Shown here: piece by piece, positions 1 to 55,332 of the stretch
Layout: the number at the start of each line of letters is the position of its first letter
Position numbering within the stretch: the first letter of the stretch is position 1
From: Spirochaetes bacterium RBG_16_49_21
Lineage (GTDB): Bacteria > Spirochaetota > UBA4802 > UBA5550
NCBI GenBank assembly: GCA_001829495.1
Contig: MIBJ01000055.1
Span: forward strand, 3,498 to 58,829
Direction of reading: 5' to 3'
DNA length: 55,332 nt
Translations under genes and position numbers: made by a program
Notes under the pieces: model-generated
The model's database searches: none
Told to the model about the DNA's origin: nothing
The model's input: the letters and a program-made list of their open reading frames with translations, nothing else

Positions 1-18
1 GCTTCTCAAGTCCCTCCA

Positions 19-480
19 TTACCCTCTGGATAAAAATTTATGCATGATTCTATCCAACGAGAACTTCCCGCTCCCTTTTATCATGAGGGCCAGTGCCAAT
101 CCAATGGCCAGAATATGATACTCAAATCCCTCGCCCTTTTGCGTCCCAAACCAGTTCATAAAAAAACCATTGGGTAAATGCACTAAAAATACGGCGCCGG
201 TCATGACCATGCCGATCCCGAACGCCATGAACCTTCCGAAAAATCCCAGAAACAGGGCGATAGATCCGAGAGACTCCGCCATTATTATGAGAAAAGCCAG
301 TACTGCCGGAACTCCCACTGATCCGAAAAATGCAATTGTTCCTGAAAATCCTCCCCCGCCGAACAGGCCGGCAAGCTTTTGCAAGCCATGGGGAATAAAT
401 ACTATGCTGAGCGCCATCCGTGCGAAAAAAACACCGATGTCATCATCCGTGGAAATGAAACGGGCGATAGCCTTCTTCAT
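19..480 (-). CDS. DoxX family membrane protein
   Basis: A 153-residue protein with four hydrophobic segments at roughly 16-36, 56-80, 83-101 and 122-137, the usual size and shape of the DoxX family. The first helix carries the FIPHGLQKL stretch typical of these proteins, followed by a Gly/Phe-rich loop. DoxX proteins sit in the inner membrane; some are linked to redox or thiol-stress protection, but most have no fixed role, so none is assigned. The ATG is preceded by GGAGG seven bases upstream, which supports this start. It is transcribed toward the window edge, and any operon partner downstream lies outside. Confidence 0.85.
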   Translation of the reverse strand: MKKAIARFISTDDDIGVFFARMALSIVFIPHGLQKLAGLFGGGGFSGTIAFFGSVGVPAVLAFLIIMAESLGSIALFLGFFGRFMAFGIGMVMTGAVFLVHLPNGFFMNWFGTQKGEGFEYHILAIGLALALMIKGSGKFSLDRIMHKFLSRG

Positions 481-818
481 GGAATTACCTCCATAAAATA
501 TTAATTTATGCCATAAACAGTAAATTGGTTCCTCTCATTTATTGGAAGCCCCCCGCAGCCGGCGGGAAGACTCCAATAAATAGGTGCTGATACCAATTTA
601 TTTATAGTATCATAATTGACCGTCTTCCTTCTTCCATAAATAATAATTTTATTCTGAAAATGCAAGTATTTTATAGTGGGCGTTTCCTTTCGCAGCTCGT
701 TAACAAAAAAATTTATATTTTTTATTGACACGAGTAATAACCGACAATAGTGTCCAAATATTAGTGTGGAGACAATCCGGCCGTCAAATCTATTTGACCG
801 CCGGACAATTGCAATATC
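481..818. other. Intergenic region between divergent genes, with a hairpin
   Basis: AT-rich spacer between the divergent DoxX and TPR genes. It holds an imperfect palindrome at 537-581 with AT arms (TTTATTGGA and its complement) and a GC-rich centre. TTGACA at 725-730 with TAGTGT 17 bp downstream at 748-753 is a possible sigma-70 promoter for the TPR gene, but the -10 is weak. A 114-codon minus-strand frame crosses the spacer; its amino-acid make-up and the hairpin inside it argue that it is not a gene. Confidence 0.5.
537..581. repeat. Intergenic hairpin with AT arms and GC core
   Basis: The outer arms TTTATTGGA and TCCAATAAA enclose a CCCGC/GCGGG stem. It belongs to a class of palindromes seen several times in this window (12146, 32481, 55150) that combine AT-rich arms with a GC-rich core. 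Confidence 0.6.
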
Positions 819-1394
819 ATGATGGACAATCAGAGATCGAATCAACGCTCCTCGAAAAAAATCAATACCCTGATCTTAAAGGAGATGCAGATCGGCCTTG
901 AAGAGCTGAGCGAACTGAGAGACAATCCCTCCCTCCTTATCGATACCGGATATGAATACGTGGAAATGGGCGATTACGAAAACGCGCTCAAACTCTTCAG
1001 CATCGGCGTCCTGCTCGACAACACCGACCCCGATATATTGAACGGACTCGGCATCACCTTGTGCGAGATGGGGAAATACAAAAAATCCAAACAAGTCCTC
1101 GAGCGCTCCTGCCGGCTGAATCCGGATGATGCGATCACCCTCGCCAACCTGGCAGGCGTATGCTGGGAGATGGGCGAGCTTGAGCAGTCAATTTACTACT
1201 ATAATAAGTCGCTTCAGATCAATCCCGATATCGAAGAAATCCATTATAATCTGATAAACCTGCACATCGAAACAGGAGCCCTGTACGTGGCTTATATCGA
1301 CTGCCTGAACTTTCTTGAACGGTTCCCGGATGAAGAGGAGGCAAAGGAACTCCTTGACGAAATCATCCTCAATCTCGCCATATCACTGTCCTAG
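819..1394 (+). CDS. TPR-repeat protein
   Basis: A 191-residue soluble protein made mainly of tetratricopeptide repeats. Helical pairs with the TPR spacing run from about residue 42 to 160, including the NALKLFSIGVLLDNTDPD, YKKSKQVLERSCRLNPDD and LEQSIYYYNKSLQINPD units. There is no signal peptide or membrane segment, so it is probably a cytoplasmic scaffold or adaptor; its partner cannot be told from sequence. Two ATG codons lie in tandem at 819 and 822 without a clear Shine-Dalgarno sequence, so the start is approximate. Its last four bases overlap the end of the convergent lipoprotein gene. Confidence 0.8.
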   Translation: MMDNQRSNQRSSKKINTLILKEMQIGLEELSELRDNPSLLIDTGYEYVEMGDYENALKLFSIGVLLDNTDPDILNGLGITLCEMGKYKKSKQVLERSCRLNPDDAITLANLAGVCWEMGELEQSIYYYNKSLQINPDIEEIHYNLINLHIETGALYVAYIDCLNFLERFPDEEEAKELLDEIILNLAISLS

Positions 1395-1864
1395 TATCTC
1401 TTTTTAACGCGCTGTATATATTCCGCCGCGCTTCTGTTTCTACGAAGCTGCAGGGCGGTGCGTATCTCATCCGCAAGATCAATCTTCCATGTGCCTTTTT
1501 CTTTTTTCATTCTGAAATCCATCGCCAGGCCGATCATGTTTTCAACCGGATGGTCCGTATAGCGTATCCGTATCATGCCGCGCTCGCCGTCAACCTTCAT
1601 GAGAACCTGCTCCCATTTCGTCTTTTCGTCGAACCGGGGGAGAACGGAGAGCTTATCCCTTTCGGATACGGCCCCTTGAGACACGGCGTGATCGATCGCG
1701 GACACGGTATCGCTCGTGAAATACGCGCGCTTTTCAGTTAACCCCTGGGCCCGCGAAAGCCGCTCAAATACGCCGCCGAAGCCCCCGCTATGCCGGGGCT
1801 TGTCGGAGCATCCTTGCCAAACCCCGAGCAGGCAGGCGATCATCATCACGGGGATCTTTTTCAT
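1391..1864 (-). CDS. Small putative lipoprotein, unknown function
   Basis: A 157-residue protein with a basic N-terminus, a hydrophobic stretch at residues 5-16 and a cysteine at 19 (GVWQGC). This is a loose lipobox, of the relaxed kind found in spirochaetes. The rest is polar, with no domain I recognise. It starts 17 bases after the stop of the phosphofructokinase gene on the same strand, so the two are probably co-transcribed. No strong Shine-Dalgarno sequence precedes the ATG. The mature protein would be tethered to a membrane facing the periplasm or the surface. Confidence 0.65.
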   Translation of the reverse strand: MKKIPVMMIACLLGVWQGCSDKPRHSGGFGGVFERLSRAQGLTEKRAYFTSDTVSAIDHAVSQGAVSERDKLSVLPRFDEKTKWEQVLMKVDGERGMIRIRYTDHPVENMIGLAMDFRMKKEKGTWKIDLADEIRTALQLRRNRSAAEYIQRVKKRY

Positions 1865-1881
1865 TAGTGCGGTGCCATGAG

Positions 1882-3078
1882 CTATTCTTCAAATATATTC
1901 CGGTACTGGAGCCGGTCTTTGAGGTTGAAAAAATCGCTCCCCTTCGGGACAGAGCGAAGCTTTGTGAGGAGCGTATCCTTGTCGATGAGCTCGGAGAACG
2001 GCACGGCCTTGAGGTCGAAATTATCGGTCACGGATACCATAACGCCGAACTTATTTTCAAGATAAAACCTGGCCGCCCCATATCCGAGCATGCTCCCCAT
2101 GACGACGTCGAAAGCGGTGGGATAGGCCGAGCGTATCTCATATCCCACCTGCTTCGGGGTTATTTTCACCTCGAGTCCGGTCTTTTCCGTGTATCGCTCC
2201 TTCACCCCCTCAGCCAGTATAGACGATATCTTCGCCTCACCCAAGCGGATGTTGCCGTGGCGGTCCGTCGATTTCGGCTTGAGATCCTCAGGCAGCTTGT
2301 CGACGATCCCCTCAGAGATGACGATAACCCCGTAGGGCTTCTTGTCGTTCTCACGGCTGATGACGAGATCGGTAATCCTGTCGATGAGGTTATCGAGGTT
2401 CAGGACGTCGCCGGGGATGTCCTCAGAGGAAATCATGAGGATCGCTTCAGAAGCTATTCCCGACGCGTACGTGATCCAGCCGGACTTCCTTCCCATCAGC
2501 TCCACGATAAAAAAGCTGTCGGTTGCCTGGGCGTCGGCCTTGAGGTTCAGGAGTATCTTTTGGGCGACGTCCACCGCGGTCCAGTATCCGAAGGTCCAGG
2601 CGATACCAAAGTAGTCGTTATCAATAGTCTTCGGGATATGGATGACCGGAAAGCCCAAGAGCCAGAGATAGTTTGCGGTCTTCAGGGTATCATCGCCCCC
2701 GATCGAGATAAGCGCGCCGATTTCGAGATATTCGAAAGCATCCAGGATATTCCTGAGCCTGGCGTTCTTTTCAGGATTGCTCAGGTCCTCCATGGTCTTT
2801 ATATCGCGGCCCGGATTCGCCCTCGAGGTGCGCAAGAATATGCCGCTTCTGTTTCTGGCCTTTGTCACATCATAGGTTATGTTTTCGTAATGTGTTTCCT
2901 TCCGCAGCTTCGGATAATTTTTATTGAAATCCTGGATAAACTCATACCCGCGGATAATACCTACTACCGGGATATTGTTGTCCAGAAAATTGAGCGATAC
3001 CGAAGATATGACCGCGTTCGCGCTCGGAGCCGGTCCTCCGGAAAACAATACGCCAACTCTATTGTATTTTGTTTTCAT
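1882..3078 (-). CDS. pfp: 6-phosphofructokinase, pyrophosphate-type
   Basis: A 398-residue phosphofructokinase that phosphorylates fructose 6-phosphate in glycolysis. Key family motifs are GVLFSGG at 9-15, GGDD at 127-130, PKTIDND at 149-155 and MGRKSGW at 195-201. ATP-dependent enzymes carry Gly at the second Asp of GGDD and at the Lys of PKT. Asp and Lys at those two places mark the pyrophosphate-dependent group, so PPi is the predicted donor and the reaction would be reversible. The ATG at 3078 has GGAG six bases upstream; a longer frame opens at 3132 but lacks this. It heads a pair with the small lipoprotein gene; the unknown gene upstream is 154 bases away. Confidence 0.9.
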   Translation of the reverse strand: MKTKYNRVGVLFSGGPAPSANAVISSVSLNFLDNNIPVVGIIRGYEFIQDFNKNYPKLRKETHYENITYDVTKARNRSGIFLRTSRANPGRDIKTMEDLSNPEKNARLRNILDAFEYLEIGALISIGGDDTLKTANYLWLLGFPVIHIPKTIDNDYFGIAWTFGYWTAVDVAQKILLNLKADAQATDSFFIVELMGRKSGWITYASGIASEAILMISSEDIPGDVLNLDNLIDRITDLVISRENDKKPYGVIVISEGIVDKLPEDLKPKSTDRHGNIRLGEAKISSILAEGVKERYTEKTGLEVKITPKQVGYEIRSAYPTAFDVVMGSMLGYGAARFYLENKFGVMVSVTDNFDLKAVPFSELIDKDTLLTKLRSVPKGSDFFNLKDRLQYRNIFEE

Positions 3079-3232
3079 ATAGTGCTCCATTATTTCATGT
3101 GATAGTTGCCGTTGAACATGGCCGTTTACCAAATAGATTACGCATCAGAGGCATGGAAATTCAGAGAATAACCGGGGGAAATAATCCTGTCAAGCAATTT
3201 CAAATATACTTCAAGCGCGCCTGCGGGCACCT

Positions 3233-3682
3233 TCATGCGCCTCTGCGCAGAGCGCGCGTAATGCCGGTGAATTTTTCAAAAAAAAGAGCGGAAAGACCTG
3301 ACGGTTTGCCGGCCATGCCGAAGTCACTATAGCTCTGGTCAATGGACCAGTTGTTTCCATAGAGTGCGTCCAGGATCAGCTTGAGATCATCAATCGCCAG
3401 ATCCTCGATAGACTTTCCGAAAAGAACATCATCGTCAAATCTGGCTCCCTTGCACACCAGATCGCCGCACAGACAATTGTTTTCATCAACATACAGATTG
3501 TTGACCTCAAAGTACCGGACGGAATCCCTATGCGAAGAGCCTCCATCCCGGATGATTACTTTTTGCAGTTGAACCGGCGCCTCGGCATCCCGGGTTAATT
3601 CGCCGATCCGCTCCTTGATAGCAAAGAGGATTTCCAGACGGGTTCTTTCAACGATATCAGTGACGTACGTCGCTTCAGCCAT
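3233..3682 (-). CDS. Hypothetical protein
   Basis: A 149-residue soluble protein with no signal peptide, membrane segment or domain I recognise. The N-terminal third is helical and charged. The middle has a NNLYVDENNCLCGDLVCKG stretch with three cysteines, followed by an acidic helix. A purine-rich AAGGGGG precedes the ATG by about seven bases. It lies upstream of the phosphofructokinase gene on the same strand, with a 154-base gap containing nothing recognisable, so a shared transcript is possible. Real-gene status rests on length, start signal and position. Confidence 0.6.
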   Translation of the reverse strand: MAEATYVTDIVERTRLEILFAIKERIGELTRDAEAPVQLQKVIIRDGGSSHRDSVRYFEVNNLYVDENNCLCGDLVCKGARFDDDVLFGKSIEDLAIDDLKLILDALYGNNWSIDQSYSDFGMAGKPSGLSALFFEKFTGITRALRRGA

Positions 3683-3831
3683 GGGGGTTCCCCCTTACGA
3701 ATAATATGATTATTGTTATATTCGGTAGGTCGCCGGGATTACTGGAGATAATATTTTTTAAGCATAATGACCTATCGTCACTGCTACCCACATCTAACAA
3801 GTAAGCCTCTCGGCTCCCTAAGCTCTCCCCT

Positions 3832-3942
3832 GACCTCACCCCCCGCCCCCTCTCCACATTGGAGAGGGGGGGCATATACCTATAAGCTTTATGCACCCCC
3901 CTTCTCTTATTGAGGAGAAGGGGGGGAGGGGGGGATGAGGTC
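3832..3942 (+). repeat. Dispersed palindromic repeat, copy 1
   Basis: About 110 bp with two nested hairpins: a CCCCCTCTCC arm pairing with GGAGAGGGGG around ACATT, and a CCCCTTCTC arm pairing with GAGAAGGGG. Outer flanks GGCTCCCTAAG and CTTAGGAGCC also pair. The same core occurs in reverse orientation at 30346-30454 with only scattered differences, so this is a mobile or formerly mobile non-coding element. Confidence 0.85.
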
Positions 3943-4002
3943 CGGAGCGAACTTAGGAGCCGAGAGGTGAGGTCGGAAGCAGGGGCACGAGAGTATAAAT
4001 AG

Positions 4003-4031
4003 TTGACATTGAATTCCCGATCTGAGATACG
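4003..4031 (+). promoter_or_regulatory. Candidate sigma-70 promoter of bioB
   Basis: Consensus -35 TTGACA at 4003-4008, then a 17-bp spacer and a poor -10 GATACG at 4026-4031. The start of transcription would be about 20 bases before the bioB Shine-Dalgarno sequence. The weak -10 keeps confidence low. Confidence 0.4.
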
Positions 4032-4060
4032 GCATAACAAATAGGCCAAGGAGATGATCC

Positions 4061-5041
4061 ATGCTGCATCCGGCTATTGAAAAGGCTTACGCGATTCTCG
4101 ACGGAAAGCCTGTTGACAAAAAAACATTCTCGGAATTGTCCACGGTGAAGGGCAGGGATATTCTCGATCTGGCGTCCCTTGCGGGAAAGGTGAGGGATAC
4201 ATTCGCGGGCGGGTTCCATGCCTGCACCATCATGAACGCCAAGTCCGGGGCCTGCCCGGAAGACTGCCGGTTTTGCGCCCAGTCAACCCACCATGACACG
4301 CGGATCGACCGGTACGGACTCGTTGATGAGGATATAATTCTCGATAAAGCGCGGGAAGCCTACGGCACCGGCGTTGACTGCTTCGGAATCGTAACCAGCG
4401 GAACCGGCTACATAAAAATGACCGCGGAATTCAAACGTATTATTGACGCCATCGACCGGATACATGAAAAATATCCTGATAAAAAGGTATGCGCCGACCT
4501 GGGGCACCTTTCAGAAGAAACCGCGCTGGAGCTCTCCAGGCACGACATCGCGCATTATAATATCAATATCCAGACAAATCCCGAGAAGTATCAGGACCTG
4601 ATATCGAAAACCCACGGCATTAATGACCGGATACAGACCATCCTGCTTTTGAAAAAACATGGCATGGAGGTCTGCTCCGGCGGCATCATCGGCCTGGGCG
4701 AAACCATCCAAGACCGGCTTGCCATGGCATTCAGCCTCAGGGATCTGGACGTTGACGTGATCCCGCTCAACGTGCTTATCCCCATACCGGGAACGCCGCT
4801 TGAAAAGATGGAGCCGCTCCCTGCTTCGGAGATCGTAAAGACATTCGCGCTGTTCCGGCTGATCAACCCAACCAAAATAATCAAATTTGCGGCTGGCCGC
4901 GAGACCAGGATGAAGGATTTTCAGGGACTCATCATGCTGGCGGGAGCGAACGGCTTCATAACCGGCGGCTATCTTACCACGCGGGGCAGAGAGGTGAAAG
5001 ACGACCTTGACTTCATGGATGAATTGCGCAAATTTCAATAA
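4061..5041 (+). CDS. bioB: Biotin synthase
   Basis: A 326-residue radical-SAM enzyme that inserts sulfur into dethiobiotin, the last step of biotin synthesis. The [4Fe-4S] cysteines that bind SAM are C65, C69 and C72 in CPEDCRFC. The sulfur-donating [2Fe-2S] cluster ligands are visible as the Cys of DCFGIVTSG, the Cys of KVCADLG, the Cys of VCSGGIIGLG and the Arg of AAGRETR. Length is normal for the family. AAGGAG lies seven bases before the ATG. It is the first gene of a biotin cluster: bioA follows after 10 bases. Nothing visible suggests loss of activity. Confidence 0.97.
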   Translation: MLHPAIEKAYAILDGKPVDKKTFSELSTVKGRDILDLASLAGKVRDTFAGGFHACTIMNAKSGACPEDCRFCAQSTHHDTRIDRYGLVDEDIILDKAREAYGTGVDCFGIVTSGTGYIKMTAEFKRIIDAIDRIHEKYPDKKVCADLGHLSEETALELSRHDIAHYNINIQTNPEKYQDLISKTHGINDRIQTILLLKKHGMEVCSGGIIGLGETIQDRLAMAFSLRDLDVDVIPLNVLIPIPGTPLEKMEPLPASEIVKTFALFRLINPTKIIKFAAGRETRMKDFQGLIMLAGANGFITGGYLTTRGREVKDDLDFMDELRKFQ

Positions 5042-5051
5042 AAAACCGACC

Positions 5052-6362
5052 ATGAAGCACGCATCCATGGATACCAGATCAATTGAAGAGCTCCTCGCCT
5101 ATGACCGGGAGCATATCTGGCACCCCTACGCCTCGATGGGACATCAGTCAGTGGTTTACCCGGTCGTATCGGCATCATCGGTGCGGCTCAATCTGGCAGA
5201 CGGCCGGGAGCTCATTGACGGGATCTCATCCTGGTGGTGCGCGATCCATGGATACAATCATCCCGCACTGAACGAGGCCGCGATCACGCAGATCCGGGCC
5301 ATGTCCCATGTGATGTTCGGCGGTCTTACCCATCAGCCGGCACGGGAGCTCGCCGCGCTTCTCGTCGACCTGGCACCGAGGCCGTTGGATAAGGTATTTT
5401 TCTGCGACTGCGGCTCGGTGTCGGTGGAGGTGGCGATCAAAATGGCCGTTCAGTACTGGCACGCCATAGGGAAAAAAGAGAAGACAAAGCTCATCACCGT
5501 AAAATCCGGCTACCATGGAGACACCTTTCTCGCCATGTCGGTCTGCGATCCTGTTGAAGGTATGCACCAAATGTTTCAGGGTATTCTGCCGGCACAGACG
5601 TTCGCGGATGCCCCGCAGTGCGGCTTCGATGATCCCTGGGATGACCGGTATATTAAATCCTTTGAACGGCTTATCCGCGAGCATCACCAATCACTAGCGG
5701 CAGCGATACTCGAACCCATCGTCCAGGGAGCGGGCGGGATGCGCTTTTATGCTCCCGAATACCTGCGCAGGGTCCGCGATCTGTGCGACCGGTATGAGGT
5801 ACTCCTGATTTGTGACGAAATCGCCACCGGATTCGGAAAAACAGGAAAGCTCTTTGCCTGCGAGCATGCGGGTATCAGCCCGGATATTATGTGCCTGGGC
5901 AAGGCGATCACCGGAGGATACATGAGCCTTGCCGCGACCCTCACCACCGAAAAGGTGAGCGATGCAATCTCAAACGGCGCGCCCGGGCTGTTCATGCACG
6001 GCCCCACCTTCATGGCCAATCCGCTCGCATGCGCGGTTGCAGTCGCCAGCATACGCCTCCTCCTCTCCATGCCGTGGCAGGACGCCATACGGAGAATAGA
6101 AGGGCAGCTCACCGCCGAATTATCACCCTGCCGCAGGCTTGGCCCTGTCGCGGATGTGCGCGTTCTGGGAGCGATCGGCGTTGTTGAGCTGGAGCGGCCC
6201 GTTGACGTCGTGAAAACCGTTCGACTGTGCGCGGAACAGGGCGTATGGCTTCGGCCGTTCGGAAAGATACTATACACCATTCCCCCGTATATTATATCCG
6301 ATCGCGACCTTTCGCGGGTCACCGGCGCGATCCATCACGTCGTGAAAGCGGGAGCGTTCTAG
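5052..6362 (+). CDS. bioA: Adenosylmethionine-8-amino-7-oxononanoate aminotransferase
   Basis: PLP-dependent aminotransferase that converts 8-amino-7-oxononanoate to 7,8-diaminononanoate using SAM as amino donor, the second of the four steps encoded here. Family hallmarks are the N-terminal REHIWHPYASM, GISSWWCAIHGYNHP, the LICDEIATGFGKTG segment with the PLP-binding Asp, and LGKAITGGYMS with the Schiff-base Lys. The start is uncertain: the frame is open from 5007, inside bioB, and no candidate has a good Shine-Dalgarno sequence. I chose ATG 5052 (436 residues) because its N-terminus length fits the family; ATG 5067 also fits. It stops 3 bases before bioF. Confidence 0.95.
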   Translation: MKHASMDTRSIEELLAYDREHIWHPYASMGHQSVVYPVVSASSVRLNLADGRELIDGISSWWCAIHGYNHPALNEAAITQIRAMSHVMFGGLTHQPARELAALLVDLAPRPLDKVFFCDCGSVSVEVAIKMAVQYWHAIGKKEKTKLITVKSGYHGDTFLAMSVCDPVEGMHQMFQGILPAQTFADAPQCGFDDPWDDRYIKSFERLIREHHQSLAAAILEPIVQGAGGMRFYAPEYLRRVRDLCDRYEVLLICDEIATGFGKTGKLFACEHAGISPDIMCLGKAITGGYMSLAATLTTEKVSDAISNGAPGLFMHGPTFMANPLACAVAVASIRLLLSMPWQDAIRRIEGQLTAELSPCRRLGPVADVRVLGAIGVVELERPVDVVKTVRLCAEQGVWLRPFGKILYTIPPYIISDRDLSRVTGAIHHVVKAGAF

Positions 6363-6365
6363 ATC

Positions 6366-7580
6366 ATGAACCGCGTCCTATACCAGACATATGAAAATGA
6401 GCTCGCGGACATTAAAAAAAGAAATGCCCACAGACACCTGAAGAGCATTCTCAGCAGGGACGGGAGGTTCGTTACCTATGAAGATAAAAGGCTCCTGAAC
6501 CTGTCCTCCAATGATTACCTGGGATTTGCGTCCGACCGGCGTATGCATCAAGAATTCTACCGGCATTTCGGCTCACATGACCCGATCGATTCCTTCGGCC
6601 TGGGAGCCTCATCCTCCCGCCTTCTTACCGGCGATCATTCATTGTATACCGAACTGGAGAGCACACTGTCCGGATTATACTCGGAAAACGCCGCAGCCGT
6701 TGATCATGATCATGCCGGGAAACAAGCCCTTGTCTTCTCAAGCGGATATCACGCGAACACCGGCATTCTTCCCGCATTGGCCGGCGCGGGCGATCTCATC
6801 TGCTCCGACGAGCTGAACCACGCAAGCATCATCGACGGCATCCGGCTGTCCCGCGCCGAATATATCGTGTACGGGCACCTCGATTATGACGAGCTCGTCC
6901 GGAGTTTGACGAAGAAGCGCGGCTCCTTCCGCAACGTGGTCATAGCGACGGAATCGGTCTTCAGCATGGATGGCGATGTTGCGGATCTTAAAAGGCTCGT
7001 TGGAATCAAAAACAATTTCAACGCGCTCCTCTATGTCGACGAGGCTCATGCCGTCGGCGTGTTCGGCGATGCCGGCCTCGGGATATGCGAGCGGGACGGG
7101 GTGATTGCGGACGTCGATGTCATCGTTGCCACATTCGGCAAGGCCCTCGGCTCTGTCGGAGGCTATGCCGTGACAGCGCCGATACTCCGGGAATATCTCA
7201 TAAACAGGGTCCGGCCGTTTATCTTCTCTACCGCGCTGCCGCCGGTCATAATAAACTGGAATTTATTCACCTTGCGGGAGATGAAGCAATGCAGAACAAA
7301 ACGCGAACAGCTCATGCGATTATCAGAGACGTTCCGCGCCGCCCTCGCTCAGGCAGGTTGCGCAACAGGGGGTCAGAGCCAGATAGTGCCGGTGATATTC
7401 GGCGATAACGACCGGTCGATTCAAGCCGCCGAAGCCCTTCTGAAGCGGGGATGTCTCGTGTTCCCGATCAGACCGCCCTCCGTCCCCGAAGGAGGCGCGC
7501 GAATAAGAATATCACTGAGGGCGGACATGGAGTGGGACGACCTGAAAGAGATTCCCGATATTGTACGAGCATTTATGTAA
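6366..7580 (+). CDS. bioF: 8-amino-7-oxononanoate synthase
   Basis: A 404-residue PLP enzyme that joins pimeloyl-thioester and L-alanine with loss of CO2, the first committed step of the pathway. Seen in sequence: LSSNDYLGFA near 42-51, GLGASSSRLLTG, SDELNHASIIDG, the YVDEAHAVGVFG segment with the PLP Asp and His, and TFGKALGSVGG with the catalytic Lys. Length is slightly above the usual 385 residues, partly through a short insert near the AAAVDHDHAGKQ stretch. GGGAG inside the end of bioA lies about 11 bases upstream, and the 3-base gap suggests translational coupling with bioA. Confidence 0.95.
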   Translation: MNRVLYQTYENELADIKKRNAHRHLKSILSRDGRFVTYEDKRLLNLSSNDYLGFASDRRMHQEFYRHFGSHDPIDSFGLGASSSRLLTGDHSLYTELESTLSGLYSENAAAVDHDHAGKQALVFSSGYHANTGILPALAGAGDLICSDELNHASIIDGIRLSRAEYIVYGHLDYDELVRSLTKKRGSFRNVVIATESVFSMDGDVADLKRLVGIKNNFNALLYVDEAHAVGVFGDAGLGICERDGVIADVDVIVATFGKALGSVGGYAVTAPILREYLINRVRPFIFSTALPPVIINWNLFTLREMKQCRTKREQLMRLSETFRAALAQAGCATGGQSQIVPVIFGDNDRSIQAAEALLKRGCLVFPIRPPSVPEGGARIRISLRADMEWDDLKEIPDIVRAFM

Positions 7581-7590
7581 GTTAGGCGGG

Positions 7591-7731
7591 ACTCGATTAA
7601 AAACTCCCTCCCCCTTGACGGGGGAGGGCTGGGGTGGGGGTGAAAAAAGTCAATACCTGAGTTTACTTTAATCACCCTCCCCTAACCCCTCCCATCAAGG
7701 GAGGGGAATAAAAAATTCGCCTAAATCGAGT
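7591..7731. repeat. Palindromic repeat between bioF and bioD
   Basis: Ends ACTCGATT and AATCGAGT are exact inverted repeats. Inside are two GC-rich hairpins, CCCTCCCCC with GGGGGAGGG and CCCCTCCC with GGGAGGGG. It is the only thing separating bioF from bioD and resembles the other palindromic elements in the window in build, though not in base sequence. Confidence 0.75.
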
Positions 7732-7753
7732 GATTTAAATAACGGATACCTTC

Positions 7754-8434
7754 ATGGGAATCACTTTTATCACCGGAATCGATACCGGCATAGGTAAAAC
7801 CTACGCGACAGGGCTCCTCGCCCGTTTTTTACTCAAACAGGGGAAATCGGTAACCACTCAGAAGGTCGTTCAAACCGGATGCGAGAGTATATCCGAAGAT
7901 ATCGCCGTTCACCGGAAAATCATGGGGATAGGTTATACCGATGAAGACCGGAAAGGGCTCACCTGTCCCTACCTCTTAACATTACCGGCATCGCCTCACC
8001 TGGCTGCCCAAGCCCAGGGCATAAGGATCGATCTCGAAACCATCTCTGCAGCAACGGATTATCTGTTGCGCAAATACGACCATCTGCTGGTGGAAGGCGC
8101 GGGCGGGATATACGTGCCCCTGAATGATGATGCAACCCTGATCGATTATCTTGCCGTAAAACGATATCCGGTGATAATCGTGAGCTCGCCGCGTCTCGGG
8201 AGCATCAATCATACCCTCATGACCCTTGAGGTTCTAAAACAGAGGGATTTGGAAGTCAAGGGCATCATCTACAACTCCTGCCTGAAAGAAAAAATTGAAA
8301 TTTCAGAAGATACAAAAAAAATTTTCATCAAATTTCTCTCCAAATTCGGTTTCACAAGAGTCGTTGTGGAAATCCCGGAAATTGATTTAGACAATATCCC
8401 GGATATCGATTTTTCCCCCTTACTCCCAGGGTGA
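7754..8434 (+). CDS. bioD: Dethiobiotin synthetase
   Basis: A 226-residue ATP-dependent enzyme that closes the ureido ring of dethiobiotin from 7,8-diaminononanoate and CO2. The P-loop is GIDTGIGKT at 8-16, followed by the VVQTGCES substrate-binding region (family KPVxTG) and LLVEGAGGIYVPL, the second nucleotide and Mg-binding motif. Lys of the QKVVQTG segment replaces the usual KxxKP spacing only slightly, so activity is expected. It is set apart from bioF by 173 bases of repeat, but lies on the same strand and completes the pathway. Its last 15 bases overlap the end of the convergent lipoprotein gene. Confidence 0.95.
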   Translation: MGITFITGIDTGIGKTYATGLLARFLLKQGKSVTTQKVVQTGCESISEDIAVHRKIMGIGYTDEDRKGLTCPYLLTLPASPHLAAQAQGIRIDLETISAATDYLLRKYDHLLVEGAGGIYVPLNDDATLIDYLAVKRYPVIIVSSPRLGSINHTLMTLEVLKQRDLEVKGIIYNSCLKEKIEISEDTKKIFIKFLSKFGFTRVVVEIPEIDLDNIPDIDFSPLLPG

Positions 8435-9277
8435 AGGCAGCCCGCTTGTCCAGTCCAGGAAAGTGTCCGTATCAGGGAAATTGATCCTCTGCACCGAGTT
8501 TCCGGATTGCGCAGAAGGTAATGCGCCTGAACCCCATGTTTCAGGGGATGGATATTCTTCAGAGCCGCCCTTGATGAAAAGGGCGTCAATAACAGTGCCG
8601 TCCGGGCGGGTAATGATGACCGCCTCGCCGCTGTTGTTCAATGCAAATTTAAATCCCGTATAATCCGGGCTTGCGCCGAACTGATCCCCAAAGCCTTCCG
8701 CGGATTGAGCAAGAATAAGCCTCCCTTTTGCGGATATGCGGCTGCCGGAAGAAAAAACAAAAGGAGCGCTGCTTGAATTGCCGTCGACGATCAGGAGGCC
8801 GCCAATATCGCATTCATGGTCGCCGTCATTATATAGTTCAATGAATTCCCGTCCATCGTCGCTCTCCGCCGGGTCGTACAGGACCTCGCTTATCATGATG
8901 CGGCTGTAATCGGGCTTCCGCGCCACAATAATCTCGCTGCATGCTGCCAGATCCCTGTAGAATACGCGGATTTCTCCCGTGCCGACGGAAAGTCCCGTAA
9001 CCTTTCCGTCCTTATCCACAGATGCTATTCCCGGGCTCAGGCTCTCCCATGCAACCTCCTCCCCGTAAACCTCGGCCTTCTTCCCATTAGGAAGAATCGC
9101 CATAGCGTGCGCTCGTACCGTGTCATTTTCATGAATGTGACCCGAATCCAGGATTATCTCCAAGCCGTAGATGCCCGGATCCAGCAGCTCCAAAAGCGGG
9201 CGGTACGGTTCAGGGTATTTGCAGGAGAATGCCAAAGCCAATGCCGTGATTTCAAGGATTTTGCGGAAAATTTTCAT
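8420..9277 (-). CDS. Lipoprotein with Ig-like (Big_2) and lamin-tail domains
   Basis: A 285-residue exported protein. The N-terminus has a basic start, a hydrophobic stretch and Cys19 in LAFSC, a good lipobox. Residues about 36-120 resemble a bacterial Ig-like Big_2 domain (VAWESLSPGIASVDKDGKV, then GLSVGTGEIRV). Residues about 125-275 match the lamin-tail domain: IMISEVLYDP, REFIELYNDGD, DIGGLLIVD and the later AVIITRPDGTVIDAL. Such proteins are usually surface or periplasmic, and no enzyme activity is expected. The ATG at 9277 follows GGGGGA; the frame is open to 9373, but the upstream codons do not look exported. Transcribed toward bioD. Confidence 0.8.
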   Translation of the reverse strand: MKIFRKILEITALALAFSCKYPEPYRPLLELLDPGIYGLEIILDSGHIHENDTVRAHAMAILPNGKKAEVYGEEVAWESLSPGIASVDKDGKVTGLSVGTGEIRVFYRDLAACSEIIVARKPDYSRIMISEVLYDPAESDDGREFIELYNDGDHECDIGGLLIVDGNSSSAPFVFSSGSRISAKGRLILAQSAEGFGDQFGASPDYTGFKFALNNSGEAVIITRPDGTVIDALFIKGGSEEYPSPETWGSGALPSAQSGNSVQRINFPDTDTFLDWTSGLPSPWE

Positions 9278-9493
9278 AGGATCCCCCGCAATGTTATACG
9301 ATCGGGGATCCATTTTAAAAAAAAATTTTTGAATTTTGTGAAGGCGGGGGTATTTGCGGATTGATATATTCAAGCGTAATCATCATTGCTGACGCTTTGT
9401 GGTGTTTGCCGAGGTGGTTTTTGTCCGCACTCAAAATTTTGCCAGAATTTGCCAGAGAAGAAAGAAAAATGATTGCGTAATTAATAAAATGAG
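9278..9493. other. AT-rich spacer at the left edge of the otsA block
   Basis: No gene seen. Composition shifts here from balanced to strongly AT-rich, and the shift continues to about 11990. I searched for a copy of the tRNA-Leu 3' end that would mark an attachment site and saw none. Confidence 0.5.
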
Positions 9494-9522
9494 TTGTAAT
9501 ATTTTTATGTTAAAGATACTAT
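9494..9522 (+). promoter_or_regulatory. Candidate promoter of the otsA fusion gene
   Basis: TTGTAA at 9494-9499 and TACTAT at 9517-9522 with an exact 17-bp spacer, each matching four of six consensus bases. Transcription from here would give a leader of about 110 bases that contains the hairpins and terminator described next. Confidence 0.4.
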
Positions 9523-9544
9523 TAAAATGAAATAGCTCTTGGGT

Positions 9545-9597
9545 CCAGAGATAATTTTATATTTCTGGAGACATTGGGTAGTCGGGCCGCTATCCCA
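9545..9597 (+). promoter_or_regulatory. Structured leader with possible antiterminator
   Basis: A short stem CCAGA (9545-9549) with TCTGG (9564-9568) is followed by TGGGTAG (9575-9581), which can pair with CTATCCCA (9590-9597) with one bulged base. That pairing uses the 5' arm of the downstream terminator, so the two structures exclude each other, as in attenuators and riboswitches. I do not recognise a known riboswitch class. Confidence 0.35.
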
Positions 9598-9620
9598 TTT
9601 CAAAAGGATAGCGGTTTTTT
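9587..9620 (+). terminator. Intrinsic terminator upstream of the otsA fusion
   Basis: Perfect 9-bp stem CCGCTATCC / GGATAGCGG with a 10-base loop, followed by six T. It lies only 18 bases before the start codon of the next gene and ahead of its Shine-Dalgarno sequence, so it either controls that gene or ends an earlier transcript. Confidence 0.8.
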
Positions 9621-9638
9621 GTTTTAGAGGAGAAACGT

Positions 9639-11876
9639 ATGAGAAGGATACTTTTATTTGTTTTGCCGATTTTAATAATTGTTTCAGTTGCCTTTACTAT
9701 TTTTGGAATATTTCAGGTACGTTTTGAAGAAGAGAAATTAATCGATGATTTAAAACGCAAAGCAAAATCTGTTGCTGAAAGCATGGATTTGTCAGTAAAG
9801 CATCTTCTTATAACTGCTGATCTGAAGAATGCTAATTACCTTGTTGAAAAATTTGAAGCCCGAGAGAGACTGCAAGGTTGCGTTATATATAATAAAAAAG
9901 GACAAATTCTGGCGATTACAAAAAAATTTACCGATTGGAAAAACAAAGAAAAACCATATCTTAAAGAAGTTTTAAATAATAAGGAGCCGCGAGGAGAATT
10001 AGAAAAGTTTAAGGAGTATACCGTATATAGCTACATTCTGCCTATTTTAGATGATGAGAGGAAAATTTTAGGATTGGTTGAGGTCATTCACGATACCTCA
10101 TATGTATTTACAAGATTGGCCGAACTCTGGAGGAGGATTAGTATTACCTTAATAAGTTTAGTAATCTTAATTTTATTCACCTCTATTTTTCTCAATAGAC
10201 AAATTTTTGTTCTACCTGTTCAACGCCTCACAGAATGGTTTAGACACTTTCAGAAAGGCGAAATTGACGATAGGCACCCAATTAAGGAGAAGGGCGAATT
10301 GGGGAAACTCGCTAGTGAAGTGGAACAGGTTGCTTTAAGTTTAAGAGTAGTGCGCCGGACAATTTCAGATGAGGCATTAATACGTTTACAAAAAGAAGAA
10401 CTATGGACAGAGGAAAAGTTAAGAAACCTTATTCATGCTAAATTGGGAGAAAATGCCCTCTTCGTAGTCTCAAATAGGGAGCCATATATGCACGTCTTAG
10501 ATGAGACTACTGGCATGACGAAATGCATTAGCCCCGCCAGCGGAGTGGTTACTGCCATACATCCTATTTTATGCGCTTGTGGAGGTACTTGGATTGCTCA
10601 TGGTAGTGGTAACGCCGATAAAAAATTTGTCAATTCCAAGGACAAGCTTGGCATTCCTCCAGAAGACAACCGTTATATCTTAAAAAGGGTGTGGCTGACG
10701 AAAGAGGAAGAAGAAGGATATTATTATGGATTTGCTAATGAAGGTTTATGGCCGCTTTGTCACAATACTCATACTCGGCCTATCTTTAGAGAGTCGGATT
10801 GGCAGATGTATAAAAAGGTAAATCAGAAATTCGCAAGCAGTATCTTAGAAGAATTACCCGCAAGGAATCCTTTTATTTTTATCCAAGACTATCACTTTAC
10901 CTTGCTTGCCAAGATGATCAAAGAAAAACGCCCGGATGCAACCATTGCTTTATTCTGGCATATCCCTTGGCCAAACCCCGAAGCCTTCTCAATCTGCCCA
11001 TATCAAGAAGAGATATTGAGTGGAATGTTGGGAAGCGACCTAATTGGATTTCATGTGCAGAATCATTGTAATAATTTCCTTGATACTGCTAATAGACTTC
11101 TTGAATCAAGAGTAGATACCGAAAAGTTTAGCGTGATGCGTTTTAGCAAAGAAACATATATCAGAGCCTTCCCTATTAGCGTAGATGGGCATATACGTAG
11201 TAGGAGTTTTAATGTTGAACCGATTAGAGAGATACAAAGATTAAAGAAGGAATATGAATTAGAAGGAAAAATTGTGGGTGTAGGAGTAGATAGGATTGAT
11301 TACACAAAAGGTATCGTTGAAAGGATATTGGCCATAGATAGATTTTTAGAAAAATATCCTCACTATAAGAAAAATTTTGTTTTTATTCAATTAGGTGCTC
11401 CCAGCCGTACCCATATAAAACGCTATCACGATCTCATGGGAGAAATAGATGAAATAATAGAAAAGAAAAACTGGAAATATCTTGAGGGAGGCTGGAAGCC
11501 GATAATTTATCTGGAGAGGCATTTTTCAGCGGATGAGATAGAGCCTTACTATATGATTGCTGATTTCTGTATTGTCAGTTCCTTACACGATGGAATGAAT
11601 CTCGTTGCCAAGGAGTATGTTGCAGCAAAAAAAGATTTATCCGGGAGTTTAATTTTAAGCCAATTTACGGGCGCCGCCAGAGAACTAACTGATGCCATTC
11701 AGATTAATCCCTATTCTATTGAGGACTTCTCTGAAGCTATAAGACTCGCCATTGAAATGCCAATGGAAGAGAAACGTAAACGCATGGAGAATATGCGCAA
11801 GGTAATAACTGAAAATAATGTCTATCGCTGGGCAGCTAATATCATTACAGAGCTGGCGGCATTAAAGAAGATGTAA
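9639..11876 (+). CDS. otsA: Membrane sensor-HAMP-trehalose-6-phosphate synthase fusion
   Basis: A 745-residue fusion. Transmembrane helix 1 (about 5-25) and helix 2 (about 166-186) flank a 140-residue extracytoplasmic sensor-like region. A HAMP-like segment follows (187-242), then a GT20 glucosyltransferase domain from about 272. GT20 enzymes make trehalose 6-phosphate from UDP-glucose and glucose 6-phosphate. Visible are VVSNREP, QDYHF (416-420), WHIPWP (440-445), DRIDYTKG with donor-binding Arg and Lys (551-558), and DGMNLVAKEY (651-660). The acceptor-side loop reads GGTWIAHGSG, not the classical GGLWVGW type, so the exact product is less certain. AGAGGAG precedes the ATG. AT-rich codon use differs strongly from its neighbours, which suggests transfer. 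Confidence 0.9.
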   Translation: MRRILLFVLPILIIVSVAFTIFGIFQVRFEEEKLIDDLKRKAKSVAESMDLSVKHLLITADLKNANYLVEKFEARERLQGCVIYNKKGQILAITKKFTDWKNKEKPYLKEVLNNKEPRGELEKFKEYTVYSYILPILDDERKILGLVEVIHDTSYVFTRLAELWRRISITLISLVILILFTSIFLNRQIFVLPVQRLTEWFRHFQKGEIDDRHPIKEKGELGKLASEVEQVALSLRVVRRTISDEALIRLQKEELWTEEKLRNLIHAKLGENALFVVSNREPYMHVLDETTGMTKCISPASGVVTAIHPILCACGGTWIAHGSGNADKKFVNSKDKLGIPPEDNRYILKRVWLTKEEEEGYYYGFANEGLWPLCHNTHTRPIFRESDWQMYKKVNQKFASSILEELPARNPFIFIQDYHFTLLAKMIKEKRPDATIALFWHIPWPNPEAFSICPYQEEILSGMLGSDLIGFHVQNHCNNFLDTANRLLESRVDTEKFSVMRFSKETYIRAFPISVDGHIRSRSFNVEPIREIQRLKKEYELEGKIVGVGVDRIDYTKGIVERILAIDRFLEKYPHYKKNFVFIQLGAPSRTHIKRYHDLMGEIDEIIEKKNWKYLEGGWKPIIYLERHFSADEIEPYYMIADFCIVSSLHDGMNLVAKEYVAAKKDLSGSLILSQFTGAARELTDAIQINPYSIEDFSEAIRLAIEMPMEEKRKRMENMRKVITENNVYRWAANIITELAALKKM

Positions 11877-11890
11877 TTTTTTGGTTTGAT

Positions 11891-11990
11891 ATGAAATATA
11901 TTTTTTAAGATTGGAATAAATTAAAAGGCGGCCGTGCAAGAAAATCTGTGGCCTTATTTCTTGATTACGACGGTACGGTAACTTCAATAT
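11891..11990 (+). pseudogene. otsB: Truncated trehalose-6-phosphate phosphatase remnant
   Basis: Read from ATG 11891, the frame gives MKYIF, a TAA stop, then DWNKLKGGRARKSVALF and LDYDGTVTSI. The last part is the N-terminus of OtsB with HAD motif I (DYDGT). Homology ends near 11990, and the remaining 200-odd residues are missing. The next 30 bases run into the tRNA-Leu gene. OtsB normally removes the phosphate made by OtsA, so its loss leaves the fusion without its local partner. The internal stop and the truncation make it a pseudogene. Confidence 0.75.
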
Positions 11991-12022
11991 ACTCATACCA
12001 TGGAAGTCATCCAAAAAACATG

Positions 12023-12107
12023 TGCCGCGAGAGGGATTTGAACCCTCACAGGCGTAATGCCCACAAGATCCTGAATCTTGCGTGTCTGCCAATTCCACCA
12101 TCGCGGC
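12023..12107 (-). tRNA. tRNA-Leu (anticodon CAG)
   Basis: Eighty-five bases fold as a type II tRNA. The acceptor stem GCCGCGA/TCGCGGC is perfect, with discriminator A. The anticodon stem CAAGA/TCTTG encloses loop TTCAGGA with anticodon CAG. The extra arm is long as in leucine tRNAs, and the T arm reads GAGGGTTCAAATCCCTC. CCA is not encoded. Its 3' end faces the otsB remnant. Confidence 0.95.
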
Positions 12108-12145
12108 AAAAATGTACGGGTTTTTGTCAAATAAATTTCAATTAT

Positions 12146-12189
12146 TTATTATGAGGTGCCCCCGCCGAAGGCGGGGCACCTCATAATAA
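12146..12189. terminator. Strong palindrome between tRNA-Leu and greA
   Basis: Arms of about 20 bases, TTATTATGAGGTGCCCC and its complement, with one unpaired base around a CGCC-GAA-GGCG tip. The outer arms are AT-rich. It lies just past the end of the convergent greA gene and upstream of the tRNA, so it may end transcription of greA; it also fits the family of intergenic hairpins with AT arms and GC core. Confidence 0.6.
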
Positions 12190-12200
12190 CACATAAAAAC

Positions 12201-14900
12201 CTATTTATATTTTTTTATTTCCTTTATCCTATACTTATTCTTGCCCTCCTCGGTCTCAAGAACGACCTCGTCGTCCGCCTTGTTCCCCAGGAGGGATTTA
12301 GCGATAGGCGACCGGTACGAAAGAATCCGCTTTTCAAAATCAGCGTCCCACGGCCCGAGGATGGTGTAATCGCGCTCTTCCCCGGTTTTGACGTTCTGCA
12401 GAATAACCCTTGTCCCGACATTAACCGCATCGGCCGACAGGGCATCCAGATCGAGGACATGCGCCTTCTTGATATCGCTGTCAAGCTTTGATATGGAAAG
12501 CTCGAGTATCCCCTGCTTCTCCATCAGCGCATTGTACTCGACATTCTCCCTTAAATCCGCGGAAACATCGGCGACCTTGGTAAGCTCCTTGGAGATGTTC
12601 ACGAGCTCCACCGTGGCCAGATGATCCAGCTCCGACTTCATCTTTTCATATCCTTCCCGGGAAACGATGAGCTTTTCCTCGTCGAACTCCAACGCCTCCC
12701 CGGGCTGGGTCCCGGCCTGCTGAAAATCGCCGTATTTAGCCTTAATGATTGAAAAAAAATTGTCCCTGCGCGCTTCCTCTATGTACGATACATTGCTGAA
12801 AAGGTCGTAGATCTTGCCCAGGAACGGCCGGTCGAACTGCTCCACGATATTCCGGAGCACCGCGGCATTATTGTCAAAGAGCGCCTCAAGCGCCATGTTC
12901 TTCAGTCTGTTGCCCTCGATCTCCATTTTTTTCAGGTCATTCAAAAATCTGAAATAGGCGACCGCAAGCTGCCCGCGGGAATAATCGAGCCAGTCATAAT
13001 CCCACGTTTTGCCGAACAGATTCCGCGCGACCCATATAAAGATCTCAGGGTATTGCTTTGCACCGGTAATCACCCGGTCGATGAAGCCGTTGATGATGTT
13101 GTAGGCGTGTGAACGGATCAGGTTATTGATTATGTACTTATGTATCCTGATCGGCGTCTCGAAGAGAAGCTCTGATAAAACGTGCGGCCAATCGTCCCGC
13201 GACTCCTCGATCAGGCCCACCAGATTCTTTTTATAATCGTAGGAAGAAATTTTCATGGAGAGGAGCGACAGCTCCTGGCTTCCCTTGATGAAGTCGACAA
13301 CCCTCTGGCGCAGGGAATCCAGCTTGAGTTTTGCCGGATCAACGAACTTGGTTAGATCTTTAAGAATCATGTAGGATAGAACTAGCCGCGTGGTCGAATC
13401 CCCTCTCATCTCTTCGGTGAAATAATCGACAAAATATTGAACGACGGAGAGCCCTTCCTCTTTCTCTATGTTGTTCACGAATTCCAGCGCGATGTCCAGC
13501 TTCTTACTGAAAGACTCCGATTTGCTGAAGCTCTCCAGAAGCTCCTCGGCGAAGGTGACCGGCTTGTCGCGCAGAAAAATCAGGTCTTTTTTCTTTTCAT
13601 TGAATCCATAGCGCGGGTCCCTCTTGATCTTCGTCCTCGCCTTGCTCCACCATTTTGACCATCCCTTTTCCGAAACATACGCCGGGATTATCTCGCGCTT
13701 GACATCCTCGAGGAGTATTTTCCCGCCGTACGATTTTAACAGAATATCGAAGAACTGTATGAAATCTTCCTTGAACAAGGTCTTCACGTATTCAATATCC
13801 TCATACTGCATCACGTAGAGGTGATCCTTGCCGATCGGCGTCAGCGACTGCAGCGCCATCGGAATGGACATCTTGTGATCCGTCTTGCCGCTGAAATTGA
13901 TCACGATATTTTCGCTGTCAATGTCGGCGATCTTTCCGAGCTTCCATGTGCCGTGGAAGGCGTAATTTCCCTTGTCGAACACGATATTCTTTTCAAAGTC
14001 CATGATCGCATATTTAGCCGGGGTTTTATAGTTGGCGAGCTTGGAGAGCTTCATGAACTGCTCGAACTGAGAGTGATCCTTATATTTTATCCGATACAGA
14101 TTAATGAGCTCCTTGCGCGCGTGAGTATCATCCGGCCGGTATTTCAGGATCTTTTTTAAAAGCTCTATGGAAAGGTTCGGGTCCTGCTCGTCACGGTACT
14201 TGGGGAGGAGTATCTTCAAAAGGGCGGCAGCCAGATCCATCTGCTTGGCTTCCACGAGAAACCGCTCGATCCTCTCGAAGAAGGAGATATCCTCCCAGGA
14301 TACCGAGGCGAGCTTCGTCCATAAACTCGTGACCTCGTCATATTTCTTATTTTTGATAAAGCCTTCGATACAGAGCTTCATATACTGGATGCTCTTGTCC
14401 GGGTCCTCGTCAATAATAGCGAACGCGAGCTTTTTCGCAAGTTCGGCGTCAAAACGGTCGATCTTCAGCAAGCTTTCCAGCACCGGGATGGCTTCCTTGT
14501 TCCGGCCGAGCCGTTCAAGCGAGAGGGCGAGCGCGCGGAGCGCCGCACTCGACTCGCCGTATTCCAAAATCTTCTCCGCGATCAATTCGACGACGGCCCA
14601 TTTATGGTATCCGGTAAATATATCGATGAGCCGCCGCAGCTTTTTAGATTCTTCGATGCTGTCGATATGGTATCCGATCAGCCCGATAAGATACATTGAG
14701 GTGATGGAATCCGAATGCTCATCGAGGTGACTCCTGCATGAGTCAAGGGTCTCCGGGATCGCGCTCTCGGAAACGACGAGATTGAACAGATCATCCAAAA
14801 TCTTAAATTTTGAGATGCCTATGTCCTTCGGCTCAATCCTGCCCCACAGCTCCTCTTTGAAAAGCGAATCCAGTTTTTCCATTATTTTTTCTTTAGCCAT
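12201..14900 (-). CDS. greA: Giant GreA: helical-repeat protein with C-terminal GreA
   Basis: An 899-residue protein, against about 158 for a standard GreA. The last 154 residues (from about 746) are a full GreA: a coiled coil with the tip acidic residues D782 and E785 in DLRENVEY, then the globular domain that docks on RNA polymerase. GreA stimulates cleavage of backtracked RNA. The first 740 residues are helical repeats, with TPR-like units such as GRNKEAIPVLESLLKIDRFD in the first third. Borrelia and Treponema have the same layout, so this is a phylum marker. Start chosen at ATG 14900 (MAKEKIMEK); the upstream 21 codons look non-coding. Its promoter is not clear. Confidence 0.92.
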   Translation of the reverse strand: MAKEKIMEKLDSLFKEELWGRIEPKDIGISKFKILDDLFNLVVSESAIPETLDSCRSHLDEHSDSITSMYLIGLIGYHIDSIEESKKLRRLIDIFTGYHKWAVVELIAEKILEYGESSAALRALALSLERLGRNKEAIPVLESLLKIDRFDAELAKKLAFAIIDEDPDKSIQYMKLCIEGFIKNKKYDEVTSLWTKLASVSWEDISFFERIERFLVEAKQMDLAAALLKILLPKYRDEQDPNLSIELLKKILKYRPDDTHARKELINLYRIKYKDHSQFEQFMKLSKLANYKTPAKYAIMDFEKNIVFDKGNYAFHGTWKLGKIADIDSENIVINFSGKTDHKMSIPMALQSLTPIGKDHLYVMQYEDIEYVKTLFKEDFIQFFDILLKSYGGKILLEDVKREIIPAYVSEKGWSKWWSKARTKIKRDPRYGFNEKKKDLIFLRDKPVTFAEELLESFSKSESFSKKLDIALEFVNNIEKEEGLSVVQYFVDYFTEEMRGDSTTRLVLSYMILKDLTKFVDPAKLKLDSLRQRVVDFIKGSQELSLLSMKISSYDYKKNLVGLIEESRDDWPHVLSELLFETPIRIHKYIINNLIRSHAYNIINGFIDRVITGAKQYPEIFIWVARNLFGKTWDYDWLDYSRGQLAVAYFRFLNDLKKMEIEGNRLKNMALEALFDNNAAVLRNIVEQFDRPFLGKIYDLFSNVSYIEEARRDNFFSIIKAKYGDFQQAGTQPGEALEFDEEKLIVSREGYEKMKSELDHLATVELVNISKELTKVADVSADLRENVEYNALMEKQGILELSISKLDSDIKKAHVLDLDALSADAVNVGTRVILQNVKTGEERDYTILGPWDADFEKRILSYRSPIAKSLLGNKADDEVVLETEEGKNKYRIKEIKKYK

Positions 14901-14969
14901 ACCACTAACCCATTGCGATAATCGGGGGACAGCATCCCCGGATCGATATTTTGGATTAAACAAAAATAG

Positions 14970-15003
14970 AAAATACCCATCTTACGAGATCGATGGGTAT
15001 TTT
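14970..15003 (-). terminator. Intrinsic terminator after flaA1
   Basis: Stem AAAATACCCAT / ATGGGTATTTT with a 12-base loop. On the minus strand it is followed by a T-rich stretch (CTATTTTTG). It lies 50 bases past the flaA1 stop codon and before greA, so it should end the flaA transcript. Confidence 0.75.
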
Positions 15004-15052
15004 CATGCAATAAGAACGAACTGATTGTAAATAGTGAGTAATCTATAGTTAA

Positions 15053-15949
15053 CTACTGCCGTTTCTTTTCAACAGGCGCAGGGCCGCTTTCAAAGACCTT
15101 GTGCAGGTCCTGGCCGTCAAAATTCACCTCATAAGTACCGCTCAACACCTTGATCTGGTCCAAAAAGAAAAAAGTCTCCTGCATTAATTCCTCCCGAGCC
15201 GCACTCGGATCGGCCCTGAGCACGAACCTCGTGATCTTGGTGATCCTGGTCTGGGGGTATGATTCATAGGTCTGCGGAACACTGGCAGGTATGGATACCT
15301 TTAAAGGCCTCCAGCCCACGAAATTGACGGAACCGAACTTGAGAATATACGTGTTACCCTTGAAATCCTTGAGCCAGGCTTCGAGGCTGTACGGAAGTCC
15401 GCGGGCATGAATCCATACCGATATCTCGCGCGCCTGTCCCGGCAGCTCCAATCCCCGTTCCTGCTCATCTTTGCCGGTATTGGGATTGAAGGTATACATC
15501 GGCTTTTTCTCTTTCCAGTGTATCTCAAGCGGCGGCAGGATTGAAATCTCATTGGTGCCCGGATACCTGAACTTAAAGTGTATGCCTAAAATCTTATCCT
15601 TCTTTTCTCCCATGCCGGTAAGAGACCACTGCTGCACATTCATGTCGCTGGGAGATCCCGATATAAGCTTCATCTCAATTATGGGCACGGGATTTTTCAT
15701 CTTCAGCTTCTTCTCGGTATCAGCGCTGGTAAACGGCTTTGGCATCGATTGTATGGCCCAGCCGCTTTCTCCCACTTGGGCATTCTCAAAATCTTCCACA
15801 ACAACCGCCATAAGCTCATCGCCGCTCACGTCTGCAGGCACGTTCGTTATGATCTTGGAGTTCGCTGTTTTGTATGCGAAGGAACCGACGATAACGGCGA
15901 TCATCAAACTTAACAGCATGGATGCAATTTTCTTATAATAAGCTCTCAT
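15053..15949 (-). CDS. flaA1: Periplasmic flagellar sheath protein FlaA1
   Basis: A 298-residue FlaA-family protein, one of the outer-layer (sheath) proteins of spirochaete periplasmic flagella. A basic N-terminus and hydrophobic segment at about 9-26 act as export signal. The mature part has the family pattern: VVVEDFENAQVGESGW near 50, PLEIHWKEKKP in the centre, the EISVWIHARGLPYSLEAWLKDFKG block, then FGSVNFVGWRPLKVSIPA and a C-terminal FFLDQIKVLS strand. GGGAGG lies five bases before the ATG. It follows flaA2 by 41 bases and ends 50 bases before a terminator, so the two form an operon. The 1 and 2 labels follow the paired Leptospira genes by resemblance only. Confidence 0.88.
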   Translation of the reverse strand: MRAYYKKIASMLLSLMIAVIVGSFAYKTANSKIITNVPADVSGDELMAVVVEDFENAQVGESGWAIQSMPKPFTSADTEKKLKMKNPVPIIEMKLISGSPSDMNVQQWSLTGMGEKKDKILGIHFKFRYPGTNEISILPPLEIHWKEKKPMYTFNPNTGKDEQERGLELPGQAREISVWIHARGLPYSLEAWLKDFKGNTYILKFGSVNFVGWRPLKVSIPASVPQTYESYPQTRITKITRFVLRADPSAAREELMQETFFFLDQIKVLSGTYEVNFDGQDLHKVFESGPAPVEKKRQ

Positions 15950-15990
15950 TTAAAGCCTCCCTTCTTGCCATAAAATACCATGATTCAATT

Positions 15991-16764
15991 TTACCAGGTG
16001 TCCTTGATATATTCATCACCGGTGAATTCCGACAGATCGGTTATTACCCGAAATTGATCGAAGTATGCATAAAACGTGCCGGGAACCTCATACATGTCGC
16101 ATTCGATAAAGAACGAAACAAAATGCAGGTTTTTATCCAGCATGGCGTAACTGGCCGACTGGGGCAGCCATCCGGGTATGATAACCGACATCTCCTTCCA
16201 TCCCCAGAAATCAAGCCGTCCAATCTTCAGTTTATGGATCTGGCCCTTGTAATCCCGCAGCTTCACGTACAGGGTATGCCGGAACTTCCTTCCCAGCACC
16301 CAGACTCTCATCTCCCGGGCCTTCCCTCTTATGATATATTCATACGGCGGCATCACCTCAACTCTGTCGAAGCCCCTGTCGAGAAAATACGTTTTAGCCC
16401 CGAGAACATAGTCATTTTTGTGAGTAATGCCGTTTTCATCGGTCATATCATTTTTGAATTCGCCGACCTGGCCCTCTTCATTCACGAACTGTCCCTGCTC
16501 GTTGACCGGCCTCGGTTTTCCGGGTATTTTACGGATCTTTGTGTCTCCCAGGGGGCTGGTGGCAGTCGCCCTCCAATCCTCGCAATCCTCAAAATCACTC
16601 AGCCAATCAACGACCAGCCCGTCCTGCCGTTGTTTCTTCTCTTCCTTCACCGGCTCTTTTTTTGCTTCCTGCTGGGCGCGCAGATTTATAGTCCCATTGC
16701 CGATAAATAAGATCGCGATTGCCATTACCAACGACAATGTGGTTAACCTGGTTATCTGTCTCAT
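15991..16764 (-). CDS. flaA2: Periplasmic flagellar sheath protein FlaA2
   Basis: A 257-residue FlaA-family protein. Residues about 4-24 are an export signal, followed by a Lys/Glu-rich linker. The mature domain has DWLSDFEDCEDW, DRGFDRVEVMPPYEYIIRG, REMRVWVLGRKFRHTLYVKLRDYKG and FDQFRVITD, which parallel blocks of FlaA1 next door. The AAGGAG six bases before ATG 16764 fixes this start over two ATG/TTG options upstream. It is first in the two-gene operon and is served by a consensus promoter 230 bases upstream. The product should be secreted to the periplasm and join the flagellar filament sheath. Confidence 0.88.
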   Translation of the reverse strand: MRQITRLTTLSLVMAIAILFIGNGTINLRAQQEAKKEPVKEEKKQRQDGLVVDWLSDFEDCEDWRATATSPLGDTKIRKIPGKPRPVNEQGQFVNEEGQVGEFKNDMTDENGITHKNDYVLGAKTYFLDRGFDRVEVMPPYEYIIRGKAREMRVWVLGRKFRHTLYVKLRDYKGQIHKLKIGRLDFWGWKEMSVIIPGWLPQSASYAMLDKNLHFVSFFIECDMYEVPGTFYAYFDQFRVITDLSEFTGDEYIKDTW

Positions 16765-17180
16765 TGTTTGCTCCTTCATGAAGATGATTATTTGCAAATA
16801 AATAAAATATATGGTGTTCCGGTTATGCCATTGTATTACTAAAGAAAATATCGGTTAATAAATGTGTAATATTAAATATAAAATTTTCAGCCCCACGGTG
16901 CTATAACTTAAATATCAGGATATCCTTATGTCCCCTACCCGTAATAAAATCAGAAATTCAAACATTATGCGCCATGCGGCACATTAATTAAATTATTATA
17001 TAATAATTAGAGCGCTTGTCAAGAAATTAATGTCATGCAGAAATCATATTATTCAAATGGCAAGAGCGCCCGATTATAATTTTTTATCTGCTCATAAGCC
17101 CCCTCAGGGGGTTGGAATTAACTATGATTTTTTATTGATTTATTCATCCGTAAATCTGAATGTAGCCAAAGGGGTCATCT
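16765..17180. other. Divergent spacer with the flaA promoter
   Basis: AT-rich region between flaA2 (minus) and a signal peptidase gene (plus). Apart from the flaA promoter I see no gene. The part between promoter and flaA2 would be a leader of about 220 bases with no strong hairpin. Confidence 0.6.
16995..17022 (-). promoter_or_regulatory. Sigma-70 promoter of flaA2-flaA1
   Basis: On the minus strand, a perfect -35 TTGACA (17017-17022) and a perfect -10 TATAAT (16995-17000) are 16 bp apart. This is the best promoter in the window. It points to housekeeping, not flagellar sigma-28, transcription of the sheath genes, with a start near 16988. Confidence 0.8.
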
Positions 17181-17702
17181 ATGTTGTATCAGGAAAAAAA
17201 AGCAACATTTACTATTACTATCGTCAAAATCGCCTTGATCATCAGCGGTATTATTGCGGGTTTCGCCATATCCAGAATCGTTATTGTGCCATTCCGTATG
17301 CCGGATAATTCAATGGAGCCGAATGTTCACAAGGGTGATACCCTGATAATCCTCAAGCACCTCTCTCCGGAGCCCGGAGATATTGTGATCTTTGACAGCC
17401 CCGCAGAACCGGGACGGGTTCTCATTAAAAGGGTGATATCAACCGAGGGGGACGCTGTTGAAATAAGAGACAAGGCGGTATACATCAATAATAAAAAATT
17501 CGATTTCAGGTGGAAAACCAGATCGGTCGACAAAAGGATTTTCCCCATGATTTTTACCCATCGCGACGCCATGCCGGCGCTAAAAACAGGCAGGAACCAA
17601 TATTTTGTCCTGAGCGATAATCTCGATCAGGGATTCGACAGCAGAACCCTGGGGCTGATACGCAAAGCCTCGATAATCGGGAAAATGATTTATAAATATT
17701 AA
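17181..17702 (+). CDS. Signal peptidase I, second copy
   Basis: A 173-residue S26-family signal peptidase. One membrane anchor (about 12-34) is followed by the catalytic Ser44 in PDNSMEP and the general-base Lys83 in LIKRVIS. Then come GDAVEIRDKAVYINNKK and the SDNLDQGFDSR box matching the family GDN-x-SxDSR. The Gly of that box is replaced by Ser. It is shorter than the other signal peptidase here (50118-51212, 364 residues) and lacks its long N-terminal extension. AAAGGGG lies six bases before the ATG. It stands alone on the plus strand, divergent from flaA2. It should cleave signal peptides on the outer face of the inner membrane; its substrates are unknown. Confidence 0.85.
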   Translation: MLYQEKKATFTITIVKIALIISGIIAGFAISRIVIVPFRMPDNSMEPNVHKGDTLIILKHLSPEPGDIVIFDSPAEPGRVLIKRVISTEGDAVEIRDKAVYINNKKFDFRWKTRSVDKRIFPMIFTHRDAMPALKTGRNQYFVLSDNLDQGFDSRTLGLIRKASIIGKMIYKY

Positions 17703-17844
17703 TATCCATTCGCGCGACCGGACGGTCGGACGCCTTTTCAACGCTTCATGCCGGAATTTAGTTGACGTTATCAATTTTTGAATGTTCTTTATAGAATAGC
17801 ACGATGCGGGTGCCTTGAGCAATGCGGATCCCGGGAGACGTTTC

Positions 17845-20331
17845 ATGACAAAAGCTATCATCATGGCCGGCGGCGAAGGGACGAGGCTCAGGCCCTTGAC
17901 CTGCAACAGGCCCAAACCGATGGTCCCGATCGTCAACAAGCCCGTTATCGAGCATGTGATCAACCTCCTGCGCAGGCACGAAATCAGGGAAATTGTCATA
18001 AGCCTTTTCTACCTTCCCGAAAACGTGCAGAACTATTTCGGCGACGGATCCGAGTGGGATGTCAACATAACCTACTCAATTGAAGAAACTCCGCTCGGCA
18101 CCGCCGGCGGAGTAAAGGAAGCGGCCGGGGAAATCAATGACACGATCGTGGTATTGAGCGGCGACGGCATTATCGATTTTAACATCACTGAAATACTCGA
18201 ATACCATGAGAAGCGGAAATCACCTTTTACGATTGTGTTAAAAAGGGTTAATAAGCCCACGGAATTCGGAATAGTAATCGCCGATGAACAAGGAAGAATC
18301 GAGCGATTCCTCGAAAAGCCGTCCTGGGGCGAGATATTCAGCGACACCGCCAACACGGGATTATATGTCATCGACCCGGAAATAATACGAACGTATATCC
18401 CCGCAGGACAAAAATTCGACTTCTCCCTGGAGCTTTTTCCCCTTCTTCAAAATAATAAGATCCCCCTGTACGGATACATCGCGGAAGGATATTGGAGCGA
18501 CATCGGAAACCTCACCGCCTACACCGAAGTGCACAAAGACATCCTCAATGGACTGGTGAAAATCGACTTCCCCGGAAAAAAGATCGCCCAGAATATCTGG
18601 GTCGGAAAGGACGTTGAGATTCATCCCGGCGCCCAGATCAAGGGACCGGTCGTGATCGGGAATTTCGTCAGGATCAAGGAGGGGGCGGAGGTGTCGGAAT
18701 TCTCGGTGATCGGCGACAACTGCATCATAGAGAAAAAGGCATCCATCCGCAAAACCGTCATCCTGCACAGCACCATCATCGGTCCTGAATGCGAGCTCCG
18801 CGGCGCGGTGATCGGCAAGCGCTGCGTTCTGGAGCAGCACGTATCCGTATATGAAGGCTCGATCATCAGCGACGATTGTAGAATAGGCGCCGGCGTCGAG
18901 ATCGGCACGGGCATCCGCATCTGGCCGGACAAATCGATCGAGCAGGGAACCAAGCTCGTTCAGGACATTATATGGGGCGCGCGGGAAAAAAAGACCCTCT
19001 TCGGCGCCGAAGGAATCGAGGGCACGTTCAACATCAAGATCACGCCGGAATTCGCCTCAAAGCTCGGATCGGCGATCGGAGCGTTCCTGGGCAAGGACGC
19101 AAAAGCTACCGTGAGCCGCGACACCACCTCCGCCGCCCGGCTCATCATGCGCGCTTTCACCGCAGGGCTGCTCGCCATGGGCGTCGATGTTTACGACCTG
19201 GAGATTGAATCGATGCCGGTCAACCGGTATGCCGCGAGGTTCCTCAACGCGGATATGGGCGTGTACATACAGATATCGCCCATGACGGAGCTCCGGTACA
19301 TACAGATCGACCTATACGACAAGCACGGCTACCGGATATCCACAAGCGACGAAAAAAAAATCGAAAACATATTCTTCCGCGGCGACTATCCCCGGAAAGA
19401 AGCCTTTGAAACCGGCAAGCTCATTTATCCGAGCCGTCACGTGGAATCATATATCAGCAACATTCGCTTCTATCTCGACGATTTTCCCCGCGAAAAAAAA
19501 TGGAAGGTCATCGTCGACTGCTTCAACGGCACCGCCTCCCCTGTGTTCCCCCAAATGCTCTCCGAATACGGCTGCGAGACCAGAGTGCTGCGCGGTCAGA
19601 TCAAGGAATTCACGAGCGAGCGGGAGACAAAATCAGATACGCGCGAGGCGATACAAAACATCGTGGGCATGGCCCGGATGAACCAGGAGATCGGCATAAT
19701 CGTCGGCCCGCACAGCAAAACCATAACCGTTATCGACGAGCAGGGAGAAATTCTGACCGATGAAGACATCATCGCGATCCTGTGCCTGTACTATCTTAAA
19801 TACCGCAACGAGAGGACGATAAATATTCCCGTTTCAGCCTCGATGACGCTCGAGAAGCTCATAACCTCGCGCGGCGGATCAATAACCAGGACCAGCACCA
19901 AGCTCCGGTCGCCGGCAGACGTCACGGATATCTTCCTCGGGGGGGCATCGGGCAGGTATCCGTACCTTGAGCTGCGGTACGACCCCATGTTTATCTTTCT
20001 CCGCCTTCTCCAGTATCTGAGACTTGAAAATGCCACGCTGCACGATATAAAATCGACGCTCCCCAAGGGGAATATCATACATACCTCGATTTATTGCACG
20101 TCGGATGATAAGGCGGCCGTGATGCGAAAGCTGTCCTCGGAGATCGACCAGAAAAAGATCGACCGTATCGACGGCGTCAGGATCAATGAGGGAGACGCCT
20201 GGGTGCTCGTGCTTCCGGATGCCTCCCATCCCCTGCTCCATCTCTACGGTGAGGGGGATACGGCTGAGGTGCGCGACGCCATTATGGAAGAATACTCAGT
20301 CAAAATAAAAAAATACCTGAGCAGCATCTGA
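17845..20331 (+). CDS. Nucleotidyltransferase-hexapeptide-mutase-like fusion
   Basis: An 828-residue three-part protein. Residues 1-235 are a sugar-phosphate nucleotidyltransferase with GGEGTR (9-14), the RPKPM segment with Lys24 and VLSGDGIID. Residues about 255-365 are hexapeptide (left-handed beta-helix) repeats. Residues about 395-828 have the fold pattern of phosphomannomutase/phosphoglucomutase. Such fusions are usually annotated mannose-1-phosphate guanylyltransferase/phosphomannomutase. The mutase part lacks the catalytic phosphoserine loop (QISPMTEL around S478 in place of TASHNP) and the DxDxDR metal loop (GPHSKTITVID at 621-631), so only the transferase half is expected to be active. 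GGGAG seven bases upstream supports ATG 17845. An M20 peptidase gene follows after 13 bases. Confidence 0.85.
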   Translation: MTKAIIMAGGEGTRLRPLTCNRPKPMVPIVNKPVIEHVINLLRRHEIREIVISLFYLPENVQNYFGDGSEWDVNITYSIEETPLGTAGGVKEAAGEINDTIVVLSGDGIIDFNITEILEYHEKRKSPFTIVLKRVNKPTEFGIVIADEQGRIERFLEKPSWGEIFSDTANTGLYVIDPEIIRTYIPAGQKFDFSLELFPLLQNNKIPLYGYIAEGYWSDIGNLTAYTEVHKDILNGLVKIDFPGKKIAQNIWVGKDVEIHPGAQIKGPVVIGNFVRIKEGAEVSEFSVIGDNCIIEKKASIRKTVILHSTIIGPECELRGAVIGKRCVLEQHVSVYEGSIISDDCRIGAGVEIGTGIRIWPDKSIEQGTKLVQDIIWGAREKKTLFGAEGIEGTFNIKITPEFASKLGSAIGAFLGKDAKATVSRDTTSAARLIMRAFTAGLLAMGVDVYDLEIESMPVNRYAARFLNADMGVYIQISPMTELRYIQIDLYDKHGYRISTSDEKKIENIFFRGDYPRKEAFETGKLIYPSRHVESYISNIRFYLDDFPREKKWKVIVDCFNGTASPVFPQMLSEYGCETRVLRGQIKEFTSERETKSDTREAIQNIVGMARMNQEIGIIVGPHSKTITVIDEQGEILTDEDIIAILCLYYLKYRNERTINIPVSASMTLEKLITSRGGSITRTSTKLRSPADVTDIFLGGASGRYPYLELRYDPMFIFLRLLQYLRLENATLHDIKSTLPKGNIIHTSIYCTSDDKAAVMRKLSSEIDQKKIDRIDGVRINEGDAWVLVLPDASHPLLHLYGEGDTAEVRDAIMEEYSVKIKKYLSSI

Positions 20332-20344
20332 AAGCGAGGCCGAT

Positions 20345-21445
20345 ATGTACCTGATCAACAGAAAGCGCCTTATCAGAACCTTTTCGGAACTGGTAAGAAT
20401 TTCCTCGCCTTCCTGGAAGGAAGCCCTGGTCCGCGAATATATCATTCGTTCGGTCAAAAAACTCCCGGTAATTTGTAAAAAGTATCCATGCGGGAGCTCG
20501 CACAACCTGCTTCTGACCATGGACGGCGAAAGAAAAAGGAAGCCGATACTCTTCTCCGCCCACATGGATACCGTTACGCCGTGCGAGAAGGTTAAACCGG
20601 TAGTTACCGATAAAAAGATAGCCTCAGACGGCACGACTATACTCGGAAGCGACGACAAGGCGGCGATCGCGATGTTTCTCGAAAGCCTTACGGTCATTGC
20701 CGAGACCGGAATGCCTCACGGCCCGATAGAGATGCTCTTCTCCTGCGCGGAGGAGGTGGGGCTGTGCGGAATCAAATGCTTTAACATGCCGCTTCTTAAG
20801 TCGAGACACGCCTTCGTGTTCGACAGCGACGGGCATATCGGGAAAATCGTGCTCAAGGCCCCCTACCATTCCACCATGAAAATATCGGTCATCGGTAAGG
20901 CGGCCCATGCAGGCATGGAGCCTGAAAAGGGGATCAACGCCATCAAGGTGCTGTCCGAGATCATCATGCGCCTCCCCTCAGGGAGGATCGACCATGAGAC
21001 GACCCTGAACGTGGGAACCATCGCAGGCGGCAGAGCGACGAATATCGTTGCCGAAGAAGCGTACTGCGTGCTCGAAGTCAGGTCGATAGACAGAAAAAAG
21101 CTCATGCTCAACGAGGCTCTCGTCCGCGAAACGGCCAGGGAGACTGCCGCGCGGTTCAGCGCGCGCTGCACGATAACGCGCAGTCTTGAGTATTCCGGCT
21201 TCAGTATAAGCCAGGACGACCCGGTCGTGCGGGCCGCCGTCGGCGCCATGCGGCGGATCGGCATCACGCATCAATTCGAAATCTCAGGCGGGGGAAGCGA
21301 CACCAATATATTCAACAAGGCCGGCATACGGGCCGTCAATCTTTCCGCGGGAATGCAGAGCGTTCACACCGGGCGCGAATATATTCTTATCCGCGATCTC
21401 GTTGACGGCGCGAGACTGGTGCTGTCGATTATTGATTTAATCTGA
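20345..21445 (+). CDS. M20-family metallopeptidase (PepT-like)
   Basis: A 366-residue zinc peptidase of the M20 family, closest in look to the tripeptidase-T-like group. Metal-binding and catalytic residues visible: H73 and D75 in SAHMDTV, D103/D104 in GSDDKAA, E136 and E137 in SCAEEVGL, D160/D162 in FDSDG, and a C-terminal His in QSVHTGREY. The dimerisation insert runs from about 175 to 285 (KAAHAGMEPEKG to LEVRSID). No signal peptide, so it should act on small peptides in the cytoplasm. GAGG lies five bases upstream, and the gene follows the nucleotidyltransferase fusion by 13 bases, suggesting one transcript. Its 3' end abuts the remnant of a FecR-like gene. Confidence 0.9.
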   Translation: MYLINRKRLIRTFSELVRISSPSWKEALVREYIIRSVKKLPVICKKYPCGSSHNLLLTMDGERKRKPILFSAHMDTVTPCEKVKPVVTDKKIASDGTTILGSDDKAAIAMFLESLTVIAETGMPHGPIEMLFSCAEEVGLCGIKCFNMPLLKSRHAFVFDSDGHIGKIVLKAPYHSTMKISVIGKAAHAGMEPEKGINAIKVLSEIIMRLPSGRIDHETTLNVGTIAGGRATNIVAEEAYCVLEVRSIDRKKLMLNEALVRETARETAARFSARCTITRSLEYSGFSISQDDPVVRAAVGAMRRIGITHQFEISGGGSDTNIFNKAGIRAVNLSAGMQSVHTGREYILIRDLVDGARLVLSIIDLI

Positions 21446-21448
21446 ATT

Positions 21449-21711
21449 TTAAAATTTTTCGCCGGTAGCAAGATCGAGCTGCATCTCGCCTCCCGGGGAG
21501 GCAACCCGCCGATCTTGATGTCGCAGAAGGAATCAGCCCCCGTCTGTATCATATCCCGCTCATTCACCGGATCCCCTATTTGAGCCGCAGCATTATTTTT
21601 CGTCACCTCTCCGATCATGAAGATAATCGTTGAATGCTCGTCTCCCTTCTCCTTGACGCATCCCAGCGCAGCTGCCAGCGGTATGACCAGAAACAGTGCC
21701 AAGCTCTTCAT
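21449..21711 (-). pseudogene. Decayed FecR-domain lipoprotein gene
   Basis: ATG 21711 has a perfect GGAGG six bases upstream and opens a lipoprotein: a hydrophobic stretch, then Cys18 in AAALGC. A FecR-type start follows (IFMIGEVTKNNAAAQIGDPV, then RDMIQTGADSFCDIKI). At that point the frame changes to nonsense that runs into the antisense of the M20 gene. The other frame then reads GGEMQLDLATGEKF before TAA 21449, which looks like a later piece of the same domain. This fits an internal deletion with frameshift and loss of the rest. FecR-like lipoproteins are common in spirochaetes. Confidence 0.6.
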
Positions 21712-22172
21712 ATGAAGCCTCCTTAATACATTACCTAAAAACCCCCTCAATCCACCTGATCTCACCCCCGGCCCCTCTCCCAATCGGCTGACTTCTACCC
21801 GCATCTCCTTCTCTCATGCCCCCCAAACCTGCCGGACAGGATGTCCCAATGTCGCGGAGTACAGGAGGTACGAGAGCGACCCCCAGAGGGGGGCTTATGT
21901 TCACCTGCAACTCAGCCCATCGGCTCGACATACTCCCAAGAAAACAATGGTGCATGTTCATCACTTATCATGCTCATCTGACAAGCTTTTAAGTCCCCCT
22001 CCGGGGGATTTAGGGGGCCAACGCGTGAGATGTAGATAGAAGTCAGCCAATTTGGAGAGGGGGAGCTTATCTCCGACTCAAATACATTATATATACACAG
22101 ATATAGCGCCAAGGGGCAATAAAAATAAAAAATATATTTGAAAAAACTCCGCCGATATAGGGCACTATATCC
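21712..22172. other. Repeat-rich spacer of 461 bases
   Basis: No gene. Most of it is an element with inverted ends at 21772-21797 and 22037-22063. Inside is the AAGTCCCCCTCCGGGGGATT motif shared with 28325 and, reversed, with the window end. Confidence 0.7.
21772..22063. repeat. Inverted-repeat element of about 290 bp
   Basis: The left end CCCCTCTCCCAATCGGCTGA continues ...CTTCTA and pairs with TAGAAGTCAGCCAATTTGG plus AGAGGGG at the right, with two mismatches. The inside carries smaller GC-rich hairpins. It looks like a non-autonomous mobile element (MITE); no transposase frame is present. Confidence 0.75.
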
Positions 22173-23438
22173 ATGAATGAGACTAAAAAAAATATCCTTC
22201 TGGGAATGATCATCGGCGACGCGATCGGCTCAGGTTTTGACGGGCTCGGGCGCGGCCATATCCGATCCCATTTCAAGGAAATCGGGGGCTACCCGGATCC
22301 TGCTCCGGCATTGAAGGGCAGGATGGAGAGATGGAGAAAGCCGGGGTTCTATTCCAGCATATCCCAGTTCGGCCTGCTCGTTGCCGCATGTCCGCAGGGG
22401 ACTGCCGTTGCTGAATCGTTCACCGAATATATTGTAAGATGCCCCGAAGTCAAGGAGAGCGAATCCGGCGTTTTCCGCCATCCTGACGGCGTTGAAAAAA
22501 ATCTGATCGCCAGAATTAAGAATCCCGGCCGCCAAATCGCGATCCCGGAGCAGCCCAGCGTGAGAGTAATTTCTTCAAGCATCCCCCTCTCCTTACGCGA
22601 TAATTCCTTTTTTGAACAAATAATCGACGCGATTTCCTACGTCCGTCTGTTCACGCGCGACGTATCCACCCTGTCCGGAGCTTTATCGATCACATCGCTC
22701 CTGCGTTATCTGATGGAAGACCGGCCGCCGTCGACCAATTATTCAGAGGCCTGCCTTGAGAGCAACGGCCTCCTCATAGAAGAGATAAGCGCCAATCCGG
22801 GCGCTCTGTTTAATTCCGGAATCAACCCCGGCGCGCTTGAGGCCGGATTAAAAGAGCTGAATGATATACTCTCGCCGGTAGCAAACATCAAAGACGAAAC
22901 GGAAGCGGAAGCCGTCATATGCGCCCGCATGAATAACCGGCTGAAAACCCCTATCACCCGGGCGTCCGTGAATATACCGCATGCCCTCATCCCCTACGCG
23001 CTCGTGTTGAGCGCCATCCATGGGGATGATCCTTCCGCCCTGTATCAAGCAGCAATGAAGGGCGGCTCGGCCGCGGCCCTGACCGCCCTGTGCGGGTCCT
23101 TGAGGGCATGCGTGTTCGGCACGACGGCAATACCGGAAATATTGGTCCAGAATCTGGCAAACAGGAAAAAAGTAACGGCGATCGTCAATTCCCTGAAAGA
23201 CGGCGCGATATCAGCACCGGCAATTGAAGATTTCCTCCGTACGGAAGCCTCCCTGACCGGGAAAGAGGGGGAAGAGCTGAGGGCGAAACAGCGGCATAAC
23301 AGAAAAAAACCGAAGCATGATATGCCGCGGCCAGACAGGGAAAGCAAGCTCTCAAAATATGCCGTCGAATCATGGACAAAGATCGACAAGGCACGATGGA
23401 GGAAAGAAAAAAAAAAGATGGATAAAAACATCCCGTAG
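22173..23438 (+). CDS. ADP-ribosylglycohydrolase-like protein, metal sites lost
   Basis: A 421-residue protein with the outline of the ARH/DraG family, which removes ADP-ribose from proteins with two Mg ions. The entry helix GMIIGDAIGSGFDGL (11-25) and the C-terminal GGSAAALTALCGSLRA segment (297-312) keep the family frame. The metal ligands are gone: the usual TDDT tract reads SSISQ (61-65), and GGDTD reads GGSAA (297-301). The protein is therefore unlikely to hydrolyse ADP-ribose by the known mechanism; it might bind it. A Lys/Arg-rich tail of about 60 residues follows from 362. No Shine-Dalgarno sequence is seen. The stop codon lies inside a palindromic repeat. Confidence 0.7.
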   Translation: MNETKKNILLGMIIGDAIGSGFDGLGRGHIRSHFKEIGGYPDPAPALKGRMERWRKPGFYSSISQFGLLVAACPQGTAVAESFTEYIVRCPEVKESESGVFRHPDGVEKNLIARIKNPGRQIAIPEQPSVRVISSSIPLSLRDNSFFEQIIDAISYVRLFTRDVSTLSGALSITSLLRYLMEDRPPSTNYSEACLESNGLLIEEISANPGALFNSGINPGALEAGLKELNDILSPVANIKDETEAEAVICARMNNRLKTPITRASVNIPHALIPYALVLSAIHGDDPSALYQAAMKGGSAAALTALCGSLRACVFGTTAIPEILVQNLANRKKVTAIVNSLKDGAISAPAIEDFLRTEASLTGKEGEELRAKQRHNRKKPKHDMPRPDRESKLSKYAVESWTKIDKARWRKEKKKMDKNIP

Positions 23439-23512
23439 GAGCGCATAATGATGCGCCCCTACTAAAAAATATTTGACAAAATGCGTAAGGGCGAATTATA
23501 ATTCGCCCCTAC
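23435..23512. repeat. Pair of palindromic hairpins
   Basis: Two related hairpins: GTAGGAGCGCAT with ATGCGCCCCTAC (23435-23462), and CGTAAGGGCGAATT with AATTCGCCCCTACG (23484-23512). They share the GTAxGxGCG...CGCCCCTAC pattern. The first contains the TAG stop of the preceding gene. Confidence 0.8.
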
Positions 23513-23552
23513 GGGTATTCGCGCATGGCAATCAAAATCATGGAGGAATTAT

Positions 23553-24518
23553 ATGTCACATAACATTAGCAGGCTGACCGTCATCATATATGCGCTCTTC
23601 ATGCTCTTATCGCTCCGGGATCTCTATTCAAAAAATTTTGACTTCCGAATGATAGACATTTCCCGGTTAAATCGATACGACGAAGACCGGATCGCCTATC
23701 AACAATACGAAAAATCATACGATCAATTCCGGATCGATACAGAGGATAATTCCATCGCCGCGCTCATGATAATCAAGGATAAAAGAATATATCTATTCGA
23801 GGACGGATACGATAATCCGGAGGCGATACGGAAAAAGGCGTTCATGTACGCAACCGGGAACCAGATGAGCCCCGACCTTTGGGAAAATAAAATATCCGGG
23901 AACCCGAATTTTTTCATGGCAACGGACAGAAAGGTGGAGCTTTTGAAAAACAACTCAAAAGAATGGATCGCCAGCAACTATAAGGATTATTATTCCAGTA
24001 TACGGAATGAATTCCTTAAAAGGCATGTCTCTATTTTCCTGTCGCTTATCATCAGCAGGACCGATACCGATATGATCATGACGCGGAAAGAGCTTCCCAA
24101 AAAAATCTCGGATCAGAGCCCTGCAAAATATTCACTGTCGGTCGTCGCCCATACAAAGGACGGCGGAGCGGTATATTTCGCCGAGGACGCGGATGGAGAC
24201 GGTATTACCGAAACATTTACGGTTAATACGACCGATGGATTCAGCTGGGGATATAAAGCAGGGGCGAACATGATAAACATCATAAGCAATACGCAGAAGG
24301 ATGTTGAGAGAATAATAGGGAAAATCACCTATTTTGCCTACTATGGCTCCCCGGCGGAAGAGCTGATAGTCAAAAAATCGTTCCCGACGCAGGATAGAAT
24401 ATCCGAGATGATCAATGATCTCTACCGGATTGACCCGGATACCGTGAAATTTTTAAAAGATAATAAAATCAACCTGGAAGAATCCGTTGATAAAGCCGGC
24501 AAGGGAGAAAACAAATAA
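23553..24518 (+). CDS. Exported protein, unknown function
   Basis: A 321-residue protein with a hydrophobic N-terminal segment at about 9-24, which reads as a signal peptide or anchor, followed by a polar, charged mature part. I recognise no domain. The stretch VYFAEDADGDGITETFTVNT (about 208-227) resembles the calcium-binding DxDGDG loops of secreted repeat proteins but occurs only once. GGAGG six bases before the ATG is an ideal start. It converges on the M23 peptidase gene with four bases between stops. Confidence 0.7.
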   Translation: MSHNISRLTVIIYALFMLLSLRDLYSKNFDFRMIDISRLNRYDEDRIAYQQYEKSYDQFRIDTEDNSIAALMIIKDKRIYLFEDGYDNPEAIRKKAFMYATGNQMSPDLWENKISGNPNFFMATDRKVELLKNNSKEWIASNYKDYYSSIRNEFLKRHVSIFLSLIISRTDTDMIMTRKELPKKISDQSPAKYSLSVVAHTKDGGAVYFAEDADGDGITETFTVNTTDGFSWGYKAGANMINIISNTQKDVERIIGKITYFAYYGSPAEELIVKKSFPTQDRISEMINDLYRIDPDTVKFLKDNKINLEESVDKAGKGENK

Positions 24519-24522
24519 TTAA

Positions 24523-25248
24523 CTATTTCCAATTTCGGACCGCATGCAGGTTCACCAAATTTTCTTTATAGGGCAGAAAATCAAGAGGGTTAAGGGGGAT
24601 ATCATTATATCTGATCTCGAAATGAAGGTGATTGCCGGTTGATGTGCCGGTAGTCCCCACGAGGCCTATAACCTGGCCCTTTTTGATGCAATCGCCCTCT
24701 TTTACCAGAATTTTAAAGCAATGGGCGTATCGCGTAAAAAAATTATCCCGATGCTCCATGCATATTGTCCAGCCGAATCCCCCCTCGTATCTGGTCGATA
24801 AGACCCTGCCGTCCATCGCCGCCACAATCGGCGTGCCCTGGGTTGCGGGCATATCGGTTCCCGTATGGAATCGAGCTCCCCGCTGTCCGAAGGAGGAGGA
24901 AATATTTTTTACCTGCGCCAGGGGCCAGATAAAATCGCTTTTGCGCGTAAGAACCGTTTCCTTCTTGATGCCCTGAGCTTCCAATTCCTTAATGTATTTT
25001 TCCGAATAAGGAATGAATAAATACTCCCGGTATCTGATACGGCCGTTGACATCTTCGACGTCTTTTTTTGTAATACAGAATTTGCTGACATAATAGCTCA
25101 GGTTTGCCGGGGAGATCACCAACACCCATATGCCGACGCGCCCCTTATATTCCTGGAAGTTCCGATCATCCACCGGTATCCGCTCATCAGCATAAAGTGC
25201 GACGATTATTAAAAATAAAAATATTACGATTCCGATTAACCTTCTCAT
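24523..25248 (-). CDS. M23-family peptidoglycan endopeptidase
   Basis: A 241-residue exported LytM-type peptidase. Signal segment 4-20. The M23 domain occupies about 115-230 with all zinc and catalytic residues: H128 and D132 in HTGTD, H176 in TRYAH, and H207/H209 in NHLHFE. These enzymes cut peptide crosslinks in peptidoglycan in the periplasm. The N-terminal part (25-105) is a small beta-rich region without a recognised domain. AAGGAGA four bases before the ATG supports the start. It shares strand and theme with the polysaccharide deacetylase upstream, 85 bases away. Confidence 0.92.
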   Translation of the reverse strand: MRRLIGIVIFLFLIIVALYADERIPVDDRNFQEYKGRVGIWVLVISPANLSYYVSKFCITKKDVEDVNGRIRYREYLFIPYSEKYIKELEAQGIKKETVLTRKSDFIWPLAQVKNISSSFGQRGARFHTGTDMPATQGTPIVAAMDGRVLSTRYEGGFGWTICMEHRDNFFTRYAHCFKILVKEGDCIKKGQVIGLVGTTGTSTGNHLHFEIRYNDIPLNPLDFLPYKENLVNLHAVRNWK

Positions 25249-25333
25249 GCCATCTCCTTAGCAAGAAGGGTTAAATAATAATTATTCCGTCCATAGTTTG
25301 TCAATGAAAAAATTTGTCTCCGGTCTGACGGTG

Positions 25334-26146
25334 TTATTTGATCAGATTTTCAATATAGTGCAAAGAATAACTGCTCTTAATATGGTTTCTTCTTAGACAA
25401 AAATTATCCCTGGTTATTATATTTGAGCCGTAATCCGTTGAGAATACCCTTTTATAACCTGCATCCGATGCAAGCTTTACCAAGTAGAGGTCATACCTTC
25501 CGTACGGAAATGCAAAAAAATCCACCTTCTTACCCAAATAAAGCTCGATGATTCTTTTTGAAAGATATATCTCCTCAAACAGCTTTTTTCGGGAGATCGG
25601 GTCATTCTTTCTTGAAAGCTCCGTCAAGTCGGCATGGCTGATTGAATGCGCTTGAACATCTATTCCCATCCGCTCCATTATGCGCAGCCGGGCCCAGGTC
25701 ATGCTCCTCGACGACCTTTGCGAAACAGCATCGCAATAAATAAACTGGGTGACCGGATACCTGAATTCCCTTGCGAGCGGCACAAGCAGGGAATACGTGG
25801 AATAATATCCGTCATCAAAGGTGATAATCACCCCCTTCTCCCTATAGGGCTTCGGGTGTTCGAGCCTGCCGATCAGCTCATGCAGGGAAACCACCCGCAT
25901 TCCCTTTTCTTTTATTAACTGAAATTGTTCTCGCAGGACAGCATCATCGATTGAAAACGGGCCCCTGCCATTAATATTATGATACAAGAGGATCGGGATC
26001 GCGAGCAGCCGTGAGGATATCTCCTTGTCCTTGTATCTCCAGTCCGGCCTGGAGCTGTTTGATAAACTGAAATCATCAAGATAAAAGAACAGGGAAATAC
26101 CCAGAGATCCCAACAGGGATAATATTACTATATAGATATTTTTCAT
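25334..26146 (-). CDS. Polysaccharide deacetylase
   Basis: A 270-residue CE4-type deacetylase. One N-terminal hydrophobic segment (3-22) anchors or exports it. The NodB domain starts near 45 with IPILLYHNI. Motif 1 is TFDDG (catalytic Asp111, metal-binding Asp112), and motif 2 is HSISH (metal-binding H167 and H171). A later FAFPYGRYD corresponds to motif 3. The probable substrate is an N-acetylated glycan at the cell surface or peptidoglycan. The start at ATG 26146 gives a proper signal segment; the frame is open to 26221, but those codons lie in a repeat. No Shine-Dalgarno sequence is clear. Confidence 0.88.
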   Translation of the reverse strand: MKNIYIVILSLLGSLGISLFFYLDDFSLSNSSRPDWRYKDKEISSRLLAIPILLYHNINGRGPFSIDDAVLREQFQLIKEKGMRVVSLHELIGRLEHPKPYREKGVIITFDDGYYSTYSLLVPLAREFRYPVTQFIYCDAVSQRSSRSMTWARLRIMERMGIDVQAHSISHADLTELSRKNDPISRKKLFEEIYLSKRIIELYLGKKVDFFAFPYGRYDLYLVKLASDAGYKRVFSTDYGSNIITRDNFCLRRNHIKSSYSLHYIENLIK

Positions 26147-26161
26147 AAAGTCTATTATATA

Positions 26162-26432
26162 GGAGCTGTCTGGAAAGCCCCCCAACCCCCCGGAGGGGCT
26201 AACAACTACCCGCATCTCCATGTGTAAGAACAGGGGATAGGGGAATTGAAGAGATATCAGAGATAATTTTATTTTTTGAGCTTAAATGATTGTTTTTCCT
26301 CTTCAATTTTAACAATATTCCGCTAAAAATGTATCTCTATCATCTCTTCTATCTTCTTATCCCCCTTGCTTACACACTTGTGGGTAGTTGTTAGCCCCTT
26401 TGGGGGATTTAGGGGGATATTAGACAGCCTCG
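26162..26432. repeat. Long inverted-repeat element, about 271 bp
   Basis: Arms of about 95 bases (26162-26254 and 26332-26432) form an imperfect inverted repeat. The ends are GAGCTGTCT and AGACAGCCTC, and an exact stretch GGGGCTAACAACTACCC pairs with its complement. The centre is AT-rich and carries no frame. The inner part of the right arm recurs at 54728-54760. It reads as a non-autonomous mobile element; it fills most of the spacer 26147-26573, whose remainder upstream of dapF is plain AT-rich sequence. Confidence 0.85.
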
Positions 26433-26573
26433 GAAAATTCAATTATAATTTGGTTTTACAACACGTTTAATTATTAATTGTATCGAAATGTCTATATCTT
26501 TTGATTAATCATTATTAATGACTTTACATTTTTTAGCGGTATCATATTTTCTCATTTATAACGGATTATTTCT

Positions 26574-27413
26574 ATGATTAAATTCACGAAAATGCACGGA
26601 ACCGGCAACGACTATATAATCATAGACGGCAGAAAAAATAAATTTACCGGCATGAAAAGACTTGTTGAGAAAATGTGCGACCGGCATTACGGCATCGGCG
26701 CGGACGGCGTACTCGTATTGCATGATTCCGACGAGGCCGATTTTAAAATGAGCATATTCAACCCCGACGGCAGCGAAGCGGAAATGTGCGGCAACGGCAT
26801 CCGGTGCTTCGCGAAATATCTTCATGACAACGGCATAACCGCCATGAAACAGATAGCCGTCGAGACTATCGCCGGGATCAAGAAGCTGGAGCTTATCGTT
26901 AAGGGCAGCACGGCGGAGAGCATCGTCGTTAACATGGGCGAGCCGATACTGCAGCGGGAGCGCATACCGATGGTCGGGAAACCGGGTATGGTGATCAACG
27001 AACTGCTGCACCTTGCCGACGGATCACGATTCGAGATAACCTCACTGTCGATGGGGAATCCGCACGTTGTCATATTCGTGGAAGAGATTGAAAAGTTTCC
27101 GATCAGTAAATACGGACCGCTTATTGAAAATAACAATTTATTTCCCAGTAGGACGAATGTCGAATTCGTGAAGATCATAAATCATAAAGAGGTGATTCAG
27201 AGAACCTGGGAGAGGGGAGCAGGAGAAACCCTGTCGTGCGGGACCGGGGCCTCGGCGGTCACGGTTGCATGCATACTGAACAAGCTGACCGGCCGAAAAA
27301 TCCTCATCCATCTGAAAGGCGGGGAGCTCAAGACTGAATGGAAGGAGGAGGACAACAGCGTCTACCTCACCGGACCGGCGGTGGAGGTTTTCAGAGGGGA
27401 ATGGCCTGATTGA
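26574..27413 (+). CDS. dapF: Diaminopimelate epimerase
   Basis: A 279-residue enzyme that interconverts LL- and meso-diaminopimelate, needed for lysine and for peptidoglycan crosslinks. The two catalytic cysteines are C72 in EMCGNGIRC and C222 in LSCGTGASA. The N-terminal KMHGTGNDYIIID and the GNPHVVIFV substrate-binding segment complete the family pattern. Length is normal. The ATG lacks a good Shine-Dalgarno sequence. It stands alone on the plus strand and converges with the GerMN gene. Confidence 0.97.
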   Translation: MIKFTKMHGTGNDYIIIDGRKNKFTGMKRLVEKMCDRHYGIGADGVLVLHDSDEADFKMSIFNPDGSEAEMCGNGIRCFAKYLHDNGITAMKQIAVETIAGIKKLELIVKGSTAESIVVNMGEPILQRERIPMVGKPGMVINELLHLADGSRFEITSLSMGNPHVVIFVEEIEKFPISKYGPLIENNNLFPSRTNVEFVKIINHKEVIQRTWERGAGETLSCGTGASAVTVACILNKLTGRKILIHLKGGELKTEWKEEDNSVYLTGPAVEVFRGEWPD

Positions 27414-27454
27414 TGCAGCCTGCGGCAGAAAAGGATGCAGGCCCGGCCAAGGGA

Positions 27455-28099
27455 TCAGGGCTCCCACAGCTTCGTACCGGGAACCCCATTTTCCAAAACC
27501 ATGATCTTCTTCACCGAGGGGATGTTGTTCCTGATGGTTTTTTCAAGAGCCTCTATAAACCGATCCGCCGAATTCAATACAACCGGTATATCCCGGCCGA
27601 GCTCCACCGGTTCAAGATCAAACACGCAGACCGCTTTTCTTCCCGGAGCCTTTCCGTAGAGCCATATCTTTTTTACAAAAAGATCAGCGGGCACGGCGAG
27701 CGCCGTATTCTCATGCCGGGAGCCTTTAACCACGATAGAAAAGAGCTCCCGGGCCGTCTTCTCATCGCTGTCGTATACCGGTATTGATCGCCTTTCGCGG
27801 AAGATCGTGGAGCCGTCCAGGGCAGGCAGAAAAACGGCGATATCCCTGCGCTCATCGAGAGAGGGTATCGGAGGGAAGATATCGAATACGCCGGTCCTCG
27901 TATGCAGGCAGTACATCATATAATCAAGCATAAACAGGAGCGTGAGTGCCAGAATAATTTTACGGTTCCTTTCTTTTTTGTCAGGCTGGTCGACCAGTTC
28001 GAATTTAAGCTTCTTAAAGAGACGGGATGCCCGTGCCATTACCTGTTCATCAAATAGCACCCCGGCTTTCCGGCGAATATTTTCAAAATCGATTTTCAT
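27455..28099 (-). CDS. Membrane-anchored GerMN-domain protein
   Basis: A 214-residue protein with one hydrophobic segment at about 48-64 after a charged cytoplasmic stretch. The C-terminal 110 residues resemble a GerMN domain: ARELFSIVVKGSRHENTALA, then a short strand pair, VPADLFVKKIWLYG, and the closing NIPSVKKIMVLENGVP. GerMN domains are found in envelope proteins of sporulating and non-sporulating bacteria and probably bind or space peptidoglycan enzymes. The N-amidase gene lies 362 bases upstream on the same strand, beyond a repeat block. The domain call is by eye from the pattern, so moderate. Confidence 0.65.
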   Translation of the reverse strand: MKIDFENIRRKAGVLFDEQVMARASRLFKKLKFELVDQPDKKERNRKIILALTLLFMLDYMMYCLHTRTGVFDIFPPIPSLDERRDIAVFLPALDGSTIFRERRSIPVYDSDEKTARELFSIVVKGSRHENTALAVPADLFVKKIWLYGKAPGRKAVCVFDLEPVELGRDIPVVLNSADRFIEALEKTIRNNIPSVKKIMVLENGVPGTKLWEP

Positions 28100-28461
28100 G
28101 ATTATTAGCTCTATGCGATTCTAATATTTGTGCTTAAGCATAAAATTTTTACTTTTATGGCAATAATTTTTTAAATTAACAGAGTTAATTCAGAATTAAT
28201 TCCTATACTTCCTCTGCGCCAATTGTTAAGGCCCCCCAACCCCCCGGAGGGGGGCTAATATTGCTTTCTAAGAGCAATACTGTATTATTTCAATATATTT
28301 TTTTATAATAATACATACTCTCCAAGTCCCCCTCCGGGGGATTCAGGGGGCCGAGAAACTCGATTGAAAGATGTGGGTAATGGGTAGAGCCCCTCAGGGG
28401 GTGGGGAGGTCTAAAAAAGCGATGCGGACATTTACCCCCCTTGCTTTTTGAGCAGATACCA
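28100..28461. other. Repeat-filled spacer of 362 bases
   Basis: No gene. Contains a CCCCGGAGGGG hairpin, a GCTTTCTAAGAGC hairpin, and the dispersed repeat copy at 28289-28382, then a GCCCCTCAGGGGG hairpin close to the end of the amidase gene. Confidence 0.7.
28289..28382 (-). repeat. Dispersed repeat, copy matching the window end
   Basis: Its reverse complement matches 55239-55332 over 94 bases at roughly nine of ten positions, including CCCCCGGAGGGGGACTTGGAG and the AT-rich tail ATATATTGAA. Because the second copy runs to the window edge, the full element may be longer. Confidence 0.85.
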
Positions 28462-29634
28462 CTAGTTCATTTTCAGTAACCGGTTATATCTTTTTATAAA
28501 GAGCTTGACGCCTTCTGCGATGCCATCCGCGATCTTTTCCTGGTGGCTGCTTATCCTCAGATGGCGTGCCTCCTTCTTATTGGTAATAAAGCCTATCTCA
28601 ATAAGAACGGCGGGCATGAGTACGCCGCGCAGGACATAAAAATCGGCTTTTTTGACTCCCCGCGACCCGAACGATTTTATATTTTTTGCCATCCCCTTTT
28701 GGATTGAATCGGCGAGCTCTGAGCTCTCTTTCTGAATCTGCGTCGTGATCATCATGGCTTCTATATAATCCACATCATCATAGGTCTTGGGTGCGGATTT
28801 CGATTTTTCTTCAAGAATGACGACATTATTCTCCAATGCCGCGGTGTTTCGCGCATCTTCATTCGTGGGATTTTGAGACAGGAAAAATGTCTCATGCCCG
28901 GATATCCTGCTCGATAACGAGGAATTCACATGAATGCTTAAAAAAATACCGTTCTCGCTTTTCCGAAGCATTTTATTGGCGATGTCGGTTCTTTGCGAAA
29001 GCTCAACGAACCGGTCATTGTTTCTGGTCAAATGAACGCGCAGATCTCCCAGTTTCTTAGCTATCTTTTTTTCAAGATACCGGGCAACCTTCAGGGTGAT
29101 ATCCTTTTCCTCTAAGCCGCCTTTTCCCACAGCTCCCGGATCCTTTCCGCCATGTCCGGGATCAATCACGATAAAACAGATCCGGTCCCGGGATGAAGGA
29201 GGAGACTTCTTTTTTTCTACAGGCGCGGTTTCGTCATCCCGGATCCTTTCAACAAACAGAAGATCAGCACCGCGGCGCAGCCTGACGCGGGGATCGAAGC
29301 TTCCCATGATTGATTCGCCGGCATCCTCCGGAATGAAAATCCTCCCCCTGTTACGGATCGCCGCGCCGGACGATTTATAGAGCCTGCCGTCGACAAGGAA
29401 TGCGGAAAGTCCCACGCCGTACACTGCGTAATGGCTTTTACGATACAGCCTGCCCCTCTGTGAGATCATATCAAAGGAATGATCAAGGCCGAAAACGGAG
29501 ACTAATTCATCCAGAGGGATGTAATCCGCGTTATCGATTCTGACTCTATGGATGCTTTCAGAAAAGGAGGATGGGGGGAGCACGAAGATAAAAACAAGTA
29601 TACGGATAATGAAAAATCCTCGCCTATTTTTCAA
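28462..29634 (-). CDS. N-acetylmuramoyl-L-alanine amidase
   Basis: A 390-residue exported amidase that removes stem peptides from peptidoglycan. Signal segment 7-24. Residues about 28-130 resemble the small stalk domain often found before such enzymes. The Amidase_3 domain follows from 152: zinc ligands H161 (DPGHGG), E175 or E176 (GLEEKDIT) and H235 (LSIHVNSS), and the catalytic Glu of LIEIGFITN near 358. The gene begins with TTG at 29634, seven bases after AAGG, and overlaps the end of pgsA by 11 bases, so translation is probably coupled to pgsA. Confidence 0.93.
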   Translation of the reverse strand: MKNRRGFFIIRILVFIFVLPPSSFSESIHRVRIDNADYIPLDELVSVFGLDHSFDMISQRGRLYRKSHYAVYGVGLSAFLVDGRLYKSSGAAIRNRGRIFIPEDAGESIMGSFDPRVRLRRGADLLFVERIRDDETAPVEKKKSPPSSRDRICFIVIDPGHGGKDPGAVGKGGLEEKDITLKVARYLEKKIAKKLGDLRVHLTRNNDRFVELSQRTDIANKMLRKSENGIFLSIHVNSSLSSRISGHETFFLSQNPTNEDARNTAALENNVVILEEKSKSAPKTYDDVDYIEAMMITTQIQKESSELADSIQKGMAKNIKSFGSRGVKKADFYVLRGVLMPAVLIEIGFITNKKEARHLRISSHQEKIADGIAEGVKLFIKRYNRLLKMN

Positions 29635-30208
29635 AGCAATGCCTTATATAGGTTTTTATATACAACAGCCCGCCGAGAATATAGAACAGAACGACGAGAA
29701 AGAGGGTAAATTGTTTAAGCGTAATCCCCCGGTAAGAATAATCCAGTGACAGAATATACACGGTTCCGGCAAGCGCGATGCTTGAAACGCCGAGCTTGCC
29801 GATGAAATTGGGCTTCACTTCAATATCCCTTTTTGAGAACAGAACCGCGCCGATAAGGACGGCGGCCACCTCCCTGATGCTTGCAAGAAGATAAATCCAG
29901 AGCGGGAAATCCTTATACAAAACAAGAAACGTAAAGGCGATAATGACGGCGAATTTGTCAGCCACCGGATCGAGAAACTGGCCCAGCTTCGTGACCTGAT
30001 TCATCATACGCGCAAAAAAGCCGTCGAAAAAATCCGAGATTATTATGGCAGCCACGATTCCTAATTCACAAGCTAAATAGATTGAATCTCCGGTGATGCT
30101 CTCTTTATAGATGAAATACCCCAAAAACGGGGCCAGGATTATTCTGGTCATAGTTAGAAGATTTGATATTGTCAATATCCTGTCTTTGAAAATTTCACGA
30201 ATCTTCAT
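29624..30208 (-). CDS. pgsA: CDP-diacylglycerol-glycerol-3-phosphate 3-phosphatidyltransferase
   Basis: A 194-residue integral membrane enzyme that makes phosphatidylglycerol phosphate. The CDP-alcohol phosphotransferase motif is complete: D59, D62-G63, A66-R67, G76, D80 and D84 in the DFFDGFFAR...GQFLDPVAD pattern. Hydrophobic helices lie at about 18-38, 43-58, 85-103, 108-124, 142-155 and 165-187. It is distinguished from PssA (elsewhere in the window) by the shorter length and the ISNLLTMTRIILAP start typical of PgsA. The amidase gene overlaps its 3' end by 11 bases. Confidence 0.93.
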   Translation of the reverse strand: MKIREIFKDRILTISNLLTMTRIILAPFLGYFIYKESITGDSIYLACELGIVAAIIISDFFDGFFARMMNQVTKLGQFLDPVADKFAVIIAFTFLVLYKDFPLWIYLLASIREVAAVLIGAVLFSKRDIEVKPNFIGKLGVSSIALAGTVYILSLDYSYRGITLKQFTLFLVVLFYILGGLLYIKTYIRHCFEK

Positions 30209-30565
30209 GGGGCATATCCAGCCGTTTTTTTAGATTATACGCCTGAAAGAATTACTGGAAAAAATCGTGTTCCCGTCAAGATAATTTCCTGTTATCCGGC
30301 ACCTTGAGCGCGTAAATTAAATTTCGGGTTGTCCTGCCGCTTCCGACCTCATCCCCCCCTTCCCCCCTTCTCCTCAATAAGAGAAGGGGGGTGCATAAAG
30401 TTTATAGTTATATGCCCCCCTCTCCAATGTGGAGAGGGGGCCGGGGGGGGAGGTCGGAAGCGGCAGGATTTGAGGAGCCGGGGAGCTTGATTAAAAATTA
30501 TACTTGAAAAATTAAAGCGAGACAAATCTGATGAACTTCTATCATCCTCGGTTGGAATACGGAAC
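30209..30565. other. Divergent spacer with repeat copy 2
   Basis: Between pgsA (minus) and the SH3 lipoprotein (plus). About a third is the dispersed repeat at 30346-30454; the rest is AT-rich with no clear promoter for either gene. Confidence 0.6.
30346..30454 (-). repeat. Dispersed palindromic repeat, copy 2
   Basis: Reverse complement of the element at 3832-3942, with both nested hairpins, the GCATATAxCTATAAxCTTTATGCA link and the GACCTC/GAGGTC ends preserved. Only scattered substitutions and G/C-run length changes separate the copies. Confidence 0.85.
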
Positions 30566-31285
30566 ATGATGAAAAATAAAATAATCGGCGGCATTGTATC
30601 GGCATTAATGCTCGGTTTTGCCGGCCTCTACTGCGCAAAGGACGACGTGGCCATCACCAAGGATACCTACGGCATCATCACTAAAGGCTATTCCGCATTG
30701 AGAATCGAACCCATGGTATTTGCCGGTATAATCATCTATCTCGGTAAGGGCGAAAGCGTTGAAATAGCCGAACGCTCCAGGGAAAAAAGCTGGGTGGGCA
30801 AGATGAACGACTTCTGGTACAAAATTAAAACAAAGGACGGCACCGTTGGATGGGTGTTCGGCGATAATATTATAATCCATTCATCGAAAAGCAAGGTCAC
30901 TATGGACAAAATAGCCTCGGATTTCATGGAGCGTGAGGCGCTTCAAATAAAAAAATACCTTGCCGGGAAATGGTGGAGCGTCAACAAATTCGGCGACTTC
31001 ACCAATCACTGCCTTGAACTATATGAGAACAACAAATACCGCTCATATCAGAGGGAACAGGAAAGCCGGGCTATCGTCGGCAGATACCGGCTCGATTTTA
31101 ATAGAAATGAAATCATATTTTCCTCGGGGACTTCATTCAGGAGCAACCTTGATCTGCTCAAACGCGGCAATGAATATGAAATAAAAAAGAATATAAAGGA
31201 GCGCGAACTTCGATTTGCCAAAATCGGCTTGGAACTGCCGCCGGAACCGGTGCTGACAACAAAAGAAAATACTAAAAAGCCTTGA
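30566..31285 (+). CDS. SH3-domain lipoprotein
   Basis: A 239-residue exported protein. Hydrophobic segment 6-22 ends at Cys23 (GLYC), a relaxed lipobox of spirochaete type. Residues about 32-105 have the bacterial SH3 pattern: SALRIEP, KGESVEIAERS, WYKIKTKDGTVGWVFGD. SH3_3-like domains often bind peptidoglycan or peptides. The C-terminal half holds KKYLAGKWWSVNKFGD and later beta strands, without a recognised domain. Two tandem ATGs (30566, 30569) are equally plausible. It precedes the pseudouridine synthase gene by 7 bases. Confidence 0.75.
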   Translation: MMKNKIIGGIVSALMLGFAGLYCAKDDVAITKDTYGIITKGYSALRIEPMVFAGIIIYLGKGESVEIAERSREKSWVGKMNDFWYKIKTKDGTVGWVFGDNIIIHSSKSKVTMDKIASDFMEREALQIKKYLAGKWWSVNKFGDFTNHCLELYENNKYRSYQREQESRAIVGRYRLDFNRNEIIFSSGTSFRSNLDLLKRGNEYEIKKNIKERELRFAKIGLELPPEPVLTTKENTKKP

Positions 31286-31292
31286 GCCCCGA

Positions 31293-32084
31293 ATGGGAAT
31301 CCGACTTAATAAATACCTGGCGAATTGCGGACTCGGCTCCCGGCGAAAGGTTGAAGCGTTCATAACCGAGGGCAGAGTAACGATAAACGGTGCTCGGGCC
31401 GCACGTACCGGAACGGTTCTTGAGCCGGGAGACGTCATAAGGCTGGACGGAAGACTCATCGCGCCGATGCAGCACTCTTACCTGATGCTCAACAAACCCC
31501 GGGGATATGTGACCACCCTTGATGACGAAAAAAACCGAGCCACGGTCATGGATCTGATACCTCAGAAATACCGGCAAGCGGGCGTTTATCCCGTCGGTAG
31601 GCTTGATAAGGATACCGAAGGTCTCCTTCTGTTTACAAACGACGGGGATCTTGCATATCGATTGACCAGGCCCGATTATGAGGTGCCCAAGGAGTATGTG
31701 GCGGAGATTGATCGACCCCTTGCCGCTGCTGACAGGGATAAAATAATTAAAGGGATCTATATTCACCAACTGCATATAAAAACAAAACCGGCGCAGGTCC
31801 GCTTGCTGGATGATTCAGGCAGGCGCGTTCAGCTGGTCATTCGTGAAGGTAAAAACCGGCAGATCAGATATACCTTGATGAATCTCGGTTATAAAATCAG
31901 GCGGCTTGACAGAACAGCGTACGGCACATTAACTCTTAAGAAGATCAAAAGAGGATCATGCAGGGTTTTAGCTCAATACGAGATATGTTCAATAAAAAAA
32001 ATGGTGGGCTTACAGGGGACAGCATCGTCAGCGCCATCTACTGCTTTTTCTTTGAAGAAAAATACTCCCGGGCGTCGTCGATAG
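31293..32084 (+). CDS. rluB: Ribosomal large subunit pseudouridine synthase, RluB/RsuA type
   Basis: A 263-residue rRNA-modifying enzyme. The S4 RNA-binding domain covers 3-50, and the catalytic domain has VGRLDKDTEGLLLFTNDG with the essential Asp105. LMLNKPRG and EGKNRQIRYTLMNLGY are the usual flanking motifs. It probably isomerises a uridine of 23S rRNA; the precise family member cannot be fixed by eye. The last 16 or so residues (KNTPGRRR end) read across the antisense of the STAS gene, so the two overlap by 47 bases tail to tail. Confidence 0.92.
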   Translation: MGIRLNKYLANCGLGSRRKVEAFITEGRVTINGARAARTGTVLEPGDVIRLDGRLIAPMQHSYLMLNKPRGYVTTLDDEKNRATVMDLIPQKYRQAGVYPVGRLDKDTEGLLLFTNDGDLAYRLTRPDYEVPKEYVAEIDRPLAAADRDKIIKGIYIHQLHIKTKPAQVRLLDDSGRRVQLVIREGKNRQIRYTLMNLGYKIRRLDRTAYGTLTLKKIKRGSCRVLAQYEICSIKKMVGLQGTASSAPSTAFSLKKNTPGRRR

Positions 32085-32391
32085 TTGAGAAGATCTTAAA
32101 AAAAGTATCAAGCTGAGCGATATAAAAAAGCTGTAATATTTTCGAACTATTGCAGACCGCGATCATCTCGCGGTTATTTTCCTTTAGTTTTCTACTTATA
32201 TTTATTAAAACGCTGAGTCCCATTGAATCAATATAGTTAAGATTGTGCAGATCCAATATTATATCGGGGAAATTAAGCTCATTTAATAGGTTATTAATGC
32301 CCTCTGATGCTTTGGGAGTCGTCATGAAATCTAATTCCTCGATTTTAAATTCCATTATTGAATACGTATCAAAGTTGAGGGCCTGTATCAT
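32038..32391 (-). CDS. STAS-domain protein (anti-sigma antagonist type)
   Basis: A 117-residue single STAS domain. The core strand-helix IILDLHNLNYIDSMGLSVLINI contains the Asp-Ser-x-Gly tract in which the Ser of anti-sigma-factor antagonists is phosphorylated. Such proteins bind an HATPase-type kinase in partner switching. A STAS-HATPase gene lies 5 kb further on (37088-37975), but no direct link can be shown. The start at ATG 32391 is needed to keep the first strand of the domain. Its 3' end overlaps rluB by 47 bases. Confidence 0.85.
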   Translation of the reverse strand: MIQALNFDTYSIMEFKIEELDFMTTPKASEGINNLLNELNFPDIILDLHNLNYIDSMGLSVLINISRKLKENNREMIAVCNSSKILQLFYIAQLDTFFKIFSTIDDAREYFSSKKKQ

Positions 32392-32450
32392 AACACGACT
32401 TTTTGGACAACCCCACTTATAAAGATAAAAAATACCACTTTTTTTATTAT

Positions 32451-32469
32451 TAGACTTGTTGCTAAACTC
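32451..32469 (+). repeat. Short dispersed motif TAGACTTGTTGC
   Basis: Reads TAGACTTGTTGCTAAACTC. Related copies lie at 36963, 37067 (reversed), 40522 and 46459. Confidence 0.7.
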
Positions 32470-32480
32470 AACAATCAGTG

Positions 32481-32519
32481 ATTTTTACCTTCACCGCCTT
32501 CGGCGGCAGGGGTAAAAAT
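32481..32519. repeat. Intergenic hairpin with AT arms and GC core
   Basis: ATTTTTACC pairs with GGTAAAAAT around ACCGCC-TTC-GGCGG. The core CCGCCTTCGGCGG is close to the reverse of that at 12146-12189. Confidence 0.75.
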
Positions 32520-32821
32520 GAATAATTATAATTAGTTATGCAGCAACTCTATTTCTTGGTGTGGATTGCTCCGTAACCCACATGACTAACTAATAAAAAA
32601 CCCACTAAGACAGTATACGTATGAGAGTTGAAGTAATCAAGAAAAAAATTAATTACCTGAAACCATCGCTTCCGGCGTATGCGGGGTGATTATCCGTGAT
32701 TCAGATAAATATTTTCTTATGCTGCGGTCAAACCTTGTCGAAAGTTAATTAAGATACAGGTATAAAGGTTTTATAGAAGTTTCCTTATTTCGAAAAAGTT
32801 TAATGGTTTAAGGTCTTGGAA

Positions 32822-33400
32822 ATGCAAAATATAGATTTTTATGAAAGAAAAAATATACGCATCGTACCGCCGCAAATCAATACGATTGATCCCGAATACT
32901 ACCCGCGGCTGGCCCAGAATACTCCCCGGGAAGCCGAACGTATAAGAAAAAAAGCGACCCGTGCATTTTTTTTAATATCATCCCTCTGTATCGTATCATT
33001 TACGATAGGGATAATCATCGGAATTAAATTTTCAGGCGGCGCGCAGCGTGAAATCGTCGATAAAAAAACGTTCAATGCGATGACGGAAATCGGAAATAAA
33101 TTCTCGAATTTCATCAAAGAGAGACCCACGGAAACAGGGGCCCGCGAAAATCCTTTCCCCAAAAAGAGTTTTCCCTATGTGGTGAAATTACGGACGGAAT
33201 ACGATCATGCCGCGTCGCAGAAAATTGCAGCCTTTTTGAGCCACAAGGGCCATACGGTCATTCTCACAAAAAATAACGATAACTACAGCATCTATATCGG
33301 CCCCTATAAGAACGCCGGCGATGCCGAAACCGCACTGAAAAAAATTTCCGCCTATCAGAAATATTCGCTTGCAGAAAATATGCGGATTATAAAAAGGTAA
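32822..33400 (+). CDS. Membrane-anchored SPOR-domain protein
   Basis: A 192-residue single-pass protein. A charged cytoplasmic part of about 45 residues is followed by a membrane helix (about 48-70), a linker, and a C-terminal SPOR-like domain from about 118 (PYVVKLRTEYDHAASQKIAAFL, IYIGPYKNAGDAETALKKI). SPOR domains bind denuded glycan strands at division sites, which fits a septal role. The frame opens with TTG at 32816, but ATG 32822 with AAGG upstream is the better start. The GNAT gene follows after 84 bases. Confidence 0.8.
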   Translation: MQNIDFYERKNIRIVPPQINTIDPEYYPRLAQNTPREAERIRKKATRAFFLISSLCIVSFTIGIIIGIKFSGGAQREIVDKKTFNAMTEIGNKFSNFIKERPTETGARENPFPKKSFPYVVKLRTEYDHAASQKIAAFLSHKGHTVILTKNNDNYSIYIGPYKNAGDAETALKKISAYQKYSLAENMRIIKR

Positions 33401-33484
33401 CATCACTGTTTTTTGTGCACCCCCTCCCTCTTTCCCGTAATCCGGACATTCCAGGAAGGGATTATTATTTTTTGGAGCACTCTT

Positions 33485-33979
33485 TTGAAAACCGCTGGTG
33501 TTATCAGAAAGGCAACAACGGATGATATCGATTCCATATTCACTATAATCAAGTTCTATTCGGACGGCGGTATCATCCTGGAAAGAAGCCTGAAGGATTT
33601 AAAATCATCGCTTTATTATTTTTATGTGGCGGAAATAAGTCAAACGATCGTCGGCACTTGCTCATATTACGATTACGGCGGCCATTTGATGGAAATCCGG
33701 TCGCTGGGGGTTAAAAAAAATTTTCTCCGCCAGGACATAGGATCCGCACTCATAAAGCGGGTTATTCAGGACCTCTGCGCACTCAATAAACCGAAGATCT
33801 TCGTCCTTACCTATACGCCGGAATTTTTCAAGCGGAACGGTTTTTCGATAATATCAAAGAACACCCTGCCGGAGAAAATCTGGAAGGATTGCGTTACCTG
33901 CAAGAATATCGATACCTGCAATGAGATCGCCCTTGAATACAATTGCCAGACGGGAGAATCCGGATCAGTCGGCCTTTGA
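33485..33979 (+). CDS. GNAT N-acetyltransferase, N-acetylglutamate-synthase-like
   Basis: A 164-residue acetyltransferase. The GNAT core has EIRSLGVKKNFLRQDIGSAL, the acetyl-CoA binding loop (family Q/RxxGxG/A), and a C-terminal EFFKRNGF. The tail CVTCKNIDTCNEIALEY with clustered cysteines resembles the short ArgA-type N-acetylglutamate synthases, which begin arginine synthesis; this substrate is an inference. The start is TTG 33485, because GGAG sits seven bases before it; the frame is open upstream to 33413 but the codons there look non-coding. Overlaps the convergent gene by 15 bases. Confidence 0.75.
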   Translation: MKTAGVIRKATTDDIDSIFTIIKFYSDGGIILERSLKDLKSSLYYFYVAEISQTIVGTCSYYDYGGHLMEIRSLGVKKNFLRQDIGSALIKRVIQDLCALNKPKIFVLTYTPEFFKRNGFSIISKNTLPEKIWKDCVTCKNIDTCNEIALEYNCQTGESGSVGL

Positions 33980-34861
33980 TACGACCTCGAAACCATCAAG
34001 GATCTTTGTTATCATCTCGGTGTTAACCTGATAGTTAGCCTCGGAGGTAATGAGCCTGATGCAATAGCTGAAACGCCCGTTGGTGATGATTCCTTCCGCG
34101 CCCTCGTATCTCGCCGTACCGGATTTCTTGAAATGATAGATCACCCTCGTCTCGGATTCCAGAAGCTTCTTCCGCTGCAGATCGTCAAATCCGAGGTTGT
34201 ATCTCCACCTCTCGATCGCCTGCGCAAGGTCCTTGAACGGCACTGAAAATTTTTCGCTGTCCACTGCAAGCAGCATGTCATACCTGCCGTTTGAGCCCGC
34301 GCTTGATTTCATATCAGGCTTCCAGATTCCCATGAGCAACCCGGAATACCGGTAGCCGGCGCCCGCTCTTTCCATTACCCTGACGACCTCAAGCTCGGCC
34401 GGCACCTGAAACGAATAGAGCATCCGGTCGTTTATTATTGTTATAAAAGAATTCCGGCGAAACAGTATGAGCGCCGCCGACTCATCGAGGGCGGAGTAGC
34501 GCGTACCCTCCCGCTTTTTCAAGGAATTTACCATCTTTGCAGCCTGCGCCTGAGCGTCGTAGATTCTGTTATTGTCCGCCGGCAGGGCGAGTATCGACTT
34601 CAATACCGACAAGCCTTCGGTTAAACGGTGATCATTGATGAGGGTAATGCCGTAGTGCAGGTAGTAATCAATACCCTTGGCTGAAACCGGCTTGTAACGA
34701 TATTTCCCGACGTCGGTTATCCGTATCTTCCCCGCCTGATCAATGAAGTAGGTGTTCCCCTCCCTGTCCTTGAAATATTTCCATTCAGGCATCTGGGATT
34801 GGAAGAAAAATGATCCCAAAACGAGAATCATGATCAGGGAGGGTTTCCGCGCAGCAGGCAT
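33965..34861 (-). CDS. Exported protein, unknown function
   Basis: A 298-residue protein with a hydrophobic N-terminal segment (about 8-22) and no recognised domain. The start of the mature part, WKYFKDREGNTYFIDQAGKI, looks like a short beta module. A helical region of possible repeat type follows (about 60-120). ATG 34861 lies just after the stop of the 339-residue gene upstream (gap of 2 bases), so translation is likely coupled. It is the last gene of the five-gene block that begins with the STAS-HATPase gene. Confidence 0.6.
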   Translation of the reverse strand: MPAARKPSLIMILVLGSFFFQSQMPEWKYFKDREGNTYFIDQAGKIRITDVGKYRYKPVSAKGIDYYLHYGITLINDHRLTEGLSVLKSILALPADNNRIYDAQAQAAKMVNSLKKREGTRYSALDESAALILFRRNSFITIINDRMLYSFQVPAELEVVRVMERAGAGYRYSGLLMGIWKPDMKSSAGSNGRYDMLLAVDSEKFSVPFKDLAQAIERWRYNLGFDDLQRKKLLESETRVIYHFKKSGTARYEGAEGIITNGRFSYCIRLITSEANYQVNTEMITKILDGFEVVSKAD

Positions 34862-34863
34862 GA

Positions 34864-35883
34864 TTACAGGATCTGAAATAATATTATTCCGCACAAAATG
34901 ATGAGCCCCACCACAATACCCATGACGTATATCATCCAATTGTCTATCGGCAGCTTCTCGCGCCGTTGTTCCTCGGGAGGGCTGTCAAGCATGATTTTAA
35001 CATTTTCTCCTTCATAAATTTTAGCCAGTACTCCCTTGGCCACAAAGGCGTACAGAATATAACCGCTTTTAGCGACAGGCACCTTCGTCTTAATCCTGCC
35101 GACTATGGGAAGCCTCTGGCCGTCCGGATCATAGGCATTGAGCAGCCGTATGATTTTTTCCGAGACCGCGTCCTTGCCGGGCAGCAGCACCTTTATTTTA
35201 TCCCCGGTATTTAATTCACTGATATTTTTCCCCTTCACCGGCGCGAGAACCGCCGCACCGTCAATAACATACTTCGCTTCGCTTTCAATCTGTGTTATTC
35301 GTTCATCTTCCGGGACAACGGGAATCTCCTCTTGGGCACCCCCCGGGACATCAACGGGAACGCCGGCTAATTCCATTGCAAGAGAGCTCATGGTTTCAAA
35401 TGCAATCTGGCACTTTACCGCATCACTATTCAACGATTTCGATATTATCTCATGGAGGGTATTCGTCAAATCTTCGAGTTTTTGATCCTTCACATCCGGA
35501 AAAACATCGTAAGCGACAAATGAATCGATAAGAAAATAGGTGAAGTTTTCGGAATCGACCATATCAGGGCCCTGTTTATATTCCGTGATGTCCTTGTGCA
35601 GGGTTTTCCAATTGTCGAAGATCCTTGTTTTGTCAAACAGAGAGGTTTTTGAAGATATGATGGAGGTAACATTGGAGATATATTCATGGATATGGTTAAA
35701 AAACGCGAGAAAAATACCGGAGTAATTCTTCTCCTCTATGAGAAATCTTCCTTTTACGACGATAACATCAAGATACTGACCCGCGGCCATCTCTTTGGCC
35801 CTATTTAAATCCTGATCGGTATACTTGAGCGCTACCTCAATAAGCTTTGATGTTTCGTTCAATGAATCATTCTGTTCGGCCAT
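34864..35883 (-). CDS. Tail-anchored protein, unknown function
   Basis: A 339-residue protein. The first 190 residues are mainly helical and charged. A linker rich in Pro and Glu (about 175-200) leads to a beta-rich region (about 203-310, with GDKIKVLLPGKDAVSEKI and PIVGRIKTKVPV). A single hydrophobic helix ends the chain (about 318-338), so it is a tail-anchored membrane protein with most of its mass in the cytoplasm. AGGA precedes the ATG. The start overlaps the 3' end of the upstream gene by 17 bases. I recognise no family. Confidence 0.6.
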   Translation of the reverse strand: MAEQNDSLNETSKLIEVALKYTDQDLNRAKEMAAGQYLDVIVVKGRFLIEEKNYSGIFLAFFNHIHEYISNVTSIISSKTSLFDKTRIFDNWKTLHKDITEYKQGPDMVDSENFTYFLIDSFVAYDVFPDVKDQKLEDLTNTLHEIISKSLNSDAVKCQIAFETMSSLAMELAGVPVDVPGGAQEEIPVVPEDERITQIESEAKYVIDGAAVLAPVKGKNISELNTGDKIKVLLPGKDAVSEKIIRLLNAYDPDGQRLPIVGRIKTKVPVAKSGYILYAFVAKGVLAKIYEGENVKIMLDSPPEEQRREKLPIDNWMIYVMGIVVGLIILCGIILFQIL

Positions 35884-36379
35884 CTGAATATTCCTGATCC
35901 GCGGAAAAATATTTTTCCAGAATTTCGTAGCGTTTATGCGGGCTCATGTTGATTAATTTCTTCACCCCTTGCAGCATTCTCGTTTTGTACCGGAGAGATG
36001 TTTCCATGCTATAATATCCGTCCTTTTTCAGGCTGTCAATCATGACACTCTTTTCCGGCGGAATAGTGAACCCCAGAAGGGGCCCCAACACGACTATCAG
36101 ATTTTCCGGAGACAGGTATTTGATGGATATCTTGGCGATGCCCATTTCAAGACGGCTGAGCATCCGATAATTCCGGAACTTTTCGACGGGCATATCAAAA
36201 AATCTTTTGGGGTTATCCGCAAGCAACAAGACAATGGAATGATCCTCTTCGGATACAAAAACCTTGATATAGGTATAGTTTGATTTGTACGATGACAGCA
36301 ATCCATACAGGCTGTCATCCCTTCTGCCTAAGATATTTTTTTTTGGCACCCTCATCCCCGGCTCAAGCTTTTCGTACAA
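35867..36379 (-). CDS. Cytoplasmic protein, unknown function
   Basis: A 170-residue soluble protein with no signal peptide or membrane helix and no domain I recognise. The N-terminal half alternates strands and short loops (SNYTYIKVFVSEEDHSIVLLL); the C-terminal half is helical and basic. The start is TTG 36379 with GGGAG four bases before it. It sits 21 bases after the STAS-like/winged-helix gene and overlaps the next gene by 17 bases, so it belongs to the same transcript. Confidence 0.6.
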   Translation of the reverse strand: MYEKLEPGMRVPKKNILGRRDDSLYGLLSSYKSNYTYIKVFVSEEDHSIVLLLADNPKRFFDMPVEKFRNYRMLSRLEMGIAKISIKYLSPENLIVVLGPLLGFTIPPEKSVMIDSLKKDGYYSMETSLRYKTRMLQGVKKLINMSPHKRYEILEKYFSADQEYSDGRTE

Positions 36380-36400
36380 TGTACTCCCGAGACAATATAA

Positions 36401-36952
36401 CTATACCGACAGAAAATTTCCCTCTCCATTCTTTCTGACGGCCCGCATTGCGTGAAGCTCCTCCAAAATCCTCTTCACGGCATGCGGCGCCAGTCCGGAA
36501 AAGCGTACAACGTCGTCAGTCGTGGCGGATTTATTAATTCTAAAGAATTCAACAATATCCTTTTCTTGATCAGACAGCGGACCGATGAAAAACACATTAT
36601 TCTGGCAGATATTTTCAGTAATGACAACAATTTTTTTATTTTTGTGGATTGAATATGACCGCAGCACAAGGTCTATATTGATTTCAGCGATTACTGAAAA
36701 ATTCCTCAATTTTATATAAAGGACCTTCGGCGATTCCCGTGCATCGAGGAGGAGTTTTACGAGCATCTCATCAATGAACGATGAATCGATCACCTTGATG
36801 CCGGTAAAATCCAAAACAAGGGTCCCGCCATCTTCGACCGTCTGCGCCGCGCTGCGCAAGTATCCGTACATCGTGCGTCCCACCGGCCTGGTGATCAGAT
36901 CCGGCGGCTTGCAGCCCAGCTCTTCAGCCTTTTTGAAAATATTGATGACCAT
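36401..36952 (-). CDS. STAS-like (DUF4325) protein with winged-helix tail
   Basis: A 183-residue protein in two parts. Residues about 15-95 match the STAS-like DUF4325 pattern: GRTMYGYLR, GGTLVLDFTGIKVIDSSFIDEML. Residues about 125-183 look like a winged helix (EKDIVEFFRINKSATTDDVVRFSGLAPHAVKRILEELHAM). DUF4325 proteins often lie next to HATPase genes, and one lies directly upstream here (37088-37975), separated only by a repeat. A DNA-binding output controlled by the ATPase is a reasonable inference. No Shine-Dalgarno sequence is visible. Confidence 0.75.
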   Translation of the reverse strand: MVINIFKKAEELGCKPPDLITRPVGRTMYGYLRSAAQTVEDGGTLVLDFTGIKVIDSSFIDEMLVKLLLDARESPKVLYIKLRNFSVIAEINIDLVLRSYSIHKNKKIVVITENICQNNVFFIGPLSDQEKDIVEFFRINKSATTDDVVRFSGLAPHAVKRILEELHAMRAVRKNGEGNFLSV

Positions 36953-36962
36953 AATTATTAAT

Positions 36963-37079
36963 TAGACTTGTTGTATGACTACCTCAAATGTCATTGCGCG
37001 GAGCGCCAGCGACGAAGCAATAAAATTCCCGGATTGCTTCGCTACACTCGCAATGACAGTGTGTTTTGCAATAAGTCTA
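36963..37079. repeat. MITE-like element between two regulatory genes
   Basis: The ends TAGACTTGTTG and CAATAAGTCTA are inverted repeats. Inside, TCATTGCGCGGAGCG pairs in part with CGCTACACTCGCAATGA. It fills nearly the whole gap between the STAS-HATPase and STAS-like genes. A related CGCGAGCGAAGCGCGGCGAT string lies at 51400. Confidence 0.8.
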
Positions 37080-37087
37080 TTATTAAT

Positions 37088-37975
37088 CTATCCCATTAAT
37101 GATATCGAGATCTGCGTGCCGTTAAAGTCGGTCAGATCGTTTTTTAAAAATAAAAACGAAGGGCCGGCTTTCTTTCTGTGGTACAGCGTCGATACCGATG
37201 CGTTACCGGAACGGATAAATATAATCCCATTCAGCTTTTTCACGATGGCGTTTACCTGGCAGAGGCCGTAGCCGAATTCCCGCTTGCTTGAAATGGGCGT
37301 TGTCAGGGCAAGATCTATCAGGTGCGCGGGAGAATCATATGCTATTGCGCCGGAATTTTCAAAGCTTCTTTTGATTCCGATGCCTGAATCGCCGATTGAC
37401 AGCCTCACGATATTCTCCCTTCCTATGGAATAGGTCTGCATCGCGCAGTATCCGGAATCCAGGCTGTGCTCGTAAATATTCTGGCATATCTCGGAGATGA
37501 CGGTGACAAAGTAATCGGTTATATTGTCTGAAAGCCAGCGCTTCAGTATATGCTCCGCCCTTTTTCTGAAAACGCCCACAATATTCTCGATAGCCTCCAC
37601 GCTCTCCCGCTCCTTATTGGAAATCTCGGTTATCTCAAGAACCCGCCTGCTGAAAGAGCTTCTCTTGAGGAGAAGCCTTTCACTTAACGTATCGGCGGTG
37701 TCAAACGCCCCGGCTTTGAAAAAATCCATCCGGCGGAGATACTGATGAATAGTGACCGGAATATTCGTTAATTTTAATTTGTTCCCGCTTTTCCGCAGAT
37801 AATTTCTCCCCATCAGTAACAGCGAGAGCATGGAATAGGGCTCAATAAAGGAGATTCGTGAAAGGTTCAACTCCCTGCAGCTTTTAAATATTTTTCCCTG
37901 CAGATCGATGATATATTCAAAATCATACGGATCCCTGAACCTGTTCGGTGCTATTAATTCCGTGCTCTCCGGCAT
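37088..37975 (-). CDS. STAS-HATPase regulatory protein
   Basis: A 295-residue cytoplasmic protein. Residues about 20-90 have a STAS-like pattern (ISFIEPYSMLSLLLMGRNYL, then KLKLTNIPVTIHQYLRRMDFF). Residues about 150-290 are a GHKL ATPase: N box SEICQNIYEHS with E162 and N166, G1 box DSGIG (196-200), G2 box GYGL (235-238). It has no phospho-accepting His region and no receiver, so it resembles anti-sigma-type kinases more than sensor kinases. GAGGG lies four bases before the ATG. It is the first gene of the five-gene block, after the groEL terminator. Confidence 0.8.
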   Translation of the reverse strand: MPESTELIAPNRFRDPYDFEYIIDLQGKIFKSCRELNLSRISFIEPYSMLSLLLMGRNYLRKSGNKLKLTNIPVTIHQYLRRMDFFKAGAFDTADTLSERLLLKRSSFSRRVLEITEISNKERESVEAIENIVGVFRKRAEHILKRWLSDNITDYFVTVISEICQNIYEHSLDSGYCAMQTYSIGRENIVRLSIGDSGIGIKRSFENSGAIAYDSPAHLIDLALTTPISSKREFGYGLCQVNAIVKKLNGIIFIRSGNASVSTLYHRKKAGPSFLFLKNDLTDFNGTQISISLMG

Positions 37976-38043
37976 ACATCCCTCATTCCATGATCGGTAG
38001 AATTTCAGCGGGGCTGTATTATTATAATTGAGCGTACCAAAGC

Positions 38044-38073
38044 AAAAAAGGCGAACATACGTTCGCCTTTTTT
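38044..38073 (-). terminator. Intrinsic terminator after groEL
   Basis: AAAAAAGGCGAAC, a four-base loop, then GTTCGCCTTTTTT: a perfect symmetrical hairpin that can act on both strands. It lies 22 bases past the groEL stop and upstream of the STAS-HATPase gene, separating the two transcripts. Confidence 0.9.
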
Positions 38074-38094
38074 ATCGTCTTGTGTGCGGGAATT

Positions 38095-39777
<1,683 letters not shown>

Positions 39778-39780
39778 TCA

Positions 39781-40065
39781 TTATTCAACGATCGCCACTA
39801 TATCACTCTCCGACAGTATCAAATAATCCTTTCCGCCGTGCTTTACCTCTGTGCCCCCATACTTGTTGAACAGAACGATATTTCCGACCTTCACGGTCAT
39901 TGGAATGAGATCTTTCCCGTCGCGCCTCCCCGCGCCGACAGCAATAACCTTTCCTTCCTGGGGTTTTTCCTTCGCCGTATCAGGCACATAGATGGAGCCG
40001 ACTTTCTCCTGTTCCTGTTCAATTAATTCAATGACGACACGGTCGCCAATAGGTTTTAGTGCCAC
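39781..40065 (-). CDS. groES: Co-chaperonin GroES
   Basis: A 94-residue co-chaperonin that caps GroEL. The start [13 protein letters not shown], the mobile loop region, [13 protein letters not shown] and [13 protein letters not shown] are typical. The start codon is GTG at 40065, six bases after AAGGAGG. The leader from the promoter is about 325 bases long, unusual for this gene, and contains a small hairpin at 40161-40180. Confidence 0.97.
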
Positions 40066-40360
40066 TTCAATCCTCCTTATAAAAATTGAAATTATTATTG
40101 TAGCTAATCAGCATGTTATGAAAAATGAACATTATAATATAATGCTGATATAAATTCCCCCCGGTAGCCAAGGCTACCGGAAAAATTATTAATCATTATT
40201 TTTATAATGTTATATTTTATCAGACATACTGAATAGTTGTTTCTTTTTTCCTCTATTAGCAAGAAGAAAATTTTTAGTTATTTAAGAGAGCTACTTCATA
40301 AACCTATTTATAAAAATATCAACTATATACACTCCCTCCCGTATGCAGTTGTCGGAGAGT
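40066..40360 (-). other. Long groES leader
   Basis: AT-rich stretch of nearly 300 bases between CIRCE and groES with no gene. The single structured part is the perfect hairpin CCGGTAGCCAAGGCTACCGG at 40161-40180, which has no T run on the minus strand. Confidence 0.55.
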
Positions 40361-40394
40361 ATTGTTAGCACTCATTTAAATGAGTGCTAACAAT
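40361..40394. promoter_or_regulatory. CIRCE operator for HrcA
   Basis: TTAGCACTC (40365-40373) and GAGTGCTAA (40382-40390) are exact CIRCE half-sites. The spacer ATTTAAAT is 8 bp, while the standard is 9. The palindrome extends perfectly to ATTGTTAG and CTAACAAT, 34 bp in all. It overlaps the expected transcription start, so HrcA binding would block groESL. Confidence 0.92.
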
Positions 40395-40398
40395 TACA

Positions 40399-40427
40399 TT
40401 AATATATATTCCCTCGTAATTAATCAA
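40399..40427 (-). promoter_or_regulatory. Candidate groESL promoter
   Basis: Minus-strand TTGATT (40422-40427) and TATTAA (40399-40404) with a 17-bp spacer, directly upstream of CIRCE. The position relative to the operator is right for HrcA control; the hexamers are only fair. Confidence 0.5.
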
Positions 40428-40521
40428 GTCCAATTTTTCATAATTAGCAATTATTATTGCTAATTATTCTAAAATAAACTTAAAAATAGCAACTATTCAG
40501 CAAATTTCATAATTTAAACAT

Positions 40522-40539
40522 TTGACTTGTTGCGAAACT
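40522..40539 (+). repeat. Short dispersed motif, variant copy
   Basis: TTGACTTGTTGCGAAACT, one of the TAGACTTGTTGC family. It lies between the groESL promoter and the pssA terminator. Confidence 0.65.
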
Positions 40540-40554
40540 ACTGCCTCCCGCACG

Positions 40555-40578
40555 AAAAAGCCCCTGCGGGGGGCTTTT
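40555..40578 (-). terminator. Intrinsic terminator after pssA
   Basis: On the minus strand, AAAAGCCCC, a short GC loop, GGGGCTTTTT. It follows the pssA stop by 30 bases and should end the lysC-ddl-pssA transcript. Confidence 0.8.
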
Positions 40579-40607
40579 CAAGGCCGGCTTTGTTGAAACG
40601 TCCTGTT

Positions 40608-41492
40608 TCATGCCGGGTGCGGCCAGTGCTTTCTCTTTTTCTTGAATAATTTGATAAAATAGAGAAAAAAACCGGTTATTATGTAAACCGCTGCAAGGAC
40701 AAAAACCGACCACATGCTGAAAAAGGCAATAAGCAGAATAGCGCCGATCACCGTTAAAACCAGGAATAATTTCCCTTTCCGGTAAATCAGTGCGGGTGTT
40801 TTGCTGTAGTCGATTCTGGAAACCATCAGAAATCCGACCAGTACATAAATCGGGACGAATGCCTCGATAGGAAATTGCACCGTGAATTTGACCAGGAACA
40901 TAAAATCCGGCGCAGCCAGAGCGGGAATGGAAGATACAAGCAAAGCTGCGGCCGGGGAAGGGAGCCCGTTAAAACCGATATGATCGTCTGAGGCTGCGGT
41001 TATATTAAACCGCGCGAGCCGGTATATTGCGCATATCGGATAAATGAGCGCGATCAGCATGCCCGAATCAATGAACAGGCCGCTCTGCGGAAGCCGGGAT
41101 AGATACGCCTGATACGCCAGGACCGCGGGCGCGATTCCGTACGCGATGCCGTCTGCGAGGGAATCAAGCTGCACCCCCACCGAGCTTTCCACGCGCATGG
41201 CCCGCGCCACAGCCCCATCCACCGCGTCGAAGAGCGAACCGATGCACACCAGAATCCCGGCCAGGGCAAGCGATTTGGCGTCTCCCCTGCTCGCCAATAT
41301 TATGGCGAAAAAACCCATCGTCATATTCGACATGGTGATGATGTTCGGAACTATCGATTTCTTTTTAACGATAAAATTTCCGATGGCCTGCCTTGTCTTT
41401 GAAGAACGGCCTCCCTTGGCCTTGCGCTCGCGGCGCAAGAGATGCCGCGCCCCCTTGATTCCCAATCCTTTTCCCTGACGCTTTTTAGCCAT
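40608..41492 (-). CDS. pssA: CDP-diacylglycerol-serine O-phosphatidyltransferase
   Basis: A 294-residue membrane enzyme that makes phosphatidylserine, the precursor of phosphatidylethanolamine. The CDP-alcohol phosphotransferase motif reads D89-x2-D92-G-A..AR, G106, D110, D114. A strongly basic N-terminal 45 residues precede the first helix. About seven hydrophobic helices follow, and the length exceeds PgsA, in line with PssA. ATG 41492 (MAKKRQGK) is preceded by GGTGAG. The upstream frame to 41630 is unlikely to be translated. A decarboxylase partner is not in the window. It follows ddl by 94 bases. Confidence 0.88.
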   Translation of the reverse strand: MAKKRQGKGLGIKGARHLLRRERKAKGGRSSKTRQAIGNFIVKKKSIVPNIITMSNMTMGFFAIILASRGDAKSLALAGILVCIGSLFDAVDGAVARAMRVESSVGVQLDSLADGIAYGIAPAVLAYQAYLSRLPQSGLFIDSGMLIALIYPICAIYRLARFNITAASDDHIGFNGLPSPAAALLVSSIPALAAPDFMFLVKFTVQFPIEAFVPIYVLVGFLMVSRIDYSKTPALIYRKGKLFLVLTVIGAILLIAFFSMWSVFVLAAVYIITGFFLYFIKLFKKKRKHWPHPA

Positions 41493-41586
41493 GTGCTCAC
41501 CCTGAGAATAGAAATTGAATCTAAGAAAATAGCATTGAAATAATATAAAATACAGAGTGTCAATAAAAAAACTACCGCGACCGGCC

Positions 41587-42690
41587 TCATCGGTCGGTCC
41601 GGATCCGCATCTTCTCCCGGTGGCGCTCAAGCGCCAGATCGATCAGGATATCGATGAGTGCAGGGTATCCTATGCCGGAATGCTCCCACAGCTTCGGGTA
41701 CATGCTTATTCCGGTAAAGCCGGGGATCGTATTAATTTCATTTAAATAAAACCTGTTGCCGTTCCTTTCCAGAAAAAAGTCGACGCGCGCCATGCCGCTG
41801 CAGCAGAGTACCCGGTAAGCATTGACGGCCGTCGCGCGGATCGAATCTGAAACCGCCGGATCGACATCGGCGGGGATGACGAGCCTGGCTCCGTCCGGAT
41901 CAAGGTACTTGGACTCATACGAATAAAACTCATGACGGGGGATGATCTCGCCGAGAACCGAGGCCCGGGGGACGCCGTTGCCCAGAACCGAGCATTCGAT
42001 TTCACGTGTGTCGATTCCCTGTTCTATTAGAATCTTGGTGTCGTACCGGAAGGCAAAGTTAATCGCCTGTTCAAGCTCATCATGGCTTTTCACCCTTTTC
42101 ACGCCGACCGATGAGCCGGTGCGCGCAGGCTTGACGAACAGGGGCGATGCGGCCAGATTTTTCACGGCCGACTCGATTATACGGGCCGGCCCGCCGGACC
42201 ATTCGGCCTGCGACACCGAAAGCCACGGCACCACCGGGATGCCGCCGTCCCTGAGCAGCCGCTTGGAGATGTCCTTGTCGATTCCGACGGATGATCCGAT
42301 CGAATCTGCTCCCACGTAGGGCACCATGGCAAGCTCAAGGAGTCCCTGGAGGGTTCCATCCTCGCAATAGGTGCCGTGCACTGCAGGGAAAACCACGTCA
42401 ACGCCGACCCTCCTGTCGGCTTCGATATCATGCAGGATGAGCTTGTTGTTCTCCTCAAAGTGGTTCACATACCACCTTCCCTTCTTCTCCAGCTTGAGCA
42501 CCCTGCCGAAATCAGCGCTCTCGACGATGACCGGCCGGTCCTGGACATACCATCGCCCGTCCCGGTCAATGCCGATGGCGACGATTTCGTATTTTTGGGG
42601 ATCGAGGGCGGAAACGATCGAAGCGGCTGAACAGAGCGACACGTCATGCTCGCCCGACCTTCCGCCGTAGAGAACGCCCACGCGCAGCAT
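41587..42690 (-). CDS. ddl: D-alanine-D-alanine ligase
   Basis: A 367-residue ATP-grasp enzyme that makes the D-Ala-D-Ala end of peptidoglycan precursors. N-terminal GVLYGGRSGEHDVSL, GTYCEDGTLQGLLELAMVPYVG, the ATP-binding PLFVKPARTGSSVGV and the C-terminal RVDFFLERNGNRFYLNEINTIPGFT metal-binding segment are all present. The ATG overlaps the lysC stop (TAATG), so the two are translationally coupled. Together with lysC and dapF it supplies the cell wall precursor route. Confidence 0.97.
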   Translation of the reverse strand: MLRVGVLYGGRSGEHDVSLCSAASIVSALDPQKYEIVAIGIDRDGRWYVQDRPVIVESADFGRVLKLEKKGRWYVNHFEENNKLILHDIEADRRVGVDVVFPAVHGTYCEDGTLQGLLELAMVPYVGADSIGSSVGIDKDISKRLLRDGGIPVVPWLSVSQAEWSGGPARIIESAVKNLAASPLFVKPARTGSSVGVKRVKSHDELEQAINFAFRYDTKILIEQGIDTREIECSVLGNGVPRASVLGEIIPRHEFYSYESKYLDPDGARLVIPADVDPAVSDSIRATAVNAYRVLCCSGMARVDFFLERNGNRFYLNEINTIPGFTGISMYPKLWEHSGIGYPALIDILIDLALERHREKMRIRTDR

Positions 42691-43919
42691 TACGCCTGCT
42701 CCGGTTCGATAAAGATCTTATGGATGACCTTGACGGCGAGCTCTGCGTATATATCGTCGATGACGCAGGAGATGCCGATCTCCGAGGTGGATATCATCTC
42801 AATATTGATGTTCTGCTCGGAGAGCACCTGGAATATCTTGCCGGCGACGCCGTACGACGAAAGCATACCCACGCCCACCGCAGACACGATGGCGATGTTC
42901 TGCTTCGAATCGAAGCCGGTGGCGCCGAGCTCCTGTTTGAGGCTGTCGCACAGCCTCATGGCCTTGTCCAGATCGCTCTTCAATACCGTGAAGGATATCG
43001 AGGCCTTGTTGTCCTTCCCGGTCGATTGCACGATCATATTGACGTAGATCCTGTTCTCGCCCATGAGGCCGAACACCCTGGCTGCAATCCCGGGGCGGTC
43101 CGGGATATCCCGGATGGTTATCTTCGCTTCGTCCCGCTTCGCGGTGACGCCGCTTATCACGTACTTCTCCATCATCTCCTCCTTGGGCATTACAATGCTC
43201 CCCTCTTCGGAATTGAAGCTCGAGCGGACATGCAGGCGGATATTGTGCTTCTTGGCGAATTCGACCGAGCGCGAATGCAGCACCGCGGCTCCCAGCCGGG
43301 CGAGCTCGAGCATCTCATCATAGCTTATCTCTTTCAATTTGGAGGGCTGGGCCACGATGCGCGGATCCGCGGTGTACACGCCGCCGACATCGGTGTAAAT
43401 CTCGCAATCCCTGGTGCCGAGCACCGCGGCCAGAGCCACGGCGGAGGTATCGGAGCCGCCCCTTCCCAGGGTGGTGATATTCTCCTCGGTATCTATCCCC
43501 TGAAATCCGGCGACGATGACCGCCTTATTTTCTTTAAGGGACCTCGAAATTCTTTCGGTAGATATGCTTTCGATCTTCGCCCGGGTGAAATTCCCGTCGG
43601 TGAGAACCCTGATCTGGGACCCGGTATAGGATATCGCGTCGATTCCGATCTCGTGCAGGGCCATCGCGAGAAGCGAGATGGACACCTGCTCGCCGGTCGA
43701 CAGGAGCATGTCCATCTCCCTGCTGCTCGGGGTTGCGGTGATCTTGGAGGCGAGGGCGATGAGCTCATCCGTGGTCTTGCCCATGGCGGACACCACCACC
43801 ACGACCGAAAAGCCCTTCATCACGTAGCTTTTGATCCTGGCGGCAACCGCCTTGATCCGCTCGGGCGTGGCAACGCTCGTGCCGCCGTACTTCTGCACCA
43901 TGATGTTCAAATTTGGCAT
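42690..43919 (-). CDS. lysC: Aspartokinase
   Basis: A 409-residue enzyme that phosphorylates aspartate, the entry to diaminopimelate, lysine, threonine and methionine. KYGGTSV starts at residue 10, GFQGIDTEENITTLGRGGSDTSAVALAA is the catalytic centre, and two ACT domains for allosteric feedback fill about 260-409. Size matches the monofunctional, lysine- or threonine-sensitive class. GGGG lies seven to eight bases before ATG 43919. Its stop overlaps the ddl start, linking the first step and a late step of wall synthesis in one transcript. Confidence 0.96.
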   Translation of the reverse strand: MPNLNIMVQKYGGTSVATPERIKAVAARIKSYVMKGFSVVVVVSAMGKTTDELIALASKITATPSSREMDMLLSTGEQVSISLLAMALHEIGIDAISYTGSQIRVLTDGNFTRAKIESISTERISRSLKENKAVIVAGFQGIDTEENITTLGRGGSDTSAVALAAVLGTRDCEIYTDVGGVYTADPRIVAQPSKLKEISYDEMLELARLGAAVLHSRSVEFAKKHNIRLHVRSSFNSEEGSIVMPKEEMMEKYVISGVTAKRDEAKITIRDIPDRPGIAARVFGLMGENRIYVNMIVQSTGKDNKASISFTVLKSDLDKAMRLCDSLKQELGATGFDSKQNIAIVSAVGVGMLSSYGVAGKIFQVLSEQNINIEMISTSEIGISCVIDDIYAELAVKVIHKIFIEPEQA

Positions 43920-44011
43920 AAGGTGTCCCCGAATCGAGATTCGGAGATTAATTAAGAAGGATCGCTGATGCGGTCAATTAAATTATTGAGGAGAGGGAAA
44001 AATAAATGAAA

Positions 44012-45463
44012 TTATGGGAAATTAATACTCGTATTATTCAAGGGATCTTTTCCCGCTCCCCCTATGGATACCGTGACCGGATTGTTGGCATAGGGGGTAA
44101 ATGCGCCGTCTGTGTAAAGCTGGCCGTATGTCGGCGCTCCACTGGATATGTACAGATCATAGCTCCCGGGCATCACATTCTCAATGCTGTAGGACTGGCC
44201 GGCTTCCACCCAGACCGCAAGCTGCGGGATCTTGAAACCGCCCACCTCTCTCGCGTATTCGTCCCATTCGGCGGTAAACGCCGGCGTTGTTGCGCCTGTT
44301 CCTCCGGCAGCACTCGAGCCGTCAAATGAAGCACAGTCAGGATCAGGCGGAGGATTATTGCTCCAGGATGTCGGGAACTTCTGGTTCCAGTCGTATTTGA
44401 ACTTCTCCAGCCTGAGCAGATAGTCCAGATATGCTGATATTTCCTTGCCCAGGTATTGGCCCGGAGCCCGGGGCATGTTGCAGGGGTTGGCCTGCCGCAA
44501 ATTGCCGGGCGCCGGGATCGTATAATTGGCTATAGACGCTGCGTTTGGAATGGCGATCACATGAGCAGCCACTCCGTTATTCGTGCCTCTTATAGAGCCG
44601 GCCAAGCCGGGAACGTACGAACGGGCGACTGTATGGAGATTGCCGCCAATGGTTGTCTCATCAGGCTGTACATCCTGAAGCCAGTCGGAAAAGCCATAGT
44701 AGTGTATATAGCCGAAAATATTATTATTTTTGTTTTCAACTTCAAACTTCTTGATGAAATTCTTAACAACGAAGCGTATCTCCAGCACGGTATAGGGATA
44801 TTTTTTATTGAAGATCATGCCCACCGGCGTGTCCTCGAGGCCTATTATGATCGGAAAAACCCTGTTGTACAAATAGCTCTCATACCGGAGGGGATCATAA
44901 ATGGAATACGCCTGAAACTGATTGAAATTAAAACCGGGAACCGGCCTTTCGGTAAAGGTATCCAGGTAGGTCAACGGGCTCCAGGTTGATTGCGGGAGCC
45001 ACTTTATCGCACCGTCGAAGAGCATCTTGCGCACATATATCAACAGGGCCGGGTATTGCGTCGTGGGCACGTCGTTATTCTCGAGGATTACGCCGGTGCC
45101 GCTGAAAAAGGGCTCGCCGTCGCTTAAGCCCATGGCAAAGGTCTGGCGGATATTGGAGAACTTTTGTTGATGGCCTTTTACATCCAGAAGTCTGAGCTCG
45201 GATACGTCCAGCATGAAGGCCGAAGGGAATACGTCCCCTGCGGGGCTCTGGACGATAACAACAGAGTCGTCCTCCACAAGTGGGTCATTCGCTCTTAAAA
45301 CAGGAATGTTCCATGGCTGGGGGCTGTTAGATTCATACGTGCCCTTGATAACCACTACGAGCCTGTTCGTCTCCAGCTCGCTCAGGAGCGGCATGTCCCC
45401 GCATCCGGCGGCCGACAAACAGAAGAGACTCGCGATAATTACCATCTGCTTGTATAATTTCAT
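44012..45463 (-). CDS. Large lipoprotein, unknown function
   Basis: A 483-residue exported protein. Residues 1-20 are a lipoprotein signal with Cys21 in LSAAGC, a good lipobox. The mature part is mainly beta with many Asn, Pro and Gly residues. It includes MPLLSELETNRLVVVIKGTYES at its start and a Gly/Thr-rich stretch (SSAAGGTGATTPAF, near 390). The C-terminal 60 residues (SIENVMPGSYDLYISSGAPT) look like a small beta-sandwich of the carboxypeptidase-regulatory or Ig kind. I recognise no full-length family. ATG 45463 was chosen over an upstream start five codons earlier because of the signal. Confidence 0.7.
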   Translation of the reverse strand: MKLYKQMVIIASLFCLSAAGCGDMPLLSELETNRLVVVIKGTYESNSPQPWNIPVLRANDPLVEDDSVVIVQSPAGDVFPSAFMLDVSELRLLDVKGHQQKFSNIRQTFAMGLSDGEPFFSGTGVILENNDVPTTQYPALLIYVRKMLFDGAIKWLPQSTWSPLTYLDTFTERPVPGFNFNQFQAYSIYDPLRYESYLYNRVFPIIIGLEDTPVGMIFNKKYPYTVLEIRFVVKNFIKKFEVENKNNNIFGYIHYYGFSDWLQDVQPDETTIGGNLHTVARSYVPGLAGSIRGTNNGVAAHVIAIPNAASIANYTIPAPGNLRQANPCNMPRAPGQYLGKEISAYLDYLLRLEKFKYDWNQKFPTSWSNNPPPDPDCASFDGSSAAGGTGATTPAFTAEWDEYAREVGGFKIPQLAVWVEAGQSYSIENVMPGSYDLYISSGAPTYGQLYTDGAFTPYANNPVTVSIGGAGKDPLNNTSINFP

Positions 45464-45521
45464 ATTACAACCGCGCAAATATTAAGAATGATATGCTAAA
45501 ATCTTGATGGTATTTGATAAT

Positions 45522-45698
45522 CTCTTGCAAAGACGGTAAAAACCCCTTCCCTGACCTCTCCGACCTCTTCCTGCTCACCCCACTCCACCTTGGAGAGGGG
45601 TAAGCAGGAAGAGGCTAATTCCGCGGAAACCATCTCCTCTCTTCCAAGCTTAAATAGGAGAGGGTGCGCAGCGCGCGGGTGAGGTCAGTCTTTGCGAG
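45522..45698. repeat. Inverted-repeat element of about 177 bp
   Basis: The ends CTCTTGCAAAGAC and GTCTTTGCGAG pair with one mismatch. Inside, GACCTC and GAGGTC flanks and two GC-rich hairpins (CTTCCTGCT with AGCAGGAAG) follow the same build as the 3832 and 30346 elements. Confidence 0.75.
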
Positions 45699-45721
45699 AA
45701 ATATTACCCAAAAGCTTAAAA

Positions 45722-46288
45722 TCATATATTAAAATAAAGCTGGATGCCGGAATTCAGAATATGGCCTCCGTTTTTCGAGCCCTTGATAAAACCTTCGTAA
45801 ATATAAAAATAGTCCATGCGCAGGCCGATATTGAATATCCTGCCTGCGGGGAATGATACCTCGAATCCGCACATGAATATCGGGTCCCAGTTACCCACAT
45901 TGTCGGGCTTGATATGCACGTACCCTGCGCCCGCTCCTCCCTTGAACTGGAATCTTATCGGGAAATCAATGGGAAGCTGGAAAAGAAGATTCCCGTAAAC
46001 CGGGATGAACTGGAGCTCGTTCACGCCCTGTGACTTAAACTGCTGATACGATGAATCCACGCCGAATTTTAAATACTGGTACGGAAAGGTGAACCGGGCG
46101 AAAATACCCCCGCCCAGCGCGGTCTCGACCCTGCTCGCGGTGGGTCCCAGCGGCGTTATAATCCCGCCCCAGCCCCCGATCTGAGGCCTTGAAAAATAAT
46201 CCTTTCGTTCCCGGTACGCGAATGCATCCGTACAACAGAGCAGAATAAGAGCGCTGATTATCGCATAAATAATGCCAAGTCTCTTCAT
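45722..46288 (-). CDS. Small outer-membrane beta-barrel-like protein
   Basis: A 188-residue exported protein with a signal peptide of about 25 residues ending near DAFA. The mature part alternates polar and aromatic residues in short strands (YLKFGVDSSYQQFK, IRFQFKGGAGAGYVHI, IFNIGLRMDYFYIYEGF) and ends with a strand closing on Asn-Ile (LNSGIQLYFNI). This is the usual outline of an eight-stranded outer-membrane barrel. The function is unknown. ATG 46288 keeps the signal peptide; no Shine-Dalgarno sequence is clear. Confidence 0.7.
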   Translation of the reverse strand: MKRLGIIYAIISALILLCCTDAFAYRERKDYFSRPQIGGWGGIITPLGPTASRVETALGGGIFARFTFPYQYLKFGVDSSYQQFKSQGVNELQFIPVYGNLLFQLPIDFPIRFQFKGGAGAGYVHIKPDNVGNWDPIFMCGFEVSFPAGRIFNIGLRMDYFYIYEGFIKGSKNGGHILNSGIQLYFNI

Positions 46289-46433
46289 ACACAACTGGTT
46301 TGGTGAGTGATTCGTGGTTATATATATTGTTAATATTTAATCTTAAAACAAGAACTAATACAACATTTGAAACTCATCGCCGGTAAAAAGTTACAGGCGC
46401 CAGACTGCACTGAATAAAAATCACGTATTTATG

Positions 46434-47270
46434 TCAATTAAATAATGCATTGTGATAATTAGACTTATTGCAAAACTCAAACGCGGACTCTCGGTCTTCA
46501 AGGCGGGGCTCGTACTCGACTCTCATGAGATACAGACCGTACGGGGGGGCGGTTAATCCGCTTAACTCGCGGTCACGGCCGGCGATGATTTCTTTTATCG
46601 ATTCCGGATCGCTTTTCTTTTTGTTCATCTCAACCATCGTGCCGACGATTATCCTCACCATATGGTGCAGAAAAGCGTTTCCCGCGATGTCGATCATTAT
46701 AAGGTCGCCGTCCTTCCGGATATCCACTTCTGTAATCCGCCGTACCGTGCTGACGTTCTTGGATTCGCTCTTTTTGCAAAAAGAGGAAAAATCCATTTCC
46801 CCGATAAGATGCCGGGCCGTTTCTATCAGGTATCCGCAATCAAGCCGCTCGTGCACCCACATCGCCCGGTACATCATGAAAGGCGTTCTCATCGGATTGT
46901 TATAGATGCAGTATCGATACCTGCGGCCCACGGCACTGAACCGGGCGTGGAACTCCTTATTTACCCGGTAGGCGTTCTTCACCGCTATGTCGCGGGGAAG
47001 GATGCCGTTCAAGCCGATGCAGATCTTCTGAAGATTCGCGTCCTCCGGCGCATCGCAATGAACCACCTGTCCCATTGCGTGGACGCCGGAATCGGTTCTC
47101 CCTGAAGCAGTGACCCTCGGGGCGACCTTTAACAGAATCCGTATCGCTTTTTCAATCTCTCCCTGTACCGTCCTGCCGCCCTTCTGGATCTGCCACCCGT
47201 TGAAGCCGCTCCCGTCATACTGCACAAGAAGCGCTATCCTTCCTTCAAGGATCCCGTTTCCTGGTTCCAT
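46434..47270 (-). CDS. truA: tRNA pseudouridine synthase A
   Basis: A 278-residue enzyme that makes pseudouridine at positions 38-40 of the tRNA anticodon arm. The catalytic Asp60 lies in ASGRTDSGVHA. ALLVQYDGSGFNGWQ, FHARFSAVGRRYRYCI and NAFLHHMVRIIVG are family blocks. The normal chain ends around YLMRVEYE; here about 20 further residues (ending NKSNYHNALFN) are encoded by the dispersed repeat at 46459, which supplied a new stop. The start overlaps the DUF2225 gene by 37 bases. Confidence 0.95.
   Translation of the reverse strand: MEPGNGILEGRIALLVQYDGSGFNGWQIQKGGRTVQGEIEKAIRILLKVAPRVTASGRTDSGVHAMGQVVHCDAPEDANLQKICIGLNGILPRDIAVKNAYRVNKEFHARFSAVGRRYRYCIYNNPMRTPFMMYRAMWVHERLDCGYLIETARHLIGEMDFSSFCKKSESKNVSTVRRITEVDIRKDGDLIMIDIAGNAFLHHMVRIIVGTMVEMNKKKSDPESIKEIIAGRDRELSGLTAPPYGLYLMRVEYEPRLEDRESAFEFCNKSNYHNALFN
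46459..46478 (+). repeat. Short dispersed motif at the truA 3' end
   Basis: TTAGACTTATTGCAAAACTC, one of the TAGACTTGTTGC family. It lies inside the truA reading frame and encodes part of its extra C-terminal tail. Confidence 0.7.
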
Positions 47271-48112
47271 TCTTCGATCATCGCATTAATTTTATCGTAC
47301 AGATCGCGGGTCTTATCAAGCAGATCGCTCGGTCTGGTCTTCGATGTTTTGCCCGCGCCGAACAACCTGCTCAGGTATCGCTTGCACTTGGCGAAATTTT
47401 CCATTCTCTTGCGCGGATCCTGCTCCTTTGATCCGATCTTCACGGTCAGCACGGCGGTGAGATAGAGGATTCCCTCATATCCCCAGTTCTTGTCCGTATC
47501 CGGACCCATGTTGCCGACCGCATCAACCGGCTCTCCGCCGGTCTGCATTATGTCCAAAACCTTTACGTAGGTCTGGAACGCTTTTTTGTAAAAAAATTCC
47601 GATATTTTTTTATACGATGATGACGGATCATCAGCCGCAAGATCGCCGAAGAGCCAGGCTGCCCTGAGGGAAGAGAGGGCGATCTTGAAGGTCGGAGCCA
47701 CCTTCTTGTTGCGGTAGCTGTAGCAGTCCACCGCGAGCAGGTAGGATGCCGCGCCGATCCTGAGTTCACGATCACCATTGAAATCGATCATGCCGAAAAA
47801 TTTCTTGACGGCGCTTTTTCTGGCTGCGGTCAATTCCCGCAGCTTTTCTATCTCGCCGGGCAGGATGCTGTCAAAATCCTTCGGGTAAGCCGAATAATAA
47901 CAGCTCGGGCACACGCTGACCACGTATGCGAGAGGGTATATCCTCCCGTATTTTTTACTCACATCATAATTCCTTCTCAGCTCGTCGCTCAATTTCCCGG
48001 CTATGAGCCTCCCCCCTCCCGACAGCATATCTTCCCGATGAAACTCAAATGAACATACCGGGCAGACGGAGCTGTTCTTCTGGCGGTAGGTTATTTTTAA
48101 ATCCTTATCCAT
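47234..48112 (-). CDS. DUF2225 zinc-binding-like protein
   Basis: A 292-residue cytoplasmic protein of the DUF2225 kind. Two Cys pairs, C17-x2-C20 (VCPVC) and C68-x2-C71 (VCPSC), should bind one zinc ion. The rest is helical and TPR-like (RAAWLFGDLAADD, FAKCKRYLSRLFG). No function is fixed; the family is common in spirochaetes and Firmicutes. ATG 48112 with GGAG six bases upstream is preferred over a TTG four codons earlier. It lies 84 bases after the penicillin-binding protein gene and overlaps truA. Confidence 0.8.
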   Translation of the reverse strand: MDKDLKITYRQKNSSVCPVCSFEFHREDMLSGGGRLIAGKLSDELRRNYDVSKKYGRIYPLAYVVSVCPSCYYSAYPKDFDSILPGEIEKLRELTAARKSAVKKFFGMIDFNGDRELRIGAASYLLAVDCYSYRNKKVAPTFKIALSSLRAAWLFGDLAADDPSSSYKKISEFFYKKAFQTYVKVLDIMQTGGEPVDAVGNMGPDTDKNWGYEGILYLTAVLTVKIGSKEQDPRKRMENFAKCKRYLSRLFGAGKTSKTRPSDLLDKTRDLYDKINAMIEEWNQETGSLKEG

Positions 48113-48196
48113 ATGCTTCTCCAAAATCCGTCCCGAATCGTGACAACTTCACTGTGCAGATTGATTCAAAAAAAATCAATAAAAATTATATTCAGT

Positions 48197-50044
48197 CTAA
48201 TACTCTTTAAAATACAGGATAATCTCCCCTCCGGTTGTGAGCCTTGATCCGGCCGCGGGGCTCTGGCCGTACACCATGCCGGAGCCGTGTATTGAATACT
48301 GGAGTGAAATCCGCCTCTTCATATCGATGAGCAGCGACAGCGCGTCAGGAAGCCGCATGCCGCTGAAATCGGGCATGGTTGCGCCGTCGAATGCCGCCTT
48401 CCGGCTCTGTTGAGCAGCCGGCTCCCGTGCCGGTATACGCTGCTTCTTCACGCCCCGGCTGATGAGGACCCGATCGATGATGCCGGAAAACACCGGCGTG
48501 GCGATCTGTCCGCCGGAGAGCTTATCTGCCGGATCGTCGATGACGACCAGTATGCACACGTCGGGCTCCGCACAGGGGGCCAGCCCGATGAAGGAGGAGA
48601 GCACCCGGTCGGAATAACCCTTTGCCCTGATGAACTTTTGCGAGGTGCCGGTCTTGCCGGCGACGCAGTAATAGGCCGAGCCTGCCCGCTGCCCGGTTCC
48701 GCCGGTCACCACGCCCCGCATCATCTTTATTGCCTTCGCGCTTATGCTCCTGCTCACGACCCTTCCCCTCTTCCTCGGTACAAACCTCCGGATGAAGGCA
48801 CCGTCCCGGTCCTGTATCGATTCAATTATCGCGGGGGCGATATAGACGCCGCCGTTCGCTATGGCGCAAAATGCGGCAATAAGCTGAAGGGAGGTCACTG
48901 AAATCTCCTGCCCGATCGACATTGAATATTTCGACAACCCCGACCACTCGTCCAACTCCCGCACTATTCCCTCGGATTCGGCCGGGAGCTCCACGCCGGT
49001 TTTCCGGCCGAATCCGAATCTGGCGAGAGTATCGGAGAATTCCTTCTTCGTAACGGCCTTCATCGCCTCGATAACCCCCACATTGCAGGAATGCCGGATG
49101 ATATCATTCATGGTGATCCTGCCGTGTACGCCGGTACAGTTGATCCGCACATCGGCGATATCTATAAATCCCTTGCAGGTATAGTAATTATTCACTATCG
49201 CCGGATGATGCTCGAGCATCGAAATCAGGGAGATGATCTTCATCGTGGAACCGGGCTCAAACGAATCTATGACGGAAAAATTTCTCAGTGAAAATGAGGG
49301 ATAGCTGTAGTAAAAATTGGGATTAAAGGCGGGATATTTTGCGAGCGCCAGTATACGCCCGGTGTTTACTTCAACCACGACCACCGCGCCCTGCCGGGCG
49401 CGGTAGGTGCCGACGGCTTTCTTGATCTCCTGTTCGGCGCAATACTGTATGTACCGGTCCAGGGTGAGCGAGATAGTGTATCCGAAGCCGTCGCCGTTGC
49501 CCGTGGGATTCGAGCCGTGCCGCCGGCCGGAGAGGAGGTCGTCGAAACCGTACTCAATCCCGGCAAGGCCGCTGTTATCGATCCCCACGAATCCGACGAT
49601 ATTCGCCGCCAGCGTTTCATGGGGGTAGACCCGCTGGTATTCCTTTTTAAAATAGAGGCCCGTAATGCCGATTTTCCTGATCCGGTCGGCAAGCGCGTCG
49701 TCCAGCTTGCGCCGTATCCATATAAAACGCTTTTTCTTTTTTAATTTCTGCGTAATTGTATCCGCAGGCATCCGGAGGAGGGAGGATAAAGCCTGAGCCG
49801 CGCGTTCAGGATTCTCGATCTCCTCGGGATTAGCGAAGAGGGAGCTCTTCTCAACGGAGAGCGCCAGGATATATCCGTTTCTGTCCTTAATGGAACCCCG
49901 ATGCGTATGAATTTTTTTATCTTCCGATAGAATAATTCTCGTGGAGAAATTAAGGGTGACAAGCCGTATGATAAACAGGAATGTTAAAACCCCAAAAGCA
50001 AGACCGGTAAGAAAGACACGCCGTTTAAAAACAGATTGATTCAT
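48197..50044 (-). CDS. ftsI: Class B penicillin-binding protein with PASTA domain
   Basis: A 615-residue peptidoglycan transpeptidase. One N-terminal membrane anchor (about 10-30) is followed by a dimerisation/pedestal domain, then the transpeptidase with S266-TMK269, S319-CN321 and K464-TG466. A single PASTA repeat closes the chain (about 553-615, MPDFSGMRLPDAL...GQSPAAGSRL). The GSTMK, HSCNVG and KTGTSQ motifs fit FtsI/PBP3-type septal enzymes more than PBP2, but the exact role is inferred. There is no N-terminal glycosyltransferase. It lies 73 bases after lepB and 84 before the DUF2225 gene. Confidence 0.9.
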   Translation of the reverse strand: MNQSVFKRRVFLTGLAFGVLTFLFIIRLVTLNFSTRIILSEDKKIHTHRGSIKDRNGYILALSVEKSSLFANPEEIENPERAAQALSSLLRMPADTITQKLKKKKRFIWIRRKLDDALADRIRKIGITGLYFKKEYQRVYPHETLAANIVGFVGIDNSGLAGIEYGFDDLLSGRRHGSNPTGNGDGFGYTISLTLDRYIQYCAEQEIKKAVGTYRARQGAVVVVEVNTGRILALAKYPAFNPNFYYSYPSFSLRNFSVIDSFEPGSTMKIISLISMLEHHPAIVNNYYTCKGFIDIADVRINCTGVHGRITMNDIIRHSCNVGVIEAMKAVTKKEFSDTLARFGFGRKTGVELPAESEGIVRELDEWSGLSKYSMSIGQEISVTSLQLIAAFCAIANGGVYIAPAIIESIQDRDGAFIRRFVPRKRGRVVSRSISAKAIKMMRGVVTGGTGQRAGSAYYCVAGKTGTSQKFIRAKGYSDRVLSSFIGLAPCAEPDVCILVVIDDPADKLSGGQIATPVFSGIIDRVLISRGVKKQRIPAREPAAQQSRKAAFDGATMPDFSGMRLPDALSLLIDMKRRISLQYSIHGSGMVYGQSPAAGSRLTTGGEIILYFKEY

Positions 50045-50117
50045 ACAGAACGCAGCGTATTCGTTTTCGCGGCTCCTCCAAAATACTTAGCACCGGCCGC
50101 GGGACCGCCGGCGGCAG

Positions 50118-51212
50118 TCAGCGTATCAGGCCGAATCTGGAAAAGTCAAAATGTAAAATCTGGCTGGTGTTCCAATACAGGAAAAACGCCTTTCCTTTAA
50201 TCCGATAGATGTCAAGATACCCGAAATAGCGGCTGTCCTGGGAATTCTCGCGGTTATCGCCCATGACGACGACTTTTCCGGGAGGCACGATACCCTGAAT
50301 CTCGTTGCTCTTGTCCGGCACAAAATTAAAGGTCCGGGTAGCCCCTTTCACGTATGGCTCCTCCATGGCTTTACCGTTTATATAGACCCTGCCGTTCTTG
50401 ATTGTAAAATCATCGCCCGGCACTGCAATGCACCGCTTGATGTAATCCTTATCCTCGTCATGGGGGGGTCTGAAAATCACTATGTCTCCTCTCCGTATAT
50501 TCCGGATTCCCAGGAACCAGAGATGCAGCGGCTTTTTCATGAACATCATCTCGGGAATAATGGGGCCGTAGGTGATTTTCTCCACAAAGAGGTGGTCCCC
50601 GACTTTGAGCGTATCCTCCATGGAGCCGGTGGGGATATAATACGCCTGGATGGCGTATTGGATGATATGGACTGCCAGGACCAGAGCCACCACAATGGCG
50701 TCAACGAAGTCCCAGATCTTCTTGTAAATGAGGGTCCGCCGGGGAGCCATGTCCTGGAATAAGGAAACCAGACTTGCGCGCTCCTGGTCAGGGAGAAGAG
50801 CCAGAGGGAAGGAGAGTTTGTCGTATTTCTGCCGTATGAGCAGATTCCCGAGTAAATTCTTTTCTAAATAGCTTATATCGGCGACGGGAATCCTCTTTGC
50901 GCCGGATTTATCCTCTACCGTGACGCTTTCGGCAGTGACCAGGATCGATCCGCCCCGGAACCTGATATACTTCACGCTGTTATTCACAAACCGCACGAGG
51001 AACAGGGCGGCGGCAAAACCGCCGATAAAATATATCGGGATGCTGGGAGTCTTCACAAAAGGGATCGCCACGGCAATGAACAGGGCAGAATACACGAACA
51101 GGATCAGATATCCGATCTGTTTTAAAAAAAATTTGACGCTCTCCTTGCCCGCAATGATTGTAAACTTGGAATCCTCAAGAATTGAACCGTCGAACCGGAG
51201 AAACTGAACCAT
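50118..51212 (-). CDS. lepB: Signal peptidase I
   Basis: A 364-residue S26 signal peptidase. The N-terminal 165 residues contain two hydrophobic segments (about 34-52 and 56-75) and a beta-rich PH-like part not found in short LepB forms. A further anchor (about 170-188) precedes catalytic Ser197 (PTGSMED) and Lys259 (YIKRCIAVPGDD). The GDNRENSQDSR box is intact. It removes signal peptides from exported proteins. It is the first gene of a run of four (lepB, PBP, DUF2225, truA). Confidence 0.92.
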   Translation of the reverse strand: MVQFLRFDGSILEDSKFTIIAGKESVKFFLKQIGYLILFVYSALFIAVAIPFVKTPSIPIYFIGGFAAALFLVRFVNNSVKYIRFRGGSILVTAESVTVEDKSGAKRIPVADISYLEKNLLGNLLIRQKYDKLSFPLALLPDQERASLVSLFQDMAPRRTLIYKKIWDFVDAIVVALVLAVHIIQYAIQAYYIPTGSMEDTLKVGDHLFVEKITYGPIIPEMMFMKKPLHLWFLGIRNIRRGDIVIFRPPHDEDKDYIKRCIAVPGDDFTIKNGRVYINGKAMEEPYVKGATRTFNFVPDKSNEIQGIVPPGKVVVMGDNRENSQDSRYFGYLDIYRIKGKAFFLYWNTSQILHFDFSRFGLIR

Positions 51213-51496
51213 GAATATGCTCCTTTACATCGGGCCAAAGACCGTGTGCAATATATAGTATTACTTCGTATTTTTTGCGTGCTTAGCGTAAATTTTCCAA
51301 AAGGGTGCAGGGGCGAAGCCCCTGCAAAAGCCCCCGCAGGGGCCTCCCCTGCGACAGTTGGGTTGAGGGCGAAGCCCTCATTATGCTTTTAATACCGTCA
51401 TCGCGAGCGAAGCGCGGCGATCTGCTCATAAAATGTATTGCATTTATAACAGCGCGTATATAAAATAGGCCGAACTATGTCCACAACTTTTTTTAT
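51213..51496. other. Repeat-bearing divergent spacer
   Basis: Between lepB and the helicase-domain gene. It contains hairpins GCAGGGGCGAAGCCCCTGC (51307-51325), GCCCCCGCAGGGGC and GAGGGCGAAGCCCTC (51365-51379), then a CATCGCGAGCGAAGCGCGG string related to the element at 36963. No promoter stands out. Confidence 0.65.
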
Positions 51497-53359
51497 ATGA
51501 AAGAAATAAGCGAAACCATAAAGAAAATGTCCGCCGAGGAGCTTCAAAACCTGGCAGCCCGGCTTAAGCTCAAAACCAAATCGAAGAAGGACCTGATAGG
51601 AACGTTGCTCACGGTGACCGGGTTGGATGCCCTTCTTAAGAATTTTGACACGAACAGCCTCAGGGTTCTCAAAGCTGTGTACGCCTCTCCTGAGGGAATC
51701 ACCTTCGCGCAGATACAGAAGGAGCTCAAAATAGAAATCCAGATTATTGAAAAAATAACCGGCGATCTCGCGCGGAATCTGCTCATCTACCTCATAAAAA
51801 ACCGCCAGATGCTCAACACCAAGCAGGACAAGGCGTACGGGATCTCCGAAATCGGGGAATTACTCCACCTGACGGATCCGAGAGCCTTGATGGACAGGCT
51901 CCATAAAAATTTCCTGAATCTTGAGATGCAGAAACAGATTCATGACCCGAATAAAATCATGCGGGACAAGGACATACGAGAATTACTACAATTCATGGCG
52001 GAATCGGGATGTATCGTATCCCTCGATGCAGCGAAGGAAAAACTCCCGCTCCGATTCGCCGACAAAATATTATCATCCCTGCTGCATCAAAACATGATAT
52101 ACCTGTATCACGCGTATCAGCCTGAATTCAACACCTTCCTTATTTTAAGCGAGAAGATAGGCCCCTCTATAGCCGGGATCCCGTATCATGTCCCCGACCG
52201 GAAGCATATCCAGGTGCGCAACCGCTATTATCTATTGAACAATCTCCTGCACGCGTACGACGTCATATCCACGTTCGGATTGTTTCTCACAAAACAGATG
52301 GAATTCAGGAAAATCGACATACGGAGAATAGCGGATTCCATGCTTCCTCTAAAAGATGTCGACGGCAATGACCTCCCTTCAGAAAATCTGGCCCAGCTTT
52401 CCATGTTTCTCCTCAACAGGCTCAAGTGCCTGAAACTGAACAAGGACATAGCCGGCATATCCCTTGCGGAGCTGCGGGACGACCCGGAGCAGCCCTTTGC
52501 GCTTTTGATTAGAATTCTGAAATGCGTGGATGATTCCCCCGCCGATGACCCGTCTTTTGCGCCGCCTTTCGACATGCCGTCTTATGAGTTCAGTAAAACA
52601 ATAATCAAGCTGCTCCATAAGATGAAATCGGTCTTCTACCGCCACGCGATGATCGCCCTGCTCACCAAGTCCATCTCGGAAAAGGATGAGCGATCATACG
52701 CAGGCAGCATCATGTATATCAATGATGAGACGGAACGTATCTGGACGGCAATGAATTTTCTATGCATCGCGGGCGTTATCGACGTCACCGCGGACAAGAT
52801 AACCCTGTCCGATATCGGCAGGCACCTGGCGAATCACATGCTCAAAGCGCATGCGGCGGAACATACAGAGCCCATACGGAAAAGCATTTACATAAATCCC
52901 GATTTCACGCTCGTGCTACCGACCCAGGAAATCGCCTCGGACACGCTCTATCACCTAATGACCCACACGGATATCGTGAAGAATGACCTCATACTCAATG
53001 CGGTCATCACCCGGTCATCCATCGTGAGGGCACAAAAGCGGGGGATGTCGCTCGCCACCTTCCTCATGACACTGGAATCGAATTCCAAAAACGATCTGCC
53101 GCAGAATCTTGATTTCCTGTTGCGCGAGTGGTCGAATCAGACTATCATGGTAAAAATCTCCCATACCATACTCCTGAAGACGAGCCATTCGGAATTCATC
53201 GATGAGCTGCTCCTCGGCATCGCCAAAGACGGCATTGTTGAACGGATCTCCGGTACGCACGCGCTCATAAGAAAAGATTATATCGATGAAATTATCAAGA
53301 TAGCGAGGAAAAAAGACGCGGTCATATCGCTCTTCAACGAGCTGGAAGAAGAAAACTGA
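51497..53359 (+). CDS. Protein with helicase-associated (Helicase_C_3-like) domain
   Basis: A 620-residue soluble protein. A region at about 465-560 matches the XPB/Ssl2-type N-terminal or helicase-associated domain (INPDFTLVLPTQEI, RSSIVRAQKRGMSLATFL, LPQNLDFLLREW). The N-terminus has an SAP/Rho-like helix pair (SAEELQNLAARLKLKTKSKK) that often binds nucleic acid, followed by several winged-helix-like segments. No Walker A or DEAD/DEXH box is present, so it is not a helicase by itself. It may be a DNA-binding partner in repair or transcription. No Shine-Dalgarno sequence is visible. The 90-residue gene converges on it. Confidence 0.75.
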   Translation: MKEISETIKKMSAEELQNLAARLKLKTKSKKDLIGTLLTVTGLDALLKNFDTNSLRVLKAVYASPEGITFAQIQKELKIEIQIIEKITGDLARNLLIYLIKNRQMLNTKQDKAYGISEIGELLHLTDPRALMDRLHKNFLNLEMQKQIHDPNKIMRDKDIRELLQFMAESGCIVSLDAAKEKLPLRFADKILSSLLHQNMIYLYHAYQPEFNTFLILSEKIGPSIAGIPYHVPDRKHIQVRNRYYLLNNLLHAYDVISTFGLFLTKQMEFRKIDIRRIADSMLPLKDVDGNDLPSENLAQLSMFLLNRLKCLKLNKDIAGISLAELRDDPEQPFALLIRILKCVDDSPADDPSFAPPFDMPSYEFSKTIIKLLHKMKSVFYRHAMIALLTKSISEKDERSYAGSIMYINDETERIWTAMNFLCIAGVIDVTADKITLSDIGRHLANHMLKAHAAEHTEPIRKSIYINPDFTLVLPTQEIASDTLYHLMTHTDIVKNDLILNAVITRSSIVRAQKRGMSLATFLMTLESNSKNDLPQNLDFLLREWSNQTIMVKISHTILLKTSHSEFIDELLLGIAKDGIVERISGTHALIRKDYIDEIIKIARKKDAVISLFNELEEEN

Positions 53360-53374
53360 TCCGCCGGACTACAG

Positions 53375-53647
53375 CTAATCCTTTGTCACTTCGATGACGT
53401 TTTTTACTTTCCAGCTCATGTACTGCTGCAGGGCTTTTATGGTGCTCTCCCTGACGAAAAAGAGCTTGTCGTTCAACTTCACCAGCGCGCCCCGGTAATG
53501 GGTATACTTCAACTGATGATCGATCCATCCCAGCAATTCGACCTTCTTCCAGTTAGTCGTTGTCCGGAGGACCGGGAGCTTGCTTAAATAGAGTTCGCGT
53601 ATCTTGCCGTTCTGCACGGCATCAGCTAATATTGATTCCCATTCCAT
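53375..53647 (-). CDS. Small protein, unknown function
   Basis: A 90-residue soluble protein without signal peptide or membrane helix. It has a mixed alpha-beta look and is rich in Lys, Trp and Tyr, with no recognised domain. No clear Shine-Dalgarno sequence precedes ATG 53647. It lies 79 bases downstream of the coiled-coil gene on the same strand. Coding status rests on residue composition and on its fit in the gap. Confidence 0.5.
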   Translation of the reverse strand: MEWESILADAVQNGKIRELYLSKLPVLRTTTNWKKVELLGWIDHQLKYTHYRGALVKLNDKLFFVRESTIKALQQYMSWKVKNVIEVTKD

Positions 53648-53726
53648 ATTTTTCTAGCGCAGACCAGGTTTAGAATCGTTCATATGCCGGATATTCATTC
53701 TCTATGATTCGGAAAACGGCGGTGCC

Positions 53727-54620
53727 TTACCGCCCGCCGCCCAATTTTGCCCGTAACTCCTTGTTCTCGGAAACGAGCCGCTTGATCTCCTCGGACAACT
53801 GCCGGTTATGATCCTTGAGCCGTGAGATCTCCTTATGAAGCTCGATAATCTCGCTCCGTGAGAGCTCTTCAACCTGCTCCCTGGCGGTTATTATCTTTTG
53901 GGCATCATACAACTCCTTGGCCCCGTAGTCGATAACCGACTCCTGCGCGTGAATCACCTTGTGGGCGTCCATAAGCTCCTTGCGGCGAAGATCGGAAAGC
54001 ATCTCCTCAGCCTTGATCCGATCCTGCATGTTGAACATATCCATCTGCCGCAGAAGGGTGAAGTCGCGAATCGCCGTGCTCAGATTCGACTGCTCCTTCA
54101 TGAGGTTTTTTTCATAATTCAAGATTTTCTCAAAAGCGGCCTTCTCCTTGTCCGACTCGAACACGTTCTTCCGGTTAATGTCCATAAGCCCCTCATACGC
54201 TTCGATTCTCGTTTCCGCTTCTCTTGAGATGAACCTCATTATCTCGCGGTAGCGCTCGACAATGATCGTTTTTTCCAGAAGAAGCATGAATTCCCGTCGG
54301 TTCACCGGCCGGTTAAGGAGTTCCAGATGCATCAGGTTATAACTGAGATTAGTGATTTCCTTTATTTGATTTTTTTTAATCATTAAAAATTTCAAAGAGC
54401 TCTGGACCCGCGCGTCTTTTGATATCTGATCAATCAATCTCGCCGGCCCGATATCCAATAGGTCGAATATAAAAATATTGATATCGTCCTCTACGATATT
54501 GGCATGATCCAGTCGATAACCCGAAATCAGGTTGAGGGACAGCCCGAGGCCGGTTATGGCGTTTATCAGCTTCGTGCCGGTTTCGTTATCGGTTAAATAC
54601 CATACGGTAACCTGCTCCAT
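53727..54620 (-). CDS. Receiver-like coiled-coil protein
   Basis: A 297-residue cytoplasmic protein. The first 115 residues have the strand-helix rhythm of a response-regulator receiver (VTVWYLTDNETGTKLI, DDINIFIFDLLDIGPA, LKFLMIKKN, LELLNRPVNRREFMLLL), with Asp in the expected third-strand position. The rest is a long coiled coil to the end. Residues about 215-280 repeat a unit of about 21 residues (KELMDAHKVIHAQESV, KELYDAQKIITAREQV, SEIIELHKEI). Start ATG 54620 has AAGGG about seven bases upstream. It might be a scaffold whose receiver part is regulated; this is inference. Confidence 0.65.
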   Translation of the reverse strand: MEQVTVWYLTDNETGTKLINAITGLGLSLNLISGYRLDHANIVEDDINIFIFDLLDIGPARLIDQISKDARVQSSLKFLMIKKNQIKEITNLSYNLMHLELLNRPVNRREFMLLLEKTIIVERYREIMRFISREAETRIEAYEGLMDINRKNVFESDKEKAAFEKILNYEKNLMKEQSNLSTAIRDFTLLRQMDMFNMQDRIKAEEMLSDLRRKELMDAHKVIHAQESVIDYGAKELYDAQKIITAREQVEELSRSEIIELHKEISRLKDHNRQLSEEIKRLVSENKELRAKLGGGR

Positions 54621-54727
54621 TGTTATATCCCTTGGTACTATAGTAATTTGAAATACAATCCATAGAACAGAAAAATTACAACCATTTTTTTGGATTATCG
54701 AAGGAGACACTTCCTTTAAAAAAGTAT

Positions 54728-54760
54728 CTCTACAATCTCTTCTATCTTCTTAATCCCCCT
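54728..54760 (+). repeat. Partial copy of the 26162 element
   Basis: GTATCTCTACAATCTCTTCT followed by ATCTTCTTAATCCCCC matches the right arm of the inverted-repeat element at 26331-26365 with three differences. It begins within the untranslated end of the 89-residue gene. Confidence 0.7.
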
Positions 54761-55028
54761 AAAAAACCTCAAGAACTATAGCACCTGCTTTATTATTTCT
54801 TTTAATAATGACGTCTGATTCCGTGGTGCCCGTGAGCCTTATGTCCGAGGACCTGAGTTTCCGGAAATCACTCCCATCCAGAAAATCCCGGAGCAGTTCT
54901 ATCTTGTCGTCCAGTTCTCCTTCCAGATCATCTGTTTTAAAATAGGTTTCCATCAGCCGGTTAAATTCGCTCCGCGCCTCGGTTTCAATGCATCTGTTTT
55001 TAAGATGCAGGTTGACTATAACCTCCAT
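54759..55028 (-). CDS. Small protein, unknown function
   Basis: An 89-residue acidic soluble protein (MEVIVNLHLKNRCIETE start) with no signal or recognised domain. GAGG lies eight bases before ATG 55028; an ATG two codons earlier is too close to it. The stop codon coincides with the edge of the repeat at 54728-54760, so the last few residues may be repeat-derived. Confidence 0.55.
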   Translation of the reverse strand: MEVIVNLHLKNRCIETEARSEFNRLMETYFKTDDLEGELDDKIELLRDFLDGSDFRKLRSSDIRLTGTTESDVIIKRNNKAGAIVLEVF

Positions 55029-55332
55029 GTTCATTGCCTCGCATACGATATATCCCACAAGAATCGGGTGCCTCGTTGACAACGTAAGGAAGTACTTACA
55101 ATTTTTCCAGTGTTAATTTTTAAAAAATATGCATTTATTATTATATTCCCTCGCTGCCTTCAGCAGCGGGGGAGTGAATTATTTTTCGGGTAAAACTAAT
55201 GCGCTCACATTTTTTAAGACCCCCCTGTCCCCTCTAATCATTACTCACATCTTTAAATCAAGCCTCACGGCCCCCTAAATCCCCCGGAGGGGGACTTGGA
55301 GATTATGTATTATTATGAAGAAATATATTGAA
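55029..55332. other. Repeat-filled end of the window
   Basis: No gene. It has a hairpin at 55150-55185 (TCCCTCGCTGC with GCAGCGGGGGA) and the repeat copy at 55239-55332, which runs off the window. Confidence 0.7.
55239..55332 (+). repeat. Dispersed repeat, second copy
   Basis: Matches the reverse complement of 28289-28382 over 94 bases. It is cut by the window edge. Confidence 0.85.

Follow-up and report, generated by a model that had tools for sequence, protein, structure and literature searches.

The window analysed here, a stretch of 55,332 nucleotides on contig MIBJ01000055.1 of Spirochaetes bacterium RBG_16_49_21, carries a gene that joins a predicted membrane sensor to a trehalose-6-phosphate (T6P) synthase (TPS) of family GT20 (Table 1). 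In the ORF list, it forms a single unbroken 745-codon frame starting with ATG. The original prediction of a sensor-HAMP-TPS protein has been borne out in its architecture: the intact ORF encodes a first transmembrane helix (TM1), a Cache-type domain, a second helix (TM2), a HAMP-like linker and a complete GT20 domain, and this Cache-HAMP-GT20 layout is supported by computation on sequence and models. The uninterrupted frame, together with 85 sequences of at least 700 residues (the window's included), ruled out a frameshift or a split into two separate genes.

Table 1. Features of the TPS gene and of the segment around it (positions in the window).
Feature	Positions	Strand	Basis
Putative Cache-HAMP-GT20 receptor TPS, 745 aa	9639..11876	+	ORF call, Pfam, AlphaFold2
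RBS-like GAGGAGAAACGT 5' of the ATG, with GAGGAGA	9627..9638	+	read from sequence
TM1, ~residues 4-28	9648..9722	+	hydropathy and model
Periplasmic single-Cache-like sensor, ~residues 29-163	9723..10127	+	Pfam, model, Foldseek
TM2, ~residues 164-186	10128..10196	+	hydropathy and model
HAMP-like linker, residues 187-239; P193, G207, L224 conserved	10197..10355	+	Pfam, model, alignment
Predicted output helix and W256-L261 element, residues 240-269	10356..10445	+	model, alignment, starts of sensor-less relatives
GT20 TPS domain, residues 270-745	10446..11873	+	Pfam, OtsA comparison, Foldseek
Combined span of DNA homology with Omnitrophota loci (best eight listed)	9558..11929		DNA comparison
Broken, truncated donor-type OtsB stub, in-frame stop	11888..11989	+	homology to OtsB queries
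tRNA-Leu(CAG), putative right end of the acquired segment	12022..12107	-	also between greA and LTD-type gene in five same-genus genomes

The Pfam match to GT20 spans residues 274-740 (E 1.9e-120) and profile positions 3-472 of 473, that is, its full length. On the N-terminal side, HAMP (residues 191-236) scored 18.7 bits, under the curated cut-off of 25, sCache_3_2 (residues 32-149) scored 17.3 bits, under the cut-off of 28.4, and the NCBIfam WalK model matched residues 5-237 with E 4.5e-10, far under its cut-off. Among 31 family members, HAMP was recognized by Pfam at E<=0.01 in 6 and sCache_3_2 in 14. Hydropathy maxima are centred at about residues 10-21 and 169-185, with some 135-140 residues outside the membrane.

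AlphaFold2 monomer models were built for 31 family members at full length and for the first 270 residues of 41 members. In the window protein, a helix (residues 2-48) containing TM1 is followed by an alpha/beta domain (50-152); TM2 and the HAMP helix AS1 form one continuous helix (154-205), and the connector, the helix AS2 (220-251) and GT20 come next. Of these helices, AS2 is modelled with the lowest confidence: over its region, pLDDT is 43-57 in the full-length model and 64-73 in the N-terminal one. The HAMP linker foreseen at the outset thus appears in the predicted N-terminal part as two helices, a monomer model being unable to display a four-helix bundle. After TM2, this pair of helices carries P193 in 84/85, G207 in 81/85 and L224 in 83/85 of the sequences of at least 700 residues, conserved Pro, Gly and hydrophobic positions which we take to be the HAMP motif. 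The model also has the Cache features of a long N-terminal helix and a central sheet between two transmembrane helices. With Foldseek, the best match of the N-terminal model was WalK over 255 columns, an entry that is itself an integrative model; the solved sensor domains of WalK, KinD, CitA, DcuS and DctB followed, and the solved Cache domains 4ywz, 2j80 and 3by8 reached target TM-scores of 0.72-0.78. The best match of the whole model was OtsA. In sequence and fold, therefore, the TM-Cache-TM-HAMP half resembles WalK/YycG and other Cache-HAMP histidine kinases, whose output is a kinase, whereas the output of the window protein is a biosynthetic glycosyltransferase.

Turning to the enzyme, we compared it with E. 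coli OtsA at the contact residues named in the portion of PMC6879718 available to us. The residues R280, Y362, D417 and R590 on the acceptor (glucose-6-phosphate) side, and R552, K557, D651, G652-L655 and E659 on the donor (NDP-glucose) side, are identical, and position 419 holds the His of the E. coli enzyme; according to the same portion, mycobacterial OtsA has Gln (Gln146) at this position, and its Arg365, outside the contact set compared here, is less conserved outside mycobacteria (PMC6879718). An 'NREPY.H' loop is common to the family, with N279, R280, E281, P282 and H285 invariant in 31 rows, and the R280-G302 loop, variable in length (21-23 residues), is unlike that of classical OtsA. 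W318, W371 and H441, presumably positions known from OtsA work, are identical to E. coli OtsA as well. OtsA of E. coli and Mycobacterium (GT20; 1uqu, 5jij and others) therefore has the same fold and substrate contacts but carries no sensor and differs in the loop after the first arginine. The score of 411.6 bits with the OtsA equivalog model of NCBIfam, against a curated cut-off of 564.85, makes the protein a GT20 member rather than a canonical OtsA.

From the departure of the acceptor loop from classical OtsA, the original prediction had suggested that the sugar product may differ too; the difference in the loop stood, while the other product did not, the checked contacts being kept and OtsB lying close downstream in 57/72 of the relatives' loci. 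Since the substrate-contact residues are kept, T6P is most likely the product. The notion that this GT20 enzyme makes another sugar, such as glucosylglycerol-phosphate, could draw on the unusual loop and on scores under the curated cut-offs of all four NCBIfam GT20 models that the protein matched; yet the examined glucose-6-phosphate and NDP-glucose contacts are retained, the OtsA model scores far above the glucosylglycerol-phosphate synthase model (296.4 bits), and relatives have OtsB and TreT-like genes as neighbours, so that we rejected it as barely credible.

That similar fusions may exist in databases was also correct. A genome scan yielded 195 relatives; we retained the best 80, mostly from Omnitrophota and Acidobacteriota. 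Other relatives belong to Syntrophales and other Deltaproteobacteria, Elusimicrobia, Victivallis, Margulisiibacteriota, Planctomycetes and Bacteroidota. Some loci of the set are partial, and single hits in a phylum stem from bins and may be misassigned. The family is widespread. Full-length relatives from Omnitrophota are 43-81% identical to the window protein, and 66/117 genomes of this phylum have a match at E<=1e-100; Acidobacteriota, Syntrophales and further lineages have full-length relatives as well. Among the 69 Omnitrophota matches listed, 33 start at query residue 14 or before (sensor present), 31 start at 235-257 (without the sensor, some maybe cut by contig ends) and 5 are otherwise partial, G276 and G320 carrying both kinds. 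In Spirochaetota, only 4/247 genomes match at E<=1e-100, namely the window genome, G008 (a full-length match at 38%), G215 (truncated at a contig end) and G069 (without the sensor); other GT20 enzymes, mostly of the OtsAB type, are commoner there, with a match at E<=1e-20 in 15 of 59 relatives. Between the window protein and the Acidobacteriota and Bacteroidota rows, the sensor is about 23% identical versus 58% for GT20, and such fast evolution of the sensor makes one shared ligand unlikely. Carriage by viruses was considered and dismissed: no relative was found in viral contigs, and four phage records hold GT20 matches of less than 60% identity that lack the sensor. Matches at E<=1e-30 occur in 350 plasmid records, all of them covering at most 80% of the query.

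No function was known to the original prediction for such fusions, and a full-text literature search, with subscription journals largely outside it, agreed in that no description of a HAMP- or Cache-fused TPS was found by title or abstract; the family is thus apparently undescribed within that scope. To our knowledge, HAMP receptors generally have signalling outputs. In its available part, the 2016 Cache census reports that, SMP_2 apart, Cache proteins have outputs known from signal transduction, and it built its models from proteins with such outputs (PMC4822843); given this source, and a Cache part under the Pfam cut-off, the present family could easily have escaped the census. The words 'HAMP' and 'transmembrane' are absent from the first 300,000 characters of a 2024 review of prokaryotic alpha-glucan enzymes (PMC11046441), and a report of trehalose synthesis genes in Omnitrophota mentions no fusion in the text accessible (PMC8542988).

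In the relatives, we counted OtsB within four ORFs downstream (loci with at least 800 bases there) and DUF5752 and TreT-like GT4 genes within six ORFs (loci with at least 2,500 bases). Outside Acidobacteriota, OtsB was present in 47/53 loci, DUF5752 in 42/48 and the TreT-like gene in 40/48; in Acidobacteriota, each was present in 10/19. An MscS gene is the immediate neighbour in 20/80 loci (15 upstream, 5 downstream; flank-less loci counted), in 0/19 of the Acidobacteriota loci, and does not adjoin the window gene. A stricter, distance-based count gave OtsB in 51/72, DUF5752 in 42/59, TreT in 43/59 and MscS directly upstream in 13/64. In the Omnitrophota locus L046, Pfam confirms MscS, Trehalose_PPase, DUF5752 and TreT_GT1. 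Sensor-less Omnitrophota TPS of the NREPY/NRQPY type, found in the present study, are the same type of enzyme with the same neighbours: of the 22 loci fetched, 7 have MscS directly upstream and 18 have OtsB as the next gene, compared with 5 and 10 of 13 further full-length Omnitrophota loci. As these sensor-less relatives share the neighbours, the enzyme itself can do without the sensor. In many operons a DUF5752 gene separates OtsB from the TreT-like gene (L046 9051-9716 and equivalents), and its product is perhaps a regulator or a subunit of a trehalose complex. In the window's own genome, a search found neither DUF5752 nor a close TreT, and two weak GT4 matches (E 8.6e-8 and 7.0e-6) were not accepted as TreT. 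Separately, MscS-type channel genes occur on the opposite strand near the native OtsAB of two same-genus spirochaetes (L158 9726-10799 and L160 8708-9790).

The closest precedent is the MSC-GT-TPSP trehalose synthase complex of Thermoproteus tenax (PMC3634074). As described in the part of that paper at hand, TPS, phosphatase, GT4 glycosyltransferase and mechanosensitive channel are encoded together there, a stress role is proposed, and TPS activity requires the GT, which is reported as closest to PimA; the archaeal enzyme, however, is a TPS-phosphatase fusion for which that part describes no sensor or HAMP (PMC3634074). In the same part, the msc-gt-tpsp operon is called unique to Thermoproteus and Pyrobaculum, with no comparable archaeal or bacterial operon (PMC3634074). 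Bacterial gene sets in part of our relatives are comparable to it in make-up, and at the window locus msc, gt and tps/tpp do not stand in one operon.

A midpoint-rooted tree was computed from the GT20 part of 64 sequences: 24 of the 71 in the first family set, L005, 37 fetched rows, an Aminobacter relative and a haloarchaeal outgroup. L157 (partial) and L106 (the same gene as L119) were excluded, and L119 was labelled as having the sensor although cut by a contig end. All 39 sensor rows and the Aminobacter relative, which has a hydrophobic N-terminal segment and no Cache or HAMP, form one clade (99/96). Two changes of the sensor label suffice for the 64 rows (5%-95% bootstrap range 2-2); with the root among sensor-less enzymes, these would be one gain, i.e. 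the fusion, and one loss, by which the tree can be explained. Alternatively, on the tree alone and its midpoint root, an ancestral sensor may have been lost twice.

The junction itself was followed through the spacing between sensor and enzyme in the 85 sequences of at least 700 residues, sensor-less rows being left out. D152-P193 takes 42 residues in 85/85, AS1 15 in 84/85, AS2 16 in 85/85, AS2 to W256 33 in 80/85, and W256-R280 25 in 85/85; lengths vary in the HAMP connector (18 residues in 69/85) and the acceptor loop (23 in 51, 21 in 32). Such near-constant helix lengths would be expected of a signal-carrying helix; shared descent also preserves lengths. Most sensor-less relatives start at or near W256, where the sensor part ends: among the 22 fetched, a Trp stands at this place within the first five residues in 16 (13 starting M-W), lies further in in L155 and L156 because the ORF caller chose an upstream start, and is missing in 4. 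It has to be weighed here whether the Cache-HAMP part is a mere membrane anchor or scaffold near MscS, OtsB and the TreT-like protein, passing no signal. The hydrophobic segment of the Aminobacter relative and the weak HAMP and Cache scores would suit such an anchor, as would the T. tenax TPS, which, in the part of its description available, acts in complex with an operon partner; nevertheless, one helix would suffice for anchoring, the sensor is kept in 39/40 rows of its clade, and helix lengths are near-constant from Cache to active site, so we regard it as rather unlikely.

Several observations suggest that the gene was apparently acquired from another phylum, from an Omnitrophota-like donor: GC content, nesting, an empty site in relatives, the OtsB stub and a host OtsB without its TPS half. 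The GC content of the gene is 37.5%, against 51.7% for the LTD gene, 49.3% for greA and 48.7% for the window. In two trees it nests in Omnitrophota (11-row clade, support 98; 4-row clade, 100/96). The order greA (76-79% identical), tRNA-Leu, LTD-type gene recurs in all five same-genus genomes, which lack the TPS gene there; in four of them no other gene was called between tRNA-Leu and LTD. In the fifth, G005 (L117 623-1981, - strand), a 452-residue adenylate/guanylate-cyclase-domain protein occupies this spot, so the site seems to collect genes. The stub was matched by 59/62 OtsB queries at E<=0.1 and is 58.8% identical over 34 residues to the L023 OtsB (E 3e-12 for a 145-base target). The full insert may extend over ~9450-12021. 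An assembly chimera is unlikely, as the conserved flanks (LTD gene, tRNA-Leu, greA) run on both sides. A search of the window for a duplicate of the tRNA 3' end came up empty, which leaves integration by tRNA duplication without support, and a promoter scan gave site numbers no higher than in shuffles.

Bifunctional OtsAB is present in 4/5 of the same-genus genomes, and its phosphatase half is 59-62% identical to the stand-alone OtsB of the window genome; the fifth, G001, has neither GT20 (E<=1e-20) nor OtsB (E<=1e-10). The stand-alone OtsB, at G000:C17:173195-173983, adjoins a GH13 gene, in Pfam an alpha-amylase with a maltogenic C-terminal domain, which we assume to be TreS-like. A protein with 82% identity to this GH13 comes after OtsAB in G004 and G002; in G005 and G003 no such gene was seen next to OtsAB. 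Around the stand-alone OtsB, up to a contig end ~1 kb upstream, nothing besides the OtsB half matches OtsAB better than E 0.07. The window gene is the one GT20 match in an assembly 94.7% complete, from which a further TPS could be absent; with the native OtsA half missing, no GT20 TPS besides the acquired receptor form was found there. One could still see in the gene a recent passenger without a role, standing alone as it does, with nothing more of the donor operon than a broken OtsB stub downstream. We judge this quite improbable, because the 745-codon frame is intact and the host, with no other GT20 match, retains OtsB, which suggests replacement.

Elsewhere in the window, a biotin-type gene run of 54% GC (4061-8434; radical SAM with BATS domain, class-III and class-I/II aminotransferases, AAA_26) is likely a second insertion; these genes do not adjoin the LTD-type gene in 8-kb stretches of the five same-genus genomes. 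A GreA/GreB-type factor (12201-14963, - strand, 920 aa; 76-79% across the genus) has a long N-terminal extension with TPR matches, and an 838-aa protein (17815-20331) fuses a nucleotidyltransferase to a phosphoglucomutase/phosphomannomutase-type domain.

Taken together, we consider it on the whole probable that the protein is a membrane receptor-enzyme, acquired from outside, in which a Cache-like sensor signals via HAMP to a T6P-making GT20 domain that feeds the host OtsB. A signal received by the periplasmic single-Cache-like domain would pass through TM2 and the HAMP-like linker to the cytoplasmic GT20, where the HAMP output helix (220-251) would act on helix 258-269 and, beyond it, on the strand that ends close to R280, one of the contacts to glucose-6-phosphate; by rotating or tilting, the helix could control how the acceptor loop closes. 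The enzyme, whose control by the sensor we infer, would convert NDP-glucose and glucose-6-phosphate to T6P, presumably supplying the host's own OtsB, the trehalose-phosphatase yielding trehalose. The signal is probably the osmotic or envelope state, to judge from the MscS neighbours in some relatives, an indirect link. In Sulfolobus, trehalose is required for growth under salt, according to the portion available of PMC7688234. To a wider scheme we give slightly less than even credence: a stress response in one protein, in which a Cache-HAMP receptor has a biosynthetic enzyme as output in place of a kinase, cyclase or chemotaxis domain, so that an outside signal would set compatible-solute synthesis directly. 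In some relatives an MscS channel alongside would release the solute, and the fusion would have travelled between phyla as a plug-in, here displacing the soluble TPS native to the host. If the sensor gates TPS, trehalose synthesis could be switched independently of transcription, and Omnitrophota, with their pairs of enzymes that have and lack the sensor, would offer a clean test of how HAMP drives a metabolic enzyme.
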